Assembly (NCBI RefSeq): GCF_007858535.1
Contig: NZ_CP040174.1
Span: 1-64,000 of the forward strand
Length of the DNA stretch: 64,000 nt
Origin: Arthrobacter sp. UKPF54-2
GTDB lineage: Bacteria; Actinomycetota; Actinomycetes; Actinomycetales; Micrococcaceae
Direction: 5' to 3'
Shown piece by piece: positions 1-64,000 of the stretch (its first letter is position 1; each line of letters opens with the position of its first letter). Both the position numbers and the translations under genes were made by a program. The notes beneath the pieces are model-generated. The model was not told where the DNA came from. It saw nothing but the letters and a program-made list of their open reading frames with translations, and ran no database searches.

Positions 1-1951
1 CCACGGTGCCCGGCATCGGCGAGCGCACCGCCGGGTCCGCGGCGCCTTCCTCGCGTTCGACGGCGGCCAGCACCCGGGCGAGCCGGGTCTCGCGGGTGAG
101 CACCTCGAGCCGGCAGGACCAGCCCTCGTTGCCGACGAAGACGTCCGATGGCATCGGGTTGTCCGGGCCCGGGGGCACGGGTCCGCGGTGGAACGGCACG
201 AGTGCGTAGACGCGGGATTCGTCGCCCAGCGTCAGCTCGGCGCGGCCACGTCCGGGCGAACGAAATGACGCCGGACGGCGCGGGCTGCCGTTGATGGCCA
301 CCGCCGCAGTCCCCTGTGCCAGTGATCCAAGCACTTCAACCGTGGTGATACCGCCGTCGGGGGTTCCCAGGCTGATCCGGAGCGGAGCAGGCGCTCCGAC
401 CCTCCACCCGTTACCGGCATGCCAAGGGCCCGCCCCGGCGTCCTGCGTTTCATGCTCGCGCATCGCGGCGGCGAAGACGGCAGCAGCAGCCAGCTCGAGG
501 TCGCCCGCCTTTCGGAACGTGAACTCGGGCATCTTGCGCTCGATCAACCCGGTATCGAGCCGTCCGGCGCGGACGTCGGCGTCGTTGATCAGGAGCCGCA
601 GGTACTCGACGTTGGTGTCGATGCCCAGCGCCGTGTACCCGGCGAGCGCCCGGTCCAGGGTGTCCAGGGCCTTGGCCCGGTCTTCGCCCCACGCGATGAC
701 CTTGGAGATCATCGGGTCGTAGCTGCTGGAGATTTGAAGGCCTTCCAGCAGGGCCGAGTCGACACGGACCTTGCCGTCCGCTGTGTCCGGCAGTTCGTCC
801 AGCAGCAGCACCGTCCCGGTGGAGGGCAGGAAGTTCTTCTCCGGCACCTCGGCGTAGACACGGGCCTCCACGGAGTGGCCGGTCAGCACAACGTCGTCCT
901 GGCGGAGGGTGAGTTCCTCGCCCGCGGCGATGCGGACCTGCCATTCGACCAGGTCGACGCCGGTGACCATTTCGGTGACGGGGTGCTCGACCTGCAGCCG
1001 GGTGTTCATCTCCATAAAAAAGAATTCGTCCGGGGCGTTGTCCGAGACCAGGAACTCCACCGTGCCGGCGCCGGAGTAGTTTACGCTGCGCGCGGCGTTG
1101 CAGGCAGCCTCGCCGAGCCGGGCCCGGATCTCCGCCCCGTCGGGCAGGGATTCCAGCAGCGGGGACGGCGCTTCCTCGATGACCTTCTGGTGGCGGCGCT
1201 GCAGCGAGCACTCGCGCTCCCCCAGATGGATGACGTTGCCGTGGTTGTCCGCGAGGACCTGCACCTCAATGTGCCGCGGGGTGGTGACCAGCCGTTCCAG
1301 GAACAGGGTGTCGTCGCCGAAGGCACTCGCGGCGACCCGGCGGGCGGTGGCCAGGGTGGCCTCCAGGTCCTCGGCGCGTTCGACAATGTGCATGCCCTTC
1401 CCGCCGCCGCCGGCGGAGGGCTTGATCAGCAACGGGAAGCCGACGCCGGCCGCGGCCTCGATCAGCTGCGCGTCACTCATGCCCGGTTCGGCGATGCCCG
1501 GGACCACCGGGACGCCGTAGCCGGTGACGTGGTTCTTGGAGCGGATCTTGTCGCCCATAACGTTCAGGGATTCGACGCCGGGGCCGATGAACGTGATCCC
1601 GGCCTGCTCCAGGGCGCGGGCGAAGTCGACGTTCTCGCTGAGGAAGCCGTAGCCAGGGTGAACGGCTTCGGCACCGGTGTCGCGGCAAGCCTGGATGATG
1701 GCCTCGATCTTGAGGTAGCTCTCGGTAGCCGCCGCGGGGCCGATCCGGACGGCGACGTCGGCCTCCCGCACGTGGCGGGCGCCGGCGTCGGCGTCGGAAT
1801 AGACGGCCACCGAACGGATGCCCAGGGCACGTAGGGTCCGGATCACGCGGCAGGCGATCTCGCCGCGGTTGGCGACCAGGACGGTGCCGAAAAGCGGCTT
1901 GGCGGCCAGGGAATTAGCGGGGGTGGAAGTAACAGTCACAGCGGGGCTCAC
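1..1951 (-). CDS. accA1: Acyl-CoA carboxylase biotin-carboxylase/BCCP subunit (partial)
   Basis: ATP-dependent carboxylation of biotin for an acyl-CoA carboxylase, probably methylcrotonyl-CoA carboxylase in leucine breakdown given its partner and the nearby bkd operon. I read one open frame from a GTG at 1951 to the window edge (about 650 codons). It shows the N-terminal [12 protein letters not shown] motif, the ATP-grasp glycine-rich loop [21 protein letters not shown] and the catalytic [14 protein letters not shown] block. The visible end, SPMPGTV, is the start of a biotinyl (BCCP) domain, so the biotinylated lysine lies outside the window. The GTG at 1951 overlaps the stop of the upstream carboxyltransferase by 4 bases (GTGA), suggesting translational coupling; a second in-frame GTG lies at 1939. 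Propionyl- or geranyl-CoA carboxylase is possible but less likely. Confidence 0.9.
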
Positions 1952-3555
1952 ATCCGGAACAGGCCGAAGGAGGTCTCCGGCAGCGGGGTGCGGGAGACGA
2001 CGTCGAGCGCCAGTCCCAGAACGGTGCGGGTGTCCGCGGGGTCGATGATGCCGTCGTCCCAGAGCCGGGCCGTCGAGTAGTAGGGGCTGCCCTGGTCCTC
2101 GTATTGGGCCTTGATCGGGGCCTTGAAGGCTTCCTCGTCCGCGGCGGACCATTCCTCGCCGCGGGCCTCGTACTGGTCCCGCTTGACGGTGGCGAGCACG
2201 CTGGAGGCCTGGTTGCCGCCCATCACGGAGATCCGGGACGCCGGCCACATCCAGAGGAAGCGCGGAGAGTAGGCCCGCCCGCACATGGAGTAGTTGCCGG
2301 CGCCGAAGGACCCGCCGATCACCACTGTGAGTTTGGGGACCCGGGCGGTGGCGACGGCGGTGACCATCTTGGCGCCGTTCTTGGCGATGCCGCCCTGCTC
2401 GTAGTCCTTGCCGACCATAAAGCCGGAGAGGTTTTGCAGGAAGATCAGCGGGATGCCGCGCTGATCGCAGAGTTCGATGAAGTGCGCGCCCTTGAGCGAC
2501 GACTCGCTGAACAGCACGCCGTTGTTCGCCACGATGCCCACCGGGTGTCCGTGCAGCTTCGCGAACCCCGTGACCAGGGTGGTGCCGTAGTTCTTCTTGA
2601 ACTCGTGGAAGCGGCTGCCATCCACCAGCCGTGCGATCACCTCGCGCACGTCGTACTGCGCGTTGACGTCCGTGGGGACCGCGCCGTAGAGCTCATCCGG
2701 GTCCGCCTCGGGTTCGACGGCGGTGTCCACGTCCCAGACGGCCGCCGCCGGCTTCGGCAGGGTGGAGACGATGTCGCGAACAATTTGAAGAGCGTGCTCG
2801 TCGTTTTCGGCCAGGTGGTCGGTGACGCCGGAGATCTTCGAGTGCACGTCGCCGCCGCCGAGCTCCTCCGCCGTGACGATCTCGCCGATGGCCGCCTTTA
2901 CCAGCGGCGGGCCGCCCAGGAAGATGGTGCCCTGGTTGCGGACGATCACGGTCTCGTCGCTCATCGCGGGCACGTACGCCCCGCCGGCGGTGCAGGATCC
3001 CATGACGGAGGCGATCTGCGGGATCTTGGCCGCGGACATCCTGGCTTGGTTGAAGAAGATCCGGCCGAAGTGCTCCTTGTCCGGGAAGACCTCGTCCTGC
3101 TTGGGCAGGAAGGCACCGCCGGAGTCCACGAGGTAGATGCAGGGCAGCCGGTTCTCCAGCGCGATTTCCTGTGCACGGAGGTGCTTCTTCACGGTCATCG
3201 GATAGTAGGTGCCGCCCTTGACGGTGGCGTCGTTGGAGATGACCAGGACCTGGCGGCCGTGGACCAGGCCGATCCCGGCAATCACACCCGCGCCCGGTGA
3301 ATCGCCGTCGTACATCCCGTCGGCTGCCAGCGGTGCGATCTCAAGGAAGGGACTGCCGTCGTCCAGCAGCCGGTCGATGCGTTCGCGCGGCAGCAGTTTG
3401 CCGCGGGCGACGTGCCGTTCCCGGGATTTTTCCGGCCCGCCGAGTGCGGCTACGGCGAGGCGGTCCTTCAGCTCCCGGGCCAGGCCGAGCTGGGCCTCGC
3501 GGTTCGCGGCGTAGCCGGGGCTTCCGGCGTCCACCTGGCTGGCGATTGTCTCCAT
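1948..3555 (-). CDS. accD1: Acyl-CoA carboxylase carboxyltransferase subunit (methylcrotonyl-CoA type)
   Basis: Transfers the carboxyl group from biotin to the acyl-CoA. The protein has 535 residues, normal for the family. It carries two crotonase-fold carboxyltransferase halves: an N-terminal part with [19 protein letters not shown] and a C-terminal part with [16 protein letters not shown] followed by SPRFLWMWP and RISVMGG. That last block is characteristic of methylcrotonyl/geranyl-CoA carboxylases rather than the propionyl-CoA type. It is the first gene of an operon running out of the window and is coupled to the biotin-carboxylase subunit. A divergent TetR gene starts about 160 bp upstream, and the intergenic region holds two repeated palindromic elements. 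The same accD1-accA1 pair near bkdABC occurs in mycobacteria, where it acts in leucine catabolism. Confidence 0.9.
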
Positions 3556-3616
3556 TGACTGCTTCCGTCCTCGGCCGTGGTGCCGGTGCCCGCACTGGGG
3601 GCGCCCGGCGATTTCG

Positions 3617-3658
3617 GTTAGTACCGCATAACTGAGATTTAGGTTAGTCTCTATTAAC
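3617..3658. promoter_or_regulatory. Tandem palindromic elements, probable TetR operators
   Basis: Two copies of GTTA-N8-TAAC, at 3617-3632 and 3643-3658, lie 26 bp apart in the same orientation. They also share flanking bases: both read GGTTAGT at the left and TAACTG at the right. They sit between the divergent carboxylase operon and the TetR gene, which is the usual place for an autoregulated TetR operator. Binding is inferred, not shown. Confidence 0.55.
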
Positions 3659-3713
3659 TGTGATGTCCAACACAGGACAGTTTCAATTGAGAACAGTCGA
3701 GAGGGACGCGCCG

Positions 3714-4340
3714 GTGACCGAGTCAGGCCAGACCACCCAGCGAAGCCAGGCCAAGGAGAACCGCCGCAAGGCGTTGCTCACCGCGGCCGCCGCCCTCTTT
3801 GCCGCCGACGGTTTTAACCGGGTGTCGCTGGAGGACCTTGGCGCCGCGGCCGGAGTCAGCGGGCCCGCCGTCTACCGCCACTTCGCCGGCAAGCAGGCCG
3901 TCCTCGGCGCGCTGCTGCTCAGCGTCAGCCAGGACCTGCTGGAGGGTGGCCGGAGCGTGGTGGAGGGGTCCGCCGGCCCCGCCGCGGCCCTCGCCGGCCT
4001 GGTTGAATTCCACGTCGACTTCGCGCTCAGCAACCCGGACGTCATCCGGGTCCAGGACCAGGACTTCAGCAGCCTCGACGACGACGACGAGGCAGAGGTC
4101 CGCACCCTGCAGCGCAACTACGTGGAGCTCTGGGTGGACGTCCTGGCCGGGGTCCATCCGGACACCGATCCCGCCGAGCTGCGGATGCGCGCCCACGCCA
4201 CCTTCGGCCTGATCAACTCCACGCCGCACTCGGTTCGGAACCACGGCCGCCGGATGGCGCTCAAACGTGCCCGGCCGCTGCTCGAAAGCATGGCCTTGGC
4301 CGCCCTGATGGCACCGGCAACACCCCGCCCCCTCGGCTGA
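3714..4340 (+). CDS. TetR/AcrR family transcriptional regulator
   Basis: DNA-binding repressor, likely controlling the divergent acyl-CoA carboxylase operon. The N-terminal helix-turn-helix reads [19 protein letters not shown], then [20 protein letters not shown] and [11 protein letters not shown]. The C-terminal half is a helical ligand domain typical of repressors that sense acyl-CoAs. I chose the GTG at 3714 because GAGAGG lies 9 bases upstream and the product (208 residues) then has normal family length. An in-frame ATG at 3660 would add 18 residues that match nothing and would start 2 bp after the second palindromic element. The ligand is unknown; an acyl-CoA from leucine or branched-chain breakdown is a reasonable guess from context. 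Confidence 0.85.
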
Positions 4341-4470
4341 ACCCGGCCGGGTGCACGTCCAACCCCTCCACGGCTCGAACGGGCCGCGCTCTGGCGGCAC
4401 ATTGGCGCGGACACGCCGACAACCAGCGCCCGGCCGCCGAAAGTTGCCCGCAAAGCGCCCCGGACGGCAG

Positions 4471-4506
4471 AAGGCCGGGCACCCACGACGTGGATGCCCG
4501 GCCTTT
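4471..4506. terminator. Bidirectional terminator between the TetR gene and bkdC
   Basis: Inverted repeat with arms of about 15 bp (AAGGCCGGGCACCCA against TGGATGCCCGGCCTT) and a 6-base centre, with one mismatch. It lies between convergent genes, directly downstream of the bkdC stop on the minus strand. The rest of 4341-4470 shows nothing recognisable. Confidence 0.7.
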
Positions 4507-4515
4507 CGCTGGAAA

Positions 4516-5910
4516 CTAGACCATCGCCAGGGCCATGCCCGGATCGGCCAGGATGGCGCCGAGGTCCTGCAGGAACCGGGAACCCTGTTCGCCGTCGACC
4601 AGGCGGTGGTCGAAGGACAGGCTCAGCGTCATGACCTGGCGCAGCGCCACCTCATCCTGGTACTCCCACGGCATCTTCCGCACCGCGCCGAGGGCCAGGA
4701 TGGCTGCCTCGCCGGGGTTGAGGATGGGCGTGCCGGCGTCGATGCCGAAGACGCCGATGTTCGTGATGGAGATGGTTCCGCCGGAGAGGTCCGCCGGGGC
4801 GGTCTTGCCGGCCCGCGCGGTGTCGGTGAGCTCGGTCAGGGCCGTGGAAAGCTCCAGCAGGGACATCCGGTCCGCGTCCTTAATGTTCGGGACGGTCAGC
4901 CCACGCGGCGTTGCGGCCGCGATGCCGAGGTTGACGTAGTTGAACTGGACGATTTCCTGGTTGGCCTCGTCCCACCGGGCGTTGAGCGTCGGGTGGTTGC
5001 GCAGCGCGATGAGCACGGCCTTGGACACCAGGGTCAGCGGCGTCAGCTTGTAGCCCGCGAACGCCCGGCTGGCCTTGAGCCGGCCGAGCAGTTCCATGGT
5101 GGGCGTGACGTCCAGGGTCAGGAACTCCGTGACGTGCGGCGCGGTGAAGGCGCTGGACACCATGGCTGCGGCGGTGAACTTCCGCACGCCCTTGATCGGG
5201 GTCCGGGTTTCCCGCTCGCCCTGGCCGCGGGCGGGGGCGGCCGCCTGGCCGGCCAGTTCCTGGGGTGCCACCGGGAGGTCTCCCCCGCCGACGAAGTTGC
5301 GCACGTCATCGCGGGTGATGAGGCCGTGCTCCCCCGTGCCGGTGACGGCCGCGAGGTCGACGCCGAGGTCCTTGGCGAGCTTGCGCACCGGCGGCGTGGA
5401 GCGCGGACGCTCGGCGCCTCCGGCAGCGGCGGGTGCCGGTGCGGGTTCGACGGCCACGGGAGCGGCTTCAACCACCGGGGCAGCTGTCTCCACCGGAGCG
5501 GCCACGGGTGCTGCCGTGACGGCCGCAGCCGGGGCAGCCGCGGCGAAGCTGCGGGCGCGGCGGGCCGGCCGGCCGGAGCCCTCCAGCACGGCGCCGTAGC
5601 CCACCAGGTTCGGCTCCCGCTTGGCGGGGGCTTCCCCGGCGCCGGAGGCGCCGTCGTCGCCTTCCACCTCGAACGAGACGATCGGCTTGCCGACCTCCAC
5701 CACGGTGCCGGGCTGCTCGTGCAGGGCCGTCACGACGCCGGCGAACGGCGAGGGCAGTTCGACGACGGCCTTGGCGGTTTCCACCTCGGCGATGATCTGG
5801 TTGAGCGTGACGGTATCCCCCACCCCGACCTTCCACGCGACGATTTCTGATTCCGTCAGGCCTTCGCCGAGGTCCGGAAGCCGGAATTCCTTGATCATGG
5901 TGGCGGTCAT
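4516..5910 (-). CDS. bkdC: Branched-chain 2-oxoacid dehydrogenase E2 (dihydrolipoamide acyltransferase)
   Basis: Transfers the acyl group from E1 to CoA via a swinging lipoyl arm. Of 464 residues, positions 7-80 form a single lipoyl domain with the modified lysine K47 in ETAKAVVE. An Ala/Pro-rich linker follows, then a peripheral subunit-binding domain at roughly 168-205 (VRKLAKDLGVDLAAVTGTG). The C-terminal acyltransferase core ends with the catalytic FDHRLVDG (H435, D439). The start overlaps the bkdB stop by 4 bases (ATGA). Third gene of bkdABC. E3 (lipoamide dehydrogenase) is not in the window. A pyruvate dehydrogenase E2 would look similar; the single lipoyl domain, the separate E1 alpha/beta subunits and the Lrp-type regulator favour the branched-chain complex. 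Confidence 0.9.
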   Translation of the reverse strand: MTATMIKEFRLPDLGEGLTESEIVAWKVGVGDTVTLNQIIAEVETAKAVVELPSPFAGVVTALHEQPGTVVEVGKPIVSFEVEGDDGASGAGEAPAKREPNLVGYGAVLEGSGRPARRARSFAAAAPAAAVTAAPVAAPVETAAPVVEAAPVAVEPAPAPAAAGGAERPRSTPPVRKLAKDLGVDLAAVTGTGEHGLITRDDVRNFVGGGDLPVAPQELAGQAAAPARGQGERETRTPIKGVRKFTAAAMVSSAFTAPHVTEFLTLDVTPTMELLGRLKASRAFAGYKLTPLTLVSKAVLIALRNHPTLNARWDEANQEIVQFNYVNLGIAAATPRGLTVPNIKDADRMSLLELSTALTELTDTARAGKTAPADLSGGTISITNIGVFGIDAGTPILNPGEAAILALGAVRKMPWEYQDEVALRQVMTLSLSFDHRLVDGEQGSRFLQDLGAILADPGMALAMV

Positions 5911-6917
5911 CCTTCCAGCCCGCTAAGGGAGTTGGGGCGGCCCAGGGCCCGGTCGACGCCGTCGAGGATCCTGTCCAGGCCCGGCAGGTGGTGCATTTCA
6001 AGCTTTGAGTACGGGTACGGCACGTCGAAGCCGGTCACCCGGACGGGTGCCGCTTCGAGGTGGTAGAAGCAGCGTTCGGTGATGCCGGCGGCCACTTCAG
6101 CGCCGAGGCCGCCGGTCTGGCTGGCCTCGTGCGTGATGACGAGGCGTCCGGTCTTGCGGACCGAGGCTTCCAGGGTTGCGAAGTCCAGCGGGGCGAGCGA
6201 GCGCAGGTCGATCACCTCGATCGAGACGCCCTCGTCGGCCGCGGCCAGGGCGGCGTCGCGGGCGGTCTTTACGAGCGGGCCGTAGGCGACGAGCGTGACG
6301 TCGGTGCCCTCGGTGACCACACGGGCCTTCTCCATGGACAGGGCGGCGGAGAGGTCGAGCGTCTCATCCACCTCGCCCTTGTCGTGGTAGCGGCGCTTCG
6401 GTTCGAAGTAGAGCACGGGATCGTCGGAGGCGATGGCCTGCTGGATCATGGTGTGGGCGTCCTGCGGGTTGGACACGCTGATCACGCGCAGGCCGGAGGT
6501 GTGGGTGAAGTAGGCCTCGGGCGATTCGGAGTGGTGTTCGGGTGAGCCGATGCCGCCGCCGAACGGGACGCGGATGGTGATGGGCATCTTCACGGCGCCC
6601 TGGGTGCGGTAGTGCATCTTGGCGACCTGGCTGACGATCTGGTCGAACGCCGGGTAGATGAAGCCGTCGAACTGGATCTCCACCACCGGCCGGTAGCCGC
6701 GGTAGGCCAGGCCGACGGCGGTGCCGAGGATGCCGGACTCGGCCAGCGGGGTGTCCACCACGCGGTGCTTGCCGAAGTCTTTTTGCAGGCCGTCGGTGAC
6801 GCGGAAGACGCCGCCGAGGGTGCCGATGTCCTCGCCCATGAGGATCACCTTGGGATCGTTTTCGAGGGACTTGCGCAGGCCCGAATTAATGGCTCGGGCA
6901 AAGGTCATCTGCGTCAT
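5907..6917 (-). CDS. bkdB: Branched-chain 2-oxoacid dehydrogenase E1 component, beta subunit
   Basis: Beta half of the thiamine-diphosphate E1 enzyme that decarboxylates 2-oxoacids from valine, leucine and isoleucine. It has 336 residues, the standard length. Recognisable segments are GEDIGTLGGVFRVT near the N-terminus, FGKHRVVDTPLAESGILG, and SQVAKMHYRTQG, typical of transketolase-like beta subunits. The C-terminal transketolase domain includes VITHEASQTGGLGAEVAA. Its start overlaps the bkdA stop at 6917 and its stop overlaps the bkdC start by 4 bases, so all three subunits are probably translationally coupled. Confidence 0.92.
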   Translation of the reverse strand: MTQMTFARAINSGLRKSLENDPKVILMGEDIGTLGGVFRVTDGLQKDFGKHRVVDTPLAESGILGTAVGLAYRGYRPVVEIQFDGFIYPAFDQIVSQVAKMHYRTQGAVKMPITIRVPFGGGIGSPEHHSESPEAYFTHTSGLRVISVSNPQDAHTMIQQAIASDDPVLYFEPKRRYHDKGEVDETLDLSAALSMEKARVVTEGTDVTLVAYGPLVKTARDAALAAADEGVSIEVIDLRSLAPLDFATLEASVRKTGRLVITHEASQTGGLGAEVAAGITERCFYHLEAAPVRVTGFDVPYPYSKLEMHHLPGLDRILDGVDRALGRPNSLSGLEG

Positions 6918-8095
6918 CAGCGTGCACCTTCTTCGGAAGCGGCTTCTGCGGGATCGCCGAAGGAAGCCAGGTAGCGGGTGTAGTGGTCCTGCTGGCGGTC
7001 CAGCGTGGAGTTGGGTGTGCTGTAGACGTGCTTGAAAATATCCAGCGGCTGCGGCTCGGCCATGTTGATGGTGCCGGCGCGCAGTTCCTTGGCCACGGCG
7101 TCCGCGTGCGCGGCGACGGCGGCCTCGAGCTCTCCGGTGAGCAGTCCCTTGCGCTCCAGCAGCGTCCTGAGCCGTTCGATCGGGTCCTTCGCGGCCCAGT
7201 CCTCAAGCTCGTTGGCGTCCCGGTACCGGGTGGGGTCGTCCGCCGTTGTGTGCGGGCCCATCCGGTACGTGACGGCCTCGATGAAGGTGGGTCCGCCGCC
7301 GCGGCGGGCGCGGTCGACGGCGATCCGGGTTGCGGCCATGACGGCCAGCACATCGTTGCCGTCCACCCGCATGCTCGGGATGCCGAAGCCGGAGGCGCGG
7401 TCCGCGATCTGGATGTGGGACTGCAGCATCACCGGTTCGGAGATGGCCCAGTGGTTGTTCTGGCAGATGAAGACCACGGGGGCCTGGAAGCTTGCCGCGA
7501 AGACCATGGCTTCGTTGACGTCGCCTTCGCTGGTGGCGCCGTCGCCGAAGTAGGCCACGGCCACGGAGTCGGCGCCGTCGTTCTGGATGCCCATGGCGTA
7601 CCCCGTGGCGTGCAGCGACTGCGCGCCGATGATGATCTGCTGCGTTGCCACGTTGACGGTGTAGGGATCCCAGCCGGCCAGGGCGTTCCCGCGCCAGGCC
7701 TTGACGATGTCCGCCGGCTGCACTCCGCGGACGTAGGCGACGCCGTTGTCACGGTAGCTGGGGAAGACGAAGTCGTCGTCGCGGAGGGCCCGCGCCGAGC
7801 CGATTTGGGAGGCTTCCTGGCCCAGCAGCGGCGGCCAGAGAGCGAGTTCACCCTGGCGCTGCAGGGCGGTGGCCTCGGCGTCGATGCGGCGGATCGCCAC
7901 CATGTCCTCGTAGAGCGAGGCAAGCTGCTCGTCACTGACATCCTGGACCCAGGAGTCGAACTCCGGATTGCTTACGCGCTCACCCCCCGGGGTGATGAGC
8001 TGGACGAGATCCCCGCCCGTCCGCCTGTTTGATTCTGCACTGTTCCCGGGGCCGCCGGCGGCAATGCCGCCCTTGCCCGCGTCGTCGGTAAACAC
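6917..8095 (-). CDS. bkdA: Branched-chain 2-oxoacid dehydrogenase E1 component, alpha subunit
   Basis: ThDP-binding alpha subunit of E1, about 392 residues from the chosen start. The ThDP/Mg motif is visible as GDGATSEGDVNEAMVFAA followed by CQNN; QRQGELALWPPLLGQEA and FPSYRDNG are typical of BCKDH/PDH alpha subunits. I chose the GTG at 8095 (VFTDDAGK): the frame stays open further upstream to 8464, but that stretch would cross the divergent lrp promoter and overlap the lrp gene. The Shine-Dalgarno match is weak (GAAGG, 13 bases away). The gene is divergent from an Lrp/AsnC regulator, and a perfect TTGTGA-N6-TCACAA element lies about 100 bp upstream. Confidence 0.88.
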   Translation of the reverse strand: MFTDDAGKGGIAAGGPGNSAESNRRTGGDLVQLITPGGERVSNPEFDSWVQDVSDEQLASLYEDMVAIRRIDAEATALQRQGELALWPPLLGQEASQIGSARALRDDDFVFPSYRDNGVAYVRGVQPADIVKAWRGNALAGWDPYTVNVATQQIIIGAQSLHATGYAMGIQNDGADSVAVAYFGDGATSEGDVNEAMVFAASFQAPVVFICQNNHWAISEPVMLQSHIQIADRASGFGIPSMRVDGNDVLAVMAATRIAVDRARRGGGPTFIEAVTYRMGPHTTADDPTRYRDANELEDWAAKDPIERLRTLLERKGLLTGELEAAVAAHADAVAKELRAGTINMAEPQPLDIFKHVYSTPNSTLDRQQDHYTRYLASFGDPAEAASEEGAR

Positions 8096-8190
8096 AGTTT
8101 GTCCGCAACCTTCTGACGTCGTCTGACCCTGCCCGCGGGACTCGTGATCCCTGCGCGCGACGGCCACCCGGGCGCCGTTGCCCCGGATAA

Positions 8191-8208
8191 TTGTGACCCT
8201 ACTCACAA
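8191..8208. promoter_or_regulatory. CRP/GlxR-like operator between bkdA and lrp
   Basis: Perfect inverted repeat TTGTGA-CCCTAC-TCACAA. It contains the exact CRP half-sites TGTGA-N6-TCACA; actinobacterial GlxR/Crp proteins bind near-identical sequences. The centre is about 104 bp from the bkdA start and 92 bp from the lrp start. An Lrp-type protein could also use it. Confidence 0.55.
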
Positions 8209-8277
8209 CTGCCATTGGGTACAACCACCCCCGGAAAAATTGAGCATTCTGCCCTGCCCGGGCTGTTCCGACCGTGC

Positions 8278-8283
8278 TAATCT
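8278..8283 (+). promoter_or_regulatory. -10 box TAATCT for leaderless lrp
   Basis: TAATCT lies 8 bases before the ATG at 8292, with no ribosome-binding site between, so transcription probably starts at or next to the start codon. A short palindrome, TTGC-N7-GCAA (8283-8297), overlaps the start codon and could be an autoregulatory site. No clear -35 box. Confidence 0.5.
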
Positions 8284-8291
8284 TGCGCATT

Positions 8292-8765
8292 ATGCAACCC
8301 TTGGATGGCACCGACACCCGCCTGCTTTCGGCGATGGCCCGGGACCCCCGGCGGACCGTCGTGGCGCTGGCCCAGAAGCTGGGCCTGTCGCGGAACACGG
8401 TGCAGGCCCGGATGGCCCAGCTGGAGAAGAAACACGTTTTCCTCTCCTTTGAGCGGCGGATCAATCCGGCCTCGCTGGGCTACCCCTTGATGGCGTTCAT
8501 CTCCGTGCACGTCCAGCAGCAGAAGCTGGGCCAGCTGGCCGTGGACCTGGCCGGCATCCCGGAGATCCTGGAGGGGTACGGCCTCACCGGTTCGGCCGAC
8601 CTGCTGCTGCGGGTGGTGGCGCTCGACGCCGAGGACCTGTTCCGGATCAACGGCAAGATCCTCTCCTGCGACGGCGTGGACCGGACCGACACCGCCCTGG
8701 CCATGAGCGAGCTCATTCCGTTCCGGATCCAGCCGCTGCTGGAGCGCGGGCCGGCCGAGTCCTGA
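8292..8765 (+). CDS. Lrp/AsnC family transcriptional regulator (BkdR-like)
   Basis: Feast/famine-type regulator of 157 residues, the usual size. The N-terminal winged helix reads LDGTDTRLLSAMARDPRRT then VVALAQKLGLSRNTVQARMA. The C-terminal RAM domain includes YPLMAFISVHVQQ and a typical ending, MSELIPFRIQPLL. It is divergent from bkdABC, so it most likely controls that operon in response to branched-chain amino acids or their oxoacids. I chose the ATG at 8292 rather than the in-frame GTG at 8274, because TAATCT is positioned as the -10 box of a leaderless transcript and there is no ribosome-binding site for either. Activator or repressor cannot be told from sequence. Confidence 0.88.
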   Translation: MQPLDGTDTRLLSAMARDPRRTVVALAQKLGLSRNTVQARMAQLEKKHVFLSFERRINPASLGYPLMAFISVHVQQQKLGQLAVDLAGIPEILEGYGLTGSADLLLRVVALDAEDLFRINGKILSCDGVDRTDTALAMSELIPFRIQPLLERGPAES

Positions 8766-8830
8766 GCCACCGCCGGAACCGACCGGCATCCGGCACATCC
8801 GGAACCGCCCGGCACACCGGCATTACGCGA

Positions 8831-8862
8831 AGGAACCCCCGTGCGGCCGCACGGGGGTTCCT
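8831..8862. terminator. Bidirectional terminator between lrp and actP
   Basis: Perfect 32-base palindrome (16-base arms, AGGAACCCCCGTGCGG and its complement) containing a central GCGGCCGC, between convergent genes. Very stable hairpin with little T run after it. Confidence 0.75.
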
Positions 8863-8893
8863 CGTTGCCAGCGCCGGCGGAACCGGCAGGGCG

Positions 8894-10510
8894 CTAGTGG
8901 TTCGTAGCCTTTTCGGCGCCCACCCCGGTCAGGGAGCGGACTTCCATCTCGGCCTGCTTGGTGGTGTCCTCGAGCTTCTTGTCCAGGACCGTGCCCAGCC
9001 AGCCGAGGAAGAACGCGAGCGGGATGGAGACGATGCCGGGGTTGCTCAACGGGAAGACCGCGAAGTTGGCCCCCTGGATCATCGAGGTCTTGGCACCCGA
9101 GACCACCGGGGAGAGCGCGATCAGGATGATGGCCGAGCCGAGGCCGCCGTACATGCTCCAGATGGCGCCCTGGGTGGTGAATCTCCGCCAGAACAGCGAG
9201 TAGATGATCGTCGGCAGGTTGGCCGACGCCGCCACGGCGAAGGCCAGTGCCACGAGGAAGGCGACGTTCTGGCCGTTGGCGAAGATGCCGCCGATGATGG
9301 CCAGGAGGCCGATCACGACGACGGTACGGCGGGCAACCTTGACCTCGGTATCGGCGTCGGCTTTACCCTTGGCGATGACGTTGGCGTAGATGTCGTGCGC
9401 GAAGGATGCCGCCGCCGTGATGGTGAGGCCGGCGACCACGGCCAGGATGGTCGCGAAGGCCACCGCCGAGATGAAGCCGAGCAGCAGCGGGCCGCCGAGG
9501 TGGAAGGCCAGCAGCGGGGCTGCCGAGTTGACCCCGCCCGGGGCGCCCTTGATGGTGTCGGCACCGACCAGCGCCGCTGCGCCGTAACCCAGGACCAGGG
9601 TGAACAGGTAGAACAGGCCGATCAGCCAGATGGACCACACCACGGACTTGCGGGCTTCCTTGGCGGTCGGAACCGTGTAGAAGCGCATCAGCACGTGCGG
9701 CAGGGCGGCGGTGCCGAGCACCAGCGCCAGGCCCAGGGACATGAAGTCCAGCTTGGACGTGTCCGACTTGCCGTACTGCAGGCCCGGGTTGAGGACGGCC
9801 GGGTTCTTGGCCGTTTCCGCGGCGCCGCCGAGCAGGTCGGAGAGGTTGAAGCCGTAGATCGCGAGGACCCAGAAGGTCATCACGGCCGCGCCGGCGATCA
9901 GCAGCATGGCCTTGATGATCTGGACCCAGGTGGTGCCCTTCATGCCGCCGATCAGGACGTACATGATCATCAGGGCGCCGACGACGATGATCACCAGCGC
10001 CTGCCCGCCCCAGTCGCTGATGCCCAGCAGCAGGGAGATCAGGCTGCCGGCGCCGGCCATCTGCGCCAGCAGGTAGAAGAAGCAGACCGCGAGGGTGGAG
10101 ATGGCGGCGGCGATGCGCACCGGGCGCTGCTTGAGCCGGAAGGAGAGCACGTCGGCCATGGTGAACTTGCCGGTGTTGCGCAGCAGTTCGGCCACCAGTA
10201 GCAGCGCGACGAGCCAGGCGACGAGGAAGCCGATGGAGTACATAAAGCCGTCGTAGCCGTTGATGGCGATGGCTCCGGTGATGCCGAGGAAGGATGCGGC
10301 GGAGAGGTAGTCGCCGGCGATCGCGGTGCCGTTCTGCGAACCCGTGAACGAGCGGCCGGCGGCGTAGTAGTCGGCCGCGGTCTTGTTGTTGCGGCTGGCG
10401 CGGAACACGATCACCATGGTGACCGCGACGAACAGGGCGAAGATGCCCATGTTCAGCAGGGTGGTGTCTTTGAGGGCGGCGACGTTGACCGCGGGGACCA
10501 TTAGTGTCAT
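8894..10510 (-). CDS. actP: Cation/acetate symporter, sodium:solute symporter family
   Basis: Integral membrane uptake system for acetate or related short-chain monocarboxylates, driven by a cation gradient. 538 residues with about 13 hydrophobic segments. The SSS core starts with FRASRNNKTAADYYAAGRSF and GDYLSAASFLGITG, which match acetate permease ActP. Later segments include LGTAALPHVLMRFYTVPTA. The start is the ATG at 10510, overlapping the stop of the DUF485 gene by 4 bases (ATGA). The open frame continues upstream but would run through the DUF485 gene. Pairing with a small DUF485 protein is the standard yjcH-actP arrangement. A second, more diverged SSS/DUF485 pair lies at 13080-14967. 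Confidence 0.88.
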   Translation of the reverse strand: MTLMVPAVNVAALKDTTLLNMGIFALFVAVTMVIVFRASRNNKTAADYYAAGRSFTGSQNGTAIAGDYLSAASFLGITGAIAINGYDGFMYSIGFLVAWLVALLLVAELLRNTGKFTMADVLSFRLKQRPVRIAAAISTLAVCFFYLLAQMAGAGSLISLLLGISDWGGQALVIIVVGALMIMYVLIGGMKGTTWVQIIKAMLLIAGAAVMTFWVLAIYGFNLSDLLGGAAETAKNPAVLNPGLQYGKSDTSKLDFMSLGLALVLGTAALPHVLMRFYTVPTAKEARKSVVWSIWLIGLFYLFTLVLGYGAAALVGADTIKGAPGGVNSAAPLLAFHLGGPLLLGFISAVAFATILAVVAGLTITAAASFAHDIYANVIAKGKADADTEVKVARRTVVVIGLLAIIGGIFANGQNVAFLVALAFAVAASANLPTIIYSLFWRRFTTQGAIWSMYGGLGSAIILIALSPVVSGAKTSMIQGANFAVFPLSNPGIVSIPLAFFLGWLGTVLDKKLEDTTKQAEMEVRSLTGVGAEKATNH

Positions 10511-10887
10511 TTTGCCGTTCCGCTCACTGGGTTGCCGTGCTTGTCGAACTCGTGGCCTTCGATCTCCTGGCGGATCTCGGAGGCGATCGGGTCCAGTTTC
10601 CGGTTCGAGTAGCTGACGTACCAGCCGGTGATGGCGAACGTGGACACGAACTGCAGCAGGCCCAGGATCAGGCCGACGTTGATGTTGCCCCAGACCTTGG
10701 TGGACATAAAGCCCACCGCGTAGTCGGCCAGCAGGACGTAGGCGAAGTACCACAGCAGGAATGCGATGGCCATCGGGAAGACAAAGCTGCGGTGACGTTT
10801 GCGCAGTTCCTGGAACCGCTCCGTCGACTGGACTTCCTTGAAGTCCACGGACGCCGCTGCGTCCGTTTCTTGGGCGTCGTGACCCAT
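10507..10887 (-). CDS. DUF485 membrane protein (YjcH-like partner of ActP)
   Basis: Small membrane protein of 126 residues with two hydrophobic segments, at about 38-59 (FPMAIAFLLWYFAYVLLADY) and 70-91 (INVGLILGLLQFVSTFAITG). A charged N-terminus and the C-terminal YSNRKLDPIA complete the typical DUF485 pattern. This family is almost always encoded directly before an SSS acetate transporter, though its molecular role is not established. Strong ribosome-binding site (GAGGAGGAACG before ATG). The upstream region carries a LytTR-type direct repeat and a CRP-like site. Confidence 0.88.
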   Translation of the reverse strand: MGHDAQETDAAASVDFKEVQSTERFQELRKRHRSFVFPMAIAFLLWYFAYVLLADYAVGFMSTKVWGNINVGLILGLLQFVSTFAITGWYVSYSNRKLDPIASEIRQEIEGHEFDKHGNPVSGTAK

Positions 10888-10959
10888 CGTTCCTCCTCAT
10901 TGAGACTGGCGAGCCACCGCCGGGTACCCCGGGCTCCGGAAAAGAGTCCTCCGGCGCTG

Positions 10960-10975
10960 TGTGACTGCAATCACT
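10960..10975. promoter_or_regulatory. CRP/GlxR-like site upstream of the DUF485-actP operon
   Basis: TGTGA-CTGCAA-TCACT, 9 of 10 bases of the CRP half-site consensus, about 80 bp upstream of the DUF485 start. If transcription starts near 10985 the site would be downstream of the start and therefore repressive; another start would change that. Confidence 0.4.
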
Positions 10976-11023
10976 GTGCATCGTGACGCGCATTACATTC
11001 CAGCACCGCCGCGTTTCCCGTCG

Positions 11024-11053
11024 CTCAACGGTCGCGATGCTGCGCTCAACGGC
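11024..11053 (-). promoter_or_regulatory. LytTR-type direct repeat upstream of DUF485-actP
   Basis: On the minus strand two 9-base direct repeats, GCCGTTGAG (11053-11045) and ACCGTTGAG (11032-11024), are separated by exactly 12 bp. This 9-12-9 layout and the GTT-containing core match the known binding site of LytTR response regulators. A -10-like TGTAAT (10997-10992, minus strand) follows at a distance that puts the repeats just upstream of the -35 zone of the actP operon. The adjacent LytTR regulator at 12364-13083 is the obvious candidate binder. Confidence 0.6.
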
Positions 11054-11106
11054 GTCCGACGGCGTTCGACGGCGTCCGGCGGCCCGGGACCCGCTCAGCG
11101 CCGCGC

Positions 11107-11112
11107 TACGCT
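11107..11112 (+). promoter_or_regulatory. -10 box TACGCT for a leaderless kinase gene
   Basis: TACGCT is followed by 6 bases and then the ATG at 11119, with no Shine-Dalgarno sequence. This is the layout of a leaderless transcript. No recognisable -35 box. Confidence 0.45.
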
Positions 11113-11118
11113 GGCAGC

Positions 11119-12333
11119 ATGCCGGACTCTCCCCTTTTCACCGCGGCGGCGATCGCCGTGATCGCGCTGGCGATCGCCGTCGTCGTGGCCGTTGGACTCA
11201 AGGTCCTGCGCTCCTTCCGCGAGCTGGGCACCGACGCGGAACGCGCCACCTACAAAACCCTGCACGCCGCCTCCCGCGCCGGGCAGTACCTGCGCACGGG
11301 CCTGAACCCGGCGGGCGCCGCCAAGGCGAGCCGGCAGCTGCGCAGCCTGCTGGGCTGTGACGCGCTGGCCATCACCGACACCACGGGCGTGCTGGCCTGG
11401 GACGGTGCCGGCGAGGAGCTCAAGCCCGCCCTGATGGGGCTCGCCGCCAAGGTGCTCGAGGGCGGCCACACCGCGGTGATTCCGGCCGGCGAACTGCAGC
11501 TGCTCGCCGCCGGCCGGGCCGCCCCGCTGGCGGAAGGCGTGGAGCGTGCCGTGGTGATCGCCCCGATCAAGGCCGGCACCCGGGTGGTGGGGGTGGTGGC
11601 CGCCTTCGCCCCGGCGGCCGGTTCGGGCCTGGTCAGGGCCACCAGCGAGGTGGCCGACTGGGTGGCGACGCAGGTGGAGCTGGCCGAGCTGGACGCCTCC
11701 CGGACCCTGCTGATGGAGGCCGAGGTCCGGGCGCTCCGGGCCCAGATCAGCCCGCACTTCATCTACAACTCACTGAACGCGATCGCTTCCTTCATCAACA
11801 CCGACCCGGTCCGTGCCCGCGAACTGGTGGTGGAGTTCGCCGACTTCACCCGCTACTCCTTCCGGCGGCACGGCGACTTCACCACCCTCGCCGAGGAACT
11901 GCGCTGCATCGACCGGTACCTGCTCCTGGAACGGGCACGCTTCGGCGAGCGGGTCCAGGTGAGCCTGCGGATCGCGCCGGAGGTGCTCAGCACCGTCATC
12001 CCGTTCCTGAGCCTGCAGCCGCTGGTGGAGAACGCGGTCCGGCACGGCCTGGAGGCCAAAGAGGGCCCGGGGCACATCACCATCACGGCCAACGATTCGG
12101 GCGCCTTCGCCGAGGTCACCATCGAGGACGACGGCGTCGGCATGGATCCGGAGAAACTGCGGGCAGTCCTGGCCGGGCACGGCGAGGGCGACCATGTGGG
12201 GCTGCGCAACGTGGACGCCCGGCTGCGGCAGGTCTACGGCGAGGACAACGGCCTGGTCATCGAGACGGCCCCGGGCGAAGGCACCCTGATCACCATGCGG
12301 GTGCCCAAGTCCCAGCCGCGGCACGACGCCTGA
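11119..12333 (+). CDS. LytS/YpdA-type sensor histidine kinase
   Basis: Membrane-anchored sensor that phosphorylates the LytTR regulator encoded next. 404 residues: one N-terminal membrane helix (about 7-28), then a GAF-like sensory region (about 60-180) with VERAVVIAPIKAG and RVVGVVAAFAP. A His_kinase domain follows, with the phospho-acceptor H213 in RALRAQISPHFIYNSLNAI. The C-terminal ATPase domain has the N box LQPLVENAVRHGLE and the G boxes EDDGVGMD and HVGLRNVDARL. Unlike classical LytS it has only one membrane helix, so it may sense a cytoplasmic signal. Flanking symporter genes suggest a role in carboxylate or acetate uptake, as for other kinases linked to SSS transporters; the signal itself is unknown. 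Confidence 0.87.
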   Translation: MPDSPLFTAAAIAVIALAIAVVVAVGLKVLRSFRELGTDAERATYKTLHAASRAGQYLRTGLNPAGAAKASRQLRSLLGCDALAITDTTGVLAWDGAGEELKPALMGLAAKVLEGGHTAVIPAGELQLLAAGRAAPLAEGVERAVVIAPIKAGTRVVGVVAAFAPAAGSGLVRATSEVADWVATQVELAELDASRTLLMEAEVRALRAQISPHFIYNSLNAIASFINTDPVRARELVVEFADFTRYSFRRHGDFTTLAEELRCIDRYLLLERARFGERVQVSLRIAPEVLSTVIPFLSLQPLVENAVRHGLEAKEGPGHITITANDSGAFAEVTIEDDGVGMDPEKLRAVLAGHGEGDHVGLRNVDARLRQVYGEDNGLVIETAPGEGTLITMRVPKSQPRHDA

Positions 12334-12351
12334 GCCCGTGCCCCGCGGCGG

Positions 12352-12357
12352 TACCCT
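12352..12357 (+). promoter_or_regulatory. -10-like TACCCT before the response regulator
   Basis: TACCCT lies 6 bases before the ATG at 12364 in the 30-bp gap after the kinase gene. It could allow separate leaderless transcription of the regulator. An AGGACC sequence is too close to the ATG to be an ideal Shine-Dalgarno site. Confidence 0.35.
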
Positions 12358-12363
12358 AGGACC

Positions 12364-13083
12364 ATGATTAACGTCCTCGTCGCCGATGACGAGCTGCCCG
12401 CCGTCGAGGAACTGGCCTTCCTGCTGGGCCGCGATGACCGGATCGGCACCATCCACCGCGCCTCCTCAGGCGCCGAGGCGCTGCGCGCCCTGGAGGCCGA
12501 GGACGTCGACGCCGTCTTCCTGGACATCCACATGCCGGCCCTCTCCGGGCTCGACATCGCCCGGGTCATTTCCCGCAGCACCCGGCCGCCCGCCGTCGTT
12601 TTTGTGACCGCCGACGAGGACTGCGCGCTGGAAGCGTTCGAACTCGCGGCCGTGGACTACCTGCTCAAGCCCGTCCGCGCCGAACGGCTGGCCCGGTCGA
12701 TCGGGCGGATCAGCGAGCTGATCCGCGAAGGCGCCCCGCCGCCGGAGATGATCACCGTGGATCTCGGCGGCACCACTAAGATGATCCGGCGCGACGACGT
12801 CACCTACGTCCAGGCCCAGGGCGACTACGCCCGGCTGCACACCGCGGATGCCAGCTACCTGATCCGGGTGCCGCTGGCGGACCTCGAACAGCAGTGGGCC
12901 GACGCCGGTTTCCTGCGCATCCACCGGTCCTACCTGATCGCCCTGAACCACCTCAGCCACATGAAGCTCGCCGCGGCCCGTCCCAGCGTGACCGTGGCCG
13001 GGGCCGAACTGCCGATCAGCCGCCGGCACCTGCCCTCCGTCCGGGAGAAGCTCGAGGCGACCCGGATCCGGCCGCAGGCATGA
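12364..13083 (+). CDS. LytTR family response regulator
   Basis: Two-component response regulator of 239 residues. The receiver domain (1-115) has the acidic pair D8-D9, phospho-acceptor D54 in VDAVFLDIHMP, T82 and K102 in VDYLLKPV. The C-terminal LytTR DNA-binding domain (about 135-235) includes VTYVQAQGDYARLHT, FLRIHRSYLIALNHL and LPISRRHLPSVREKL. It sits 30 bp after its kinase and overlaps the next small membrane-protein gene by 4 bases (ATGA). A 9-12-9 bp direct repeat of LytTR type at 11024-11053, upstream of the divergent actP operon, is its likely target. Confidence 0.9.
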   Translation: MINVLVADDELPAVEELAFLLGRDDRIGTIHRASSGAEALRALEAEDVDAVFLDIHMPALSGLDIARVISRSTRPPAVVFVTADEDCALEAFELAAVDYLLKPVRAERLARSIGRISELIREGAPPPEMITVDLGGTTKMIRRDDVTYVQAQGDYARLHTADASYLIRVPLADLEQQWADAGFLRIHRSYLIALNHLSHMKLAAARPSVTVAGAELPISRRHLPSVREKLEATRIRPQA

Positions 13084-13493
13084 CCCGGGTCCGCGTCACC
13101 GCGCCGCGCAGTCATAACGCGGGCGGCCCGCAGGCCGGCAGCAGCGGCGCGGGCACTCTTTCCGCCGGCGCGGCCACCGGCCGCACGGCCCTCGAGACGC
13201 GCGAGGCCGCCGAGGAGTCCGACGCCGGGCAGGTGTTCGTCCGCTCGCTGATCCGTTCCCAGCTGCGGCTCGGCATTGTGGTGGCGGCGGGGTTCCTGCT
13301 GATCCTGCTCGCCTTCGCGCTGCTGCTTGGGCTGGTGCCGGGCCTGGCGGAGCTTCGAATCGCCGGGCTGCCCTTTGACTGGGTCCTGCTGGGCGCCGGC
13401 ATCTACCCGGTGATCGGGCTCAGCGCCTGGTTGTACGTCCGCACGGCGGCGCGGAACGAGTCCCGCTACCGCGATCTCGCGGGCGACAAGTGA
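13080..13493 (+). CDS. Small membrane protein, DUF485-like
   Basis: 137-residue protein with a long Ala/Gly-rich hydrophilic N-terminus (1-60) and two hydrophobic helices (about 65-86, GIVVAAGFLLILLAFALLLG, and 99-119, FDWVLLGAGIYPVIGLSAWL). It ends in a basic tail with YVRTAARNESRYRDLAGDK. Size, topology and position immediately before an SSS permease match DUF485 partners of ActP, although sequence similarity to the DUF485 copy at 10507 is low by eye. The ATG at 13080 overlaps the response-regulator stop (ATGA), tying its translation to the two-component system. Confidence 0.75.
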   Translation: MTRVRVTAPRSHNAGGPQAGSSGAGTLSAGAATGRTALETREAAEESDAGQVFVRSLIRSQLRLGIVVAAGFLLILLAFALLLGLVPGLAELRIAGLPFDWVLLGAGIYPVIGLSAWLYVRTAARNESRYRDLAGDK

Positions 13494-13500
13494 GGCGCGG

Positions 13501-14967
13501 GTGAACCCTGTCGTCGGCATCGCGGCCTTCGCGGCCGTGTCCCTGGCCACCGCCGTGATCGGCTTCTACGGCCTGCGGATCTCCCGCACCACCGGGGACT
13601 TCTACGTCGCGTCCCGCACGGTGCGGCCGTGGTGGAACGCCTCGGCAATCGGCGGCGAGTACCTCTCCGCGGCCAGCTTCCTCGGCGTCGCCGGGCTGAT
13701 CCTGCTCTCCGGCACCGACGCGCTGTGGTTCCCGGTGGGCTACACCGCCGGCTACCTGATGCTCCTGCTGTTCGTGGCGGCGCCGCTGCGCCGCTCGGGC
13801 GCCTACACGATTCCCGACTTCACCGAGGCCCGGCTCGACTCCCGGGCGGTGCGGCGGGTGACCAGCTTGGTGGTGGTGGTCGTCGGCTGGCTCTACATCG
13901 TCCCTCAGCTGCACGGCGCCGCGCTGGCCATTCGGATCACTACGGGGCTGCCGGCCTGGGTGGGGCAGGTGGCGGTGGTCGCCGTCGTCTGCGTGACGGT
14001 GGTGTCCGGCGGGATGCGCTCGATCACCTTCGTGCAGGCGTTCCAGTACTGGCTGAAATTGACCGCGCTGGCGGTGCCGGTGCTGTTCATCCTGTTCGTG
14101 CTGGCCGGAACGGGCGCCCCCGCGGTGGCCGAGTCGAACGTGAACCCGACGGCGCTGGCGCCCGCGGGTCCGTACCAGAACATCTCGCTGCTGGTGGCCC
14201 TGCTGTTCGGGACGCTGGGGCTGCCGCACGTGCTGGTGCGCTTCTACACCAACCCGGACGGCCAGTCGGCGCGCCGGACCACTCTCATTGTGCTGGGCCT
14301 GCTGTCGGTTTTTTACTTGTTCCCGACGGCGTACGGGTTGATCGGACGGATGTTCGCCCCGGGACTCGCGCAGAGCGGGCAGGCCGATGCCCTGGTGCTG
14401 CTGCTGCCGGGCCGGCTGGTCGGCGGCCCCGCCGGGGACCTGCTCTCCGCGCTGGTGGTGGCCGGGGCGTTCGCCGCCTTCCTCTCGACCACCTCGGGCC
14501 TGGTGGTGTCGCTGGCGGGCGTGATCAGCCAGGACATCCTGGGCGGCAGTGTGCGCGGGTTCCGGTTGGCCGCCCTGCTCGCCGCGGTGGTGCCGCTGGG
14601 CATTGCCGCGATGACGGATTCCACGGCGCTGGCCGGGAGTGTGGGCCTGGTGTTTGCGTTCACCGCCTCCACCATCTGCCCGGTGCTGCTGCTGGGCATC
14701 TGGTGGCGGGGGCTGACCGATGCCGGGGCGATCGCCGGGATGCTGACCGGGGCGGCGTCCTGCGGCGGCGCCATGGTCGCCGGTGCAGTGCTGGGACCGG
14801 CCGGCACGCCGCCGTGGCTCGCGCAACCGGCCGCCTGGACGGTCCCGGCCGCCTTCGCGGTAATGGTGCTGGTCTCCCGGGCCACCCGGGGCCGCGTTCC
14901 GCGGACGATCACCCGGCTGATGACCCGGCTGCACACTCCGGAACGGCCGCTGGCGACCGAACGGTGA
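13501..14967 (+). CDS. Sodium:solute symporter family permease (ActP-like)
   Basis: 488-residue membrane transporter with about 13 hydrophobic segments. The SSS signature region begins ISRTTGDFYVASRTVRPWWN then GEYLSAASFLGVAG, and LGLPHVLVRFYTNPDGQSAR is close to the matching segment of the actP product at 8894-10510. The substrate is therefore probably a short-chain carboxylate. GTG start at 13501, 7 bases after the DUF485-like gene. It is the last gene of a kinase-regulator-DUF485-like-permease operon, so the transporter and its regulator are likely made together. It ends 9 bp from the convergent DivIVA-like gene with no room for a separate terminator. Confidence 0.85.
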   Translation: MNPVVGIAAFAAVSLATAVIGFYGLRISRTTGDFYVASRTVRPWWNASAIGGEYLSAASFLGVAGLILLSGTDALWFPVGYTAGYLMLLLFVAAPLRRSGAYTIPDFTEARLDSRAVRRVTSLVVVVVGWLYIVPQLHGAALAIRITTGLPAWVGQVAVVAVVCVTVVSGGMRSITFVQAFQYWLKLTALAVPVLFILFVLAGTGAPAVAESNVNPTALAPAGPYQNISLLVALLFGTLGLPHVLVRFYTNPDGQSARRTTLIVLGLLSVFYLFPTAYGLIGRMFAPGLAQSGQADALVLLLPGRLVGGPAGDLLSALVVAGAFAAFLSTTSGLVVSLAGVISQDILGGSVRGFRLAALLAAVVPLGIAAMTDSTALAGSVGLVFAFTASTICPVLLLGIWWRGLTDAGAIAGMLTGAASCGGAMVAGAVLGPAGTPPWLAQPAAWTVPAAFAVMVLVSRATRGRVPRTITRLMTRLHTPERPLATER

Positions 14968-14976
14968 GGCGGCGCC

Positions 14977-15624
14977 TCAGTCGATGGCGGCCATGAGTTC
15001 GACGACGCGGTCCAGGAAGGCGTCGACCTGGCTCTCCTCGTAGCCTTCGCGCCCGACGGCGGGCCGGAACGTGGCGCGGCGGACGTTGTCCACGCTGAGC
15101 GGCTGGTCCTCCTCGAGGTAGCCGATCAGCTCGTGGCAGAGGTCGTCGACGTCGGTGGTGTTGTAGCTGCGCACCTTGCCCTTGGCGGGGCGCCGGAAGC
15201 GCTGGCCGTCGGGCCGGTGCAGGCGGCCGCGGAGCAGCCCGGCGAGCCGGCCGATGTCGCGCAGCCAGGCGTCCTCGCCGCGCTCACTGATCAGTTCGTC
15301 GCGTTCCCGGCGGGCCAGGGCGTCTTCCAGGCGGTCCAGGGCCGCGTCCACGCCGGGGGCCGCGTAGCCGCCCTTGACCGGGTCGAAGGAGACCGCACGG
15401 ACGTCGGCGCTTTTGATCGCCCGGGACGCGGCGTGGGGCGTTTCAAACGACACCCGGGCGCGCTGCAGGAACTGGTCCACCTGCTTGGCGTTGTAGCCGT
15501 ACTGGTTCCGCTGCACGCGGTCAAAGGAGGCAGGGATCTGCCGGTTGATGTCCACTGTAACTATGTTTCCTTCGAGGCCGTTCGGCGCTGGTTGCGCCGA
15601 CGTCGGGCTGTGGTTGCTGTTCAA
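14977..15624 (-). CDS. DivIVA-domain protein with three short DivIVA motifs
   Basis: 215-residue soluble protein. Three segments resemble the short actinobacterial DivIVA-domain motif, a charged F-P/A stretch then GY-x4-VD-x-FL-x-R: ASFDRVQRNQYGYNAKQVDQFLQR (about 32-55), a degenerate copy around VSFDPVKGGYAAPGVDAALDRL, and FRPAVGREGYEESQVDAFLDRV near the C-terminus. A fourth region, VRSYNTTDVDDLCHELIGYL, has a related shape. DivIVA/Wag31 proteins organise polar growth and division in actinobacteria; this one lacks their long coiled coil, so any role there is inference. The true start could be the in-frame GTG beginning VTVDINRQ. It lies just upstream of cdsA on the same strand but is separated from it by 39 bp in the downstream direction of neither gene's start. 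Confidence 0.7.
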   Translation of the reverse strand: MNSNHSPTSAQPAPNGLEGNIVTVDINRQIPASFDRVQRNQYGYNAKQVDQFLQRARVSFETPHAASRAIKSADVRAVSFDPVKGGYAAPGVDAALDRLEDALARRERDELISERGEDAWLRDIGRLAGLLRGRLHRPDGQRFRRPAKGKVRSYNTTDVDDLCHELIGYLEEDQPLSVDNVRRATFRPAVGREGYEESQVDAFLDRVVELMAAID

Positions 15625-15663
15625 CCGGCACCATTCTAGGCGCCGGGAGGGGGCGGGCGCTTG

Positions 15664-16584
15664 CTAGCCGCCGGCGGCGGCGGAGAAGATCATGAACGCC
15701 ACCGGTGAGGCGAACACGATCGAGTCCAGGCGGTCCATCACTCCCCCGTGGCCGGGCAGGCTGTTGCCCATGTCCTTGATGCCGAGTTCGCGCTTGACCA
15801 TGGATTCGGCCAGGTCGCCGGCCGTGGCCGCGGCCACCAGGCCCACGGCCAGGGCCGCGCCGAACCACCACGGCTCGCCGAGGACGAAGATGCTGGCCAG
15901 GACGCCGACGAGCACGGCGCCGGCGACCGAGCCGCCGAAGCCCTCCCAGGATTTCTTCGGACTGATCTTTGGGGCCATCGGGTGCTTGCCCAGCGAGGCG
16001 CCCACGAGGTAGCCGAAGGTGTCGTTGGAGACCACCAGCAGCAGCAGGGTGCCGATCTGCCAGGCCCCGACCGGCACCACCCCGCCGGGCCAGGGCCCGA
16101 TCGGGGCGGATCCGCCGGCGGCGTGCAGCGGGAGCACGGCGAAGCTGATCAGGAACGGCACCCAGGCGAGGGTGAAGACGCCGGCGAAGATGCTGCGGGC
16201 GGAGCCGGCCGCGCCCTCCAGGGACCGCCAGAGAAGCACCGCGACGCTGCTCAGCAGCAGTGCAAAAAGCAGGGCCTCGGTGCCGCCGAAGTAGGCCGCC
16301 AGGGGCATCGCCACGGTGCCCGTCATCGCCGGGATGATGGGCAGCCGTGTGCCGGAAGCCTCAAGCGCGCGGAACACCTCCCAGACACCGAAGATGGCGA
16401 AGGTGGTGACGATCAGCACAAAGGCCAAGGGCAGGAACAGCAGGCCGCCGAGCACGGCGAAGAGCATGCCAAGGCCGACCGCCGTCGCCGCAGGAAGGTT
16501 CCTGCCGGCCTTCGGCGTCGGGTTCTTCCGCTCTCTCCCCCGCACCCGGACGCGCGGTCCGGGTGCCTGCTGTTGATCCCCCAT
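15664..16584 (-). CDS. cdsA: Phosphatidate cytidylyltransferase
   Basis: Makes CDP-diacylglycerol from phosphatidate and CTP, the branch point to phosphatidylglycerol, cardiolipin and phosphatidylinositol. 306 residues with about eight membrane helices after a basic N-terminus. The full family signature is present near the C-terminus: SMVKRELGIKDMGNSLPGHG followed by GVMDRLDS. KISPKKSWEGFGGS is the other conserved loop. The ATG shares one base with the frr stop (TGATG), so it is probably cotranslated with frr. The frr-cdsA order is common in bacteria. Confidence 0.93.
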   Translation of the reverse strand: MGDQQQAPGPRVRVRGRERKNPTPKAGRNLPAATAVGLGMLFAVLGGLLFLPLAFVLIVTTFAIFGVWEVFRALEASGTRLPIIPAMTGTVAMPLAAYFGGTEALLFALLLSSVAVLLWRSLEGAAGSARSIFAGVFTLAWVPFLISFAVLPLHAAGGSAPIGPWPGGVVPVGAWQIGTLLLLVVSNDTFGYLVGASLGKHPMAPKISPKKSWEGFGGSVAGAVLVGVLASIFVLGEPWWFGAALAVGLVAAATAGDLAESMVKRELGIKDMGNSLPGHGGVMDRLDSIVFASPVAFMIFSAAAGG

Positions 16585-17141
16585 CAGACCTCGAGCAGCT
16601 CGGCTTCCTTGCGTTTGAGCAGCTCGTCGATGCCGTCGACGTGGGCCTTGGTCAGCGCGTCGAGTTCCTTCTCGCCGCGGGTGCCTTCGTCCTCGCCGGC
16701 TTCGCCGTCCTTGACCAGCTTGTCCAGGGTTTCCTTGGCCTTGCGGCGGATGTTGCGGATGGACACCTTGGCGTCCTCGCCCTTGGACTTGACGATCTTG
16801 ACGTACTCCTTGCGGCGCTCCTTGGTCAGCTCCGGGATGGTGATCCGGATGACGTTGCCGTCGTTGGAGGGGTTGGCGCCGACCTCGGAGTCGCTCAGCG
16901 CACGTTCGATGTCGCGCAGGGCGGTCTTGTCGAACGGCGTGATGAGGATGGTGCGGGCATCGGGGACGGCGAAGGAGGCCAGCTGCTGCAGCGGCGTCGG
17001 TGAGCCGTAGTAGTCCACCAGGACTTTGTTGTACAGGCCGGGCGTGGCGCGGCCGGTGCGGATCGAGGCGAAGTCTTCCTTGGCTACCTCAACCGCCTTG
17101 TCCATCTTGTCCCCGGCTTCGAGCAAGGTTTCTTCGATCAC
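16584..17141 (-). CDS. frr: Ribosome recycling factor
   Basis: Splits post-termination ribosomes together with EF-G. 185 residues, exactly the usual length. Conserved segments: [40 protein letters not shown] and the C-terminal helical stretch [20 protein letters not shown]. It follows pyrH after about 74 bp containing a weak hairpin terminator, and it overlaps the cdsA start by one base. Confidence 0.96.
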
Positions 17142-17204
17142 GTTCTCTCCTCAGAAATTAGTGCGCGCCCCAGTGCCCGGGGAGCTGAACTGTCCTAAAA
17201 ACAT

Positions 17205-17220
17205 CCTAGCCGCAGCTAGG
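17205..17220 (-). terminator. Short hairpin and T run at the end of pyrH
   Basis: On the minus strand CCTAGC-TGCG-GCTAGG is followed by ATGTTTTTAGG. The stem includes the pyrH stop codon. It is a weak intrinsic terminator or attenuator between pyrH and frr. Confidence 0.5.
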
Positions 17221-17953
17221 GGGTGACGACGGTGCCCAGGTCCTCGCCGCGGATGGCCCGAGTGACGTTGCCTTCACCCTCCATGCCGAACACCACCATG
17301 GTCAGGTTGTTGTCCTTGCACATCGTCATCGCCGTCTGGTCCATGACCCGGATGTCGCGGCGCAGGGCCTCGTCGTAGCTGAGGCGGTGCAGCTTCTCCG
17401 CCGAGGGGTCCTTTTTCGGGTCCGCGGTGTAAACGCCGTCGACCCCGCTCTTGGCCATCAGGACGACGTCGGCGTGGACCTCCATGGCGCGCTGCGCCGC
17501 GACGGTGTCCGTGGAGAAGTACGGCAGCCCGGCGCCGGCGCCGAAGATCACTACGCGGCCCTTTTCCATGTGGCGGATGGCGCGGCGCGGGATGTAGGCC
17601 TCGGCCACCTGGCCCATGGTGATGGCGCTCTGCACGCGGGTTTCCACGCCGGCCTGTTCCAGGAAGTCCTGGAGGGCGAGGCAGTTCATCACGGTGCCTA
17701 GCATTCCCATGTAGTCCGCGCGGGAGCGGTCCATGCCGCTCTGGGACAGTTCGGCGCCGCGGAAGAAGTTCCCGCCGCCGACGACGATGGCGACCTCGAC
17801 GTCCGGGACGGCCGCTGCGATCTGCTTGGCTACCCCGCGGACGGTATCCGGGTCAACGCCCAGTTTGCCGCCGCCGAAGACCTCGCCGGAAAGCTTCAAG
17901 AGTACGCGGCGCCGGGTCTTCTTTGGCTGGGCAGAATTGTTGACGGTATCCAT
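17216..17953 (-). CDS. pyrH: Uridylate kinase
   Basis: Phosphorylates UMP to UDP; bacterial hexameric type of the amino-acid-kinase fold. 245 residues from the chosen start. Conserved parts: [51 protein letters not shown] and the nucleotide-binding [20 protein letters not shown] chose the ATG at 17953 because GGAAGG lies 4 bases upstream; the longer frame to 18046 adds 31 residues with no family match. Lies between tsf and frr as in most bacteria. Confidence 0.95.
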
Positions 17954-18048
17954 GGTGCCTTCCCGTTGGTGAGCTCTGAAAAAGGGTATCGTGCCGTGGA
18001 CCAAAGGCAGTATTCGGCCTGAGTGGCCCGCGTTTTGCGGGTGCATGC

Positions 18049-18079
18049 AAAAGGGGTGGCCACCGCAGTGACCACCCCC
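18049..18079 (-). terminator. Terminator after tsf
   Basis: Minus-strand hairpin GGGGTGGTCAC-TGCG-GTGGCCACCCC followed by TTTTGC, directly downstream of the tsf stop. Typical intrinsic terminator for the rpsB-tsf unit. Confidence 0.8.
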
Positions 18080-18093
18080 TCAGCGGAGCTTAC

Positions 18094-18930
18094 TTAGGAA
18101 CCGACGCGGAAACGCGTGAAGGCTTTAGCCTTGACGCCGGCCTCTTCGAGGACCTGTGCGACGGACTTCTTGGCGTCCTTGGCGAACGCCTGGTCAACGA
18201 GGACCTCGCCCTTGTAGAAGCCGGTCACGCGGCCTTCCACAATCTTGGTCATCGCTGCCTCGGGCTTGCCCTCGGCCTTGGCGGTTTCCTCGGCGATGCG
18301 GCGCTCGGACTCGACCAGCTCGGACGGAACGTCCTCGCGGGTCAGGTAGTTCGGGGCCATCGCGGCGATGTGCACGGCGACGTCGTGGGCGGCGGTGGAG
18401 GCGGCTTCGCCTTCGCCGTCAACGGCGAACAGCACGCCGACCTGGGCCGGGAGGTCCTTGGAGGTCTTGTGCAGGTACGCGTCGACCGTGGGGGCCTCGA
18501 TGCGGGCAATGCGGCGGACGACGACCTTCTCGCCCAGCACTGCGCCTTCTTCGATGACAACCTCGGAGAGCGGCTTGCCGTCGACGTCGGTGGCCAGCAG
18601 GGTGTCGAGGTCGGCAGCGCCGGACTCAACAGCAACAGCCAGCACCTTGTCGGCGAGCTGGATGAACTTGTCAGCCTTGGCGACGAAGTCGGTCTCGCAG
18701 TTGACCTCGATCATCACGCCGACGCCGCCGTCGACCTTGGCAGCAACCAGGCCTTCTGCGGTGGAGCGGCCTTCGCGCTTGGTAGCGCCCTTGAGGCCCT
18801 TGATGCGGATGATTTCGATGGCCTTCTCGGCGTCACCGTTGGCTTCGTCAAGAGCCTTCTTGACATCCATCATGCCGGCGCCGGTGCGCTCGCGCAGAGC
18901 CTTGATATCAGCGGCAGTGTAGTTCGCCAT
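18094..18930 (-). CDS. tsf: Translation elongation factor Ts
   Basis: Nucleotide exchange factor for EF-Tu. 278 residues. The N-terminal UBA-like domain reads NYTAADIKALRERTGAGMMD then VKKALDEANGDAEKAIE. The core carries the conserved EVNCETDFVAKADKF. The ending matches the single-core type found in actinobacteria. Good ribosome-binding site (AGAGGGGTTCAC before ATG). Second gene after rpsB, with an unusual large hairpin between them. Confidence 0.96.
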   Translation of the reverse strand: MANYTAADIKALRERTGAGMMDVKKALDEANGDAEKAIEIIRIKGLKGATKREGRSTAEGLVAAKVDGGVGVMIEVNCETDFVAKADKFIQLADKVLAVAVESGAADLDTLLATDVDGKPLSEVVIEEGAVLGEKVVVRRIARIEAPTVDAYLHKTSKDLPAQVGVLFAVDGEGEAASTAAHDVAVHIAAMAPNYLTREDVPSELVESERRIAEETAKAEGKPEAAMTKIVEGRVTGFYKGEVLVDQAFAKDAKKSVAQVLEEAGVKAKAFTRFRVGS

Positions 18931-18968
18931 GTGAACCCCTCTGTCTAGAAATTTGTGTGGTGTACGGA

Positions 18969-19015
18969 CTGACAGGACGGCCGCCCACCCTGGGGGTGGG
19001 CCGCCATCCTGTCAG
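18969..19015 (-). repeat. Large hairpin between rpsB and tsf
   Basis: Inverted repeat with 21-base arms (CTGACAGGATGGCGGCCCACC against its near-complement, two non-Watson-Crick positions of which one is a G-T) around a 5-base loop. It lies in the 147-bp rpsB-tsf gap and has no T run, so it looks more like an RNA processing or attenuation element than a full terminator. Confidence 0.6.
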
Positions 19016-19077
19016 TACCCCTCGCGCCCCGGGCAACTGCCTGCGGCGCTTGGGGAGATCCAGATTTATTTGTCTGA

Positions 19078-19962
19078 CTACTTGGCTTCGTCGGCGGCCG
19101 GAGCAGCTTCGGCGGCCGGAGCCTCTTCGGCGGCGGGAGCCTCGGCGGCTTCCGGAGCAGCCTCAGCGGCGGCCGGAGCGGCTGCCTCTTCGGCCTTGCT
19201 GCCTTCGAGGAGCTCGCGCTCCCACTCGGCCAGCGGCTCTTCCGGAGCTTCCGTGGTGCCGGTGGCGCGCTGGTTGCGGGCGATCAGGCCCTCAGCAACG
19301 GCGTCGGCGACAACGCGGGTCAGCAGGTTGACGGAGCGGATGGCGTCGTCGTTGCCCGGGATCGGGAAATCGACTTCGTCCGGATCGCAGTTGGTGTCCA
19401 GGATGGCAACCACCGGGATGTTCAGCTTCTTGGCCTCGTCAACGGCGAGGTGTTCCTTCTTGGTGTCGACAACCCAGAGGAGCGAAGGCGCCTTGGTCAG
19501 GTTGCGGATACCGCCGAGGTTGGTCTCCAGCTTGGTCAGCTCGCGGCGAAGGAGCAGCAGTTCCTTCTTGGTGTAAGCGGAACCGGCGACGTCGTCGAAG
19601 TCGATCTCTTCGAGTTCCTTCATGCGCTGGATGCGCTTGGAGACCGTCTGGAAGTTGGTCAGCATACCGCCGAGCCAACGCTGGTTGACGTACGGCTGGC
19701 CAACGCGGGTGGCCTGCTCGGCGATGGCTTCCTGTGCCTGCTTCTTGGTGCCGACGAAGAGGACGGTGCCGCCGTGTGCAACGGTGGCCTTCACGAACTC
19801 GTAGGCACGGTCGATGTAGGACAGCGACTGCTGCAGGTCAATGATGTAGATGCCGTTGCGCTCCGTGAAGATGAAACGCTTCATCTTCGGGTTCCAACGA
19901 CGGGTCTGGTGTCCAAAGTGGACGCCGCTGTCAAGCAGCTGGCGCATAGTTACGACGGGCAT
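19078..19962 (-). CDS. rpsB: 30S ribosomal protein S2
   Basis: Small-subunit ribosomal protein. 294 residues; the S2 core occupies about 1-235, with [20 protein letters not shown] at the N-terminus and [20 protein letters not shown] near the end. A C-terminal Ala/Glu-rich tail of about 45 residues (repeats of [16 protein letters not shown] type) is common in Micrococcaceae. The ribosome-binding site GGAAGGAG is strong. It is preceded by a long structured leader. Divergent from the M23 peptidase gene. Confidence 0.96.
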
Positions 19963-20257
19963 GCCGACGCTCCTTCCGGCAGGTCATTCATGAGAGAGCC
20001 CACGGCTCTCTTACCCTGCCAATAGTTGACGGTTATTTAGCTTCACCCGGTCGGGTGTTGCTCCTGGTATCCACCGCACCCCTCATCCGGACCCGGGGGG
20101 CCGGACCGTAAGAGGCGCAGTCCTCCATACCCGGAAGCCGGGCTTCGGACAGGGAGGGCTGGATACGCGTAGTCAGCCACTGCTCCCGCACTCCTGAATG
20201 AGACGTGCTGCTTGTGTCCGCGTCAGCGGACTAGGCATGAGGGCACAGCAAACTGCT
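19963..20257 (-). promoter_or_regulatory. Structured rpsB leader
   Basis: Gene-free stretch of about 295 bases between the probable rpsB transcription start and its ATG. On the minus strand it contains several hairpin-forming repeats: CCGAAGCCCGG/CCGGGT-like pairs near 20125-20145, GGTCCGG/CCGGGTCCGGA near 20086-20105, CACCCGACCGGGTG near 20046-20060 and GAGAGCC-GTG-GGCTCTC at 19990-20012. Ribosomal-protein operons often carry autoregulatory leaders; whether this one binds S2 is inference. Confidence 0.45.
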
Positions 20258-20263
20258 CCACCA

Positions 20264-20269
20264 AGTGTA
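20264..20269 (-). promoter_or_regulatory. -10 box TACACT for rpsB
   Basis: TACACT on the minus strand, preceded by TGTAG, is a good -10 hexamer placed about 300 bases before the rpsB start. No clear -35 box. The stretch 20270-20392 shows nothing else recognisable except weak upstream sequence for the divergent peptidase gene. Confidence 0.4.
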
Positions 20270-20392
20270 CTACAGCGGACCTGCACGGAAGGACGGTTTC
20301 CGGGCGGTCCCGGCACCTGAAATCCAGGGCGGAAATCCACATAGGCCCACCGGGATCTTCCCCGTCGAGGCTGGCCGGCCGAGGCTGGCGTT

Positions 20393-20911
20393 ATGAGGGT
20401 TTCCATCGTCCCGGCAGCGCTGCTGCTTATGCTCGCGCCGGCGCAGGCTGCGCCGCCGGCTTCCCCGGCCGGCGGCTGGAGCTGGCCGCTCTCCCCCAAG
20501 CCCGCCCTGCTGCGCGCGTTCGACCCGCCGGAGCGGCCTTGGCTCAGCGGGCACCGCGGGGTGGACCTGCGGGCACCATACGACGGCGCCACCGTCTCCG
20601 CCCCGGCGGCCGGCACCGTCAGCTTTGTGGGCGTCGTGGTGGACCGCCCGGTGGTGACTATCGACCACGGCAACGGCCTGCGGAGCAGCTTCGAACCCGT
20701 GGACAGCACGCTCCGGCCCGGCGACGCCGTGGCCAAGGGGGCCGTGCTGGGACGGTCGCTGCCCGGGCACTGCGGCGCGGCACCCTGCGTGCACTGGGGT
20801 GTCCGTCGCGGCGAGGTGTACCTGAATCCGCTGGCCTTCGTGATGGACCTGCGGCCCTCCATCCTGCTTCCCCCCGTGCGCCCCGGGGCGGGGCCGGGCG
20901 GTTCGGGATGA
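20393..20911 (+). CDS. Secreted M23-family peptidase (peptidoglycan hydrolase-like)
   Basis: Short secreted zinc metallopeptidase of 172 residues. Signal peptide at 1-19 (MRVSIVPAALLLMLAPAQA). The M23/LytM domain covers about 45-150 with the zinc ligands in HRGVDLRAP (H54, D58) and the second motif as CVHWGVRRGEVYLNP, where the conserved HxH appears as HWG. That second motif (LHxGxR-like) is common in actinobacterial M23 proteins, but activity against peptidoglycan is not certain. It has no N-terminal coiled coil or LysM domain, so it is a minimal M23 unit. GAGG precedes the ATG at good distance. Confidence 0.82.
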   Translation: MRVSIVPAALLLMLAPAQAAPPASPAGGWSWPLSPKPALLRAFDPPERPWLSGHRGVDLRAPYDGATVSAPAAGTVSFVGVVVDRPVVTIDHGNGLRSSFEPVDSTLRPGDAVAKGAVLGRSLPGHCGAAPCVHWGVRRGEVYLNPLAFVMDLRPSILLPPVRPGAGPGGSG

Positions 20912-20998
20912 AGGGCCGCGAGGCTGCTGCGGGAATCGGCCGGCGTGGACCGCCGGGCCGCCCCGTGTTTGGGCAGCGTCTGCAGAGACGCGTGCCGT

Positions 20999-22189
20999 TT
21001 AGACGATGGCTGAGATTCCGGTGATGGCCCGGCCGGTGACGAGGGTATTGATCTCGTGGGTGCCTTCGTAGGAGTAGATCGCCTCGGCGTCGGAGAAGAC
21101 CTTGGCCATTTCGTAGTCCGTGACGATGCCGTTGCCGCCGAGGAGGCTGCGTCCGATGGCGACGCTTTCGCGCATACGTGCGGTGGTGAAGGCCTTGGCC
21201 AGGGCGGACTGCTCGTCCTTGGCCTCGCCGGCGTCCTCGAGCTGGGAGAGGCGGACCATCATGCCCATCGAGCTGACGGCGTTGCCGAGGATCTGGACGA
21301 GCTGGTGCTGGACCAGCTGGAAGGAGGCGATCGGGCGGCCGAACTGGCTGCGCTCGACGGCGTAGCGGCGGGCGACGTCGAACGCGGCGAGCTGCTGGCC
21401 CACCGCCTGCCAGGCGACGGCCAGGCGGGTAACTTTGAGGACCTTGTTGGTGTCGCGGAAGCTGTTGGCGTTGGCCAGCTTGAAGAAGTCCGGCACCACA
21501 ACGTTTTCCAGGGTGATGTCGGCGTTCTGGACCGTGCGCAGCGAGATCTTGTTCTCGATCTTGGTGGCGCTGTAGCCTTCGGTCTTGGTGTCCACGAGGA
21601 AGCCCTTGACCTGGTTGTCGGCAAGGTCGCGGGCGTAGATGACCACCCAGTCGGAGAAGGTGGCGTTGCCGATCCAGCGCTTGGCGCCGTTAAGGATCCA
21701 GCTGTCGCCCTCACGCCGGGCCGTGGTGCGGGTGCCGCCGGCGACATCGGAGCCGCCGAGGGGTTCGGTCAGGCCGAAGGCGCCGATCTTCTTCAGCGAG
21801 TAGATGTCCGGCAGCCATGCCTCCTGCTGCTCCTGCGACGCGAGCGCCTCGATCGAGCCGGTGAAGAGCCCGTCGTGCACCCCCATGAAGGTGGCGATCG
21901 ACGTGTCGGCGCGGGTCGCTTCGGCGTGCAGGATGCCGGCGAAGAGGTTGGAGTAGCCCTGGCGCTTGACCGGGCTGACCAGGTCGATTTCCGCCAGTTT
22001 GGGAATGAGTTCCATCGGGAACTCGGCGCGGTTCCAGCAGTCCACGGCGATCGGCTTGACCTCACGCGCCAGGAACTCGCGGACCTCCGCCAGCCGGTCC
22101 TGCTCCTTGCCGCTGAGCAGCTGCTCGAAGGCGAAGAAGTCGCCGTCGGCGTAGGGCAGGTTGTTGATGTCGATTGCAGCTTTGGACAT
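20999..22189 (-). CDS. Acyl-CoA dehydrogenase (glutaryl-CoA dehydrogenase-like)
   Basis: FAD enzyme that introduces an alpha,beta double bond in an acyl-CoA. 396 residues: helical N-domain, beta domain with FGLTEPLGGSDVAGGTRTTA, and C-domain with the catalytic glutamate in SYEGTHEINTLVTGRAITGI. The pattern EGTH then GRAITGI resembles glutaryl-CoA dehydrogenases, but the substrate cannot be fixed from sequence. SD sequence GAAGGAACAAC before ATG. Transcribed alone; a perfect 26-bp palindrome lies 54-79 bp upstream, implying control by a TetR-like repressor whose gene is not adjacent. Confidence 0.85.
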   Translation of the reverse strand: MSKAAIDINNLPYADGDFFAFEQLLSGKEQDRLAEVREFLAREVKPIAVDCWNRAEFPMELIPKLAEIDLVSPVKRQGYSNLFAGILHAEATRADTSIATFMGVHDGLFTGSIEALASQEQQEAWLPDIYSLKKIGAFGLTEPLGGSDVAGGTRTTARREGDSWILNGAKRWIGNATFSDWVVIYARDLADNQVKGFLVDTKTEGYSATKIENKISLRTVQNADITLENVVVPDFFKLANANSFRDTNKVLKVTRLAVAWQAVGQQLAAFDVARRYAVERSQFGRPIASFQLVQHQLVQILGNAVSSMGMMVRLSQLEDAGEAKDEQSALAKAFTTARMRESVAIGRSLLGGNGIVTDYEMAKVFSDAEAIYSYEGTHEINTLVTGRAITGISAIV

Positions 22190-22242
22190 GTTGTTCCTTC
22201 ACTCGTGATCAGCGGCGATCAAAAGGGCGCGGGCAGCGCGCC

Positions 22243-22268
22243 GGTATGTTACTCACGAGTAACATACC
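22243..22268. promoter_or_regulatory. Perfect palindromic operator upstream of the acyl-CoA dehydrogenase
   Basis: Arms GGTATGTTACT and AGTAACATACC (11 bases each, perfect) around the 4-base centre CACG. The symmetry and size fit a TetR-family operator. The inner TTACT-CACG-AGTAA core resembles operators of lipid/acyl-CoA regulators, by general knowledge only. Confidence 0.65.
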
Positions 22269-22318
22269 GCAGCTTCCGGCCGGCTGGCAAGTGATCGGGC
22301 CCACGGCGGGGACGGTGC

Positions 22319-22358
22319 AAAAAAGGCCGCAGCCGGCGTGTGAACGCCTGCTGCGGCC
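22319..22358 (-). terminator. Terminator downstream of the CAU tRNA
   Basis: Minus-strand hairpin GGCCGCAGC-A-GGCG ... CGCC-G-GCTGCGGCC followed by TTTTTT. Placed 40 bases after the tRNA 3' end. Confidence 0.85.
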
Positions 22359-22397
22359 CCTGGGCCACGGACGGTGCGGGACATGTCCGCAAGGGTG

Positions 22398-22471
22398 TAG
22401 GGCTACTCGGACTTGAACCGAGGACCTTAGGATTATGAGTCCCGCGCTCTAACCAGCTGAGCTATAGCCCC
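22398..22471 (-). tRNA. tRNA with CAU anticodon (Ile2 or elongator Met)
   Basis: 74-nt cloverleaf. Acceptor GGGGCTA pairs with TAGCCCT (first pair G-T). D arm GCTC/GAGC, anticodon loop CTCATAA (anticodon CAT), T arm CTCGG/CCGAG with TTCAAGT, discriminator A. No encoded CCA. The anticodon stem is weak (C27-A43 mismatch, G28-T42). CAU is read as Met, or as Ile when the C is modified to lysidine. I cannot decide firmly: the weak 27-43 pair would fit tRNA-Ile2, while annotation pipelines would often call it Met. Confidence 0.9.
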
Positions 22472-22570
22472 ATGGGCCGGAGGGTCTGGCCCATTCGGGC
22501 CCGACGGTTCCGGGCAAAAACACTCTAGCAATAGTAGTCGCCCGTGCCCGCGGCATGTGCCGCGGGGCGC

Positions 22571-23767
22571 CTAGACGACGAGGTCGTCGTAGCTGGCGCC
22601 GCGGTAGATGTCCTCGAAGGTCTGCAGGGTGCGCTCGATGCTGTGGCTTTCCACCATGCTGCGGCTCGCCTTGCCCATGGCAGCACGCTCGTCCGCGGGC
22701 AGCGACAGCACACGTTCGATCTTGGCTGCCAGGTCGTCGCTGTCGTTCGGGGTGAACAGGAAGCCGTTCTCGCCGTCGCGCACCAGGTGGGGCAGGGCCA
22801 TGGCGTCGGCCAGCACCACCGGGGTGGAGGCGGACATGGCTTCCAGGGTGACGAGCGACTGCAGTTCGGCGGTGCCGGGCATGCAGAACAGGTCAGCGCT
22901 CAGGTAGGCGCGGCGCAGTTCCTCGTCGCTGGCCAGGCCAAGGAATTTCACCCGGTCCTGCAGGCCGAGGCGTTCGACCTGGGCCTCGAGAGCCGGCCGG
23001 ACCTCGCCGCCGCCGACGATCTTCAGGTGGACGTCCAGCGGGCGCGGAGTCTTGGATACGGCGTCGATGAGGACGTCGATGTGCTTCTCCTCGGCGAGGC
23101 GGCCGACAAACAGCACGGTGGGGCTGGTGTGCTGCACCGCTTCCTCGCCGGGCTGCAGTTCATAGGCGGCCGCGTCGATGCCGTTGGAGAGCGGCAGCAC
23201 CTTGCGCAGGAAGGCGTGCTGGTGCATAGCCTTGGCGGCGAGCGGCGTCGGGGTGGTGACGACGTCGGCCTGTCCCATGACCTTGCCCATGTCGCGCCAG
23301 GAAACCCGGCCCACGATGTCCTTAAACCACTGCGGGAAGGGCAGGAACGGGTTCAGGTTCTCGGGCATAAAGTGGTTGGTCGCCACAATCCGGATGCCGC
23401 GCTTTACCGCCTCGTAGAGGACGTGTTCGCCGATCATGTAGTGGCTCTGGATGTGCACGACGTCGGGCTGGATCCGGTCGAACAGCAGGGCGATTTCCTT
23501 CTTGATCTCCCACGGGAAGGTGATCCGGAAGTATTCGTGGGTCGGCACCGAGTGTGAGCGGAGGCGGTGCACGGTGGCCTCGTCGCGGAATTCGCTGAAG
23601 CTTTTGCCCTTGCCGGGCCGGCAGGCGAGGACGTGGACGTTGTGGCCGCGCCCGGTCATGCCCTTGGCCAGGCGGTAGCCGAACTGCGCCGCACCGTTGA
23701 CGTCCGGCGGGTAGGTGTCCGCGGCAATCAGGATGGTGAGCGGTTTGTCGTTCTTGGGCATGGTCAC
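22571..23767 (-). CDS. GT4-family glycosyltransferase
   Basis: 398-residue GT-B fold glycosyltransferase. The N-terminal domain begins LTILIAADTYPPDVNGAAQF and contains PDVVHIQSHYMIGEHVLYEA. The C-terminal donor-binding domain has LFVGRLAEEKHIDVLIDAV and the E-x7-E motif in PGTAELQSLVTLEAMS. The pattern resembles diacylglycerol or phosphatidylinositol glycosyl/mannosyltransferases of actinobacteria. The next genes downstream are a transporter and a CDP-alcohol phosphatidyltransferase, which fits glycolipid or cell-envelope synthesis. Acceptor and sugar are not determinable here. Confidence 0.85.
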   Translation of the reverse strand: MTMPKNDKPLTILIAADTYPPDVNGAAQFGYRLAKGMTGRGHNVHVLACRPGKGKSFSEFRDEATVHRLRSHSVPTHEYFRITFPWEIKKEIALLFDRIQPDVVHIQSHYMIGEHVLYEAVKRGIRIVATNHFMPENLNPFLPFPQWFKDIVGRVSWRDMGKVMGQADVVTTPTPLAAKAMHQHAFLRKVLPLSNGIDAAAYELQPGEEAVQHTSPTVLFVGRLAEEKHIDVLIDAVSKTPRPLDVHLKIVGGGEVRPALEAQVERLGLQDRVKFLGLASDEELRRAYLSADLFCMPGTAELQSLVTLEAMSASTPVVLADAMALPHLVRDGENGFLFTPNDSDDLAAKIERVLSLPADERAAMGKASRSMVESHSIERTLQTFEDIYRGASYDDLVV

Positions 23768-23827
23768 GGGGATAGCTCCTGGTGGTCACGGTGCGGTCAG
23801 CGGGTCCTGAGGTGGCCGGCTGGCCGG

Positions 23828-23850
23828 GGCGCAGGCGCCGGGCCTGCGCC
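23828..23850 (-). terminator. Hairpin after the DMT transporter gene
   Basis: GGCGCAGGC and GCCTGCGCC, perfect 9-base arms around 5 bases, just downstream of the transporter stop on the minus strand and before the glycosyltransferase gene. No T run, so it is a weak terminator candidate. Confidence 0.45.
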
Positions 23851-23869
23851 TAAAGTCTGTGGCGCCGCC

Positions 23870-24775
23870 CTAGGACACCCGTCCCGCGGCCTTGCGCGCG
23901 TCCTTCTTGCGCTTGGTGACCTCGGGGTGGTGCCGGGAAAGGGCGATCACTCCCACGATAGCAAGGGATGCGGCCGCACCCATGGCAATCGCCGTGACGG
24001 CGTGGACGTCGGACCGTAGTTCGCCCAGGATCACAATGCCGATGGCGATGCCGATAATCGGGTCGATCACGGTTAGTCCTGCGATGACGAGGTCGGGCGG
24101 CCCGCCCGAGTAGGCACTCTGGACGAACCACGATCCCAGCCCGCCGGCGGCCGCCATCGCCACCAGCGTGTACCACTGCACATTGAGCAGGAACAGCCCG
24201 TTGGGATCGAGGAGGTGTTTGCCGATGATGCGGGTCAGCACTGCCACGAAGCCAAAGAGGACCCCGGCACCAAGGATGTAGACGAAGGCGCTCATCCGGT
24301 GCTTGAACATCAGCGCCAGGGTGCCGAAGAGGCCAACGGCCAGGGCCAGCAGCAGCACGATGGTCAGTTCGTCGGAGCCGCTGACGTGGTGGTTCTCCTG
24401 GGTGACGTTCACCGCGAGGATCACGAACAAGGCCGAGCCGGTGACGCAGGCGCTGATGGCCACGACCGTGGCCCGGTTCATGCTGAGCCCCTGGTCCTTC
24501 GCGTTGATGATGGTGGTGATGACCAGGGCGATCGCCCCGATCGGCTGCACCACCGTGAGGGGAGCCGAGACGAGGGCGACGGCGTTCATCGCCGTCCCGG
24601 TGCCGAGCAGCAGCAGGCCGAGAACCCAGCGGGGGTTCCGGAGCAGGCGCAGCAGCCCGTGCGAGCTGAGCGCCAGGCCGCCGGTGTCCGCTTTAACCGC
24701 GCTCCCTTGGCGCTGGGCGCCGAAGGCGAGGAAGAAGGCGCCCGCCACCGCCAGCAGGACGGCAAACCAGACCAT
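23870..24775 (-). CDS. DMT-superfamily (NIPA-like) transporter
   Basis: 301-residue membrane protein with nine to ten helices: MVWFAVLLAVAGAFFLAFGA at the start, VVQPIGAIALVITTIINA, and a repeat-like second half, GLTVIDPIIGIAIGIVILGE. The layout fits the DMT superfamily, closest in appearance to Mg-transporter NIPA-type members. The substrate is unknown. The ATG shares one base with the upstream phosphatidyltransferase stop (TGATG), so the two are translationally linked; a longer open frame extends upstream only through that gene. Confidence 0.75.
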   Translation of the reverse strand: MVWFAVLLAVAGAFFLAFGAQRQGSAVKADTGGLALSSHGLLRLLRNPRWVLGLLLLGTGTAMNAVALVSAPLTVVQPIGAIALVITTIINAKDQGLSMNRATVVAISACVTGSALFVILAVNVTQENHHVSGSDELTIVLLLALAVGLFGTLALMFKHRMSAFVYILGAGVLFGFVAVLTRIIGKHLLDPNGLFLLNVQWYTLVAMAAAGGLGSWFVQSAYSGGPPDLVIAGLTVIDPIIGIAIGIVILGELRSDVHAVTAIAMGAAASLAIVGVIALSRHHPEVTKRKKDARKAAGRVS

Positions 24776-25452
24776 CAGCGGTGGCCGCCGTCGTCGTCGG
24801 GGTTCTGCGTCCCGGGCTCCGCAACGGGAGCCGCAGCGGCGGCGATGCCGGCCTTGCGCTCCCGGCCCTTGCGGATGATGGCCCAGAAGTAGTTGTAGGC
24901 CGCGATCCAGTGCCCCACGAGGCCCAGTCCCAGGCAGATCCACGCAGCCACGAAGTAGGAGTCGGTCCCCGCGACTGGCAGCTTGGAGAGCACCAGCAGC
25001 GGCGTGCCGACCAGCAGCAGTGCGGTGCGGATCTTGCCGATCCGGCTGACGGGGAGGTCGGGGTGGCTGCGGAAGTAGAACAGCGAGATGGAGAGCAGCA
25101 CCAGGTCCGGGACCAGCAGGGCGGTCAGGTACCACCATTCGACGACGCCGGCGATCACGAGCGTCACCGCGACCGCGATCAGGGACAGCCGGTCAGCGAT
25201 GGGATCCATGATGCGGCCCAGATTGGACATCTGGTTGAAGCGGCGGGCGATGTAGCCGTCCACCCAGTCGGTGCTTCCCATCACGGCCAGCACGAGCGCG
25301 GCGGTGCCGTATTCCTGCTTGGCCAGGACCAGCCAGATAAAAAGCGGGACGCCCAGGAACCGCACCACGGTCAGCAGGTTGGGGACCGTGAAGACGACGT
25401 CGTGATGGATCTGGGACTGCCCGGGGCGTGCCCCGGCGCCGATGAACTTCAT
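24775..25452 (-). CDS. CDP-alcohol phosphatidyltransferase family protein
   Basis: Membrane enzyme that joins a CDP-activated lipid to an alcohol, such as glycerol phosphate or phosphatidylglycerol. 225 residues, about six helices. The complete motif D-x2-DG-x2-AR-x8-G-x3-D-x3-D is present in DWVDGYIARRFNQ followed by NLGRIMDPIADRL. I chose the ATG at 25452 (AAAGGGGG upstream); the frame extends to 25542 without family match. In actinobacteria this type includes cardiolipin and PGP synthases; which one this is cannot be decided by eye. Confidence 0.85.
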   Translation of the reverse strand: MKFIGAGARPGQSQIHHDVVFTVPNLLTVVRFLGVPLFIWLVLAKQEYGTAALVLAVMGSTDWVDGYIARRFNQMSNLGRIMDPIADRLSLIAVAVTLVIAGVVEWWYLTALLVPDLVLLSISLFYFRSHPDLPVSRIGKIRTALLLVGTPLLVLSKLPVAGTDSYFVAAWICLGLGLVGHWIAAYNYFWAIIRKGRERKAGIAAAAAPVAEPGTQNPDDDGGHR

Positions 25453-25507
25453 CAGTTCCCCCTTTCCACAGCCGGCAACGAGTGAGCGTCGGAGTTCAGG
25501 GTGTTGC

Positions 25508-26404
25508 CTAGCCCTTGAGCAGCCGGCGCAGGAGGAAGACAAAGGTGGCAGTTGACGCGGCCAGGGCGGCCAGCGGTTTCCAGCGCTTGCCGAGCTCGGC
25601 CGCGGCTTTGGAGCCGCCGGTTGCGGCGGAACCGCCGGCCGTCTTCGGCGCGGCCGCCGCGTCTGCGTGGTTGCGGAAGGCGGCGATCCGGTCGTCCACC
25701 AGGTCCTTGCCGTCCTCGAGCCGGTGCGCGGTGGCGGCGAGCAGGGCCTGGGCCTGGGTCTTGACGTCGAGTTCCTCGCCGAGTTCGTCGCGGACCCCGG
25801 TGAGGTGGCGGCGGCGTTGGTCGAGGCGGCGGCGCAGATCGGCCTCGGTGGGGGCGGGGCCGAGGTCGGGCTGCTCGGCGGCCTTCTTCGCTTCCTTCTC
25901 TGCCTTGGCCTTGGCGGCGGCCTCTTCCTTGGCGGCCTTGGCAGCCTTGGCCTGCGGGGACTTGGGGTCCAGGACGGCGGCGTCGAAGGAGGAGCCTTCC
26001 TTCGCGATGCCGAGATCGTACTTGAGGCCGCGGATCGTTTCTTCCGGCATCAGCGGCATGGCCTTCTTGAACCGGCCGTAGCCGATCAGGCCCACAATCA
26101 GCGCAATCACGAGGAAGGCGGCGCAGACCAGGAGGGCGGCGAGCCAGGCCGGCATGATGGTGGCCAGCCCCATGATGGCGGCCACGATGAGGCCGATGAC
26201 CAGGAAGGCGACAAAGACCAGGGCGACGGCGAAGAAGGCGGCGGCGACGCCGAGCTGGATGCCCTTGCGCTTCAGCTCGACCTTGGCGAAGGCAATTTCA
26301 TCGTTGAGCTGCCGGGGTGCGAGCTTGAAGATCAGTTTCAGGGTCTTGGGCAGCGCCGAAAGGCGCAGCCCTCCGTTTGTCCTGCCGGTGTGCCGTCCGC
26401 TCAT
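25508..26404 (-). CDS. Holin-X-type membrane protein with DUF3618 region
   Basis: 298-residue protein. The N-terminal part matches the actinobacterial Phage_holin_3_6 family: LNDEIAFAKVELKRKGIQLG then two adjacent membrane helices (about 57-80 and 88-110). A Lys/Ala-rich linker (AAKAAKEEAAAKAKAEKE) leads to a DUF3618-like stretch (TEADLRRRLDQRRRHLTGVR DELGEEL, broken here) and a last hydrophobic helix near the C-terminus. Despite the family name there are no phage genes nearby; such proteins are common chromosomal genes of unknown function. I chose the ATG at 26404, which has GAGGCGG upstream; the frame is open to 26476. Confidence 0.75.
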   Translation of the reverse strand: MSGRHTGRTNGGLRLSALPKTLKLIFKLAPRQLNDEIAFAKVELKRKGIQLGVAAAFFAVALVFVAFLVIGLIVAAIMGLATIMPAWLAALLVCAAFLVIALIVGLIGYGRFKKAMPLMPEETIRGLKYDLGIAKEGSSFDAAVLDPKSPQAKAAKAAKEEAAAKAKAEKEAKKAAEQPDLGPAPTEADLRRRLDQRRRHLTGVRDELGEELDVKTQAQALLAATAHRLEDGKDLVDDRIAAFRNHADAAAAPKTAGGSAATGGSKAAAELGKRWKPLAALAASTATFVFLLRRLLKG

Positions 26405-26530
26405 CTGTGCCGCCTCACTGGTTCCATCTACGATTGCGCTGGATTGCCGGGCCTGCGCGGCCTCACGCATCCCCAAGTGTCAAAACTATCATTCAGGGTA
26501 CGGACGGCGGCGCGGCGGGCCGCGCGGGCC

Positions 26531-26536
26531 TAGGAT
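26531..26536 (+). promoter_or_regulatory. -10 box TAGGAT for a leaderless MFS gene
   Basis: TAGGAT is followed by 8 bases and the GTG at 26545. No Shine-Dalgarno sequence lies between, so a leaderless mRNA is likely. No clear -35 box. Confidence 0.45.
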
Positions 26537-26544
26537 TGGCTCCT

Positions 26545-27768
26545 GTGCATACACCCAGCAATCCCGGGGACTCCCTCAGCCGCCGCCGCAAGCTCCTCTA
26601 TATCCTGATGCTGGGCGCCCTGACGGCCCTTGGTCCGTTCACGGTGGACCTTTACCTGCCGGCGTTCCCGGCCCTGGAGGCGAGCCTGGGGGTGACCGAG
26701 GCCGCGGTGCAGCTGACGCTGACCGGCACGACGGTCGGCTTCGCCTTGGGCCAGCTGGTGGTGGGTCCACTCAGTGACAAGTTCGGGCGCCGCCTTCCGC
26801 TGATCCTGGCCACCGCCGTGCACATCGGGGCGTCCCTCGGCGCCGCCCTGTCCACGGACATCGCCACGCTGGGCCTGTTCCGGGTGCTGATGGGCATCGG
26901 CGCGGCCGGCGGCGGCGTGGTGGCGATGGCGATGGTGCGGGACCTGTTCAGCGGCTACGCGATGGTGCGGATGTTCTCGCGGATGGCGCTCGTCAACGGC
27001 CTGGCCCCGATCCTGGCACCGGTGATCGGGTCGCAGCTGCTGCTGCTGATGCCGTGGCCGGGGATCTTCTTTTTCCTTGCCGGCTACGGGAGCTGCGTGA
27101 TCATCGCCGCCCTCTTCGTGGTGCGCGAGACCCTCCCCCGGGAAATGCGCGGCACCACCGGGCTGACGGCGCGCCAGCGCTACGGCGTCCTGTTCGCCGA
27201 CCGGATCTTCGTGGGCCTGCTGCTGCTGGGCGGGATGAACTTCGGCGGCCTCTTCACGTACCTCTCGGCCTCGCCGTTCCTGTTCCAGGATGTCTACGGC
27301 TTCTCGCCGCAGCAGTACGGCCTGCTGTTCGGGGTCAACTCGCTGGGTATCGTGGCGGGCGTGCAGACCAGCTCCCGGCTGATCAAGCGCGTCCCGCCGC
27401 AGTGGATCCTGGCCTGCTCGACGGCGTGGATGTTCCTGATGGCCCTGCTGATTGTGGCGTTCGACCAGCTGGGCTTCGGGCTGTGGGGCGTGATGGTGCC
27501 GCTCTGGTTCTACATCCTGGGCGCCGGGTTCACCTTCCCGTGCGTTCAGGTGCTGGCCCTGGCCAAGCACGGGGCGCAGGCCGGGACCGCCGCCTCCCTG
27601 CTGGGTGCGGCGACGTTCCTGATGGCCGGCATCATCTCCCCCGTGGTCGGCTGGTTGGGCCTCGGCTCCGCAACGCCGATGGGCGCGGTCCAGGCCGGCT
27701 GCATCCTGCTGGCCGCCGCGGCCCTGTGGCTCATCGTCCGGCCCCGGACCGTGCCGTCCATCCACTGA
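26545..27768 (+). CDS. Bcr/CflA-type MFS multidrug exporter
   Basis: 407-residue, 12-helix major facilitator. Helix 1 reads YILMLGALTALGPFTVDLYL with PAFPALEASLG, typical of the Bcr/CflA drug-export branch (DHA1). The MFS loop motif is GPLSDKFGRRLPL. The GTG at 26545 is chosen because the protein then starts with a short hydrophilic tail followed by helix 1; the frame runs further upstream over the divergent holin-like gene. The substrate is unknown; chloramphenicol/bicyclomycin or other small toxic molecules are exported by relatives. Confidence 0.85.
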   Translation: MHTPSNPGDSLSRRRKLLYILMLGALTALGPFTVDLYLPAFPALEASLGVTEAAVQLTLTGTTVGFALGQLVVGPLSDKFGRRLPLILATAVHIGASLGAALSTDIATLGLFRVLMGIGAAGGGVVAMAMVRDLFSGYAMVRMFSRMALVNGLAPILAPVIGSQLLLLMPWPGIFFFLAGYGSCVIIAALFVVRETLPREMRGTTGLTARQRYGVLFADRIFVGLLLLGGMNFGGLFTYLSASPFLFQDVYGFSPQQYGLLFGVNSLGIVAGVQTSSRLIKRVPPQWILACSTAWMFLMALLIVAFDQLGFGLWGVMVPLWFYILGAGFTFPCVQVLALAKHGAQAGTAASLLGAATFLMAGIISPVVGWLGLGSATPMGAVQAGCILLAAAALWLIVRPRTVPSIH

Positions 27769-27792
27769 CCCCGGCAGGTTCCACCGCCGGGG
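27769..27792. terminator. Weak hairpin between the MFS gene and creC
   Basis: CCCCGGC and GCCGGGG arms (7 bases) around 10 bases in the 40-bp gap between convergent genes. No T run. Confidence 0.35.
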
Positions 27793-27808
27793 CCGGACCC
27801 GCAACGGG

Positions 27809-29329
27809 CTAAGGCTTGCGGTGGATGGACTTGTAGCTCAGATAAGCGGTCAGGCCCTCGACTCCATACTCCGTGCCCAAGCCGGAGTCGTGCCGGCCGC
27901 CGAAGGGCGCGGCGTGGTTGGAGGCAAAGAAGTTGATGCCCACCGAGCCGGTATCCATCCGGTCCGCGACGGCCAGCGCCGCCTCCGGATCCTGCCCGAA
28001 CACCAGCCCGCCGAGGCCGAACTCCGTGTTGTTGGCCAGTTCAATGGCTTCCTCAACGCTGCCGCCGGCGTCGTCGTATTTCAGGATGCAGATCACCGGG
28101 CCGAAGATCTCCTCCCGGGAAATCCGCATCTGCGGGGTGACGTCGGCGAACACTGTGGGTTCCACGAAGTAGCCGCCCTCCAGTCCGCCGCCCAGGGCGG
28201 CCGCCCGGCCCCCGGTGGTGGCACGGGCGCCCTCGGCCAGCCCCGATTCAACGTATTCCAGCACAGTCCGGTACTGGGATTCCGTGGCGCAGGGCCCAAA
28301 GACCGTGTCCGGGTCCAGCGGGTCGCCCTGCTTGCCTGCCGCGATGGTCCGGGTGACCATGTCCACCACTTCCTCGTACCGGCTGGCGGGGGCCAGGATG
28401 CGGGTGGAGATGTAGCAGGTCTGGCCGGTGTTGCGCATGGAGGAGCGGATCAGGACTTTGGACATGGCGTCCAGGTCCGCGTCGGGCAGGACGATCGCGC
28501 TGGATTTCCCGCCAAGTTCCAAGGTGACGGGGCGCAGCAGTTCGCCGCAGGCAGCCGCGATCTTCCGGCCCACGGGGGTTGAGCCGGTGAACGCGACCTT
28601 GTCCACGCCCGGGTGCTTCACCAGCGCATCTCCCAGCCGGCCTGACCCGGTGACGAGGTTAACGACGCCGGCCGGAACGCCGGCGGCGGCCACCGCCTCG
28701 ATGATCACCCGCAGCGACAGCGGCGTGGGCGACGCCGGTTTGATGACCACGGTGCAGCCGGCCAGCAGCGCGGGGGCGAGCTTGATGACCACGAGGTTGA
28801 TCGGGAAGTTCCAGGGCGCGATCAGCGCGCACACGCCGATCGGTTCACGCCGGACCACGGATTCGCCGCCGCCCTTGGGGAAAGCCCGCACGTCCTCGCG
28901 CTCGAGGTAGTCGGCCAAAGTGGCGAAGTAGCGGAAAATGCCGGCGGCGTTGGCGGCAGCCCCGCCGGATTCGGCCACCGGCGAGCCGTTCTCGCGGGTG
29001 TTGGTCAGCGACAGTTCCCCGGCGCGTTTCTCGACTTCCTCGGCGATGCGCAGCAGATAGGCGGCCCGCTCGGACGGCGCCAGCCGCGGCCACGCGCCGA
29101 CGTCGAAGGCCGCGCGGGCGGAGGCGACGGCGGCGTCGACGTCGTCGAGGGTTCCGTCCGGGACGGAGCCCCAGACTTCGCCGGTGGCGGGGTCGGTGAC
29201 CGGGTTGCGGCCGGTTCCGCGCGCCGGGATCCAGGCGCCGTCGACGAAGATGTCGTCCACGTGCGTGTACGGCAGGCTCAGCGCGGCCCGCGCTGCGAGG
29301 GCGGCGGCGTCGTGTGTGGCGGCAGTCAC
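27809..29329 (-). CDS. creC: Aldehyde dehydrogenase, 4-hydroxybenzaldehyde-type (CreC)
   Basis: NAD(P)-dependent aldehyde dehydrogenase, 506 residues. Conserved elements: CALIAPWNFPINLVVIKLAP (Rossmann region), VTLELGGKSSAIVLPDADLD with the general-base glutamate, and NTGQTCYISTRI with the catalytic cysteine. In the cre pathway it oxidises 4-hydroxybenzaldehyde to 4-hydroxybenzoate. The GTG at 29329 overlaps the creD stop by 4 bases (GTGA); the frame is open further upstream only as read-through over creD. It is the last gene of the cre operon in this window. Substrate is assigned from gene order, since aldehyde dehydrogenases are promiscuous. Confidence 0.85.
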   Translation of the reverse strand: MTAATHDAAALAARAALSLPYTHVDDIFVDGAWIPARGTGRNPVTDPATGEVWGSVPDGTLDDVDAAVASARAAFDVGAWPRLAPSERAAYLLRIAEEVEKRAGELSLTNTRENGSPVAESGGAAANAAGIFRYFATLADYLEREDVRAFPKGGGESVVRREPIGVCALIAPWNFPINLVVIKLAPALLAGCTVVIKPASPTPLSLRVIIEAVAAAGVPAGVVNLVTGSGRLGDALVKHPGVDKVAFTGSTPVGRKIAAACGELLRPVTLELGGKSSAIVLPDADLDAMSKVLIRSSMRNTGQTCYISTRILAPASRYEEVVDMVTRTIAAGKQGDPLDPDTVFGPCATESQYRTVLEYVESGLAEGARATTGGRAAALGGGLEGGYFVEPTVFADVTPQMRISREEIFGPVICILKYDDAGGSVEEAIELANNTEFGLGGLVFGQDPEAALAVADRMDTGSVGINFFASNHAAPFGGRHDSGLGTEYGVEGLTAYLSYKSIHRKP

Positions 29330-30099
29330 CGGATCACCGCGGTCTTCAGCAGGGCAGTGGAACGGTTCAGGTCCGCCGCGGCCATGTCGTGGGCGGCCTG
29401 GGTGATGAGCTCGGGAACGATTTCCGTGGCCAGCCGGTCGGTGTACGTGGCCGGGTCCATCCCGAACCAGGAGGAAGCCAATGCGATCCCGGCCTGGTCG
29501 AAGCGCCACAGCCGGTCGGCGTCGCGCATCAACGCGTCTTCGAGGGAGTGCGCCTCCGGGCGGGTGTCGTGGCCGTCGATGATGGCGCAGATCCGCTCGA
29601 TGAAGTCCGCGTCGTAGCCCAGGTCCGGCAGCACCCGGCGGGCGACGTCGCAGCCTTGCTTTTCGTGTTCGTAGCGGATGGCGGCCTTGCGCCAGTCCCC
29701 CGCGAAGCCCTCGGAGATGATCCGGGATTCGTCCACGTGGGCCCAGCCGGTGTCGTGCAGCAGGGTGGCGACCCGGACCAGTTCGGCGTCGGCGTCGGGG
29801 TAGGCGCGGCACAGCCGCTCGGCGAAGGCGAGCGAGATCGGCAGGTGGATGTCGTTGCCGCGGGTGCGGGTCTCGTGCACCACGGCCCGCCAGAGTCCGT
29901 CGAGTTCCGCGAGCGCCGCCGGGGTGGTGGCGATCGGGGCAGTGTCCACCGGTCCCGTCGCCGGGACGGGCCGGACCGGGTACGCGGCGGCGAAGCGCGC
30001 AGCCGCGGGATCAACAGTTGCGGAATCAGGGGCCTCGGGATGGTCGGATGCCGGGTTGGCAGGGCCGGCCTCGGCAACCGGGGTCTTGGGGGTGGTCAT
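29326..30099 (-). CDS. creD: HD-domain phosphohydrolase (CreD)
   Basis: 257-residue HD-superfamily metal-dependent phosphohydrolase. Metal ligands are visible as LLHDTGW (H115-D116), IIDGHDTRPEA (H177-D178) and MRDADRLWR (D193, D195). In the C. glutamicum cre pathway CreD removes the phosphate after the P450 has oxidised the alkyl group of the aryl phosphate. The N-terminal 60 residues are Pro/Ala-rich and probably disordered. Ribosome-binding site GAAGGAG 4 bases before the ATG at 30099. A homologous HD protein lies at 37883-38587 on the other side of the cluster; both share the IIDGHD-x-R-x-EA-x-S-x-EDA core. Confidence 0.85.
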   Translation of the reverse strand: MTTPKTPVAEAGPANPASDHPEAPDSATVDPAAARFAAAYPVRPVPATGPVDTAPIATTPAALAELDGLWRAVVHETRTRGNDIHLPISLAFAERLCRAYPDADAELVRVATLLHDTGWAHVDESRIISEGFAGDWRKAAIRYEHEKQGCDVARRVLPDLGYDADFIERICAIIDGHDTRPEAHSLEDALMRDADRLWRFDQAGIALASSWFGMDPATYTDRLATEIVPELITQAAHDMAAADLNRSTALLKTAVIR

Positions 30100-30140
30100 G
30101 GTGCTCCTTCGGGTGGGGCCGACTGACAGTTTGAGTGCAG

Positions 30141-31457
30141 TTAGCTGTCCGTGGTGATCGTCTTGAGGGGTGTGGCCGGGTCCCCGGCGGCGTCGGCCGG
30201 GATGTTCTGGCCCTTGGCCAGCGCGTTTTTGACCGCCATGAAGTCGAGCGGGGCGTTGACGCAGTCCGCGGCGATGACCTGGCCCTTGCGGTAGTAGAGG
30301 ACGCTGAATTTCCCGCGGTCCTCGTCCCGCCGCAGGACGGTCTGGTCGTAGCCGTTGCAGAGACCGGCGATCTGGAGTTTGAGGTCGGCCTGGTTGGACC
30401 AGAACCACGGGATGCCGGCGTATTCCTCGCGCCGGCCGGTGAGCGAGTAGGCCGCCACCTTGGCGTGTTCGATCGCGTTGTTGACGCTTTCGAGTCGGAT
30501 CCGCTCCCCCGGTTCCGAGCCGGGCACGGGGTTGGGCATGTTGGCGCAGTCGCCGATCGCCACCGTGGTGCCGTCCGAGGCCAGCGCGAAACGGTCCACG
30601 ACGATTCCGTTGTCCACCGCGAGGCCGAGCTGTTCGGCCAGTTGGGTATTGGGGACGACGCCGATCCCGACCAGCACGATCTGTGCCGGCAGCACGGTGC
30701 CGTCCTGGAGTTCGACGCCGGCGACAGCAGCGCCGTCGTCGGAAGTGAAGCGTTTGGCGCTGGTGTTGAGCCGGATGTCCAGGCCCCGGCTCCGGTGGGC
30801 CTGGAGGAAGTACTCGGCTGTCTCCTCGCCGACGGCGCGGCCCACCAGCCGCGGGCCGAATTCCAGCACCGTGACGTTTTTCCCCATCTTCTGCAGGCTC
30901 GACGCGGCTTCGAGGCCGATGAACCCGCCGCCGATCACCACCACGTCCTGCGCGTCCCCCACCCGGGCCTTGAGGGCCAGGGCGTCGTCGGCGTTGCGGA
31001 GGTACAGCACCCCCTCGAGGTCCCCGCCGTCGATCTCCAGTTTCCTGGCGCGGGCGCCGACCGTGAGGGCTAGCCGTTTGAAGGGGAACTGCTTCCCGGA
31101 CGCGGAGTGCGCCACTCCCGAACCGTCCGGGTCCTTGTCGATCCGGACGATGTATTCGCCCTTGACCAGCTCCACGTTGTGCTCGGCCCAGTATTCATTG
31201 GAGCGGAAAATCAGGGATTCGCTCTCCACCGCGCCCTGCAGGAACTCCTTGGACAGGGCCGGGCGCTGGTAGGGCCGGTGGTCCTCGTCCCCGAGCAGGG
31301 TGATGTGCTCATCGAAGCCGAGGGCCCGGAGGGACACCGCGAGCTGGACGCCGGACTGGCTGGCGCCAATGATCAGCAGGCCGGTGCGGGTGGGGCTCTC
31401 GGCGTGCGGTCCTGGGCCGGCGGACGTCTGCTCCGCCGCGGCAGCATGGGCGGCCAT
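30141..31457 (-). CDS. creE: FAD-dependent ferredoxin reductase (CreE)
   Basis: Passes electrons from NAD(P)H to the CreF ferredoxin for the P450. 438 residues, glutathione-reductase-like fold. FAD-binding GASQSG near the N-terminus, NAD-binding VVVIGGGFIGLEAASSLQKM in the middle, and the second FAD motif VAIGDCANMPNP. It matches putidaredoxin-reductase-type enzymes. The first 25 residues are Ala/Gly-rich and may not be conserved. Located 2 bases downstream of creF and 41 bases upstream of creD. Confidence 0.9.
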   Translation of the reverse strand: MAAHAAAAEQTSAGPGPHAESPTRTGLLIIGASQSGVQLAVSLRALGFDEHITLLGDEDHRPYQRPALSKEFLQGAVESESLIFRSNEYWAEHNVELVKGEYIVRIDKDPDGSGVAHSASGKQFPFKRLALTVGARARKLEIDGGDLEGVLYLRNADDALALKARVGDAQDVVVIGGGFIGLEAASSLQKMGKNVTVLEFGPRLVGRAVGEETAEYFLQAHRSRGLDIRLNTSAKRFTSDDGAAVAGVELQDGTVLPAQIVLVGIGVVPNTQLAEQLGLAVDNGIVVDRFALASDGTTVAIGDCANMPNPVPGSEPGERIRLESVNNAIEHAKVAAYSLTGRREEYAGIPWFWSNQADLKLQIAGLCNGYDQTVLRRDEDRGKFSVLYYRKGQVIAADCVNAPLDFMAVKNALAKGQNIPADAAGDPATPLKTITTDS

Positions 31458-31459
31458 GG

Positions 31460-31780
31460 CTACACCTGCGTTTCCGGGGTGGTGACGAACAGTTCGAGCT
31501 CGTCCGTCAGGCGGAGCTGGCAGGAGAGCCGGGAGTTGTCCTCGCGGTCCACGGCGGTGCCGTAGAGCATCTCATCCTCCATGTCCTCCATCGGCGGGAG
31601 CTGCGGGAGGCAGTCCTCGCGGACGAACACGTGGCAGGTGGCGCAGGACAGCGAGCCGCCGCATTCGGCGACGATGCCGGGCACGCCGTTGCGGACCGCG
31701 GTCTCCATGACGGAGTCGCCGGCGTTGCCCTGAACGTCGCGGACAGCGCCTTCGGCGTCGGTGAAATGAACGGTTGGCAT
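31460..31780 (-). CDS. creF: [2Fe-2S] ferredoxin, adrenodoxin/putidaredoxin type (CreF)
   Basis: 106-residue electron carrier. The four cluster ligands are C40, C46, C49 and C87 in ECGGSLSCATCHVFV and LSCQLRLTDELE, the spacing of P450-associated adrenodoxin-type ferredoxins. The region EDMEDEMLYGTAVDREDNSR is the usual acidic interaction surface. Strong ribosome-binding site (AAGGAG before ATG at 31780). Sits between the reductase and the dehydrogenase, forming a three-component CreJ-F-E oxygenase with the P450. Confidence 0.93.
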   Translation of the reverse strand: MPTVHFTDAEGAVRDVQGNAGDSVMETAVRNGVPGIVAECGGSLSCATCHVFVREDCLPQLPPMEDMEDEMLYGTAVDREDNSRLSCQLRLTDELELFVTTPETQV

Positions 31781-31826
31781 AGGAACTCCTTGGATAAATC
31801 GGTACGTAGGGCGGTGGCGGAGGCGG

Positions 31827-32600
31827 TCAGATGAACTGGCGGCCGCCGTCAACCACCATGGTCTGGCCCGTGTAGTAGGAACTGTCCGGCCCGGACAGGA
31901 AGAGCGCCGCACCCACGATGTCCTCCGGCTGGCTGGCCCGCTTGATCGCGCCGCGGTCCACACCGTAGTTCTCGGCGTCCTCCATCAGCCCGTAGCTGGC
32001 TTCGGTAAGGGTAAAGCCGGGGGCGATCGCGTTGACCGTGATCCCCCGCCGGCCCAGTTCCTTGGCCATCACCCGGGTCAGGGCCACCACGCCGCCCTTG
32101 GAGGCGACATAGTGCAGCCACTGTTCCGAGCCGCTGAAGATGGTGGCGCTGGAGAGGTTGATGACGCGACCGCCTTCGCGCAGATACGGGCTCGCGGCCC
32201 GGGTGACCAGCCAGGGGCCCTTAAGGTTCACGTTCATGACGAGGTCCCATTCGGCCGGGTCGATGTCTTCGAACGGGCTGCGGGTCACCCCTGCGTACAC
32301 GGCGGCGTTGTTGACGACGACGTCGATGCTCCCGTTGCCGAACTCCGCGCAGCTCTTCGCCAGGGCCTCGGTGGAGTCGAGGCTGGTGACGTCCGCTTCG
32401 AAGGCGGCCGCTTCGGCACCGGCTTCGCGGACGAGCTTCGCTGTCTGCTCGGCGCCTTCGAGGTTGATGTCGGCAACCGCCACGCGGTAGCCGCGGCGGC
32501 CGAAGCCGAGCGCGAACGCCCGGCCCAGGCCGCCTGCGGCACCGGTGATCAGGACGGTACGGGCAGGCTGGCCCACGCCGTCCAACTGCGGATCAGACAT
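31827..32600 (-). CDS. creG: Short-chain dehydrogenase/reductase (CreG)
   Basis: 257-residue classical SDR. Cofactor-binding TGAAGGLGRAFA, an acidic residue after strand 2 (VADINLEG) indicating NAD preference, NNAAV, and the catalytic S...Y-x3-K as LSSATIF and YVASKGG. In the cre pathway this enzyme oxidises 4-hydroxybenzyl alcohol to the aldehyde. The start overlaps the creH stop by 8 bases. Exact substrate is inferred from the cluster. Confidence 0.87.
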   Translation of the reverse strand: MSDPQLDGVGQPARTVLITGAAGGLGRAFALGFGRRGYRVAVADINLEGAEQTAKLVREAGAEAAAFEADVTSLDSTEALAKSCAEFGNGSIDVVVNNAAVYAGVTRSPFEDIDPAEWDLVMNVNLKGPWLVTRAASPYLREGGRVINLSSATIFSGSEQWLHYVASKGGVVALTRVMAKELGRRGITVNAIAPGFTLTEASYGLMEDAENYGVDRGAIKRASQPEDIVGAALFLSGPDSSYYTGQTMVVDGGRQFI

Positions 32601-34467
32601 GGCTGTGGCTGTGACTATGGGCGCCCGGTCCGGCCACCAGCAGTTCGGGTTCGTCGTCGAGGATCTGGACGGTGCCCTTGGTGCCGTCCACCCGCAGCCG
32701 CTGGCCGGTTTTGATCGTGGTGGACCCGGAACCGGTCCCGGTGACGGCCGGCAGCCCGTATTCGCGGCACACGATGGCCGCGTGGCTCATCATGCCGCCG
32801 ATGTCGGTGACAGTGGCCTTGATCTTGCCGAAGATCGGTCCCCAGGACGGTGCCGTGACGGTGGCGACGAGGATCTCGCCCTGCTGGACCTCGGAGAGCT
32901 GATCCGCGTCGGTGACGACGCGTGCCAGGCCCTCGACGACGCCGGGTGAGGCTGCCATACCGCGCAGGCCGCCGCCCTCAACCTCTTCGCCCGCGCCCAG
33001 CCACTGCTGGACCTGCTCGGTGGTGATGCCCCAGAGCATCCGGGTGAAGGGTTCGGTGATGATCTCCGGCGGCGTGTTCAGCGCCGGCGCCGGCCGGGCG
33101 GTCTTGAGCGCGTCCACGATGCCGCGGCGGCGTTCGATCTCCGCCGGCCAGTAGTCCGGACCGATCGGTTTGGCGCCGACGCCCCACCCCGTCACGAGGT
33201 CGAACAGAGCGTCGCGGACCTCGTTGCGGCCCAGATAGAGCAGGTCGTCCGGTTCGGTCCAGAAACCCTCGGCCTGCATCATGCGGGACAGTTCACGGAT
33301 CTTGCGCCAGAAGACGCCCATGGTCCAGTGCTCGATGTAGAAGTTGTGGTTTTCCACGTACGGGTAGGCGGTGGCGGCGAGCCCGCGCTTGGCGTCGAAG
33401 AGCGCCTGGTTTTCGCCTTCGAGCAGCTCGCGGTATTCCTCGATGATGCGGTCACGCTCAGCGATCAGGGCCTCGACCGGGCGCATGATCTCCTGGCCGT
33501 CATCCACGCGGCGGATGTAGTCCGCGATGTAGCCCAGCGGGATTTCCTGGTGTTCGTTCCAGTACTTGTCGTGGCCGTAGAAGCCGTTGCCGACCGTGAA
33601 GTTGAACCACGGGTCCTTGGCGGCCTCGTACTGGGCCGTCCAGCGGTCCCCGCCCGGGGCGGCGGCGATGGCAGCGAGGGTGGCGTCGACGTCGTCGGTG
33701 TTGGAAAAGTGCGGCTGCAGGCGCAGTTCGACGGCGAGCTTGGCGAGCTGCTTGAGCTCGTCGTCCGGGCGGAAGAGTTCCATGTCCACGCCCTGCACCA
33801 TGGTGGCGATGGACTGGTCGGGGATGTTGGGAAACACCTGCTTGCAGAAGTTGAAGAAGTCCAGGTAGGCGATGTAGCCGAGGTTGAGGAACTCGAAGTG
33901 GTACTGCCAGTTCTGGTAGGCCAGCTGGATCAGCCGGTCGTAGCTGTCCAGCAGCTTCTCCGAGCCGTCCTTGCCCTTGCCGGAGAGGATGTCCTCCATC
34001 GGGACCATGTCCGGGAGCCGGGGAAAGGAGATGGTTTCCATTTCGTCGATGGTGCCCTTGACCTTGACGTGCCACTGCTTCAGGAGCTGTTCCCAGTTCT
34101 GGAAGTAGTGGCCCACGCGCTGTTCGAACAGAGAGACACGGGCGGCGATCTGGTCCTCCGGAACGGGAATGGGCGACATGTACAGGTAGCCGAGGTGCAC
34201 ACGGAATTCGATCCCGTTGGCGTTGGGGATCATCAGGTGCCGGGCGTTGTACTGGCCCAGGCACTTGACCGCGAACTCGCCGCCGATCGTCTCGAAGGGC
34301 TTGAACACGGTGGGCCAGTGCTGGCTGTCGCAGAACCAGAACTTGGCGTCTTCCTGCTCCTTGAGCTTGTCCTGGAAGACCAAATAGTACGGGTAGATCT
34401 TTTCCCAGCCCTCGGCTCCGGCGGGAACCGGCAGCTCGGAGGGCTTGGGGAAGGACTTCGGGGACAT
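32593..34467 (-). CDS. creH: Alkylphenol phosphotransferase subunit with PEP-utilising mobile domain (CreH)
   Basis: 624-residue subunit of the ATP-dependent aryl phosphate synthase. The C-terminal part (about 500-610) is a PEP-utiliser mobile (swivelling) domain: GMAASPGVVEGLARVVTDAD, then the phospho-histidine H562 in GGMMSHAAIVCREYGLPAV. The N-terminal 500 residues (rich in Trp, Tyr and Phe) resemble no common domain I can name, and presumably bind the phenol. It has no ATP-grasp domain, which is on the separate creI product, and no C-terminal PEP-binding barrel. It ends in HSHSHSHV, an unusual natural histidine-rich tail. SD AAAGG before the ATG at 34467; the frame is open upstream but would overlap creI. 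Confidence 0.83.
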   Translation of the reverse strand: MSPKSFPKPSELPVPAGAEGWEKIYPYYLVFQDKLKEQEDAKFWFCDSQHWPTVFKPFETIGGEFAVKCLGQYNARHLMIPNANGIEFRVHLGYLYMSPIPVPEDQIAARVSLFEQRVGHYFQNWEQLLKQWHVKVKGTIDEMETISFPRLPDMVPMEDILSGKGKDGSEKLLDSYDRLIQLAYQNWQYHFEFLNLGYIAYLDFFNFCKQVFPNIPDQSIATMVQGVDMELFRPDDELKQLAKLAVELRLQPHFSNTDDVDATLAAIAAAPGGDRWTAQYEAAKDPWFNFTVGNGFYGHDKYWNEHQEIPLGYIADYIRRVDDGQEIMRPVEALIAERDRIIEEYRELLEGENQALFDAKRGLAATAYPYVENHNFYIEHWTMGVFWRKIRELSRMMQAEGFWTEPDDLLYLGRNEVRDALFDLVTGWGVGAKPIGPDYWPAEIERRRGIVDALKTARPAPALNTPPEIITEPFTRMLWGITTEQVQQWLGAGEEVEGGGLRGMAASPGVVEGLARVVTDADQLSEVQQGEILVATVTAPSWGPIFGKIKATVTDIGGMMSHAAIVCREYGLPAVTGTGSGSTTIKTGQRLRVDGTKGTVQILDDEPELLVAGPGAHSHSHSHV

Positions 34468-34532
34468 GGCGGTCCTTTCAATTCGGGCTCGGCGTTGAGC
34501 CAGGGTGATGGAGCGGGTCAAATCTTGCTGGA

Positions 34533-35588
34533 TTAGCTGGCGGGGCTGAGTCCGCTGAAATAGCCTCCGCCGGCGACGGCAGAGGGCACGGTGGGCTTGG
34601 AGGAGTGCACGGTTTCGGGCCGGGACTGCAGCAGGAGCAGGTTCTCGCCGTCGGGCAGGTCGGCGTCGAGGGCCCATTCGATGTCCTGCGGGCACTTGTA
34701 GTGCTTCTCGGCGCGCTTGGCCATCTGGGCGACGGCGGTGAGCTCGGCGTCGCTGAGGCTGCGCCGGCCGCGGCGTTCGGCGTCGACCTCGCGTTCCACC
34801 AGGCGGCCGGCCGCGGTGTCCGGGACGAGCTCGGCGTGTTTGTCGCCGAGGTGGTCGGAGACGACTGCCAGCGTGACCTTGTCCAGCATGATGTTGTCGG
34901 GGGTGACCTGGCCGGAGACCACCATCTCGCCGACCCCGTAGGAGGAGTCGATCGTGATTTTGGAGCGGTCGCCGTTGGTGGGATCCATGGTGATCGCCAC
35001 GCCGGAGACGCGGGCGTTGGCCATCTTTTGCACCACGACCGCCATCGACAGGCCTTCGTTGGGGATGCCGTTCTTGAGCCGGTAGATGATGGCCCGGGAG
35101 GTAAAGAGCGAGGCCCAGCACCGCCGGATGTGCTCGGTGACGGCCTTGACGCCGTCGAGCCAGAGGTAGGTATCCTGCTGGCCGGCGAAGGAGGCCTCCG
35201 GGAGGTCCTCGGCAGTGGCGCTGGACCGCACGGCCACGGGGACCGGTGCCCCGAAACGCGACATCAGGGATTCGTAGGCGGTGATGGTGAGCTCGCGCAG
35301 TGCCGGCGGAACCGGGCGGGAGCAAATGTCCTCGCGGATGGCGGCGGAGACCTTGTCCACCTGGGCCATGTCGTCGGGATCAAGGCCGGCGAGGAGCTGG
35401 TGGATGTGCTTGGTGATCCCGGCTTCCTCCATGAAGGTGTCGAACTGGGCCGTGGTGACCACAAAGCCCGGCGGGACCGGCATGCCGGCGGAGGTCATGG
35501 TCACCAGGGACGCGCCCTTGCCGCCGAGGTTTTCGAGCTTGGGTTCGATGCCGCCGTCGAAGAATTGGATGTATTCGTTGCTGTCCAT
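34533..35588 (-). CDS. creI: Alkylphenol phosphotransferase ATP-binding subunit (CreI)
   Basis: 351-residue PEP/pyruvate-phosphate-dikinase ATP-grasp domain (PPDK_N type) as a free-standing protein. Typical segments: LGGKGASLVTMTSAGMPVPP near the N-terminus, VAVRSSATAEDLPEASFAGQ with the ATP-binding arginine, GVAITMDPTNGD and QDIEWALD near the C-terminus, ending LLLLQSRPETV. It supplies the phosphoryl group, via the mobile histidine of CreH, to the phenolic hydroxyl. Starts 5 bases after the creJ stop; its GGAAGG ribosome-binding site lies inside the end of creJ. A whole PEP synthase was considered, but the mobile and PEP domains are missing here. Confidence 0.87.
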   Translation of the reverse strand: MDSNEYIQFFDGGIEPKLENLGGKGASLVTMTSAGMPVPPGFVVTTAQFDTFMEEAGITKHIHQLLAGLDPDDMAQVDKVSAAIREDICSRPVPPALRELTITAYESLMSRFGAPVPVAVRSSATAEDLPEASFAGQQDTYLWLDGVKAVTEHIRRCWASLFTSRAIIYRLKNGIPNEGLSMAVVVQKMANARVSGVAITMDPTNGDRSKITIDSSYGVGEMVVSGQVTPDNIMLDKVTLAVVSDHLGDKHAELVPDTAAGRLVEREVDAERRGRRSLSDAELTAVAQMAKRAEKHYKCPQDIEWALDADLPDGENLLLLQSRPETVHSSKPTVPSAVAGGGYFSGLSPAS

Positions 35589-35593
35589 AGTTA

Positions 35594-36871
35594 TCAGGCC
35601 TTCCAGCTGACGGGGACGGTCTCGGGGACGCGGAAGGAGAGGTTTTCGCGGAAGGCGATGGCTTCCGGGTGCTCCAGCTGCAGTCCCGGGGCGAGCCGTG
35701 CCACTTCCTCCAGCGCGATTTTGGCCTGGAGCTTGGCGAGCATATTGCCCAGGCAGTAGTGGATGCCGAACCCGAAGGAGAGGTGCTCGCGGGCGTTGGG
35801 GCGGGTGATGTCGAAGTCCTCGCCGGCGTCGAACTTGGTTTCGTCGCGGTTGGCGGAGCCCATCAGGAGCAGCAGCTGGGACCCCTTTTCGATCGCTACG
35901 CCGCCGACTTCGGTGTCCTTGAGCGCTTTGCGGCGCCAACCGACAATGGAGCCCGCGTAGCGGAGGACCTCGTCGATGGCGGCGGGGATCTTTTTGGGGT
36001 CTTCCACGAGCTGGTTCCACTGCTCGGGACGGGCCAGGAGTTCGCGGAGGGCGTTGGAGATCAGCGTGGTGGTGGTCTCGTGGCCTGCAAAGAGCAGGCT
36101 GTAGAGGACCGACGCGATCTCGTGGTCCGAGATTTCTGCGCCGTCCTGCTGTGCCTTGACCAGGTCCGCGGTGAGGTTGTCGCCGCCTTCCTCGTGCGCC
36201 ACCCGGACCAGGCGCAGGCATTCCTGCCAGTACTCGACCAGGTTGTGGGCGTGCGGAATCTGTTCCTCGTCGCTGAGGTCGCCCCAGGTCATCGCCGCGC
36301 GGGAGTCGCTCCAGCGCTTGAACGTGTCCACCTGGGACACGTCCGCGCCGATCAGTGTGAGGATGGTGATGGTCGGGACATCGTAGGCGAGGTCCTTGAC
36401 CATGTCGCCGCGCTGTTCCGCCCGGGAAAGCATCGTCTCGAGCAGCCCGACGACGTTCTGCCGGATGAAAGGTTCCAGCGCCTTGTAGCGGCGGGGTGTG
36501 AAGGCTTTCTGGACCACGGCGCGGATCCGGGTGTGCTCCGGCGGGCGCCGGGCGGACAGGCCCGAGTAAGCGGTGAATCCGCCGTCCTCCATGATTTTCT
36601 TGGCCGCGGCACCGCGTTCCCGGACCGGGGCCTGGGCGTTCTCGCTGGAGAAGGTCTCCCAGTCCTCGAAGACGGCCTTGATGTCGTCATAGCGGGACAC
36701 AACGTAGAGGCCCGTCCGCTCATCGAACATGACCGGCTGCTCGGCCCGGAGTTCGGCGTAGGCGCCGAAGGGATGCTTCATCTGGAACGGCTCGTAGCCG
36801 TGGTGACCGGCGGGGGCTTCCGCGCCGTGGCCGAACGGACAGCGTCCGGCCGTTTCAGTCGACGATGACAT
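35594..36871 (-). CDS. creJ: Cytochrome P450 acting on alkylphenyl phosphates (CreJ)
   Basis: Heme monooxygenase of 425 residues, class I bacterial type. I-helix oxygen-binding LLFAGHETTTTLISNALR, K-helix E-x2-R in DEVLRYAG, and the heme loop HLSFGFGIHYCLG with the axial cysteine C373. In the cre system it oxidises the alkyl side chain of the phosphorylated phenol, using CreE and CreF as redox partners. First structural gene of the cluster after the regulator. AGGAG precedes the ATG. Its order beside creI and creR, rather than motif content, gives the CreJ assignment; similarity to the CYP288 family is from knowledge of the C. glutamicum enzyme. Confidence 0.87.
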   Translation of the reverse strand: MSSSTETAGRCPFGHGAEAPAGHHGYEPFQMKHPFGAYAELRAEQPVMFDERTGLYVVSRYDDIKAVFEDWETFSSENAQAPVRERGAAAKKIMEDGGFTAYSGLSARRPPEHTRIRAVVQKAFTPRRYKALEPFIRQNVVGLLETMLSRAEQRGDMVKDLAYDVPTITILTLIGADVSQVDTFKRWSDSRAAMTWGDLSDEEQIPHAHNLVEYWQECLRLVRVAHEEGGDNLTADLVKAQQDGAEISDHEIASVLYSLLFAGHETTTTLISNALRELLARPEQWNQLVEDPKKIPAAIDEVLRYAGSIVGWRRKALKDTEVGGVAIEKGSQLLLLMGSANRDETKFDAGEDFDITRPNAREHLSFGFGIHYCLGNMLAKLQAKIALEEVARLAPGLQLEHPEAIAFRENLSFRVPETVPVSWKA

Positions 36872-36925
36872 GAGGTCTCCTAGTGAATTGCTCCGACCGG
36901 CGCCGTCAGGTGCCGGGGCTTCTTG

Positions 36926-36984
36926 TCACCAGTGTGGTCCAGATCACCAGCCGTGCACAGGCGTTACTTCCGCTCAGCGGAAGT
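36926..36984 (-). promoter_or_regulatory. Candidate cre operator region: palindrome and direct repeats
   Basis: ACTTCCGCT-C-AGCGGAAGT (36966-36984) is a perfect palindrome with 9-base arms covering the last codons of creR. Downstream, toward creJ, two CTGGTGA direct repeats on the minus strand (36950-36944 and 36932-36926, 18 bp apart) lie 55-79 bp before the creJ start. The TTCC/GGAA symmetry resembles IclR-type operators. The palindrome could instead act as a hairpin ending creR transcription. Confidence 0.4.
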
Positions 36985-37815
36985 GATGTGGTGGCCGCGG
37001 GGACCGCCGTCGGCGTTCCCGGTGTTCGGGGCCGCCCGGTGGACCCCGATGAGGGTTTCCAGCGGGATCCGTGCGGTGGCCCGCTCGATTTGGCCGGATA
37101 TTCCTCTCAGGACCGGAAGGTGCCTGGTCATGGTGGCAGCCTGGGACGTGGGCAGCACCAGGCCGATCGCGGCCCCGATCCTGCCCGTGTGGAAGACCGG
37201 GACGGCGATGGAACACGAGCCCAGTCGCACTTCCTCCAAGGTGGTGGCGTAGCCGGTCGCGCGGATCTGGTCCAGTTCCGCGGCGAGTTTCCTGGGGTCG
37301 ATGTGGGTGTGGGCCGTGGGCCGCTCCAACTCCCGATGAAGGTACGCGTCGCGGACCCAATCCTCCTCGAAGGCCAGGATGACCTTGCCGACGGCGGTGG
37401 CGTGCATGGGTAGCCTGCCTCCGACGCGGGATGCCCGGGGGACCCGCTTGGAGCCGTAGACCCTGTCGATGTAGAGCACGTCATGGCCGGCCCGGACCGC
37501 CAGGTGCGCAGTCTCGCCGGTCAGCGAGAACAGGTCCTGGACAAACGGCCGGGCGGCGTCGCGCAGCTGCCGTCCGGTGTTTTGGGCAAGTTCCCACAGC
37601 CGGATGCCGAGCTGGTACCGTCCGTTGGGCTCGCGCGAGAGGAATCCCCAGTCCGTGAGTTCGTTGACCAGCCGGTGCGCGGTACTCAACGGGAGGCCGG
37701 ATTTCTCCGCGATGTCCGTCAGGCTCAGTGCGCCGCGGGAGGTCTCAAATGCCTCCAGGATGGCCAACACCTTTGACGTGACGGTGCGTCCGGGGTCGCG
37801 GCTGCCGCCTGCCAT
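36964..37815 (-). CDS. creR: IclR-family regulator of the cre genes (CreR)
   Basis: 283-residue regulator. N-terminal winged helix (about 10-70): VTSKVLAILEAFETSRGALS, LTDIAEKSGLPLSTAHRLVN. The C-terminal IclR effector domain includes RAGHDVLYIDRVYGSKRVPR, PMHATAVGKVILAF and GSCSIAVPVFHTGRIGAAIG. IclR members typically control aromatic catabolism. Its gene lies directly upstream of creJ in the same direction, with 92 bp between. GAGGAGG ribosome-binding site. The effector (alkylphenol or its phosphate) is inferred. Confidence 0.87.
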   Translation of the reverse strand: MAGGSRDPGRTVTSKVLAILEAFETSRGALSLTDIAEKSGLPLSTAHRLVNELTDWGFLSREPNGRYQLGIRLWELAQNTGRQLRDAARPFVQDLFSLTGETAHLAVRAGHDVLYIDRVYGSKRVPRASRVGGRLPMHATAVGKVILAFEEDWVRDAYLHRELERPTAHTHIDPRKLAAELDQIRATGYATTLEEVRLGSCSIAVPVFHTGRIGAAIGLVLPTSQAATMTRHLPVLRGISGQIERATARIPLETLIGVHRAAPNTGNADGGPRGHHITSAERK

Positions 37816-37882
37816 GGTGACCTCCTCAGTTCCGTGGCGCCCCCAGGGCGTCCGGAATCGAGTCTAGACCGGCATGGACGCC

Positions 37883-38587
37883 TCAGCGGCTGCTCCCGGT
37901 ACCTTCGAGGGCGGGCCCGTCCAGCAGGCGCTGCCGCTGCGGCCAGAGGGTCACCGATTCCAGGGCGGACAGGGCCCGCGCGATGGACCGGGCCTCGGCG
38001 GTGAACAGGTGGCCATGGACGCGCTGGCTGCAGAGCCGCAGCGCCTGCCCGCGGTCCAGGCCGAACCAGTCCATGACCGTGTCGATGCCGTGTGGGCTGA
38101 GCCGCCAGGTCTTGTCCGCATCCTTGACAATGGCGTCCTCGATGGAAAGGGCCTCACTGCGGGAGTCGTGTCCGTCGATGATGTCCAGGATGGCCGGGAC
38201 CTTCCCGGGATCGTAGCCGCTCGCCGTGAGGATGCCGGCCGCCAGCCGGGCCCCCTCTTTCTCGTGCAGCAGCACCAGGTCCGGCCTCCCGCCGCCCGGG
38301 GCGATCGCCTGCAGGACGTCCCCCGGGGGAACCTGCGACCAGCCCACGTCATGGAGCATGATGGCCGGCAGCACGACGCCGGCGTCGGCCTCTGGGTGCG
38401 AGTCCAGCAAGGCCCGGGCAAGCCCGAACGCGTAGAGCGTGTGGGCGTCGTTGTCCCGCACCTGGAGAAAAGGGGCCGCGCGGTCCCAGATCGCGGACAG
38501 TTGGGGGTCCAGCGCGATCACTCCGTCCGGATCCGCCTGGACACTGTCGGCGACGTCCCGTCCGTAGTGGTTGGCGGCGGCCCTCAT
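37883..38587 (-). CDS. Second CreD-like HD-domain phosphohydrolase
   Basis: 234-residue HD protein with the same metal-ligand pattern as CreD: MLHDVGW (H79-D80), IIDGHDSRSEA (H140-D141) and VKDADKTWR (D156, D158). Along this core it is clearly homologous to creD, but it lacks CreD's Pro-rich N-terminus. I chose the ATG at 38587: GGAGG lies 10 bases upstream, whereas the ATG at 38596 would be 1 base from the same GGAGG. It is upstream of creR in the same direction and may be part of the cluster. It could have a different aryl-phosphate preference, or could hydrolyse another phosphomonoester. Confidence 0.8.
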   Translation of the reverse strand: MRAAANHYGRDVADSVQADPDGVIALDPQLSAIWDRAAPFLQVRDNDAHTLYAFGLARALLDSHPEADAGVVLPAIMLHDVGWSQVPPGDVLQAIAPGGGRPDLVLLHEKEGARLAAGILTASGYDPGKVPAILDIIDGHDSRSEALSIEDAIVKDADKTWRLSPHGIDTVMDWFGLDRGQALRLCSQRVHGHLFTAEARSIARALSALESVTLWPQRQRLLDGPALEGTGSSR

Positions 38588-38726
38588 TTTCGTCATACCT
38601 CCAACAGTGGCCGATAACTGGGCCGGGGCAAGAACAATCTTCCACTCACCGGAACACAGCCGGAAACGCCGCGGGGAGTGCCCGGCCCGGGACCGCGCTG
38701 CCCTGTTCGCAGCAGACGGCGGGCGA

Positions 38727-38732
38727 TAAAGT
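38727..38732 (+). promoter_or_regulatory. -10 box TAAAGT for a leaderless small gene
   Basis: TAAAGT followed by 6 bases and the GTG at 38739, without a Shine-Dalgarno sequence. The 150-bp gap to the divergent HD gene shows nothing else clear. Confidence 0.4.
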
Positions 38733-38738
38733 TGTTCT

Positions 38739-39146
38739 GTGCCTGACTGGCAGGACCCTCCTCCCCTACCGGCCACGTGGCAGCGGTGCGACGACGGCAT
38801 TCTGCCCCTGTGGTGGGAGCGGCTGTGCTCCCAGACCAGCCCGCAGTCGGCGGCGCTCTTCGCGGCCGGGCTGTTCACCGAGGACCGGCGCCGGCCGATC
38901 GCCCAGTGGTACAACCCCGCCTACGACTCCGCGCTCCTGGTGGCCCCTGAGACCTCCGCCGAATGGCCCGTGCAGCGCTTTGGCATCTTCTACGCCCCTC
39001 CGCGCGGCGGTTTCACCCGGGTGCACTCCTCGGCGCACGAGTGGCACCCCCGGGAGCCCCGGCAGTCCCCCACGGAGGACGAGGCGTTCCGGGCGGCTGT
39101 AGCGGAGGCAGAGCGCTTCCTCCAGGTCGAGATGTTCTTCGTCTAG
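38739..39146 (+). CDS. Conserved hypothetical protein
   Basis: 135-residue soluble protein of unknown function, rich in Trp, Pro and Arg. It begins PDWQDPPPLPATWQRCDDGI and has a middle segment PIAQWYNPAYDSALLVAPET. The last third is helical and acidic (EDEAFRAAVAEAERFLQVEM). No membrane segment, signal peptide or known motif. Codon use is like its neighbours, supporting a real gene. Probably leaderless from a GTG start. It sits between the cre cluster and two tRNA-Asn genes, with no evident functional link to either. Confidence 0.65.
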   Translation: MPDWQDPPPLPATWQRCDDGILPLWWERLCSQTSPQSAALFAAGLFTEDRRRPIAQWYNPAYDSALLVAPETSAEWPVQRFGIFYAPPRGGFTRVHSSAHEWHPREPRQSPTEDEAFRAAVAEAERFLQVEMFFV

Positions 39147-39166
39147 CACCTGTCATCCCGGGCAAG

Positions 39167-39209
39167 AAAAAGGGCCCCGCAGCCGGTGAATTACCGGCCG
39201 CGGGGCCCG
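39167..39209 (-). terminator. Terminator of the downstream tRNA-Asn
   Basis: Minus-strand hairpin GGGCCCCGCGGCCGGT ... ACCGGCTGCGGGGCCC followed by TTTTT. Strong intrinsic terminator 5 bases after the tRNA. Confidence 0.88.
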
Positions 39210-39213
39210 TCCG

Positions 39214-39286
39214 CTCCTCCTGCTGGACTTGAACCAGCAACCCTTCGATTAACAGTCGAATGCTCTGCCAATTGAGCTAAGGAGGA
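39214..39286 (-). tRNA. tRNA-Asn (GTT), copy 1
   Basis: 73-nt cloverleaf with acceptor TCCTCCT/AGGAGGA, D arm GCTC/GAGC, anticodon stem-loop TTCGA-CTGTTAA-TCGAA (anticodon GTT), T arm GCTGG/CCAGC and discriminator G. No encoded CCA. Identical to the copy at 39435-39507. Confidence 0.95.
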
Positions 39287-39393
39287 ATGAAGCAGGTATG
39301 ACATTAGCAAAGGTTTTACCGCTAGGGAAATCGGGGACGGGGTCGGCCGGCTGCCCGCCCGAAGACCGGGCCCGATACCCCCACCGGGTATAC

Positions 39394-39429
39394 AAAAAGT
39401 CCCCGTTCCGGTGGGCCGGAACGGGGACT
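39394..39429 (-). terminator. Terminator of the upstream tRNA-Asn
   Basis: Minus-strand hairpin AGTCCCCGTTCCGG-CCCA-CCGGAACGGGGACT followed by TTTT. Perfect 14-base stem. Shows that each tRNA-Asn gene is its own transcription unit. Confidence 0.88.
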
Positions 39430-39434
39430 GTGCG

Positions 39435-39507
39435 CTCCTCCTGCTGGACTTGAACCAGCAACCCTTCGATTAACAGTCGAATGCTCTGCCAATTGAGCTA
39501 AGGAGGA
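39435..39507 (-). tRNA. tRNA-Asn (GTT), copy 2
   Basis: Same 73-nt sequence as copy 1, 221 bp away, including a few shared flanking bases (GAATGAAGC side). The sequence between copies is otherwise different, including the terminators. Confidence 0.95.
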
Positions 39508-39583
39508 ATGAAGCGGCTATAAGCCTAGCAAACACCGCGCCGGGAAGTGAAATTGACCGCCGTCGGCGCCCGGCCCGGGAGGC

Positions 39584-41527
39584 TCAGGAGTCCATCCGGA
39601 GCGAGCGCCGCTGCATCTCCAGTTCCATGAGTTCACGGTTGAGCCGCTGAAACTCCTCGGGGTCCGCCGCGGCGTCCAGACGCTGCAGCTGGCCCATCTT
39701 GTCCGCCTTGACGCGGGTGATCTGCAGTTCAAACAGCCGGGCCAGGATGTCGCGGCAGTAGCGCTGCACCGCTTCGGCGGTGCTTGCCGGCAGGGGGACG
39801 ACCGCGAGCTCGGACACCAGCGGCCGGAGCGGCTCCGGGACTTCCTGCAGCAACTGCTCCACCCACCGCGCAGGGTCGCCGATGGACCCCAGCCCGGTGG
39901 CCCGGATGGCCTCGTGGATGGCCAGGTACGCCGGGGTGGAGAACCGGGCCTCGGCAAAACGCTGCCAGGTGGCCCCTTCGAGGATGGCCGGCTCCTGCAA
40001 CACCACTTCGAGCGCCTGGCGTTCCATCGCAGCCACCGGGTCACGCGGGTCCGGCCGGTTGAACGCCGGCAGCGTGGCCGACGGCGGCAGGGGCGCCACA
40101 CCAGGGGCGGACCCGTGGCCCGGTCCGGCAGGCCGGCCCGGATTCTGGGCGGGGTTCTGGGTGTAGCCTTGTGCAGCGCCTCCGGCCGGGCCCTGGGCGA
40201 GGCGTTTGGCTGCGGCGCCGACCGCACGGCTGACCTCCTCGACCGGCATCCCCAGCCAGCCGGCGAGCTCCCGGGCATAGGCCGGCCGGATGCCGGCGTC
40301 CCGGATTTGCGCGACCACGGGGGCCGATTCGCGCAGTGCCGCGATCCTGCCCTCCACCGTGTCCAGGTTGTGCCGCCGCAGGGTGGCGCGGATGGCGAAT
40401 TCGAACAGCGGGCGGCGGGTTCCGATCAGATCCCGGACGGCTGAGTCGCCTTTGGCCTGGCGCAGCTCGCAGGGGTCGGCTCCGCCGGGTTCCACCGCGA
40501 CGTAGGTTTGCGCCACGAAGCGCTGGTCCTCTTCGAAGGCGCGCAGGGCGGCCTTCTGACCCGCGGCGTCGCCGTCGAAGGTGAAGATCACCTCTCCCCC
40601 GCTGCCGTCGTCGGAGAGCAGCCGGCGGGCGATCTTGATGTGATCGGTGCCGAACGCTGTGCCGCAGGTGGCGACCGCCGTGGTCACGCCGGCCAGGTGG
40701 CAGGCCATCACGTCGGTGTAGCCCTCCACCACCACCAGCTGGCGTTCCTTGGCGATGTTCCGCTTGGCGAGGTCGATCCCGTAGAGGACCTGGGACTTCT
40801 TGTAGAGCGCGGTCTCCGGGGTGTTCAAGTATTTGGGGCCCTGGTCGTCCTCATAGAGTTTGCGGGCGCCGAAGCCGATGGTGTCCCCGGCGATGTCGCG
40901 GATGGGCCAGATCAGGCGTCCACGGAACCGGTCATAGATGCCCCGGCCGCCTTCGCTAAACATGCCGGTGAGTTTGAGCTCCGGGTCGGTGTACCCGCGG
41001 CCGCGGAGGTGTTTGAGCAGCGAGTCCCAGCCCTGCGGGGCATAGCCGACGCCGAACTGCTCTGCCGCGGCCCGGTCGAAACCGCGGCCGTAGAGGAAGT
41101 TCCGGCCTTCGGTGGCGCCCGGTGTGAGCAGCTGGGCGCGGAAGAACTCGTCGGCGATCTTGTGCGCGTCGAGCAGGCGCTGGCGGCGGCCGATTTCCTC
41201 GCGGTTGGGGCCGGAGCCACCGTCCTCAAACCGCAGTTCGTAGCCGATCCGGGCGGCGAGCTTCTCCACGGCCTCGTGGAAGGTGCTGTGGTCCAGTTTC
41301 TGGACGAAGGAGATAACGTCGCCGTCCTCGCCGCAGCCGAAGCAGTGGTAGCGGCCCACCTGGGGTCGCACCGTGAACGAGGGCGAGCGCTCATCATGGA
41401 AGGGGCACAGGCCCTTGAAGGATCCCAGCCCGGCGCCCTTAAGGGTCACGTAGCCGTCGACGACTTCCTTGATGTCGGTGCGCTGGCGCACTTCGTCGAT
41501 ATCTTCACGTTTGATCAGGCCGGCCAC
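39584..41527 (-). CDS. dnaG: DNA primase
   Basis: Makes RNA primers at the replication fork. 647 residues. N-terminal CHC2 zinc finger with C41, H44, C62 and C65 (CPFHDERSPSF and YHCFGC). The TOPRIM catalytic domain includes VVVEGYTDVMACHLAGV and FTFDGDAAGQKAALRAFEE. A Pro/Gly-rich linker (about 445-480) leads to the C-terminal helicase-binding region. GTG start at 41527, preceded by TAGGAT and 6 bases with no Shine-Dalgarno site, so the mRNA is probably leaderless. Follows dus-dgt in the same direction, an order common in actinobacteria. Confidence 0.95.
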   Translation of the reverse strand: MAGLIKREDIDEVRQRTDIKEVVDGYVTLKGAGLGSFKGLCPFHDERSPSFTVRPQVGRYHCFGCGEDGDVISFVQKLDHSTFHEAVEKLAARIGYELRFEDGGSGPNREEIGRRQRLLDAHKIADEFFRAQLLTPGATEGRNFLYGRGFDRAAAEQFGVGYAPQGWDSLLKHLRGRGYTDPELKLTGMFSEGGRGIYDRFRGRLIWPIRDIAGDTIGFGARKLYEDDQGPKYLNTPETALYKKSQVLYGIDLAKRNIAKERQLVVVEGYTDVMACHLAGVTTAVATCGTAFGTDHIKIARRLLSDDGSGGEVIFTFDGDAAGQKAALRAFEEDQRFVAQTYVAVEPGGADPCELRQAKGDSAVRDLIGTRRPLFEFAIRATLRRHNLDTVEGRIAALRESAPVVAQIRDAGIRPAYARELAGWLGMPVEEVSRAVGAAAKRLAQGPAGGAAQGYTQNPAQNPGRPAGPGHGSAPGVAPLPPSATLPAFNRPDPRDPVAAMERQALEVVLQEPAILEGATWQRFAEARFSTPAYLAIHEAIRATGLGSIGDPARWVEQLLQEVPEPLRPLVSELAVVPLPASTAEAVQRYCRDILARLFELQITRVKADKMGQLQRLDAAADPEEFQRLNRELMELEMQRRSLRMDS

Positions 41528-41533
41528 AGAGCC

Positions 41534-41539
41534 ATCCTA
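41534..41539 (-). promoter_or_regulatory. -10 box TAGGAT for leaderless dnaG
   Basis: On the minus strand TAGGAT-GGCTCT-GTG: the -10 box is 6 bases from the dnaG start. The same hexamer is used at 26531 before another leaderless candidate. Confidence 0.5.
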
Positions 41540-41591
41540 GTACCCGGGTACGACGCCGGACGGCGGCCTATGGCGGCCATCACCGGCGCCG

Positions 41592-42881
41592 TCACCACAG
41601 CGACGGCAGGCTGCCGACGAGCCGTTCGTACATGGCCAGCGCGGAGCCGTCCGTCAGCGAGGCGACCTGGTCAATGACAACCCGCAGCCGGGCGGAATCG
41701 TCCGCCGCGGCGCGCCAGTCGGCGGCGAACATCGGCTCCAGGTGGCGGTCGCCGGAGGCGTTGAGCGCGGTCACCAGCGCGTGCAGGACCTCGCGCTGGC
41801 GTTCGTAGATCGGCTGCCGGTGTTCGGTGGTCATCACAAAAGTGGTGGCCAGGCCCTTCATCACGGCGATCTCCATCACGGTCTCGTCCGGGACGATGAG
41901 TTCGGCGTTGTAGCGGGTGAGGTTTTCCGGACCGTAGACGGCCCGGGTGGTCTCCAGCGCGCTCTGGCAGAACCGGCCGATCAGCTGGCTGGTCATGTCT
42001 TTCAGGGCGGCCATGGCCTTCCGGCTGCCGTCGGCCTCGCGCACCCAGACACTGGTGGCCTCCAGCCGTGCGAGGGCGGCGTCGATGGCGGCCGGGTCGT
42101 TGTGCGGCAGGTACCACTGCTTGGCGTAGCCCACCACCCGGGCGCGGTGGTCCGGGTTGTCCATCCAGCGCAGCTGGAAGTGCCCGGCAACGATCGCGTC
42201 CTCGACGTCGTGCACCGAGTAGGAGATGTCGTCCGCGAGGTCCATAACCTGCGCTTCGAGGCAGGAGCGGCGCTCGGGGGCGCCTTCCCGGATCCAGTCG
42301 AAAATGGGCAGGTCGTCCTGGTAGGCGCCGAACTTGCTGGTGCGCTGGCCGTGGATCACCGGGGCATTCTCCGCCGACCAGGGGTACTTCGCGGCGGCGT
42401 CGAGGCTGGCACGGGTCAGGTTGAGGCCGGCGGGTGTGCCGTCGGCGGCGAGGACCTTGGGCTCGAGCCGGGTCAGCAGGCGCAGGGTCTGGGCGTTGCC
42501 CTCAAAACCGCCGATCGCATGCGCGACCTCGTTCAGGGCCGACTCACCGTTGTGGCCGAACGGCGGGTGCCCCAGGTCGTGGCTGAGGCAGGCGGTATCC
42601 ACCACATCGGGGTCGCAGCCCAGGGCACGGCCGAGCTCGCGGCCCACCTGGGCCACCTCGAGGCTGTGGGTCAGCCGGGTGCGGACGAAGTCGTCCGTGT
42701 CCGGGGCGACCACCTGGGTCTTGGCGCCGAGCCGGCGCAGTGCCGAGGAGTGCAGCACCCGGGCGCGGTCGCGTTCGAAGTCGGAGCGGTAGGTGCTTTT
42801 GGGCGGTTCCTCCACCCAGCGGGCGCAGTCCCGGTCCACGTAGCCGTCCAGCACGGGCGCCGTCGTCCTGGTTTCAGCCAC
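41592..42881 (-). CDS. dgt: Deoxyguanosinetriphosphate triphosphohydrolase-like protein
   Basis: HD-superfamily dNTP triphosphohydrolase, 429 residues. Metal-binding residues are in RLTHSLEVAQVGRELGRALG and LSHDLGHPPFGHNGE; MDLADDISYSVHDVEDAIV holds a further conserved aspartate. It would hydrolyse dGTP or other dNTPs to nucleoside and triphosphate. The GTG at 42881 overlaps the dus stop by 8 bases; the frame is open upstream but over dus. Dus-dgt-dnaG is a frequent actinobacterial order. Confidence 0.92.
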   Translation of the reverse strand: MAETRTTAPVLDGYVDRDCARWVEEPPKSTYRSDFERDRARVLHSSALRRLGAKTQVVAPDTDDFVRTRLTHSLEVAQVGRELGRALGCDPDVVDTACLSHDLGHPPFGHNGESALNEVAHAIGGFEGNAQTLRLLTRLEPKVLAADGTPAGLNLTRASLDAAAKYPWSAENAPVIHGQRTSKFGAYQDDLPIFDWIREGAPERRSCLEAQVMDLADDISYSVHDVEDAIVAGHFQLRWMDNPDHRARVVGYAKQWYLPHNDPAAIDAALARLEATSVWVREADGSRKAMAALKDMTSQLIGRFCQSALETTRAVYGPENLTRYNAELIVPDETVMEIAVMKGLATTFVMTTEHRQPIYERQREVLHALVTALNASGDRHLEPMFAADWRAAADDSARLRVVIDQVASLTDGSALAMYERLVGSLPSLW

Positions 42882-44055
42882 CGGAGACGTCCAGTTCCGC
42901 GTGGCAGATCTCGCGCGACTGTTCGGCGTCCATGCTGCGGTCGAGCAGCCAGTCCTTGGGCAGGGCGGGCTTCTTGGGCGAGCCCGCACGGCCGCGGGGG
43001 CCCTCGGCGTCGACGCCCGGGTACGGCGAGTCGAGGTCCAGCTGGTCCAGGGTGGCGCGGAGCACCTCGAGGCTGGTGACCAAGGCCAGTTTGGTCCGCA
43101 GTTCACTTCCGACCACGTAGCCCTTGAAGTACCAGGCCATGTGCTTGCGGATCTCCCGGAGCGCCTTGCCCTCGTCGTTGCCGAAGGTTTCCACCATCAG
43201 CTCGGCATGGCGGTACACGCCCTCGGCCACCTGGCCCAGGCTTGGTTTGTGCCGGACGTCGCTGCCCTCGAAGGCGGCCATCAGGTCGCCGAACAGCCAC
43301 GGCCGGCCCTGGCAGCCGCGGCCCACCACCACGCCGTCGACGCCGGTTTCGCGGACCATCCGGACCGCGTCCTCGGCCGACCAGATGTCCCCGTTGCCGA
43401 GCACCGGGATGTCCGGGAGGGCTTCGCGCAGCCGGGCGATGGCGGACCAGTCGGCCTGGCCGGAGTAGAACTGCGCGGCGGTGCGGCCGTGCAGGGCGAC
43501 AGCGGCGACGCCGGAGTCGCGGGCGATCCGCCCGGCATCGAGGTAGGTGAGGTGGTCATCATCGATGCCCTTGCGCATCTTGACGGTCAGTGGAATGTTG
43601 CCCTTGGACGCTTCCTTGACCGCGGTCTGCACGATCGAGGTGAACAGGTCGGTCTTCCAGGGCAGCGCGGAACCGCCGCCGCGCCGGGTCACCTTGGGCA
43701 CCGGGCAGCCGAAGTTGAGGTCGATATGGTCGGCGCGGTCCTCCTCGACCAGCATCCGGACCGCCTGGCCCACGGTCACCGGGTCCACACCGTAGAGCTG
43801 CACCGAGCGGACCTTCTCGTCCTCGTCGTGGGAGATGATCCGCAGGGATTCGGGGGTTCGTTCGACCAGGGCGCGGGAGGTGACCATCTCCGCGACGTAC
43901 AGGCCGCCGCCGTATTCACGGCACAGCCTGCGGAAGGCGGAGTTGGTGATGCCCGCCATCGGGGCCAGGATCACGGGGGTGTCCACCGTGATGGGGCCCA
44001 GCTTCAGGGGCGGCAGTTCCAGCTTGGGGGCGGGAGGCGTTGCTACAACAGTCAC
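42874..44055 (-). CDS. dusB: tRNA-dihydrouridine synthase
   Basis: FMN enzyme reducing uridines in the tRNA D-loop. 393 residues. Starts in the FMN barrel with VILAPMAGITNSAFRRLCRE; the active-site cysteine is in HIDLNFGCPVPKVTRRGGG. Other motifs: VKMRKG, ALHGRTAAQFYSG, VLGNGDIWSAEDAVRM and VVGRGCQGRPWLF. Family DusB-like (actinobacteria have a single such type). The C-terminal 100 residues form the usual helical tRNA-binding domain. Confidence 0.93.
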   Translation of the reverse strand: MTVVATPPAPKLELPPLKLGPITVDTPVILAPMAGITNSAFRRLCREYGGGLYVAEMVTSRALVERTPESLRIISHDEDEKVRSVQLYGVDPVTVGQAVRMLVEEDRADHIDLNFGCPVPKVTRRGGGSALPWKTDLFTSIVQTAVKEASKGNIPLTVKMRKGIDDDHLTYLDAGRIARDSGVAAVALHGRTAAQFYSGQADWSAIARLREALPDIPVLGNGDIWSAEDAVRMVRETGVDGVVVGRGCQGRPWLFGDLMAAFEGSDVRHKPSLGQVAEGVYRHAELMVETFGNDEGKALREIRKHMAWYFKGYVVGSELRTKLALVTSLEVLRATLDQLDLDSPYPGVDAEGPRGRAGSPKKPALPKDWLLDRSMDAEQSREICHAELDVSGG

Positions 44056-44145
44056 CCGACCATTGTCTCAAAGCTGGGCAAATCGGCCCGGTCCCGCTCC
44101 GGCTATGTGGAAACCGCGCCGGTCCGGACGCGCTCTGGGGTCCGC

Positions 44146-45621
44146 TTAGCCGGGCACGGCCGCGCGGCGGCCGCGGCGGGTCTCCGGCGCCGGGTCGGCG
44201 TCCGGGGCGGCGTCGATGCGGGCGCCTGTGCCGTCATCGGACGGGCCGTGGTCCGGCCGGACTCCGGCAGGGCCACTGCTGCCAAGCCCGCGTTCGGCGG
44301 GGCGGACGACGTCGTCCGCCGTGGCCGCGGTCCCCCGGAGGCCGGTGGCCTTGACGACGAGGACGGCGATCAGGGTGGTGACCGGAATCGCGAGCACCAG
44401 CCCGATGGAGCCGACCAGGGTGCGGATAACTTCCTCGGAGAGTTCGGCGCTTGTGAGCGCATCGCCCAGCGGGCGTTCGTAGAGCATCACGATGATCAGG
44501 ATGGGCAGCGCCGCGCCGGCGTAGGCGAACGCGATCGTGTAGACGGTGGAGGCGATGTGGTCCCGGCCGATCCGCATGGCCGAGGCGAACAGCTTCCGCG
44601 CGGACGTGCCGGGGGCGAGCTCCCAGAGTTCCCACACCGCGGAGGATTGGGTGATGGTGACGTCGTTGAGGACGCCGAGGCCGGAAATGATGAGCCCGCA
44701 CAGGATGATCCCGGAGATGGAGATGTGGTCCGAGACGTTGGCGAGGGTGGCGGCGTCGTGGTTGCCGACGCCGGCCAGGTTCGCCGCATCGGTGGCCCAG
44801 GCCGCGAGCGCGGCGGTGATGCCCAGACCGAACATGGTGCCCAGCAGCGCCGTCGACGTCCGGGCAGTGAAGCCGTGCGCAAAGTACAGGACCCCGATCA
44901 TGATCACCGTGGACCCTACCAGCGCCAGCAGCAGCGGCGGCTTGCCTTCCACCAGGCCCGGAAGCATAAAGGAAACGAGCACGGCGTAAGCGCCGGCCAG
45001 GCCGATGAGCGCGCGCAGCCCGCGCCAGCGGGCCACCGCGATCACGACGACGGCGTAGAGGACCGCGAGCAGGATGATCGGCAGGGTCCGGACGAAGTCG
45101 ACGAAGACGTAGGCGGGTGTCCCCTGGGCGTCGGCGGCGCCAGGCGCCTTGGAGAGGTTCAGGTAGCGGATGTTGTCGCCGACCTTGACGCCGTGGGACT
45201 TGGCGACGTCGGGGTTGATCACCACCTTGACCGGGTTCCCGCCCTTGTCCGGTTCGGTGTAGGCGAAGGTGCACTGCGAGCCCTGCCCGGCGCCGGGATC
45301 CGGCTGGGCACCCGGCTGGGCACTCTGTTGCGCACCGGGCTGGGCACTCTGTTGCGCCGTGCCGTCCATGCAACTGCCGACGACGACGCGCTGGATCTTG
45401 CCGGTGTCGAAGGTGACGCCCGGGGCAGCCGCGTAGGGGCTGGAGAGTTTGATTCCGTCCTTGCTGCCCGAGGGCCACAGCAGCACCATCGCCGTGATGG
45501 TCAGCAGAGTCAGCGGGACCAGGACGGCGGCCAGGATCCAGTTGGCCTTCTTCCGTGCGGCGAGCGCCCGGGGCGTCACGTCGTGGTGCCCCGGGGTGGT
45601 GTGTGAATGTCCGGCGCCCAT
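44146..45621 (-). CDS. YibE/F-family membrane protein
   Basis: 491-residue membrane protein with a single N-terminal helix (about 28-48), an extracytoplasmic region (50-165), seven or eight further helices (170-430) and a hydrophilic C-terminus rich in Asp, Pro and Arg. VFVDFVRTLPIILLAVLYAV and GIILCGLIISGLGVLNDVTI are typical of the YibE/F family, whose function is unknown. In the external part two copies of an 8-residue AQQSAQPG unit follow a conserved SCMDGT segment. The N-terminus has GHSHTTPGHH, a His-rich stretch. Confidence 0.82.
   Translation of the reverse strand: MGAGHSHTTPGHHDVTPRALAARKKANWILAAVLVPLTLLTITAMVLLWPSGSKDGIKLSSPYAAAPGVTFDTGKIQRVVVGSCMDGTAQQSAQPGAQQSAQPGAQPDPGAGQGSQCTFAYTEPDKGGNPVKVVINPDVAKSHGVKVGDNIRYLNLSKAPGAADAQGTPAYVFVDFVRTLPIILLAVLYAVVVIAVARWRGLRALIGLAGAYAVLVSFMLPGLVEGKPPLLLALVGSTVIMIGVLYFAHGFTARTSTALLGTMFGLGITAALAAWATDAANLAGVGNHDAATLANVSDHISISGIILCGLIISGLGVLNDVTITQSSAVWELWELAPGTSARKLFASAMRIGRDHIASTVYTIAFAYAGAALPILIIVMLYERPLGDALTSAELSEEVIRTLVGSIGLVLAIPVTTLIAVLVVKATGLRGTAATADDVVRPAERGLGSSGPAGVRPDHGPSDDGTGARIDAAPDADPAPETRRGRRAAVPG
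45311..45358. repeat. Two tandem 24-bp repeats in the YibE/F gene
   Basis: Two adjacent copies of a 24-bp unit differing at only a few bases (CTGGGCACTCTGTTGCGC core), encoding AQQSAQPG on the minus strand. A partial third copy precedes them. Confidence 0.85.
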
Positions 45622-45828
45622 CAGCAGTTCAACCTCATGCCGAAGACTTTACGGTGTCCGGGCGTGCCCCACCCATCCGGCGGAGGCCCGGCAGCGAACG
45701 TCTCGTGGGGCTCCGGGGAAAGCAGCGCCGGCCTTCAACGCAGAACCGGCGGAATCTCTCCCGGGAACGCCGGCGGGCGACTTATTGTTGGTAATTGCAG
45801 GGACAAAACGATGTGGAGGACACCAGCC

Positions 45829-46581
45829 GTGGCCAGACGCAAGACTGACGATCGGGAGCACGGGGCGGCCGGAGCCGGCCCCGCGGCCAGGGCCGAGCTG
45901 AGCATCGCCGACGCCGCCGGGCAGACCCGCGGCGTCGCCCTGGTGCTGCACGGCGGACGCTCGGACAGCTTCGAGGCGGTCCAGGCCCGGCATCTGAGCC
46001 CGGCGAGAATGCTGCCCTTTGCCCAGTCGCTGCGGAACCAGGGCGGCCCGCACGGTCTGGCGGTCTGGACCCTCCGCAACCGCTACCGGGGCTGGAACGG
46101 GCCGGAAATGTCCCCGGTCCAGGATGCCCGCTGGGCGTTGTCGCAGATCAGCAACGAGCACCCGGGCGTCCCCGTCTACCTGCTGGGCCACTCGATGGGC
46201 GGCCTCACCGCGCTCTGCGTCGCGGACCACCCCCAGGTGGAGGCCGTCGTCGCGCTGGCCCCATGGCTGAACTCCTCCACCCCGGTGGAGCCGCTCGCCG
46301 GGCGCCGGGTTCTGATCGTGCACGGCAGCGCGGACCGCTGGACCAGCCCGAAGAACTCGCTGGCCTACGCCCGCCGTGCCGAAGGGGTCGCGGCCTCGGT
46401 GGACTACATCTCGCTGACCGGCGCCGGGCACTTTATGTTCCGCCGGGTCCGGCTCTGGAACTCCCTCGCCAACGGCTTTGTCCTGGACGCCTTCGCCAGC
46501 AGCGCCGGCGCCGACCTGCCCGGCACGGACACACTCCGCCAGCTCCTGCCGCCCGCCGCCACCCTTCCGGTGGTGCTGTGA
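45829..46581 (+). CDS. Alpha/beta hydrolase
   Basis: 250-residue serine hydrolase of unknown substrate. Nucleophile elbow YLLGHSMGGLTAL, oxyanion region VALVLHGGRSDSF, acid in VLIVHGSADRWTSP and catalytic histidine in GAGHFMFRR. I chose the GTG at 45829, which has GGAGG 9 bases upstream, over the ATG at 45811 with no ribosome-binding site. First gene of a three-gene operon with a DUF1295 reductase-like protein and an acyltransferase, suggesting a lipid- or ester-related role. Confidence 0.83.
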   Translation: MARRKTDDREHGAAGAGPAARAELSIADAAGQTRGVALVLHGGRSDSFEAVQARHLSPARMLPFAQSLRNQGGPHGLAVWTLRNRYRGWNGPEMSPVQDARWALSQISNEHPGVPVYLLGHSMGGLTALCVADHPQVEAVVALAPWLNSSTPVEPLAGRRVLIVHGSADRWTSPKNSLAYARRAEGVAASVDYISLTGAGHFMFRRVRLWNSLANGFVLDAFASSAGADLPGTDTLRQLLPPAATLPVVL

Positions 46582-47390
46582 TGGCCGCCTTCCCGTTGGA
46601 CGCTTTCCTCGCCAGCCTGCCCTGGGTGGCCCTGGCACTCCTGGTGCTGCTGGCCGTGACGTTCGCCATCGCCGTGCGCCAGAGCCGCCACTCGGTCATC
46701 GACACCGTGTGGGGCCTGGGCTTCGTGGTGGCGGCCGCGGTCTCGTGGGCGCTGTCGGCCGGTCACGGCGACGCCGGCCGGCGCCTGCTGCTGCTGGCTC
46801 TGGTGGCGGTCTGGGGCATCCGGCTGGCCGTCCACATCGGTATCCGGGCCCGCGGCGGCCACGAGGATCCGAGGTATGTGGACATGCTATCCTCGGCGCC
46901 GGGATCCCGCGACATCTATGCCCTGCGGCGCGTCTACCTGCCGCAGGGAATCGTGATGTTCTTCGTCTCGCTCACCATCCAGGTGGGCATGTTCAGCACC
47001 GGCACGCTCGGCTGGCTGGCGCTGCTCGGCGTGCTGCTGTGGATTGTCGGTTTCGTCTTCGAAACCGTCGGCGACTGGCAGCTGGCCCGTTTCAAAGCCG
47101 ACCCGGCCAAACGCGGCACCGTCCTGAACACCGGGCTCTGGCGCTACACCCGGCACCCGAACTACTTTGGCGATGCCGCCGTCTGGGCCGGGCTGTTCCT
47201 GGTGGCGGCGGACTCCTGGCCGGGTGTGCTGACCATCCTCTCCCCCGCCCTGATGATCTGGACGCTGGCCGGCAAGACCGGCAAGCCGCTGACCGAGAAG
47301 GCCATGTCCGCCCGGCCCGGGTACAAGGAATACGTCGAATCCACCTCCGGCTTCATCCCCTGGCCGCCCCGCCGGCCCGCGGGCCGCTGA
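46581..47390 (+). CDS. DUF1295 (steroid 5-alpha-reductase-like) membrane protein
   Basis: 269-residue membrane protein with about seven helices. The DUF1295 signature is present: RQSRHSVIDTVWGLGFVVAA, then GDWQLARFKADPAKRGTVLN, GLWRYTRHPNYFGDAAVWAG and the C-terminal YKEYVESTSGFIPWPPR. The family resembles steroid 5-alpha reductases and isoprenylcysteine methyltransferases; the natural substrate is unknown. The ATG shares one base with the hydrolase stop (TGATG). Confidence 0.85.
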   Translation: MAAFPLDAFLASLPWVALALLVLLAVTFAIAVRQSRHSVIDTVWGLGFVVAAAVSWALSAGHGDAGRRLLLLALVAVWGIRLAVHIGIRARGGHEDPRYVDMLSSAPGSRDIYALRRVYLPQGIVMFFVSLTIQVGMFSTGTLGWLALLGVLLWIVGFVFETVGDWQLARFKADPAKRGTVLNTGLWRYTRHPNYFGDAAVWAGLFLVAADSWPGVLTILSPALMIWTLAGKTGKPLTEKAMSARPGYKEYVESTSGFIPWPPRRPAGR

Positions 47391-47405
47391 GATGCAGGGG
47401 TTGAG

Positions 47406-48263
47406 GTGAGCTGGCGGCCGGCGCCCAGCGACCGTTTTTACCGCGCCATCGTCCGGACGGGCCAGGCGCTGCGCTGGCTGTTCCGGATCCGCGTCATCGT
47501 CACCGGCGCCGAGCACCTCCCCGCCGCGGCCCCGGGCCACGCCGGCGACGGCCCCGACAACGCTGACCACGCCCGCCGCGGCGCTTCGCGGAGGCCCACC
47601 CCGGGGGCGGGCGCCGTCGTCGCGATCACCCATTTCGGCTACCTCGACTTCGCCTTCGCCGAGCTGCTGCTGTGGGGGCACAACCGCGCCCAGATGCGCT
47701 TTTTGATCACGCAGGCCGCGGCCGACCACTGGTTCGCCGGTCCGGCCGTGAGCGCCGCCGGACACGTTGTCGTCGGCTATGACACCGGGGCGCACGCCTA
47801 CGACGCCGCGGTGCAGAAGCTCCGTGACGGCGAGTACATCGCGATCCTGCCGGAGGCCGGCGTGAGCCGCAGCTTCCAGGTCAGGGAGTGCCGGAGCGGC
47901 GCCGTGCGGATGGCGGCCGAGGCGGGCGTCCCGCTCATCCCGGTCTCGGTCTGGGGCGCGCACCGGATCATGACCCGGCACCACGGCTTCTCGCCGGTCC
48001 GCGCCTGGCGGGCGCCGGTGCGCGTGCACGTGGGCGAACCTTTCACCCCGGGCCCGGGCCTGGACGTCCCGGCGGCCACCGAGGCCCTGCGCCGGGCCCT
48101 GCAGGCCGGAATCGACGCCGGCATCGCGGACTTCCCCCTCACACCGGCGCCCGGCGCCTGGTGGATGCCGGCCGCACTCGGCGGCGGCGCGCCCACCGAG
48201 CAGGAACGGCAGCGGCTGGACGAAGCCGAAGGCCCGCGGCGCGCACGCGGCCGGCGCCGATAA
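47406..48263 (+). CDS. 1-acyl-sn-glycerol-3-phosphate acyltransferase-like (PlsC) protein
   Basis: 285-residue acyltransferase. The H-x4-D motif appears as HFGYLDF, and the second motif as EAGVSRS in place of EGTRS. VPLIPVSVWG is the usual third block. A basic Arg-rich C-terminus follows. A low-complexity insertion (about 48-70) with AAPGHAGDGPDNADH lies before the catalytic motif. GTG start at 47406 with TTGAGG before it. Third gene of the operon; altered motif II means acyl acceptor preference may differ from phosphatidate synthesis. Confidence 0.8.
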   Translation: MSWRPAPSDRFYRAIVRTGQALRWLFRIRVIVTGAEHLPAAAPGHAGDGPDNADHARRGASRRPTPGAGAVVAITHFGYLDFAFAELLLWGHNRAQMRFLITQAAADHWFAGPAVSAAGHVVVGYDTGAHAYDAAVQKLRDGEYIAILPEAGVSRSFQVRECRSGAVRMAAEAGVPLIPVSVWGAHRIMTRHHGFSPVRAWRAPVRVHVGEPFTPGPGLDVPAATEALRRALQAGIDAGIADFPLTPAPGAWWMPAALGGGAPTEQERQRLDEAEGPRRARGRRR

Positions 48264-48318
48264 GCCCCTTCACCGGCGGCGCCGCGGCTAAACTCCATCG
48301 GGTAGAAAGAAGCACTCA

Positions 48319-49785
48319 ATGGAGAGGTTCCCCTCTGTGGCAAACACAGTCCTGACCAAAAGCGGCATCGGCGAGGAACGCGGCCTCGCCCGGGTAGCCC
48401 AACGGATGGCGGCGTGGACCGAGAAGTGGTTCCCGGACGCCTACATCTTCGCCCTCGCCGGCGTCATCATCATCGCCCTGGCCGCCCTGGCCATCGGCGC
48501 CTCGCCCCAGTCGATCGCCGATTCCTTCGGCAACGGCTTCTGGGACCTGACCGCCTTCACCCTGCAGATGGCCATGGTGGTGCTCACCGGCTACGTCGTG
48601 GCGACCTCGCCGCCGGTAGCCCGCCTGATCGGCCGGCTGGCACTCGTTCCCGCGACCGCCCGCACCGCCGTGAGCTTCGTGGCCCTGATGTCCATGTCCG
48701 TGTCGTTCCTGAACTGGGGCCTGAGCCTGATCTTCGGCGGCCTGCTGGCCCGGGCGATCGCCCGCCGCAAGGACCTCACCGTGGACTACCGCGCCCTCGG
48801 CGCGGCCGCGTTTATGGGCCTCGGCGCCGTCTGGGCGCTCGGCCTGTCCTCCTCCGCCGCGCAGCTGCAGGCGACGGCGGCGTCGCTGCCGCCGGCGCTG
48901 CTGAAGATCACCGGCATCCTGGACTTCGGCACCACGATCTTCACCTGGCAGTCGCTGCTGACCCTGGCCATCCTGATGCTGCTGACCACGGTGATCGCGC
49001 ACTTCTCGGCACCGCAGGGCGGGGCGATCCGCACCGCGACGGACCTGGGCGTGGACCTCGACGACGAACCCACCGAGCCGGCACCGCGGTCCCGCCCGGG
49101 CGAGTGGCTCGAATACAGCATGATCCTGCCGATCCTCGCCGGGCTCCTGACCCTGGGCTGGCTGGTCTCGCAGTTCCTCACCAAGCCGTTCCTGACCGTG
49201 GTGAGCAGCCTCAACGGCTACCTGTTGGTGTTCCTCATCCTGGGCCTGGTTCTGCACGGCACCCCGCGGAACTTCCTGCAGGCCGTCACCAAGGCCGTCC
49301 CGGCGACCGCCGGCATCCTCGTGCAGTTCCCGCTGTACGCGGCGATGGCCGCCATCCTGACCAAGGCCACCGGCCACGGCGGGATGACCCTCTCGGCGCA
49401 CCTGGCCGAGTTCTTCTCGGGTATCGGCAGCGGCGGCGGCTTCGCAGTCGTGATTGCGCTGTACACGGCCGTGCTGGGCCTGCTGGTTCCCTCCGGCGGC
49501 GGCAAGTGGCTCGTGGAGGCGCCGTACGTGATGCAGTCCGCCACCGACGTCCAGATGAACCTGGGCTGGACCGTGCAGATCTACAACATCGCCGAGGCGC
49601 TGCCCAACCTGATCAACCCGTTCTTTATGCTCCCGCTGCTGGCGGTGCTGAAGCTGCGGGCCCGCGACCTGGTGGGCTTCACGTTCCTGCAGTTCGTGTT
49701 CCATCTGCCGGTGGTGCTGCTGCTCGTCTGGCTGCTCGGCATGACGTTCGACTTCGTGCCGCCGGTGATGCCGCCGGGCAAGTAG
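48319..49785 (+). CDS. Short-chain fatty acid transporter (AtoE family)
   Basis: 488-residue membrane protein with about 12 helices. It matches the SCFA_trans family: RMAAWTEKWFPDAYIFALAG at the start, SFLNWGLSLIFGGLLAR, VPSGGGKWLVEAPYVMQSA and the C-terminal NLINPFFMLPLLAVLKLRAR. Relatives take up short-chain fatty acids such as butyrate or acetoacetate. The start could be the ATG at 48319 or the in-frame GTG at 48337, where AGAGG sits 9 bases before; I list the former. It is a single gene with its own terminator, so no neighbour helps the substrate. Confidence 0.85.
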   Translation: MERFPSVANTVLTKSGIGEERGLARVAQRMAAWTEKWFPDAYIFALAGVIIIALAALAIGASPQSIADSFGNGFWDLTAFTLQMAMVVLTGYVVATSPPVARLIGRLALVPATARTAVSFVALMSMSVSFLNWGLSLIFGGLLARAIARRKDLTVDYRALGAAAFMGLGAVWALGLSSSAAQLQATAASLPPALLKITGILDFGTTIFTWQSLLTLAILMLLTTVIAHFSAPQGGAIRTATDLGVDLDDEPTEPAPRSRPGEWLEYSMILPILAGLLTLGWLVSQFLTKPFLTVVSSLNGYLLVFLILGLVLHGTPRNFLQAVTKAVPATAGILVQFPLYAAMAAILTKATGHGGMTLSAHLAEFFSGIGSGGGFAVVIALYTAVLGLLVPSGGGKWLVEAPYVMQSATDVQMNLGWTVQIYNIAEALPNLINPFFMLPLLAVLKLRARDLVGFTFLQFVFHLPVVLLLVWLLGMTFDFVPPVMPPGK

Positions 49786-49797
49786 CCGTTAAACCCG

Positions 49798-49827
49798 ACT
49801 GACCCGCAGCTGTGGCTGCGGGTCAGT
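49798..49827. terminator. Bidirectional terminator
   Basis: ACTGACCCGCAG-CTGTGG-CTGCGGGTCAGT, perfect 12-base stem, between the convergent fatty-acid transporter and GNAT genes. Confidence 0.85.
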
Positions 49828-49842
49828 TGCGTTAAAGGGGTT

Positions 49843-50850
49843 CTAAGCGGGGTCGGAGACGACCAGGGTGTCCGCGCCAGCCTGCCGGGCCTTGCCGCTC
49901 TCGAGCAACGGTTCGACGACGGCGCGCAGCGCGGTCATCGAATCGTCCAGTTCCAGCATGACCGGGTACTGGTACGCGATCAGCGCCAGCAGGTCCCTCA
50001 CCGCGGCCCGGGCGTCCTCGGCGGACAGTTCCGGGTCGTGGCCAAGGAACACATCCGACGGCTCCCCCGCCTTCGCGGCGTGGCCCTCTTCGGGGCCGCC
50101 CAGTTCCGGGCCGCCCCGGGCGTAGCTGACCGCAAACGCCTGGAGCCGGCCCTTCTTGCTCGCCGGCACACCCGCACCGAAGGCGCTGGCCTTGGGCGCG
50201 CGCAGCACAATGGCCCCGTGGGCGCCGCTGAGGTCGTCCAGGAACAGCCGCTGCACCGTGGCAATGCTGAGCTCCCCGGGGCTGTCCCAGTCGTGCACGG
50301 CGGTGTAGTACCGGCCCACCACGTCGCTGAGCTCCACCGAACCGGTGGCCAGGTCCTCCACCTGCTCCGATGCGGCGGCCTCGGAGCCGTCGCCGAAGAC
50401 CGGCAGCTTCAGCGCGCCCGGTTCGACGACGACCAGGCGCGAACGCTGGATCGGCGCCAGGCCGGCCGCCTCGGCGAACGCGGCGCCGGGTGTGCCCGGC
50501 TCCACCTTGGTCCGGAGCCGGGACACTCCCGAGGGCGACTGCCCCGCTTCGTGCCGGAGCATGGCCAGCAGCGTGGAGCCGATGCCGGTCCGGCGGTGGT
50601 CGCGGGAAACTTCGACGTACACCCAGAGGCGCTCCGGATGCAGCGAGGCCTCATGGACCACCCCGGCAGCGACGGGGATGGCGACGCCGTCGACGACGTC
50701 CTCGGCCACGATGCAGCGGCGCCACGGGGCATTGCCGGAGGGGGCAAGGGTGGCACGGAACTGCCGTGCCTGGTCCGTCTCCGGCCCGCCCCACATTTCC
50801 AGCAGCGCGAGGTCGTCGCCGTCGCGCCATTCACGGTATGCGATCGCCAT
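49843..50850 (-). CDS. GNAT-family N-acetyltransferase
   Basis: 335-residue protein. The acetyl-CoA-binding motif A is in the first third: LWVYVEVSRDHRRTGIGSTL then LAMLRHEAGQSP. The C-terminal half (about 160-335) is an additional, more diverged region and may be a second degenerate GNAT fold. Starts 2 bases after the glyQS stop, so the two form an operon. Function unknown; small-molecule or protein N-acetylation is possible. Confidence 0.8.
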   Translation of the reverse strand: MAIAYREWRDGDDLALLEMWGGPETDQARQFRATLAPSGNAPWRRCIVAEDVVDGVAIPVAAGVVHEASLHPERLWVYVEVSRDHRRTGIGSTLLAMLRHEAGQSPSGVSRLRTKVEPGTPGAAFAEAAGLAPIQRSRLVVVEPGALKLPVFGDGSEAAASEQVEDLATGSVELSDVVGRYYTAVHDWDSPGELSIATVQRLFLDDLSGAHGAIVLRAPKASAFGAGVPASKKGRLQAFAVSYARGGPELGGPEEGHAAKAGEPSDVFLGHDPELSAEDARAAVRDLLALIAYQYPVMLELDDSMTALRAVVEPLLESGKARQAGADTLVVSDPA

Positions 50851-50852
50851 GA

Positions 50853-52238
50853 TCAGGCGCCGATCAGCCGTGCGGCCAGGTAGCCCTCCACCTTGTCCAG
50901 GGCGACGCGTTCCTGGCTCATGGTGTCGCGTTCGCGGATGGTCACGGCCTGGTCCTCGAGCGTGTCGAAGTCCACCGTGATGCAGAACGGCGTGCCGATC
51001 TCGTCCTGGCGGCGGTAGCGGCGGCCGATCGCGCCGGCATCGTCGAACTCGATATTCCAGTTCTTGCGCAGCTGCGCGGCGAGGTCCTTGGCCTTCGGCG
51101 ACAGGTCCTCGTTGCGGCTCAGCGGGAGCACGGCCGCCTTGACCGGGGCCAGGCGCGGGTCGAGCTTGAGCACGGTACGGACGTCCACGCCGCCCTTGGC
51201 GTTGGGGGCCTCGTCCTCGGTGTAGGCGTCGATCATAAACGCCATAAAGGAGCGGGTGAGGCCGGCCGCGGGCTCGATCACGTACGGGGTGTAGCGCTCG
51301 TTGGTGGCCTGGTTGAAGTAGCTCAGGTCCGCTCCGGAGGCCTTCGAGTGCGTGGAGAGGTCGAAGTCGGTGCGGTTGGCGATACCCTCGAGCTCGCCCC
51401 ACTCGGAGCCGTGGAAGCCGAAACGGTATTCGATGTCCGTAGTGCCCTTGGAGTAGTGGCTGAGCTTCTCCAGCGGGTGCTCGAAGAAGCGCAGGTTCTC
51501 CTCACGGATGCCCAGGGACGTGTACCAGGCCATACGCTCCTTCATCCAGTACTGGTGCCACTGCTCGTCGGTGCCGGGCTCGACGAAGAACTCCATCTCC
51601 ATCTGCTCGAACTCGCGGGTACGGAAGATGAAGTTGCCCGGCGTGATCTCGTTGCGGAAGGACTTGCCGATCTGGCCGATGCCAAACGGCGGCTTCTTCC
51701 GCGAGGTGGTGAGCACGTTGGAGAAGTTCACGAAGATGCCCTGGGCGGTTTCGGGGCGCAGGTAGTGCAGGCCCTCTTCGCTGGCGACGGGGCCCAGGTA
51801 GGTCTTGAGCAGGCCGGAGAATTCCTGCGGTTCGGTCCATTCGCCGCGGGTGCCGCAGTTGGCGCAGGCGATGTCCTTGAGGCCGTTCTCGGCGGGGCGG
51901 CCCTTCTTCTCCTCGTATTCTTCCTCGAGGTGGTCCGCGCGGTAGCGCTTGTGGCAGGAGAGGCACTCCACCAGCGGGTCCGAGAAGACCTCGACGTGGC
52001 CGGAAGCTTCCCAGACCTGGCGTGGCAGGATCACCGAGGAATCCAGGCCGACGACGTCCTCGCGGCCGCGGACCACGGACTGCCACCACTGGCGCTTGAT
52101 GTTTTCCTTCAGCTCGGCACCGAGGGGACCGTAGTCCCAGGCAGAACGGGAGCCACCGTAGATTTCACCGGCCTGGAAGACGAAACCCCGTCGCTTGGCG
52201 AGGGAAATGATCTGGTCGAGTACGGATTTTGCTGCCAT
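50853..52238 (-). CDS. glyQS: Glycyl-tRNA synthetase (single-chain type)
   Basis: Class II aminoacyl-tRNA synthetase, 461 residues, the alpha2-type glycine enzyme of actinobacteria. Begins [20 protein letters not shown] and [20 protein letters not shown]. Two Cys pairs, [11 protein letters not shown] and [11 protein letters not shown], probably bind zinc. Active-site blocks: [34 protein letters not shown] and [18 protein letters not shown]. Ribosome-binding site CTGGAG before ATG. The 119-bp leader has no T-box features that I can see. Confidence 0.95.
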
Positions 52239-52357
52239 GGGAACTCCAGTTTCTGCAGGGCCGCTGGGTGCGGTCCGTGCTGTCAGCCCCGTGCCACCGG
52301 CTGGTTGCCGGGCGGGGTGTTGGGGACGGTGTAATGCAAACTCCTAGCCTACCCGGG

Positions 52358-53359
52358 CTACCGCCGCTTGAGGGTGCCGCGGGACCAGGGCAGGCTGGCC
52401 AGGACGATGGCGGCCAGGGTCAGCAGCGTGCCCAGCACGGTGGGCAGCGCGACGACGGTTCCCGGTGCGGGCAGCGCCAGGTCCAGGGCCAGGGATCCGA
52501 GCAGCTGCCCGGCGATCATGCCGAGCCCGGTGACCAGCACGCCCAGGCTGCGGACCAGGAAGGCGGCGACGGCAATGAATACGCAGCCCATCGGGCCCCC
52601 CAGGTAATACCACCATTCGGCCGGAAGCGCGTGGCCTGGTCCGGCTAGGGCCAGCTTGATCAGCCAGGCGAGCCAGAGCACGATGCTGCCGGCGACGAAG
52701 TTGACCAGGGTGGCCGTTATGGGGGTGCGGTAGTGCACCGTGGCCGTGCCGTTCATCGCCTGCTGGAAACTCATCAGGAATCCGGCGAGCACGGGCAGCA
52801 GCACCGGAACCAGCAGCTGCAGCGGGTCTGCGCCGGATGCCCCGCCTCCGCCGCCGCCGGAGGCAAAGCGCGGCGACACGGCCCACGCGACCGCGGCGAC
52901 GGTCAGCACGCTGCCGAGGACCCGGATGCCGGTGATGGGCCGTTTGCCCGCCGGACCGATGCCCATCCGGTCCACCAGCAGCCCGCTGAGGGTCTGGCCG
53001 GTGACCGCGGCGACGGTGAAGAGGGCCACTCCGAGGAGCCCGACGGTGAACGACTGGGCGAAGACGAAGAGCGCCCCGATGCCGCCGGCCAGCACGTAGT
53101 AGCGCGGGAAGCGCCGTTCGCGCAGCGCCGGCAGGACCTGGGCCAGTCCGGCGCGGCCCTTGGGCAGCAGCAGCGAGATGGCGATCATCAGGACCAGGCC
53201 GGTGCTGAAGCTCACCACGGCAGCGGCCAGGCCGTCGGCCAGGACTGTGCCCAGGGCGCCGTTGATGCGGCCCTGGACGGGGACGAGGAGCCCGGCGGAA
53301 ACGGCCAGGAGGAGTCCGACGGGCAGTGGGAGCCGCGGTGCGTGGGTCATTGGTGCCAC
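52358..53359 (-). CDS. DMT-superfamily transporter, YdcZ (DUF606) type
   Basis: 333-residue membrane protein made of two homologous halves of about five helices each, as in fused YdcZ/DUF606 proteins. Each half starts with a similar segment (LLLAVSAGLLVPVQGRINGA at the N-terminus, LLPVLAGFLMSFQQAMNGTA in the middle). A Gly-rich linker (FASGGGGGGASGADP) joins the halves. The true start may be the ATG three codons in. Function unknown. Divergent from the S4-domain gene with only 24 bp between starts. Confidence 0.8.
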   Translation of the reverse strand: MAPMTHAPRLPLPVGLLLAVSAGLLVPVQGRINGALGTVLADGLAAAVVSFSTGLVLMIAISLLLPKGRAGLAQVLPALRERRFPRYYVLAGGIGALFVFAQSFTVGLLGVALFTVAAVTGQTLSGLLVDRMGIGPAGKRPITGIRVLGSVLTVAAVAWAVSPRFASGGGGGGASGADPLQLLVPVLLPVLAGFLMSFQQAMNGTATVHYRTPITATLVNFVAGSIVLWLAWLIKLALAGPGHALPAEWWYYLGGPMGCVFIAVAAFLVRSLGVLVTGLGMIAGQLLGSLALDLALPAPGTVVALPTVLGTLLTLAAIVLASLPWSRGTLKRR

Positions 53360-53370
53360 CTTTGGTCAGG

Positions 53371-53376
53371 CATTAT
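53371..53376 (+). promoter_or_regulatory. -10-like CATTAT for a leaderless S4 gene
   Basis: CATTAT lies 7 bases before the ATG at 53384 in the 24-bp gap, with no Shine-Dalgarno site. Weaker hexamer than the other leaderless candidates. Confidence 0.35.
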
Positions 53377-53383
53377 TGCTTGT

Positions 53384-53620
53384 ATGAGCAACCCGGAAAT
53401 CGAAGACATCCCCATCCGCGACGACATGATCCGGCTGGGCCAGTTGCTGAAGCTGGCCAACCTCGTCGAGGACGGGGTGGAGGCTGCTGAGCTGATTAAG
53501 AACGGGCTCGTGAAGGTCAACGGCGAGATCGATGACCGCCGCGGCCGCCAGCTCCACCACGGCGACACCGTCACCGTGAACGGCCAGACCGTGCGGATCA
53601 GCACGCCCGGCGGCGCCTGA
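53384..53620 (+). CDS. S4-domain RNA-binding protein (YaaA/YbcJ-like)
   Basis: 78-residue protein that is essentially one S4 RNA-binding domain: MIRLGQLLKLANLVEDGVEA, AELIKNGLVKVNGEIDDRRG, RQLHHGDTVTVNG. Small free-standing S4 proteins of this kind bind RNA, perhaps ribosomal RNA, but their exact role is not known. The open frame extends far upstream over the divergent transporter gene, which is not credible; the ATG at 53384 gives a normal-length protein. Confidence 0.87.
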   Translation: MSNPEIEDIPIRDDMIRLGQLLKLANLVEDGVEAAELIKNGLVKVNGEIDDRRGRQLHHGDTVTVNGQTVRISTPGGA

Positions 53621-53667
53621 GCCCAGCGGAGCCGGGCGGCGGCCGACGACGGCGGCGCCGTCGTCGG

Positions 53668-54330
53668 CTATTTGTTGAGCACCTCGTGGGTGAGGAACTC
53701 GCCGACGTGGCCGATCTCCTGCTGGTTGATGCCGTGCCACATGCCGGTGTAGAGCACCTTGGTGAGCTTGACGTGCTTGCGCACCCAGCCCATGGTGAAC
53801 TCGATCTTGTCCGGCGTGATCACGGGGTCCTGCTGGTCCCGCCCCCAGAACATCGGCACGGTGCCGTCAAGTTCCGCGTCGCGGAAGCTCGGGTCGCCGG
53901 CGGCGTCGACGGCGAAGCCGGAGAGCCCGACGACGGCGGCGTAGCCGTCCGGCCGCTGCCGCAGCAGGGTGGTGGCCATGGCCATTCCCATCGAGAAGCC
54001 CAGCAGGGTGACCGAGGGGTGGTTGGCCCGGACCGAGTCGATCCAGTCCTGGACGTACGCCGCGGCATGCTTGACGGCGTCGAGCGAGTAGTCGATGGAC
54101 GCCGTCAGCGGGAACCAGGTGAAGCCCGGCCCGGAGACCAGCGGGGCACGCAGCGAGGCCACCACAAACTCCTCCGGCAGCAGGTCCGCCAGGCTCAGCA
54201 GATCCTCTTCGTTGGCCCCGTAACCGTGCAGCAGCACCAGCAGGGGCTTGCCTGCGCGGGCCTCTTCGGGCCGGGACCAGAGGACAACGGGGTCGGGGAA
54301 GGCGGCGGGATACGGGGCGGCGTCAGTCAT
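53668..54330 (-). CDS. Phospholipase/carboxylesterase family hydrolase
   Basis: 220-residue alpha/beta hydrolase of the phospholipase/carboxylesterase family. Oxyanion motif PLLVLLHGYGANEEDLLSLA, nucleophile GFSMGMAMA, aspartate in WGRDQQDPVITP and histidine in YTGMWHGINQQE. The SMGMAMA elbow and H in GMWHG are typical of actinobacterial members. The ATG at 54330 is preceded by GGAGCC. Substrate unknown. Divergent from an SGNH hydrolase, with two palindromes between. Confidence 0.83.
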   Translation of the reverse strand: MTDAAPYPAAFPDPVVLWSRPEEARAGKPLLVLLHGYGANEEDLLSLADLLPEEFVVASLRAPLVSGPGFTWFPLTASIDYSLDAVKHAAAYVQDWIDSVRANHPSVTLLGFSMGMAMATTLLRQRPDGYAAVVGLSGFAVDAAGDPSFRDAELDGTVPMFWGRDQQDPVITPDKIEFTMGWVRKHVKLTKVLYTGMWHGINQQEIGHVGEFLTHEVLNK

Positions 54331-54345
54331 GGCTCCATTCTTGCA

Positions 54346-54381
54346 GTTACCAATCAGTAACAAGCTACGGTGGCGTAGCTT
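54346..54381. promoter_or_regulatory. Two inverted repeats between divergent hydrolase genes
   Basis: GTTAC-N6-GTAAC (54346-54361) is followed at once by a perfect repeat AAGCTACG-GTGG-CGTAGCTT (54362-54381). Either may be an operator for one or both genes. TAGCTT within the second could also be a -10 box for the SGNH gene, with its start about 20 bases on. Confidence 0.4.
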
Positions 54382-54400
54382 TGCGGGGAGAGTGCAGGAT

Positions 54401-55297
54401 ATGAAGGTGAGCGAAACAGAAGCCATGGAGAATTATCCGGACCGGACCGTCAACCACCCCTGGACCCGCTATGTGGCGATGGGCGACTCCTTCACGGAGG
54501 GGATCGGCGACCCGGAACCGGCCAGCCCGGGCGGCCACCGCGGCTGGGCGGACCGGGTGGCGGAGGAACTGAGCCGCGGCCACGACGACTTTGCCTACGC
54601 CAACCTCGCGGTCCGGGGCCGGTTGCTGCAGCAGATCGTTGACCAGCAGCTGGCGCACTGCCTGTCCCTGAAGCCTGACCTGGTGACCCTGTCCGCGGGC
54701 GGGAACGACCTGATCCGGCCCGGCGGCGACCCCGACGTCCTTGCCGAACGGCTGGACTCCGTGGTGCAGATCCTGACCCTGGGCGGCGCCACGGTGGTGC
54801 TCTTCAACGGCCCTGACACCGGCTCCACCGTGCTGGGCCGGATCCGCAGCAAGGTGGCGATCTACAACGAGAATCTGCGCACCGTGGCGGCCCGGCACGA
54901 CGCCGTCATTGCCGACATGTGGTCCCTGCGCCAGCTCAACGACCCGCAGATGTGGGACGTGGACCGGCTGCATTTCTCGCCGCTGGGCCACCACACGATC
55001 GCGGCGATGGTACTGGATTCACTGAACGTGCAGCACACGCTGGAGCCCCTTGCGCCCAAGCCGCTGCCGCAGCGCAACTGGCGGGAGGCCCGTACCGGGG
55101 ACCTCATCTGGGCCCGCGAGCATTTCGTCCCGTGGGTGGTCCGCCGGCTCCGGCACCGCTCTTCCGGCGACGGCATCACGGCCAAGCGCCCGCTGGCCGG
55201 TCCGGTGTTCGGCCCGGGCGTTCCGCTCGGCTCGGGTGAGGGCCCTCCCGGTTCGGGCGAGGGCCGGGCCGGCGCCGAGGACGCCCTGCGCTCCTGA
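54401..55297 (+). CDS. SGNH/GDSL-family hydrolase
   Basis: 298-residue esterase-type hydrolase. Block I VAMGDSFTEGIGDPEP (nucleophile serine), block II NLAVRG, block III TLSAGGNDLI and block V DRLHFSPLGHHTIA with the catalytic Asp and His. It lacks a signal peptide, so it is probably cytoplasmic. The C-terminal 35 residues are Gly/Pro/Glu-rich low-complexity sequence. The ATG at 54401 is chosen (GGGGAG upstream); an in-frame ATG at 54425 is possible. Confidence 0.85.
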   Translation: MKVSETEAMENYPDRTVNHPWTRYVAMGDSFTEGIGDPEPASPGGHRGWADRVAEELSRGHDDFAYANLAVRGRLLQQIVDQQLAHCLSLKPDLVTLSAGGNDLIRPGGDPDVLAERLDSVVQILTLGGATVVLFNGPDTGSTVLGRIRSKVAIYNENLRTVAARHDAVIADMWSLRQLNDPQMWDVDRLHFSPLGHHTIAAMVLDSLNVQHTLEPLAPKPLPQRNWREARTGDLIWAREHFVPWVVRRLRHRSSGDGITAKRPLAGPVFGPGVPLGSGEGPPGSGEGRAGAEDALRS

Positions 55298-55398
55298 GTG
55301 GCGCCGCCGGGCCGGGCACCCGGTGTGCGGTCGGCCCGGCACCCTGGGCACAGCGTGCGCGTTAAGCTGGAAAGACACCTTTTGGGAGGCGCGGTACC

Positions 55399-55917
55399 GT
55401 GAGCATTTTCTTTTGGATCATCATCTTGACCTTCGTGGTCCCGGCGGCCATTCGCATGTACCGCAAATCGGTCCGCGGACGCGGACAGGACCAGGCCTTC
55501 CCCGGCCAGCCTTTCGGCGGGTTCCCGGGCCAGTTTCCCGGCCAGCAGAACAACCAGCCGCGGGACGGTTTCACCCAGCGGGACTACTACGGCGGGTTCG
55601 GCCAGCTGGGCGCACCACAGCCGCCGGTAAACCAGCAGTACCCGGCAAACCAGCAGTACCCGGCAAACCAGCAGTACCCCGTCCCGTACGAGGACAGCCC
55701 GGAGTACTTGAACAACCCCCCGCAGGCGCCCCAGCAGTGGCAGCCGCAGCCCCCGGCGGGCCCCGCGACGCCGGACCTTCCGCCGGTTCCGCCCGTGCCG
55801 TCCGGCCCGCAGGGTTACCGCGCGCGCAAGCTCGCCGAGCTGGACCAGAAGTACAGCAACGGCGAGCTCGCGATGGAGGACTACATGGCCCAGCGCGCGG
55901 AGATCATGAAGGGCTAG
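55399..55917 (+). CDS. Membrane-anchored protein with NQQYPA repeats and SHOCT domain
   Basis: 172-residue protein. One N-terminal membrane helix (about 3-19, IFFWIIILTFVVPAAI), a long Gln/Pro/Gly-rich linker with three NQQYPA repeats, and a C-terminal SHOCT-type motif (ARKLAELDQKYSNGELAMED then YMAQRAEIM). SHOCT domains are short oligomerisation motifs, often found in membrane proteins. GTG start with GGGAGG upstream. Function unknown. A -10-like TAAGCT lies at 55363-55368. Confidence 0.75.
   Translation: MSIFFWIIILTFVVPAAIRMYRKSVRGRGQDQAFPGQPFGGFPGQFPGQQNNQPRDGFTQRDYYGGFGQLGAPQPPVNQQYPANQQYPANQQYPVPYEDSPEYLNNPPQAPQQWQPQPPAGPATPDLPPVPPVPSGPQGYRARKLAELDQKYSNGELAMEDYMAQRAEIMKG
55630..55680 (+). 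repeat. 18-bp tandem repeat (about 2.8 copies)
   Basis: AACCAGCAGTACCCGGCA at 55630-55647 and 55648-55665, identical, plus a partial third copy to 55680. Encodes NQQYPA in the SHOCT protein linker. Exact identity at the DNA level suggests recent slippage. Confidence 0.9.
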
Positions 55918-55922
55918 TCCGG

Positions 55923-57407
<1,485 letters not shown>

Positions 57408-57438
57408 GGGGTGGATCTCTTTCTACAAAGGTGCGGGG

Positions 57439-58341
57439 CTACTTGGCGGACTCGAACGAGCCGTCGACGAGCTGGACGATCGCGGAGCAGTCCTTGCCGG
57501 ACTGGCCGCCGTCGATGAGCCGCTGGAAGAGCTGCTGGACGTGCTCGCCGATTTCGAGCGGGGTGCCGGTGTCCTTGGCGGCGCTGATGGCCAGGCCGAT
57601 GTCCTTGTTGGCGAGCTCGGCGGTGAATGTCGGGGCGAAGTCGTTGTTGGAGGCCGCGGTGGGGACGACGCCGGCCACCGGGTACCAGGTGCGCAGGGCC
57701 CAGCTGTCGCCGGAGGACACCGAGGCGATGTCCCAGAAGACCTGCTTGTCCAGGCCGAGGCGGTCGGCGAGCACGGCGCCTTCGGCAGTGGAGGCGAGGT
57801 TGATAAAGAGCATCAGGTTGTTGCAGATCTTGGCGGCCTGGCCGGTGGTGGCGCCGCCGGTGGGGATGATGTTGGCGGCCATCGGGCGGATGTATTCGGT
57901 GGCGTCGGCGACGGCGCCGGCCTCGCCGCCGATCATAAAGGTCAGCGTGGCGGCCTTGGCGCCGCTCATGCCGCCGGAGACGGGGGCGTCGACGAAGCGG
58001 AAGCCGGCCGCCGCGGCGGCGTCGTGCAGGGCCTGGGCGGAGGCGATGTCGATCGTGGAGGAGTCCACCAGCAGGGTTGTGGTGTCCGCGTGGGCCAGGA
58101 CGCCGTCCTCGCCGAGGTAGACGGCGCGGGCGTGCTCGCCTTTGGGCAGCATGGTGAAGACGACGTCGGCGCCCTCAACTGCCTCGGCAATGCTGCCGGC
58201 GGGCTTGACTCCCCCTGCCTCGGCTGCCGCCACGGCCTCGGGATTCAGGTCAAAGCCGCGGACCTCGTTTCCGGCCTTGGCCAGGTTCACTGACATGAAC
58301 CCGCCCATGTTTCCCAGTCCGATCCAGGCGACAACTGCCAT
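57439..58341 (-). CDS. mmsB: 3-hydroxyisobutyrate dehydrogenase
   Basis: NAD-dependent beta-hydroxyacid dehydrogenase in the valine pathway, 300 residues. N-terminal Rossmann WIGLGNMGGFMSVNLAKAG, substrate-binding VDAPVSGGMSGAKAATLTFM and catalytic lysine in TGQAAKICNNLMLF. AAAGGAG before the ATG at 58341 decides the start; the frame is open 8 codons more. It precedes mmsA in one operon, divergent from a LysR regulator with palindromes in between. Confidence 0.92.
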   Translation of the reverse strand: MAVVAWIGLGNMGGFMSVNLAKAGNEVRGFDLNPEAVAAAEAGGVKPAGSIAEAVEGADVVFTMLPKGEHARAVYLGEDGVLAHADTTTLLVDSSTIDIASAQALHDAAAAAGFRFVDAPVSGGMSGAKAATLTFMIGGEAGAVADATEYIRPMAANIIPTGGATTGQAAKICNNLMLFINLASTAEGAVLADRLGLDKQVFWDIASVSSGDSWALRTWYPVAGVVPTAASNNDFAPTFTAELANKDIGLAISAAKDTGTPLEIGEHVQQLFQRLIDGGQSGKDCSAIVQLVDGSFESAK

Positions 58342-58409
58342 GGCATAAGCTCCTTTGCTCTGCATTGTGTCCGGCGCATTGGCCGGGTTCCGTGTCCAGC
58401 ATCACACCC

Positions 58410-58464
58410 TGATACAGTGCAATCAAGGGGAAAAAGTGAAGATGGCATGTGCATCAATGCACAT
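58410..58464. promoter_or_regulatory. LysR operator candidates between mmsB and the LysR gene
   Basis: Two palindromes: TGAT-ACAGTGCA-ATCA (58410-58425) and a perfect 18-bp ATGTGCAT-CA-ATGCACAT (58447-58464). They lie in the divergent region, and the second ends 17 bases before the chosen LysR start. LysR regulators usually bind such dyads near their own promoter. Confidence 0.5.
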
Positions 58465-58480
58465 CGACGAAAGGCCAGCG

Positions 58481-59386
58481 GTGGACTTGAAACGGCTTCC
58501 CAGCCCGGACGACCTGCTGATCCTGCTGACGGTGGCACGGCTCGGCCGATTCAACGCCGTCGCGGAGACCCTCGGCACCACGCACACCACCATCTCGCGC
58601 CGGATCCTCGCCCTGGACAAACAGCTTGGCGGCCGGACGCTGGAGCGCAGCCCGCACGGCTGGGAGCTCACCGAGCTGGGGTCCCAGGCGGTGGCGGCCG
58701 CGGAGGCCATCGAGGGGACCCTGGGCGCACTGTCCGGCCGGATCGCCCGATCGGAGGACGTGCTCTCCGGCCTGGTCCGGATCAGCACGCCGGACGGCTT
58801 CGGCGCCGAATTCGTCGCCCCGGCTCTGGTCCGGCTTCAGCAGCAGCATCCCCTGCTGAACGTGGAGATGCTCAGTGCCACCCGCAAGGTCAGCCAGAAC
58901 CGCTCCGGCGTGGACCTGGAGGTGGTGGTGGGCAACCTGGAGGTCAGCAACGCGCAGACCATCTTCCTGTCCAACTACTTCCTGCGGCTTTACGCCAGCC
59001 CGCAGTACTCGGAGGAGCACGGGCTGCCGGAAACGCTCGACGACGTCCGGCGGCACGGCTTTGTCTCCTACGTCGAGTCGGCGCTGCAGGTCGCGGAGCT
59101 GGGCCACCGCTCCACCCAGCTGCCGATGCCGCGCTCCAGCTTCCAGGCCACGAGTATCTTCGCCCAGCTCGAGGCCGTCCGCCGAGCTGCCGGGATCGGG
59201 CTGCTGCCGAACTTCCTCGTCGTCGGTAAACCCGGGTTCGTGCCGGTCCTGCCGGACGACTTCCAGCGGCAGCTGCCGATCTGGGCCGTGGCGAGGGCCG
59301 AATCACTGCGCTCCGCGCCGGTGCAGGCAGTGCTGGCAGCTGTCCGGGCCGAGATCGTCGAACGCCAGGACGTGCTGGCCGGCTGA
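58481..59386 (+). CDS. LysR-family transcriptional regulator
   Basis: 301-residue regulator. N-terminal winged helix: DDLLILLTVARLGRFNAVAE, TLGTTHTTISRRILALDKQL. The C-terminal effector domain starts LVRISTPDGFGAEFVAPALV. I chose the GTG at 58481: AAAGG lies 6 bases before it, it gives standard LysR length, and it leaves both palindromes upstream. ATG codons at 58442 and 58457 would put the palindrome inside the gene. The divergent position points to control of mmsBA by a valine-pathway intermediate; this is inference. Confidence 0.87.
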   Translation: MDLKRLPSPDDLLILLTVARLGRFNAVAETLGTTHTTISRRILALDKQLGGRTLERSPHGWELTELGSQAVAAAEAIEGTLGALSGRIARSEDVLSGLVRISTPDGFGAEFVAPALVRLQQQHPLLNVEMLSATRKVSQNRSGVDLEVVVGNLEVSNAQTIFLSNYFLRLYASPQYSEEHGLPETLDDVRRHGFVSYVESALQVAELGHRSTQLPMPRSSFQATSIFAQLEAVRRAAGIGLLPNFLVVGKPGFVPVLPDDFQRQLPIWAVARAESLRSAPVQAVLAAVRAEIVERQDVLAG

Positions 59387-59431
59387 GCCGGGGTGGCGGT
59401 CAAACGTCGAGCGTCCCCCGCCACTACGACA

Positions 59432-59468
59432 GCAGCCCCCGTCTCCGCAGGGCGGGGACGGGGGCTGC
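59432..59468. terminator. Bidirectional terminator
   Basis: GCAGCCCCCGTC and GACGGGGGCTGC, perfect 12-base stem with a 13-base loop, between the convergent LysR and MFS genes. Confidence 0.8.
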
Positions 59469-59496
59469 CGTGGTTAGCGACTCGTGAAGTTGCCCG

Positions 59497-60879
59497 CTAC
59501 TTCTTGCCTGCGGCAAGGAGGTCGGCAGTGCCCTGGGCGTCGGCGGCGTCGACGTCGTGCAGGGAGATTCCGCGGGTTTCCTTCAGGAAGTAGACCGCCA
59601 CCATGGTGACCACACAGGCACCGAGCAGGTAGATGGCCACCGGGACGGAGGACTTGTACTGGCCCAGGAGGGCGACGGCGATGATCGGGGCAAGCGAACC
59701 GGCCACGATCGAGGTCACCTGGTAGCCGAGCGAGACGCCGGAGTAACGCATCCGGGTCGGGAACATCTCGGCCATGATGGCCGGCTGTCCGGCGTACATC
59801 AGGGAGTGGAACAGCAAGCCGATGGTGATGGCCGCGAGGATGACGAGGTCATTCTTGGTGTCCATCATCGGGAAGGCGAAGAAGCCCCACGTGGCGCCCA
59901 GGACGGCGCCGGCCATGTAGACGGGCTTGCGGCCCAGGTTATCGGAGAGCTTGCCGACGAACGGGATGACGGCGAAGTGGATGAAGTGCGCCACGAGCAG
60001 CAGCAGCAGGATCCGGGAGGTGTCCGTCTGGACGATGACCTTGAGGTACGTGATGGAGAAGGTGACCACCAGGTAGTACAGGATGTTCTCCGCGAAGCGC
60101 AGGCCCATGGCGGTGAAGACGCCGCGGGGGTAGCGGCGGAAGACTTCGCCGACGCCGTAGCCCTTCTTCTCAACGGTGACTTCCTTCTGTGCCTCGAGGA
60201 AGATCGGGGCGTCCTGGACCTTGGTGCGGATGTAGTAGCCGACGAGCACGATCACGGCGGAGAGCCAGAAGGCGACGCGCCAGCCCCAGCCGAGGAAGTC
60301 GGCGGAGGACAGCGTGGCGGAGAGCGTGAACAGCACACCCGTTGCCAGCAGGTTGCCCAGCGGGACGGCGGACTGCGGCCACGCGGCCCAGAAGCCGCGG
60401 GACTTGCTGGGGCTGTGTTCTGCGACGAGGAGGACTGCGCCGCCCCATTCACCGCCCACGGCGAAACCCTGGGCGAAGCGCAGGAAGACCAGCAGGGCCG
60501 GAGCCCAGTAGCCGATCTGCTGGAAAGTCGGGAGGCAGCCCATCAGGAAGGTGGAGACACCGACCAGGATGATGCTCAGCTGGAGCAGCTGCTTGCGGCC
60601 GAACTTGTCACCGAAGTGGCCGAACACGATGCCGCCGATTGGGCGGGCCACGAAGCCGACAGCGTAGGTGAGGAAGGCTGCAATGATGCCGTCCAGTTCG
60701 GTGCCGGAGTTGGGGAAGAATGCCTTGCCGAAGACGAGGGTCGCCGCGGAGGCGTAGAGGAAGAACTCGTACCACTCGACAACCGTGCCGGCCATGGAGG
60801 CCGTTACTACCTTTTTGAGGCCGGACGTCTTGACGTCGGCCCCATCTGCGCGCCGTGCGGCGGCGTTTTCCGTGCTCAT
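59497..60879 (-). CDS. MHS-family (metabolite:H+ symporter) MFS transporter
   Basis: 460-residue, 12-helix MFS protein of the ShiA/ProP/KgtP-like branch. The start VVTASMAGTVVEWYEFFLYA with TYAVGFVARPIGGIVFGHFG then DKFGRKQLL is the family signature; later RFAQGFAVGGEWGGAVLLVA. Members import shikimate, dicarboxylates, proline, aromatic acids or similar. The ATG at 60879 has AAAGGAG upstream and is preferred over the longer frame to 60999. Substrate unknown; no catabolic gene is adjacent. Confidence 0.87.
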   Translation of the reverse strand: MSTENAAARRADGADVKTSGLKKVVTASMAGTVVEWYEFFLYASAATLVFGKAFFPNSGTELDGIIAAFLTYAVGFVARPIGGIVFGHFGDKFGRKQLLQLSIILVGVSTFLMGCLPTFQQIGYWAPALLVFLRFAQGFAVGGEWGGAVLLVAEHSPSKSRGFWAAWPQSAVPLGNLLATGVLFTLSATLSSADFLGWGWRVAFWLSAVIVLVGYYIRTKVQDAPIFLEAQKEVTVEKKGYGVGEVFRRYPRGVFTAMGLRFAENILYYLVVTFSITYLKVIVQTDTSRILLLLLVAHFIHFAVIPFVGKLSDNLGRKPVYMAGAVLGATWGFFAFPMMDTKNDLVILAAITIGLLFHSLMYAGQPAIMAEMFPTRMRYSGVSLGYQVTSIVAGSLAPIIAVALLGQYKSSVPVAIYLLGACVVTMVAVYFLKETRGISLHDVDAADAQGTADLLAAGKK

Positions 60880-60933
60880 GCGAACTCCTTTGGTGTCGCC
60901 TTCGACACCCTGTGGACCATTAGGTTGACAACG

Positions 60934-60955
60934 CGTGTGTGAACTGGGACACACG
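60934..60955. promoter_or_regulatory. Inverted repeat upstream of the MHS transporter
   Basis: CGTGTGT and ACACACG (perfect 7-base arms) around 8 bases, 55-76 bp before the transporter start. Operator candidate; no adjacent regulator gene. Confidence 0.35.
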
Positions 60956-61049
60956 GCGTCATTCTCCACGAGTATGGCCTCGCGCGGCCGGAGGCTCAAC
61001 CACTAATCCCGCAGGGCGTGTCTGCAAAAATGCACACAGCCTTCCCCGG

Positions 61050-62183
61050 CTACGCGAAGAAGTTGCTCCGGAGCTGTTTGCTGAGCTGGCCGATTTCGGT
61101 CAGGAAGCCGTCGTGGCCGATCGGAGCCTCGATGATGTGCACCGGAACCTCCCCCGGCAGGGCGCCGGCAAGTTCATGGGACTGGGCCGGGAAGTACAGC
61201 CGGTCCGAGTCCACTGCCGCCACGAAAAACTCCGCCGTGGCGCGGGAAACGGCCTGTTCCAGGGTTCCGCGGCCGCGCGTGACGTCGTGGCTCATCAGCG
61301 CTTCGGTGATGGCGATATAGCTGTTGGCGTCGAAGCGGCGCACCAGCTTGTTGCCCTGGTGGTCCAGGTAGCTCTCCACCTGGTAGCGGCCCCGGCCCGC
61401 CAGCGACCCGGCCTCCAGCGGCGCCTCGGCAGCCTGGGCGTTCCGTCCGAAGCGGCCGTCCAGCTCGGCAGCGGAGCGGTACGTGATGTGGGCGATCCGG
61501 CGCGCCAGGGCCAGCCCGGCATCCGGCTCCGGGCCGCCGTAGTAGTCGCCGCCGTTGAAGTTGGGGTCCTGGCGGATGGCGAGGGTCTGGGCCTGCGCGA
61601 AGGCGATCTGCTCGGCGGTGCTGCTGGCGCCCACGGAAATGACGGCGCAGCGCCGGACCCGCGCCGGGTAGCTGACCGCCCATTCCAGGGCGCGGGCTCC
61701 GCCGAGGGAGCCGCCGAGCACGGCGTACCAGCTGCCGATCCCCAGGGCGTCGGCGAGCCGGGCCTCGGCGGCGGTGCTGTCGCGGAGGGTCACCAGCGGG
61801 AAGCGGGAGCCCCAAGGCCGGCCGTCCGGCCCCGGGGTCGAGGGCCCGGTGGAGCCGTAGCAGCCGCCGAGGATGTTGATGGAGACAACAAAGTACTTGT
61901 CCGTGTCCACCGGGGCGCCGGGACCGGCCAGCTGCTCCCACCAGCCCGGTTCCTCGCCGGCGCCCCGGGTGACGTGGGTGTCCCCGGTCAAGGCGTGTTC
62001 AATCAGGACCGCATTGGAGGCGTCCGCGTTGAGGGTGCCCCAGGTCTCGTAGGCGAGGGTGACCTCCGGCAAGGTGGCCCCGGATTCCAACATCAGGGAG
62101 CCGACCGACAGGTACTGCACGGTTCCGTCGGGGACCGCGGGCGTGTTTTCGGGTACTCCCGTGCGGGAGACGGCAATCGTCAT
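61050..62183 (-). CDS. metX: Homoserine O-acetyltransferase
   Basis: Activates homoserine with acetyl-CoA for methionine synthesis. 377 residues, alpha/beta-hydrolase fold: LIEHALTGDTHVTRG, nucleophile in VLGGSLGGARALEWAV, aspartate in AAVDSDRLYFPAQ, histidine in PIGHDGFLTE. The length and GGSLGG elbow fit MetX. It is preceded by a SAM-IV riboswitch in its 5' leader, so it is shut down when S-adenosylmethionine is plentiful. Works with the metY product encoded upstream. Confidence 0.94.
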   Translation of the reverse strand: MTIAVSRTGVPENTPAVPDGTVQYLSVGSLMLESGATLPEVTLAYETWGTLNADASNAVLIEHALTGDTHVTRGAGEEPGWWEQLAGPGAPVDTDKYFVVSINILGGCYGSTGPSTPGPDGRPWGSRFPLVTLRDSTAAEARLADALGIGSWYAVLGGSLGGARALEWAVSYPARVRRCAVISVGASSTAEQIAFAQAQTLAIRQDPNFNGGDYYGGPEPDAGLALARRIAHITYRSAAELDGRFGRNAQAAEAPLEAGSLAGRGRYQVESYLDHQGNKLVRRFDANSYIAITEALMSHDVTRGRGTLEQAVSRATAEFFVAAVDSDRLYFPAQSHELAGALPGEVPVHIIEAPIGHDGFLTEIGQLSKQLRSNFFA

Positions 62184-62209
62184 GTGGGGACCTAACCTCG
62201 CGCTTGCCC

Positions 62210-62312
62210 GCCGTCAGCAGACCGGCAGGCCAGGTCTTCACCCGGGGCACCCCGCCGCGGAAGGAGGGTTGCCGGCCAGCAAGCCGGGGCTGTCACTGGC
62301 ACTCATGACCTG
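62210..62312 (-). promoter_or_regulatory. SAM-IV riboswitch upstream of metX
   Basis: On the minus strand the leader reads GGTCATGAGTGCCAG, then GCCCCGGCTTGCTGGCCGGC, AACCCTCC, CGGCGGGGTGCCCCGGGTGA and AGACC, the conserved core of actinomycete SAM-IV. Binds S-adenosylmethionine and lowers metX expression. A second copy precedes metY with nearly the same core. Confidence 0.88.
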
Positions 62313-62393
62313 CGTTGATTCTACGAAACCCGGGGGCGCAAGCGCGAAGATTATGACGTCCATGTGACAGTCGGATCCCTGCACACCGCAGTT

Positions 62394-62473
62394 TCCCCAC
62401 CTTTGAGGGACGTGTACGGCGGGTGGCCGCAAAGTGCCGGCGAGTCCCGGCGTCGTGCCCGCAAAGGTGGGGA
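62394..62473. repeat. Long-spaced inverted repeat between metY and metX
   Basis: TCCCCACCTTTG (62394-62405) and CAAAGGTGGGGA (62462-62473), perfect 12-base arms 56 bp apart, just downstream of the metY stop. The intervening bases can form a smaller GC-rich hairpin. Could be a metY terminator or mRNA-stability element; no T run. Confidence 0.5.
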
Positions 62474-62492
62474 GATTCCGGGACGGCGGCGC

Positions 62493-63809
62493 TCAGGCGT
62501 CCTTGGCCGCCCGGAAGCCGGCGTCGAGGTCCGCGATGATGTCGTCAATGTGTTCGAGCCCCACCGACAGCCGCACCAGCCCCGGATTGACGCCGGCCAC
62601 CGCCTGCTGTTCCGGCGAGAGCTGGCTGTGCGTGGTCGACGCCGGGTGGATCACCAGCGAGCGCACATCGCCGATATTCGCCACGTGGGAATGCAGTTCG
62701 AGGGCGTCGACGAAGCGTTTGCCGGCCTCCGCTCCCCCGGCGAGGTTGAAAGCGACGACGGCGCCGGTCCCCTTGGGCCCGTACTTGCGGCCGCGCTCGT
62801 ACCAGGGGCTGGACGGCAGCCCCGCGTAGGCGACGGATTCGACGTCGTCCCTGGCTTCCAGCCATTCGGCCACCCGGGAGGCGTTGGCGACGTGCCGTTC
62901 CACCCGCAGGCTCAGGGTCTCGAGGCCCTGGGCGATGAGGAAGGCATTGAACGGGGACACGGCCGAGCCGAGGTCGCGCAGCAGCTGGACCCTTGCCTTG
63001 AGGATGTAGGACAGGTTCGCCCCGAGCGCCCCGTCCGCCCCGAGGTCCGGGGCGTAGACCAGGCCGTTGTAGGTGGGGTCCGGGGTGTTGAAGCCGGGGA
63101 AACGTTCCGGGTCCTTGCCGAAGTCGAAGTTGCCGGAGTCCACAATCACGCCGGCGATCGCAGTTCCGTGGCCGCCGAGGTACTTGGTGGCCGAGTGGAC
63201 CACAATGTCGGCGCCCCACTCGATCGGCCGGATGAGGTACGGGGTGGAGAGGGTGTTGTCCACGATCAGCGGCACCCCGGCCTGATGGGCCACCTGCGCG
63301 ATGCCCTCGATGTCCAGCACGTCCTGGCGGGGGTTGGAGACCACCTCGCCGAAGAACAGTTTGGTGTTCGGCTGCACGGCATCGCGCCACTGCGCCAGGT
63401 TGTCCGGGTCCTCCACGAACGTCACGGAGATGCCGAACTTCTTCAGCGTGTGGGCCAGCAGGTTGTAGGTGCCGCCGTACAGGCTGGGGCTGGCCACGAC
63501 GTGGTCCCCGGCCTCGGCGATGTTGAGGATCGCGAAGGTCTCCGCAGCCTGGCCGGAGCTGAGCAGGAGCGCGCCGAGGCCGCCTTCGAGGCTCGCGACC
63601 CGCTGCTCCACAGCGTCCTGGGTGGGATTGCCGATCCGGGTGTAGATGGGGGCGAGTTCGGCGAGCGCGAACCGGTTGGCGGCGCTTTCGGCGCTGGGGA
63701 AGACGAACGACGTCGTCTGGTAGATCGGCAGCGACCGGGCGCCGGTGGCGGCGTCCGGCTCCTGGCCGGCGTGGATCTGACGGGTTTCAAAGGACCAGGC
63801 GTTTGACAT
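62493..63809 (-). CDS. metY: O-acetylhomoserine sulfhydrylase (aminocarboxypropyltransferase)
   Basis: PLP enzyme that makes homocysteine from O-acetylhomoserine and sulfide. 438 residues, Cys/Met-metabolism family. PLP lysine in VVHSATKYLGGHGTAIAGV; other marks: RSLPIYQTTSFVFPSAESAA, YTRIGNPTQDAVEQRVASLE, LLSSGQAAETFAILNIAEAG and the C-terminal HIDDIIADLDAGF. The ATG at 63809 (GCAGGAGC upstream) is chosen; upstream frame would run into the riboswitch. Upstream of metX on the same strand, with its own SAM-IV riboswitch. Confidence 0.94.
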   Translation of the reverse strand: MSNAWSFETRQIHAGQEPDAATGARSLPIYQTTSFVFPSAESAANRFALAELAPIYTRIGNPTQDAVEQRVASLEGGLGALLLSSGQAAETFAILNIAEAGDHVVASPSLYGGTYNLLAHTLKKFGISVTFVEDPDNLAQWRDAVQPNTKLFFGEVVSNPRQDVLDIEGIAQVAHQAGVPLIVDNTLSTPYLIRPIEWGADIVVHSATKYLGGHGTAIAGVIVDSGNFDFGKDPERFPGFNTPDPTYNGLVYAPDLGADGALGANLSYILKARVQLLRDLGSAVSPFNAFLIAQGLETLSLRVERHVANASRVAEWLEARDDVESVAYAGLPSSPWYERGRKYGPKGTGAVVAFNLAGGAEAGKRFVDALELHSHVANIGDVRSLVIHPASTTHSQLSPEQQAVAGVNPGLVRLSVGLEHIDDIIADLDAGFRAAKDA

Positions 63810-63889
63810 TGAAGTGCTCCTGCGGGACTGGGCACGCACCGACCTGCCCCCGGAGGGCCGGACCGGCGCTGGCGCCGCGCTTGCCGTCC

Positions 63890-63990
63890 GGCGGGCGCCG
63901 GAGGGCCAGGTCTTCACCCGGGGCACCCCACCGCGTTAGGAGGGTTGCCGGCCAGCAAGCCGGGGCTCGATGCTGGCGCTCATGACCTGG
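63890..63990 (-). promoter_or_regulatory. SAM-IV riboswitch upstream of metY
   Basis: Minus strand: GGTCATGAGCGCCAGCATCG, AGCCCCGGCTTGCTGGCCGG, AACCCTCC, CGGTGGGGTGCCCCGGGTGA and AGACC. Same core as the metX copy, with differences in the P3/P4 loops. The 5' end may extend a few bases beyond the window's gene-free edge. Confidence 0.88.
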
Positions 63991-64000
63991 CTTCAGTCTA

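Follow-up and report, generated by a model that had tools for sequence, protein, structure and literature searches.

A cre-type alkylphenol gene cluster in Arthrobacter sp. UKPF54-2, with a predicted CreR operator and a second HD phosphohydrolase, D2, as a putative further component

The window, which is the whole stretch of DNA that was analysed (64,000 nucleotides, positions 1 to 64,000 of contig NZ_CP040174.1), contains the cre-type genes C, D, E, F, G, H, I, J, and R of Arthrobacter sp. UKPF54-2, all on the minus strand between positions 27809 and 37815. They are accompanied by a second CreD-like gene, here called D2, and by two predicted operators; identities are to the Corynebacterium reference locus L123 unless stated otherwise.

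27809..29329, minus strand: creC, aldehyde dehydrogenase, 506 aa (Pfam Aldedh, 517 bits; 71% identity); GTG start, 4-bp overlap with the creD stop
29326..30099, minus strand: creD, HD-domain phosphohydrolase, 257 aa (Pfam HD, 38 bits; 66% identity over residues 24-257)
30141..31457, minus strand: creE, ferredoxin reductase, 438 aa (Pyr_redox_2 and Reductase_C; 69% identity)
31460..31780, minus strand: creF, [2Fe-2S] ferredoxin, 106 aa (Fer2; 69% identity)
31827..32600, minus strand: creG, SDR alcohol dehydrogenase, 257 aa (adh_short_C2; 75% identity)
32593..34467, minus strand: creH, swivel/substrate subunit of phenol dikinase, 624 aa, His562 (PEP-utilizers; NCBIfam NF006150, 1292 bits, cut-off 650; 77% identity)
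34533..35588, minus strand: creI, ATP-grasp (PPDK_N) subunit of phenol dikinase, 351 aa (PPDK_N, 368 bits; 71% identity)
35594..36871, minus strand: creJ, cytochrome P450, 425 aa, heme ligand Cys373 (PDB 5xjn_A and 5gwe_A, 708 bits; 76% identity)
36964..37815, minus strand: creR, IclR-type regulator, 283 aa (HTH_IclR and IclR_C; 59% identity to L124 and L125)
37883..38596, minus strand: D2, second CreD-like HD phosphohydrolase, 237 aa from the ATG at 38596 or 234 aa from the ATG at 38587 (Pfam HD, 34 bits)
36968..36982, no strand: predicted CreR operator TTCCGCTGAGCGGAA, upstream of creJ, overlapping the last codons of creR
38640..38654, no strand: predicted CreR operator TTCCGGTGAGTGGAA, upstream of D2

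The initial annotation had described a complete cluster of nine genes forming one operon. All nine are present with the domains it named (Aldedh, HD, Pyr_redox_2 and Reductase_C, Fer2, adh_short_C2, PEP-utilizers, PPDK_N, p450, and IclR), and it had correctly placed H562 of CreH (in TDIGGMMSH) and C373 of the P450; the tenth co-directional gene, D2, was overlooked, although the end given for the cluster, 38587, takes it in. The dense spacing is as it described: H and G overlap by 8 bp and D and C by 4 bp, J and I are separated by 5 bp, and F and E by 2 bp; the remaining intergenic gaps measure 65 bp (I/H), 46 bp (G/F), 41 bp (E/D), and 92 bp (R/J). A single operon is nevertheless not what the operator pattern described below predicts, since it calls for at least two transcripts, starting at D2 and at creJ. 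Among 80 related loci, 64 have all nine genes collinear as R-J-I-H-G-F-E-D-C, nine have J to C collinear without creR in that place, and seven are partial; because the order is collinear across most of them, the arrangement is not due to chance.

The order C-D-E-F-G-H-I-J matches that of C. glutamicum, as had been proposed; extracts of PMC7764795 give it as cg0637 (creC) to cg0645 (creJ). The eight proteins are 66-77% identical to those of L123, including CreH (77%) and CreI (71%), the pair for which low identity had been raised as a possible objection. Over 401 residues the P450 of L123 matches PDB chain 5xjn_A at 100% identity; this chain, entered in the PDB table only as Cytochrome P450, we take to be C. 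glutamicum CreJ. With UKPF54-2 CreJ as query, 5xjn_A and 5gwe_A were the best chains and the next chain scored 235 bits; this P450 is accompanied by its own ferredoxin (F) and reductase (E) genes. UKPF54-2 CreD falls in the D clade of the tree together with L123 CreD. The creR stretch of L123 reads N, so CreR was compared with L124 and L125, from sister Corynebacterium genomes. The phosphohistidine motif of CreH has Ser directly before His562, as in the motif T/SxxGGxxxH, with Ser preceding His, that appears in extracts of PMC12167813; kinase motif and P450 orthologue are common to the UKPF54-2 and C. glutamicum systems. By sequence comparison, the UKPF54-2 cluster is a further member of the known system, common among Arthrobacter relatives, and it is best read as encoding the catabolism of 4-cresol by way of aryl phosphates. 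The strategy is indeed unusual, as the initial annotation held, but it has already been published and the cluster is widespread. What UKPF54-2 has beyond the C. glutamicum cluster is D2, upstream of creR and with its own predicted operator.

We consider it very likely that the cluster encodes a cre pathway acting on 4-cresol and related para-alkylphenols, to which D2 adds a second HD phosphohydrolase. With the roles of CreC to CreJ carried over from the C. glutamicum orthologues, CreI would transfer phosphate from ATP to His562 of CreH, and CreH would pass it to the phenol oxygen; CreJ, supplied by CreE and CreF, would oxidise the methyl group of the aryl phosphate, CreD would take the phosphate off, and CreG and CreC would complete the oxidation to 4-hydroxybenzoate, which would proceed to protocatechuate ring cleavage. 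The genome encodes a PcaH above the family cut-off (355 bits) and a PobA candidate of 411 bits, below the family cut-off of 538.7 bits. CreR probably binds TTCCRCTSAGYGGAA before creJ and before D2; with CreR at both predicted operators, D2 and the pathway would therefore be switched together. We infer that D2 would hydrolyse pathway aryl phosphates poorly handled by CreD; candidate substrates differ in oxidation state or ring substituent, or are dead-end phosphates.

It is very improbable that the cluster serves another phenol, by a hydroxyphenylethanone route or by phenol carboxylation. Such a reading could draw on the homology of the kinases CreHI, HpeHI, and PpsAB (extracts of PMC12167813 and PMC9618137). 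The Hpe pathway of Rhodococcus rhodochrous GD02 (hpeHICBADEF), in the extracts of PMC9618137, likewise begins with a two-component phenol dikinase homologous to CreHI and has a dephosphorylation step, but it has carboxylation in place of a P450, and its phosphatase, HpeD, is NagD-like rather than of the HD type. Neither a carboxylase, such as the biotin carboxylase HpeCBA, nor a HAD phosphatase, such as the NagD-like HpeD, was found among the Pfam domains of the ten UKPF54-2 cluster proteins. PpsAB, the phenylphosphate synthase of Thauera aromatica, has kinase components homologous to CreHI (PMC12167813, in part); it belongs to an anaerobic phenol route in which the phosphate is carboxylated (PMC9618137, in part) and has no P450 partner, whereas the P450 of UKPF54-2 and its partners are of the CreJEF type. 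CreH relatives at 45-47% identity, present in some Micrococcaceae, form a separate set. D2 was also considered as an Hpe-type phosphatase; this was rejected, HpeD being NagD-like (PMC9618137, in part) and D2 an HD protein.

D2 is 34% identical to creD over 177 columns, with a profile-profile probability of 100%, and the putative HD ligands are kept in both groups. The two do not group together: in a tree without outgroup, D (75 rows) and D2 (41 rows) lie on opposite sides of one branch with support of 100/100, as two well-separated sister clades. Each clade has its own fixed residues (R78, R95, W136, and R142 in D; K158, K162, and H169 in D2). PDB profile searches gave no close relative of either, only 2pq7 (E 0.041 for D2 and 0.00058 for D); creD alone, searched over 244 residues, had no PDB match, and the best Foldseek matches of D and D2 were HD hydrolases, none at E <= 0.001.

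Within the Micrococcaceae, D2 occurs in 39 of the 47 genomes with a cre-type CreH versus 4 of the 198 without (p = 1e-32, a value that ignores shared ancestry). The two genes are within 10 kb of each other in 23 of the 39 genomes, 10-130 kb apart in seven, 1.8 Mb apart in one, and on different contigs in eight. In a sample of 396 genomes from the phylum, D2 was found in one of the 395 besides UKPF54-2, as a weak 43% match; since no genome there except UKPF54-2 has a CreH above 56% identity, the sample is uninformative on co-occurrence. D2 is absent from all 13 cre-bearing Corynebacterium genomes searched, the presumed C. glutamicum included, and from eight of the 47 cre-bearing Micrococcaceae genomes, so the cre pathway runs without D2. 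These absences, like the family and putative HD ligands common to D and D2, would suit a plain cre cluster in which D2 is a neighbour or a redundant CreD isoenzyme with no distinct role. We regard that as rather unlikely: D2 is rare where cre is lacking, forms a clade with fixed residues of its own, and keeps the operator even where it is unlinked.

Both creJ and D2 are preceded by the palindrome TTCCRCTSAGYGGAA. Its consensus was drawn by eye from 52 loci (L001-L052) with the upstream regions of both genes already seen, and 28 loci (L053-L080) were held out. At up to three mismatches the held-out loci have it upstream of J in 18/24 and of D2 in 12/18, leaving six without it in each case, and upstream of seven control genes in 1/186. 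D2 copies that are unlinked, distant, divergent, or without creH have the operator in 15/15 cases in CreH-bearing genomes and in 1/4 in genomes without CreH. Where the order is R-D2-J (L056, L060) the operator precedes D2 and not J, and where D2 directly follows C (L028, L042) it has no operator of its own. A relaxed pattern has two unmismatched sites in the 3.5 Mb UKPF54-2 genome, upstream of J and D2, and no others. The window has four sites at up to two mismatches, a count reached by 5/100 shuffles, and the genome has seven at up to one mismatch, versus two when the pattern is read in reverse; the two unmismatched sites are therefore the only ones that stand out. All five one-mismatch genome sites are inside open frames of at least 150 codons; one, near the pca genes, in a frame that is presumably pcaJ, was treated as chance. 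From these patterns D2 very probably belongs to the cre regulon and is probably regulated by CreR. D2 is a conserved, putative, previously undescribed component that, together with the predicted operator, makes the known pathway a variant.

D2 also keeps company with the regulator gene: in 36 of 41 loci it precedes creR in the same orientation, in 34 of these within 190 bp (distance between matches), and creR adjoins it in eight genomes (L095-L102) in which D2 is at least 39 kb from creH or on another contig. This association might point to a role of D2 in tuning the switch or removing by-products, by destroying either an aryl-phosphate effector of CreR or the dead-end phosphates formed when CreHI acts on phenols that CreJ cannot oxidise. 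We hold such a role to be possible but doubtful; D2 is not upstream of creR in the other five loci, and no creR match of 150 bits accompanies the D2 copies of L090-L094 and L103-L107 within the stretch examined. More speculatively, D2 may be the founder of a distinct family of aryl-phosphate phosphatases with a clearing or proofreading function: CreHI would phosphorylate phenols broadly, and D2 would free those beyond the reach of CreJ or CreD, or remove an aryl-phosphate signal read by CreR. If D2 were such a clearing enzyme, the phosphate-tag strategy would have a built-in escape, which the C. glutamicum model lacks.

Neither D2 nor a CreR operator is mentioned in the titles and abstract openings of the open-licence full-text matches listed or in the extracts of PMC12167813, PMC9618137, PMC7764795, PMC9549646, and PMC13101518; the name CreR does not occur in the 15 papers listed of 76 matches, nor creH or creD in the paper on p-cresol in Rhodococcus opacus 1CP (PMC13101518). 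Since D2 is missing from the cre-bearing Corynebacterium genomes searched, work on C. glutamicum could not have revealed it. For the selective oxidation of alkylphenols, Cre enzymes serve as a biocatalyst (PMC9549646, in part), and a second phosphatase of its own clade may broaden or sharpen this toolbox; the predicted operator makes the cre regulon testable across actinobacteria.

Ten neighbour proteins of unlinked D2 copies were scanned, and no aromatic-catabolism partner was among them. They comprise AAA ATPase and VWA proteins, an FAD-binding protein, carboxylase subunits, glycosidases, a trypsin-like protein, SLAC1, and one protein without a family.

The minus strand of the window carries ten co-directional genes, transcribed in the order D2-creR-creJ-creI-creH-creG-creF-creE-creD-creC (window gene calls and domain search). 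The nine genes listed in the initial annotation are all present, but a tenth, encoding a second HD-domain protein (D2), lies in the same interval and had gone unlisted. The tight junctions given there (8, 4, 5 and 2 bp) are borne out, the remaining intergenic gaps being 41-92 bp, and CreH His562 and P450 Cys373, checked in the window proteins, had been correctly placed.

Genes and predicted operators of the cre cluster (window coordinates)
38640-38654, predicted operator before D2, unmismatched to the relaxed pattern TTCCRSTSASYGGAA
38596-37883, minus strand, D2, HD-domain protein
37815-36964, minus strand, creR, IclR-type regulator
36968-36982, predicted operator before creJ, unmismatched to TTCCRSTSASYGGAA, overlapping the creR end
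36871-35594, minus strand, creJ, P450
35588-34533, minus strand, creI
34467-32593, minus strand, creH, His562
32600-31827, minus strand, creG
31780-31460, minus strand, creF
31457-30141, minus strand, creE
30099-29326, minus strand, creD
29329-27809, minus strand, creC

Judged by sequence, this is a cre cluster. The window P450 matches PDB chains 5xjn and 5gwe at 708 bits (next chain, 235 bits); these are labeled just Cytochrome P450 in the PDB table, and we take them to be C. glutamicum CreJ. A Corynebacterium genome (G401, locus L123) encodes a P450 100% identical to the 5xjn chain over 401 residues and is taken to be C. glutamicum. The window proteins are orthologous to those of L123 (identities: C, 71%; D, 66%; E, 69%; F, 69%; G, 75%; H, 77%; I, 71%; J, 76%); window CreR is 59% identical to that of two sister Corynebacterium genomes, the creR stretch of L123 reading N. 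Gene order from C to J is common to the window and L123, and agrees with the C. glutamicum order cg0637 creC to cg0645 creJ given in PMC7764795. The catalytic motif T/SxxGGxxxH, with Ser directly before His, is present in window CreH, as described for CreH in PMC12167813. By analogy with C. glutamicum, the substrate would be phosphorylated, oxidized by CreJEF, dephosphorylated, and then oxidized to 4-hydroxybenzoate. In the host genome PcaH scores above its family cut-off and a PobA candidate below.

The cluster is ordinary in Micrococcaceae. Among the best 80 of 400 CreH relatives from the genome collection, all nine genes are collinear (R-J-I-H-G-F-E-D-C) in 64 loci; 9 keep J to C collinear but have creR missing or in another place, and 7 hold a partial set, mostly at contig ends. 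CreH is matched at 1e-150 in 48 of 245 Micrococcaceae genomes; setting aside G001, whose relative is only 47% identical, leaves 47 with cre-type CreH (at least 75% identity). CreH-like proteins of 51-56% identity (G498, G513, G542, G527, G493, G732, G743, G571, G855, and G871), from other actinobacterial families, are intermediate between the cre type and a 42-47% set and perhaps belong to another phenol-kinase pathway. Within flanks of up to 10 kb, L051 alone of the 80 loci shares the dnaG/dgt/dusB neighborhood, which suggests that relatives carry the cluster at differing chromosomal places; two tRNA-Asn genes adjoin it in the window (39213-39286 and 39434-39507). An MFS transporter gene convergent with creC (26377-27768, plus strand) probably lies outside the system, since no match was among those listed for the 80 related loci.

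The pathway is already published and the cluster widespread, and novelty in that respect is low. What appears new is D2 and a predicted operator, added to the known pathway; the parts of the open-licence literature searched contained no mention of either.

D2 (called at 125 bits or more) is present in 41 of the 80 loci, and in 39 of the 69 having creJ plus 2 kb or more of sequence upstream. Of the 41 copies, 36 are upstream of creR, two sit between creR and creJ, two follow creC, and one is on the opposite strand; the L034 copy is only 40% identical. Relatives, where named, are HD domain-containing protein, hypothetical protein or the like. In an unrooted tree (no outgroup; rows shorter than 200 aa excluded), D (75 rows) and D2 (41 rows) form two sides of a single branch with support of 100/100. 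The putative HD ligands, which we assigned from family knowledge, are conserved at 99-100% within each clade (H85, H115, D116, H145, H177, D178, and D193 in D; H52, H82, D83, H111, H143, D144, and D159 in D2). Many non-ligand positions are fixed differently, among them R78, R95, and R142 of D, absent from D2. Both predicted structures are all-helical (mean pLDDT 94.8 for D2, 88.8 for D); their best PDB neighbors are HD hydrolases, e.g., 2pjq (E 0.0011) and YpgQ (E 0.0066), with none at E ≤ 0.001.

D2 co-occurs with cre. It is found at 1e-40 in 43 of the 245 Micrococcaceae genomes: 39 have both D2 and cre-type CreH, 8 CreH only, 4 D2 only, and 194 neither (Fisher 1e-32, uncorrected for ancestry). 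D2 is farther than 10 kb from creH in 16 of the 39 (10-130 kb in 7, 1.8 Mb in 1, another contig in 8), some other-contig placements perhaps reflecting fragmented assemblies. A CreJ-type P450 occurs in 13 of 242 Corynebacterium genomes, and in 13/13 the sole D2 match is 33-37% identical; in the three of these loci that were retrieved, this match is to creD itself. Across the phylum, a sample of 396 genomes yielded D2 in two, the window's own and one with a 43% match.

Upstream regions of J and D2 share an element: alignment of L001-L052 gave one common palindrome, TTCCRCTSAGYGGAA. Sites with ≤3 mismatches within 300 bp upstream precede J in 48/48, D2 in 17/21, and seven control genes (R, H, I, E, C, G, and D) in 4/352 of these consensus-drawing loci; in the held-out L053-L080 the counts are 18/24, 12/18, and 1/186. 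The D2 site starts 57-62 bases 5′ of the start in 26 of 29 upstreams with a site, and random 320-bp windows of D2 loci reach 3 mismatches in 76/3000. Twenty extra loci, mostly from genomes with D2 distant, divergent or unlinked, or without CreH, include 19 with D2; a site with ≤3 mismatches precedes D2 in 15/15 from CreH-bearing genomes and 1/4 from genomes without CreH. In the 3.52-Mb host genome, the relaxed pattern TTCCRSTSASYGGAA is matched perfectly at two places and with one mismatch at five others (read backwards, two sites). The window holds four sites at ≤2 mismatches, but shuffles (mean 1.03) reach four in 5/100; weight is therefore given to the two perfect matches alone.

Exceptions in gene order fit the operator reading: where the order is R-D2-J (L056 and L060) a site precedes D2 and none precedes J, and where D2 directly follows C (L028 and L042) it lacks its own site. 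Judged from Sinomonas loci L024-L027, which keep the creJ site although creR is absent from that place, its conservation is not merely coding conservation of the creR end. From the position and family of CreR, we infer that it is the protein binding the predicted operator; CreR would control D2 jointly with the pathway. D2 might hydrolyze aryl phosphates poorly served by CreD, or clear dead-end or signaling aryl phosphates. It would be expected to be slow on 4-methylphenyl phosphate, because fast hydrolysis would create a futile cycle.

Between the predicted operator and creJ lies GTGA-N6-CCAC (36934-36947), which recurs in many of the aligned upstream regions; it resembles a CRP/GlxR-type site and suggests a second control.

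Arthrobacter sp. C2 (CP042428.1) has two cre clusters, L033 and L039, with D2 in L033 only (within the stretch fetched). In Pseudarthrobacter L011, L015, and L016, creC is followed by a second PPDK_N-like protein, 37% identical to CreI. Sinomonas notoginsengisoli (L023) has creH to creC, with no creJ or creI match within 10 kb upstream, which may reflect gene loss, a rearrangement or faulty assembly. L018, filed as an Acidobacteria MAG, has a 93% identical CreH and cre order, and is probably a mis-binned Arthrobacter-type contig.
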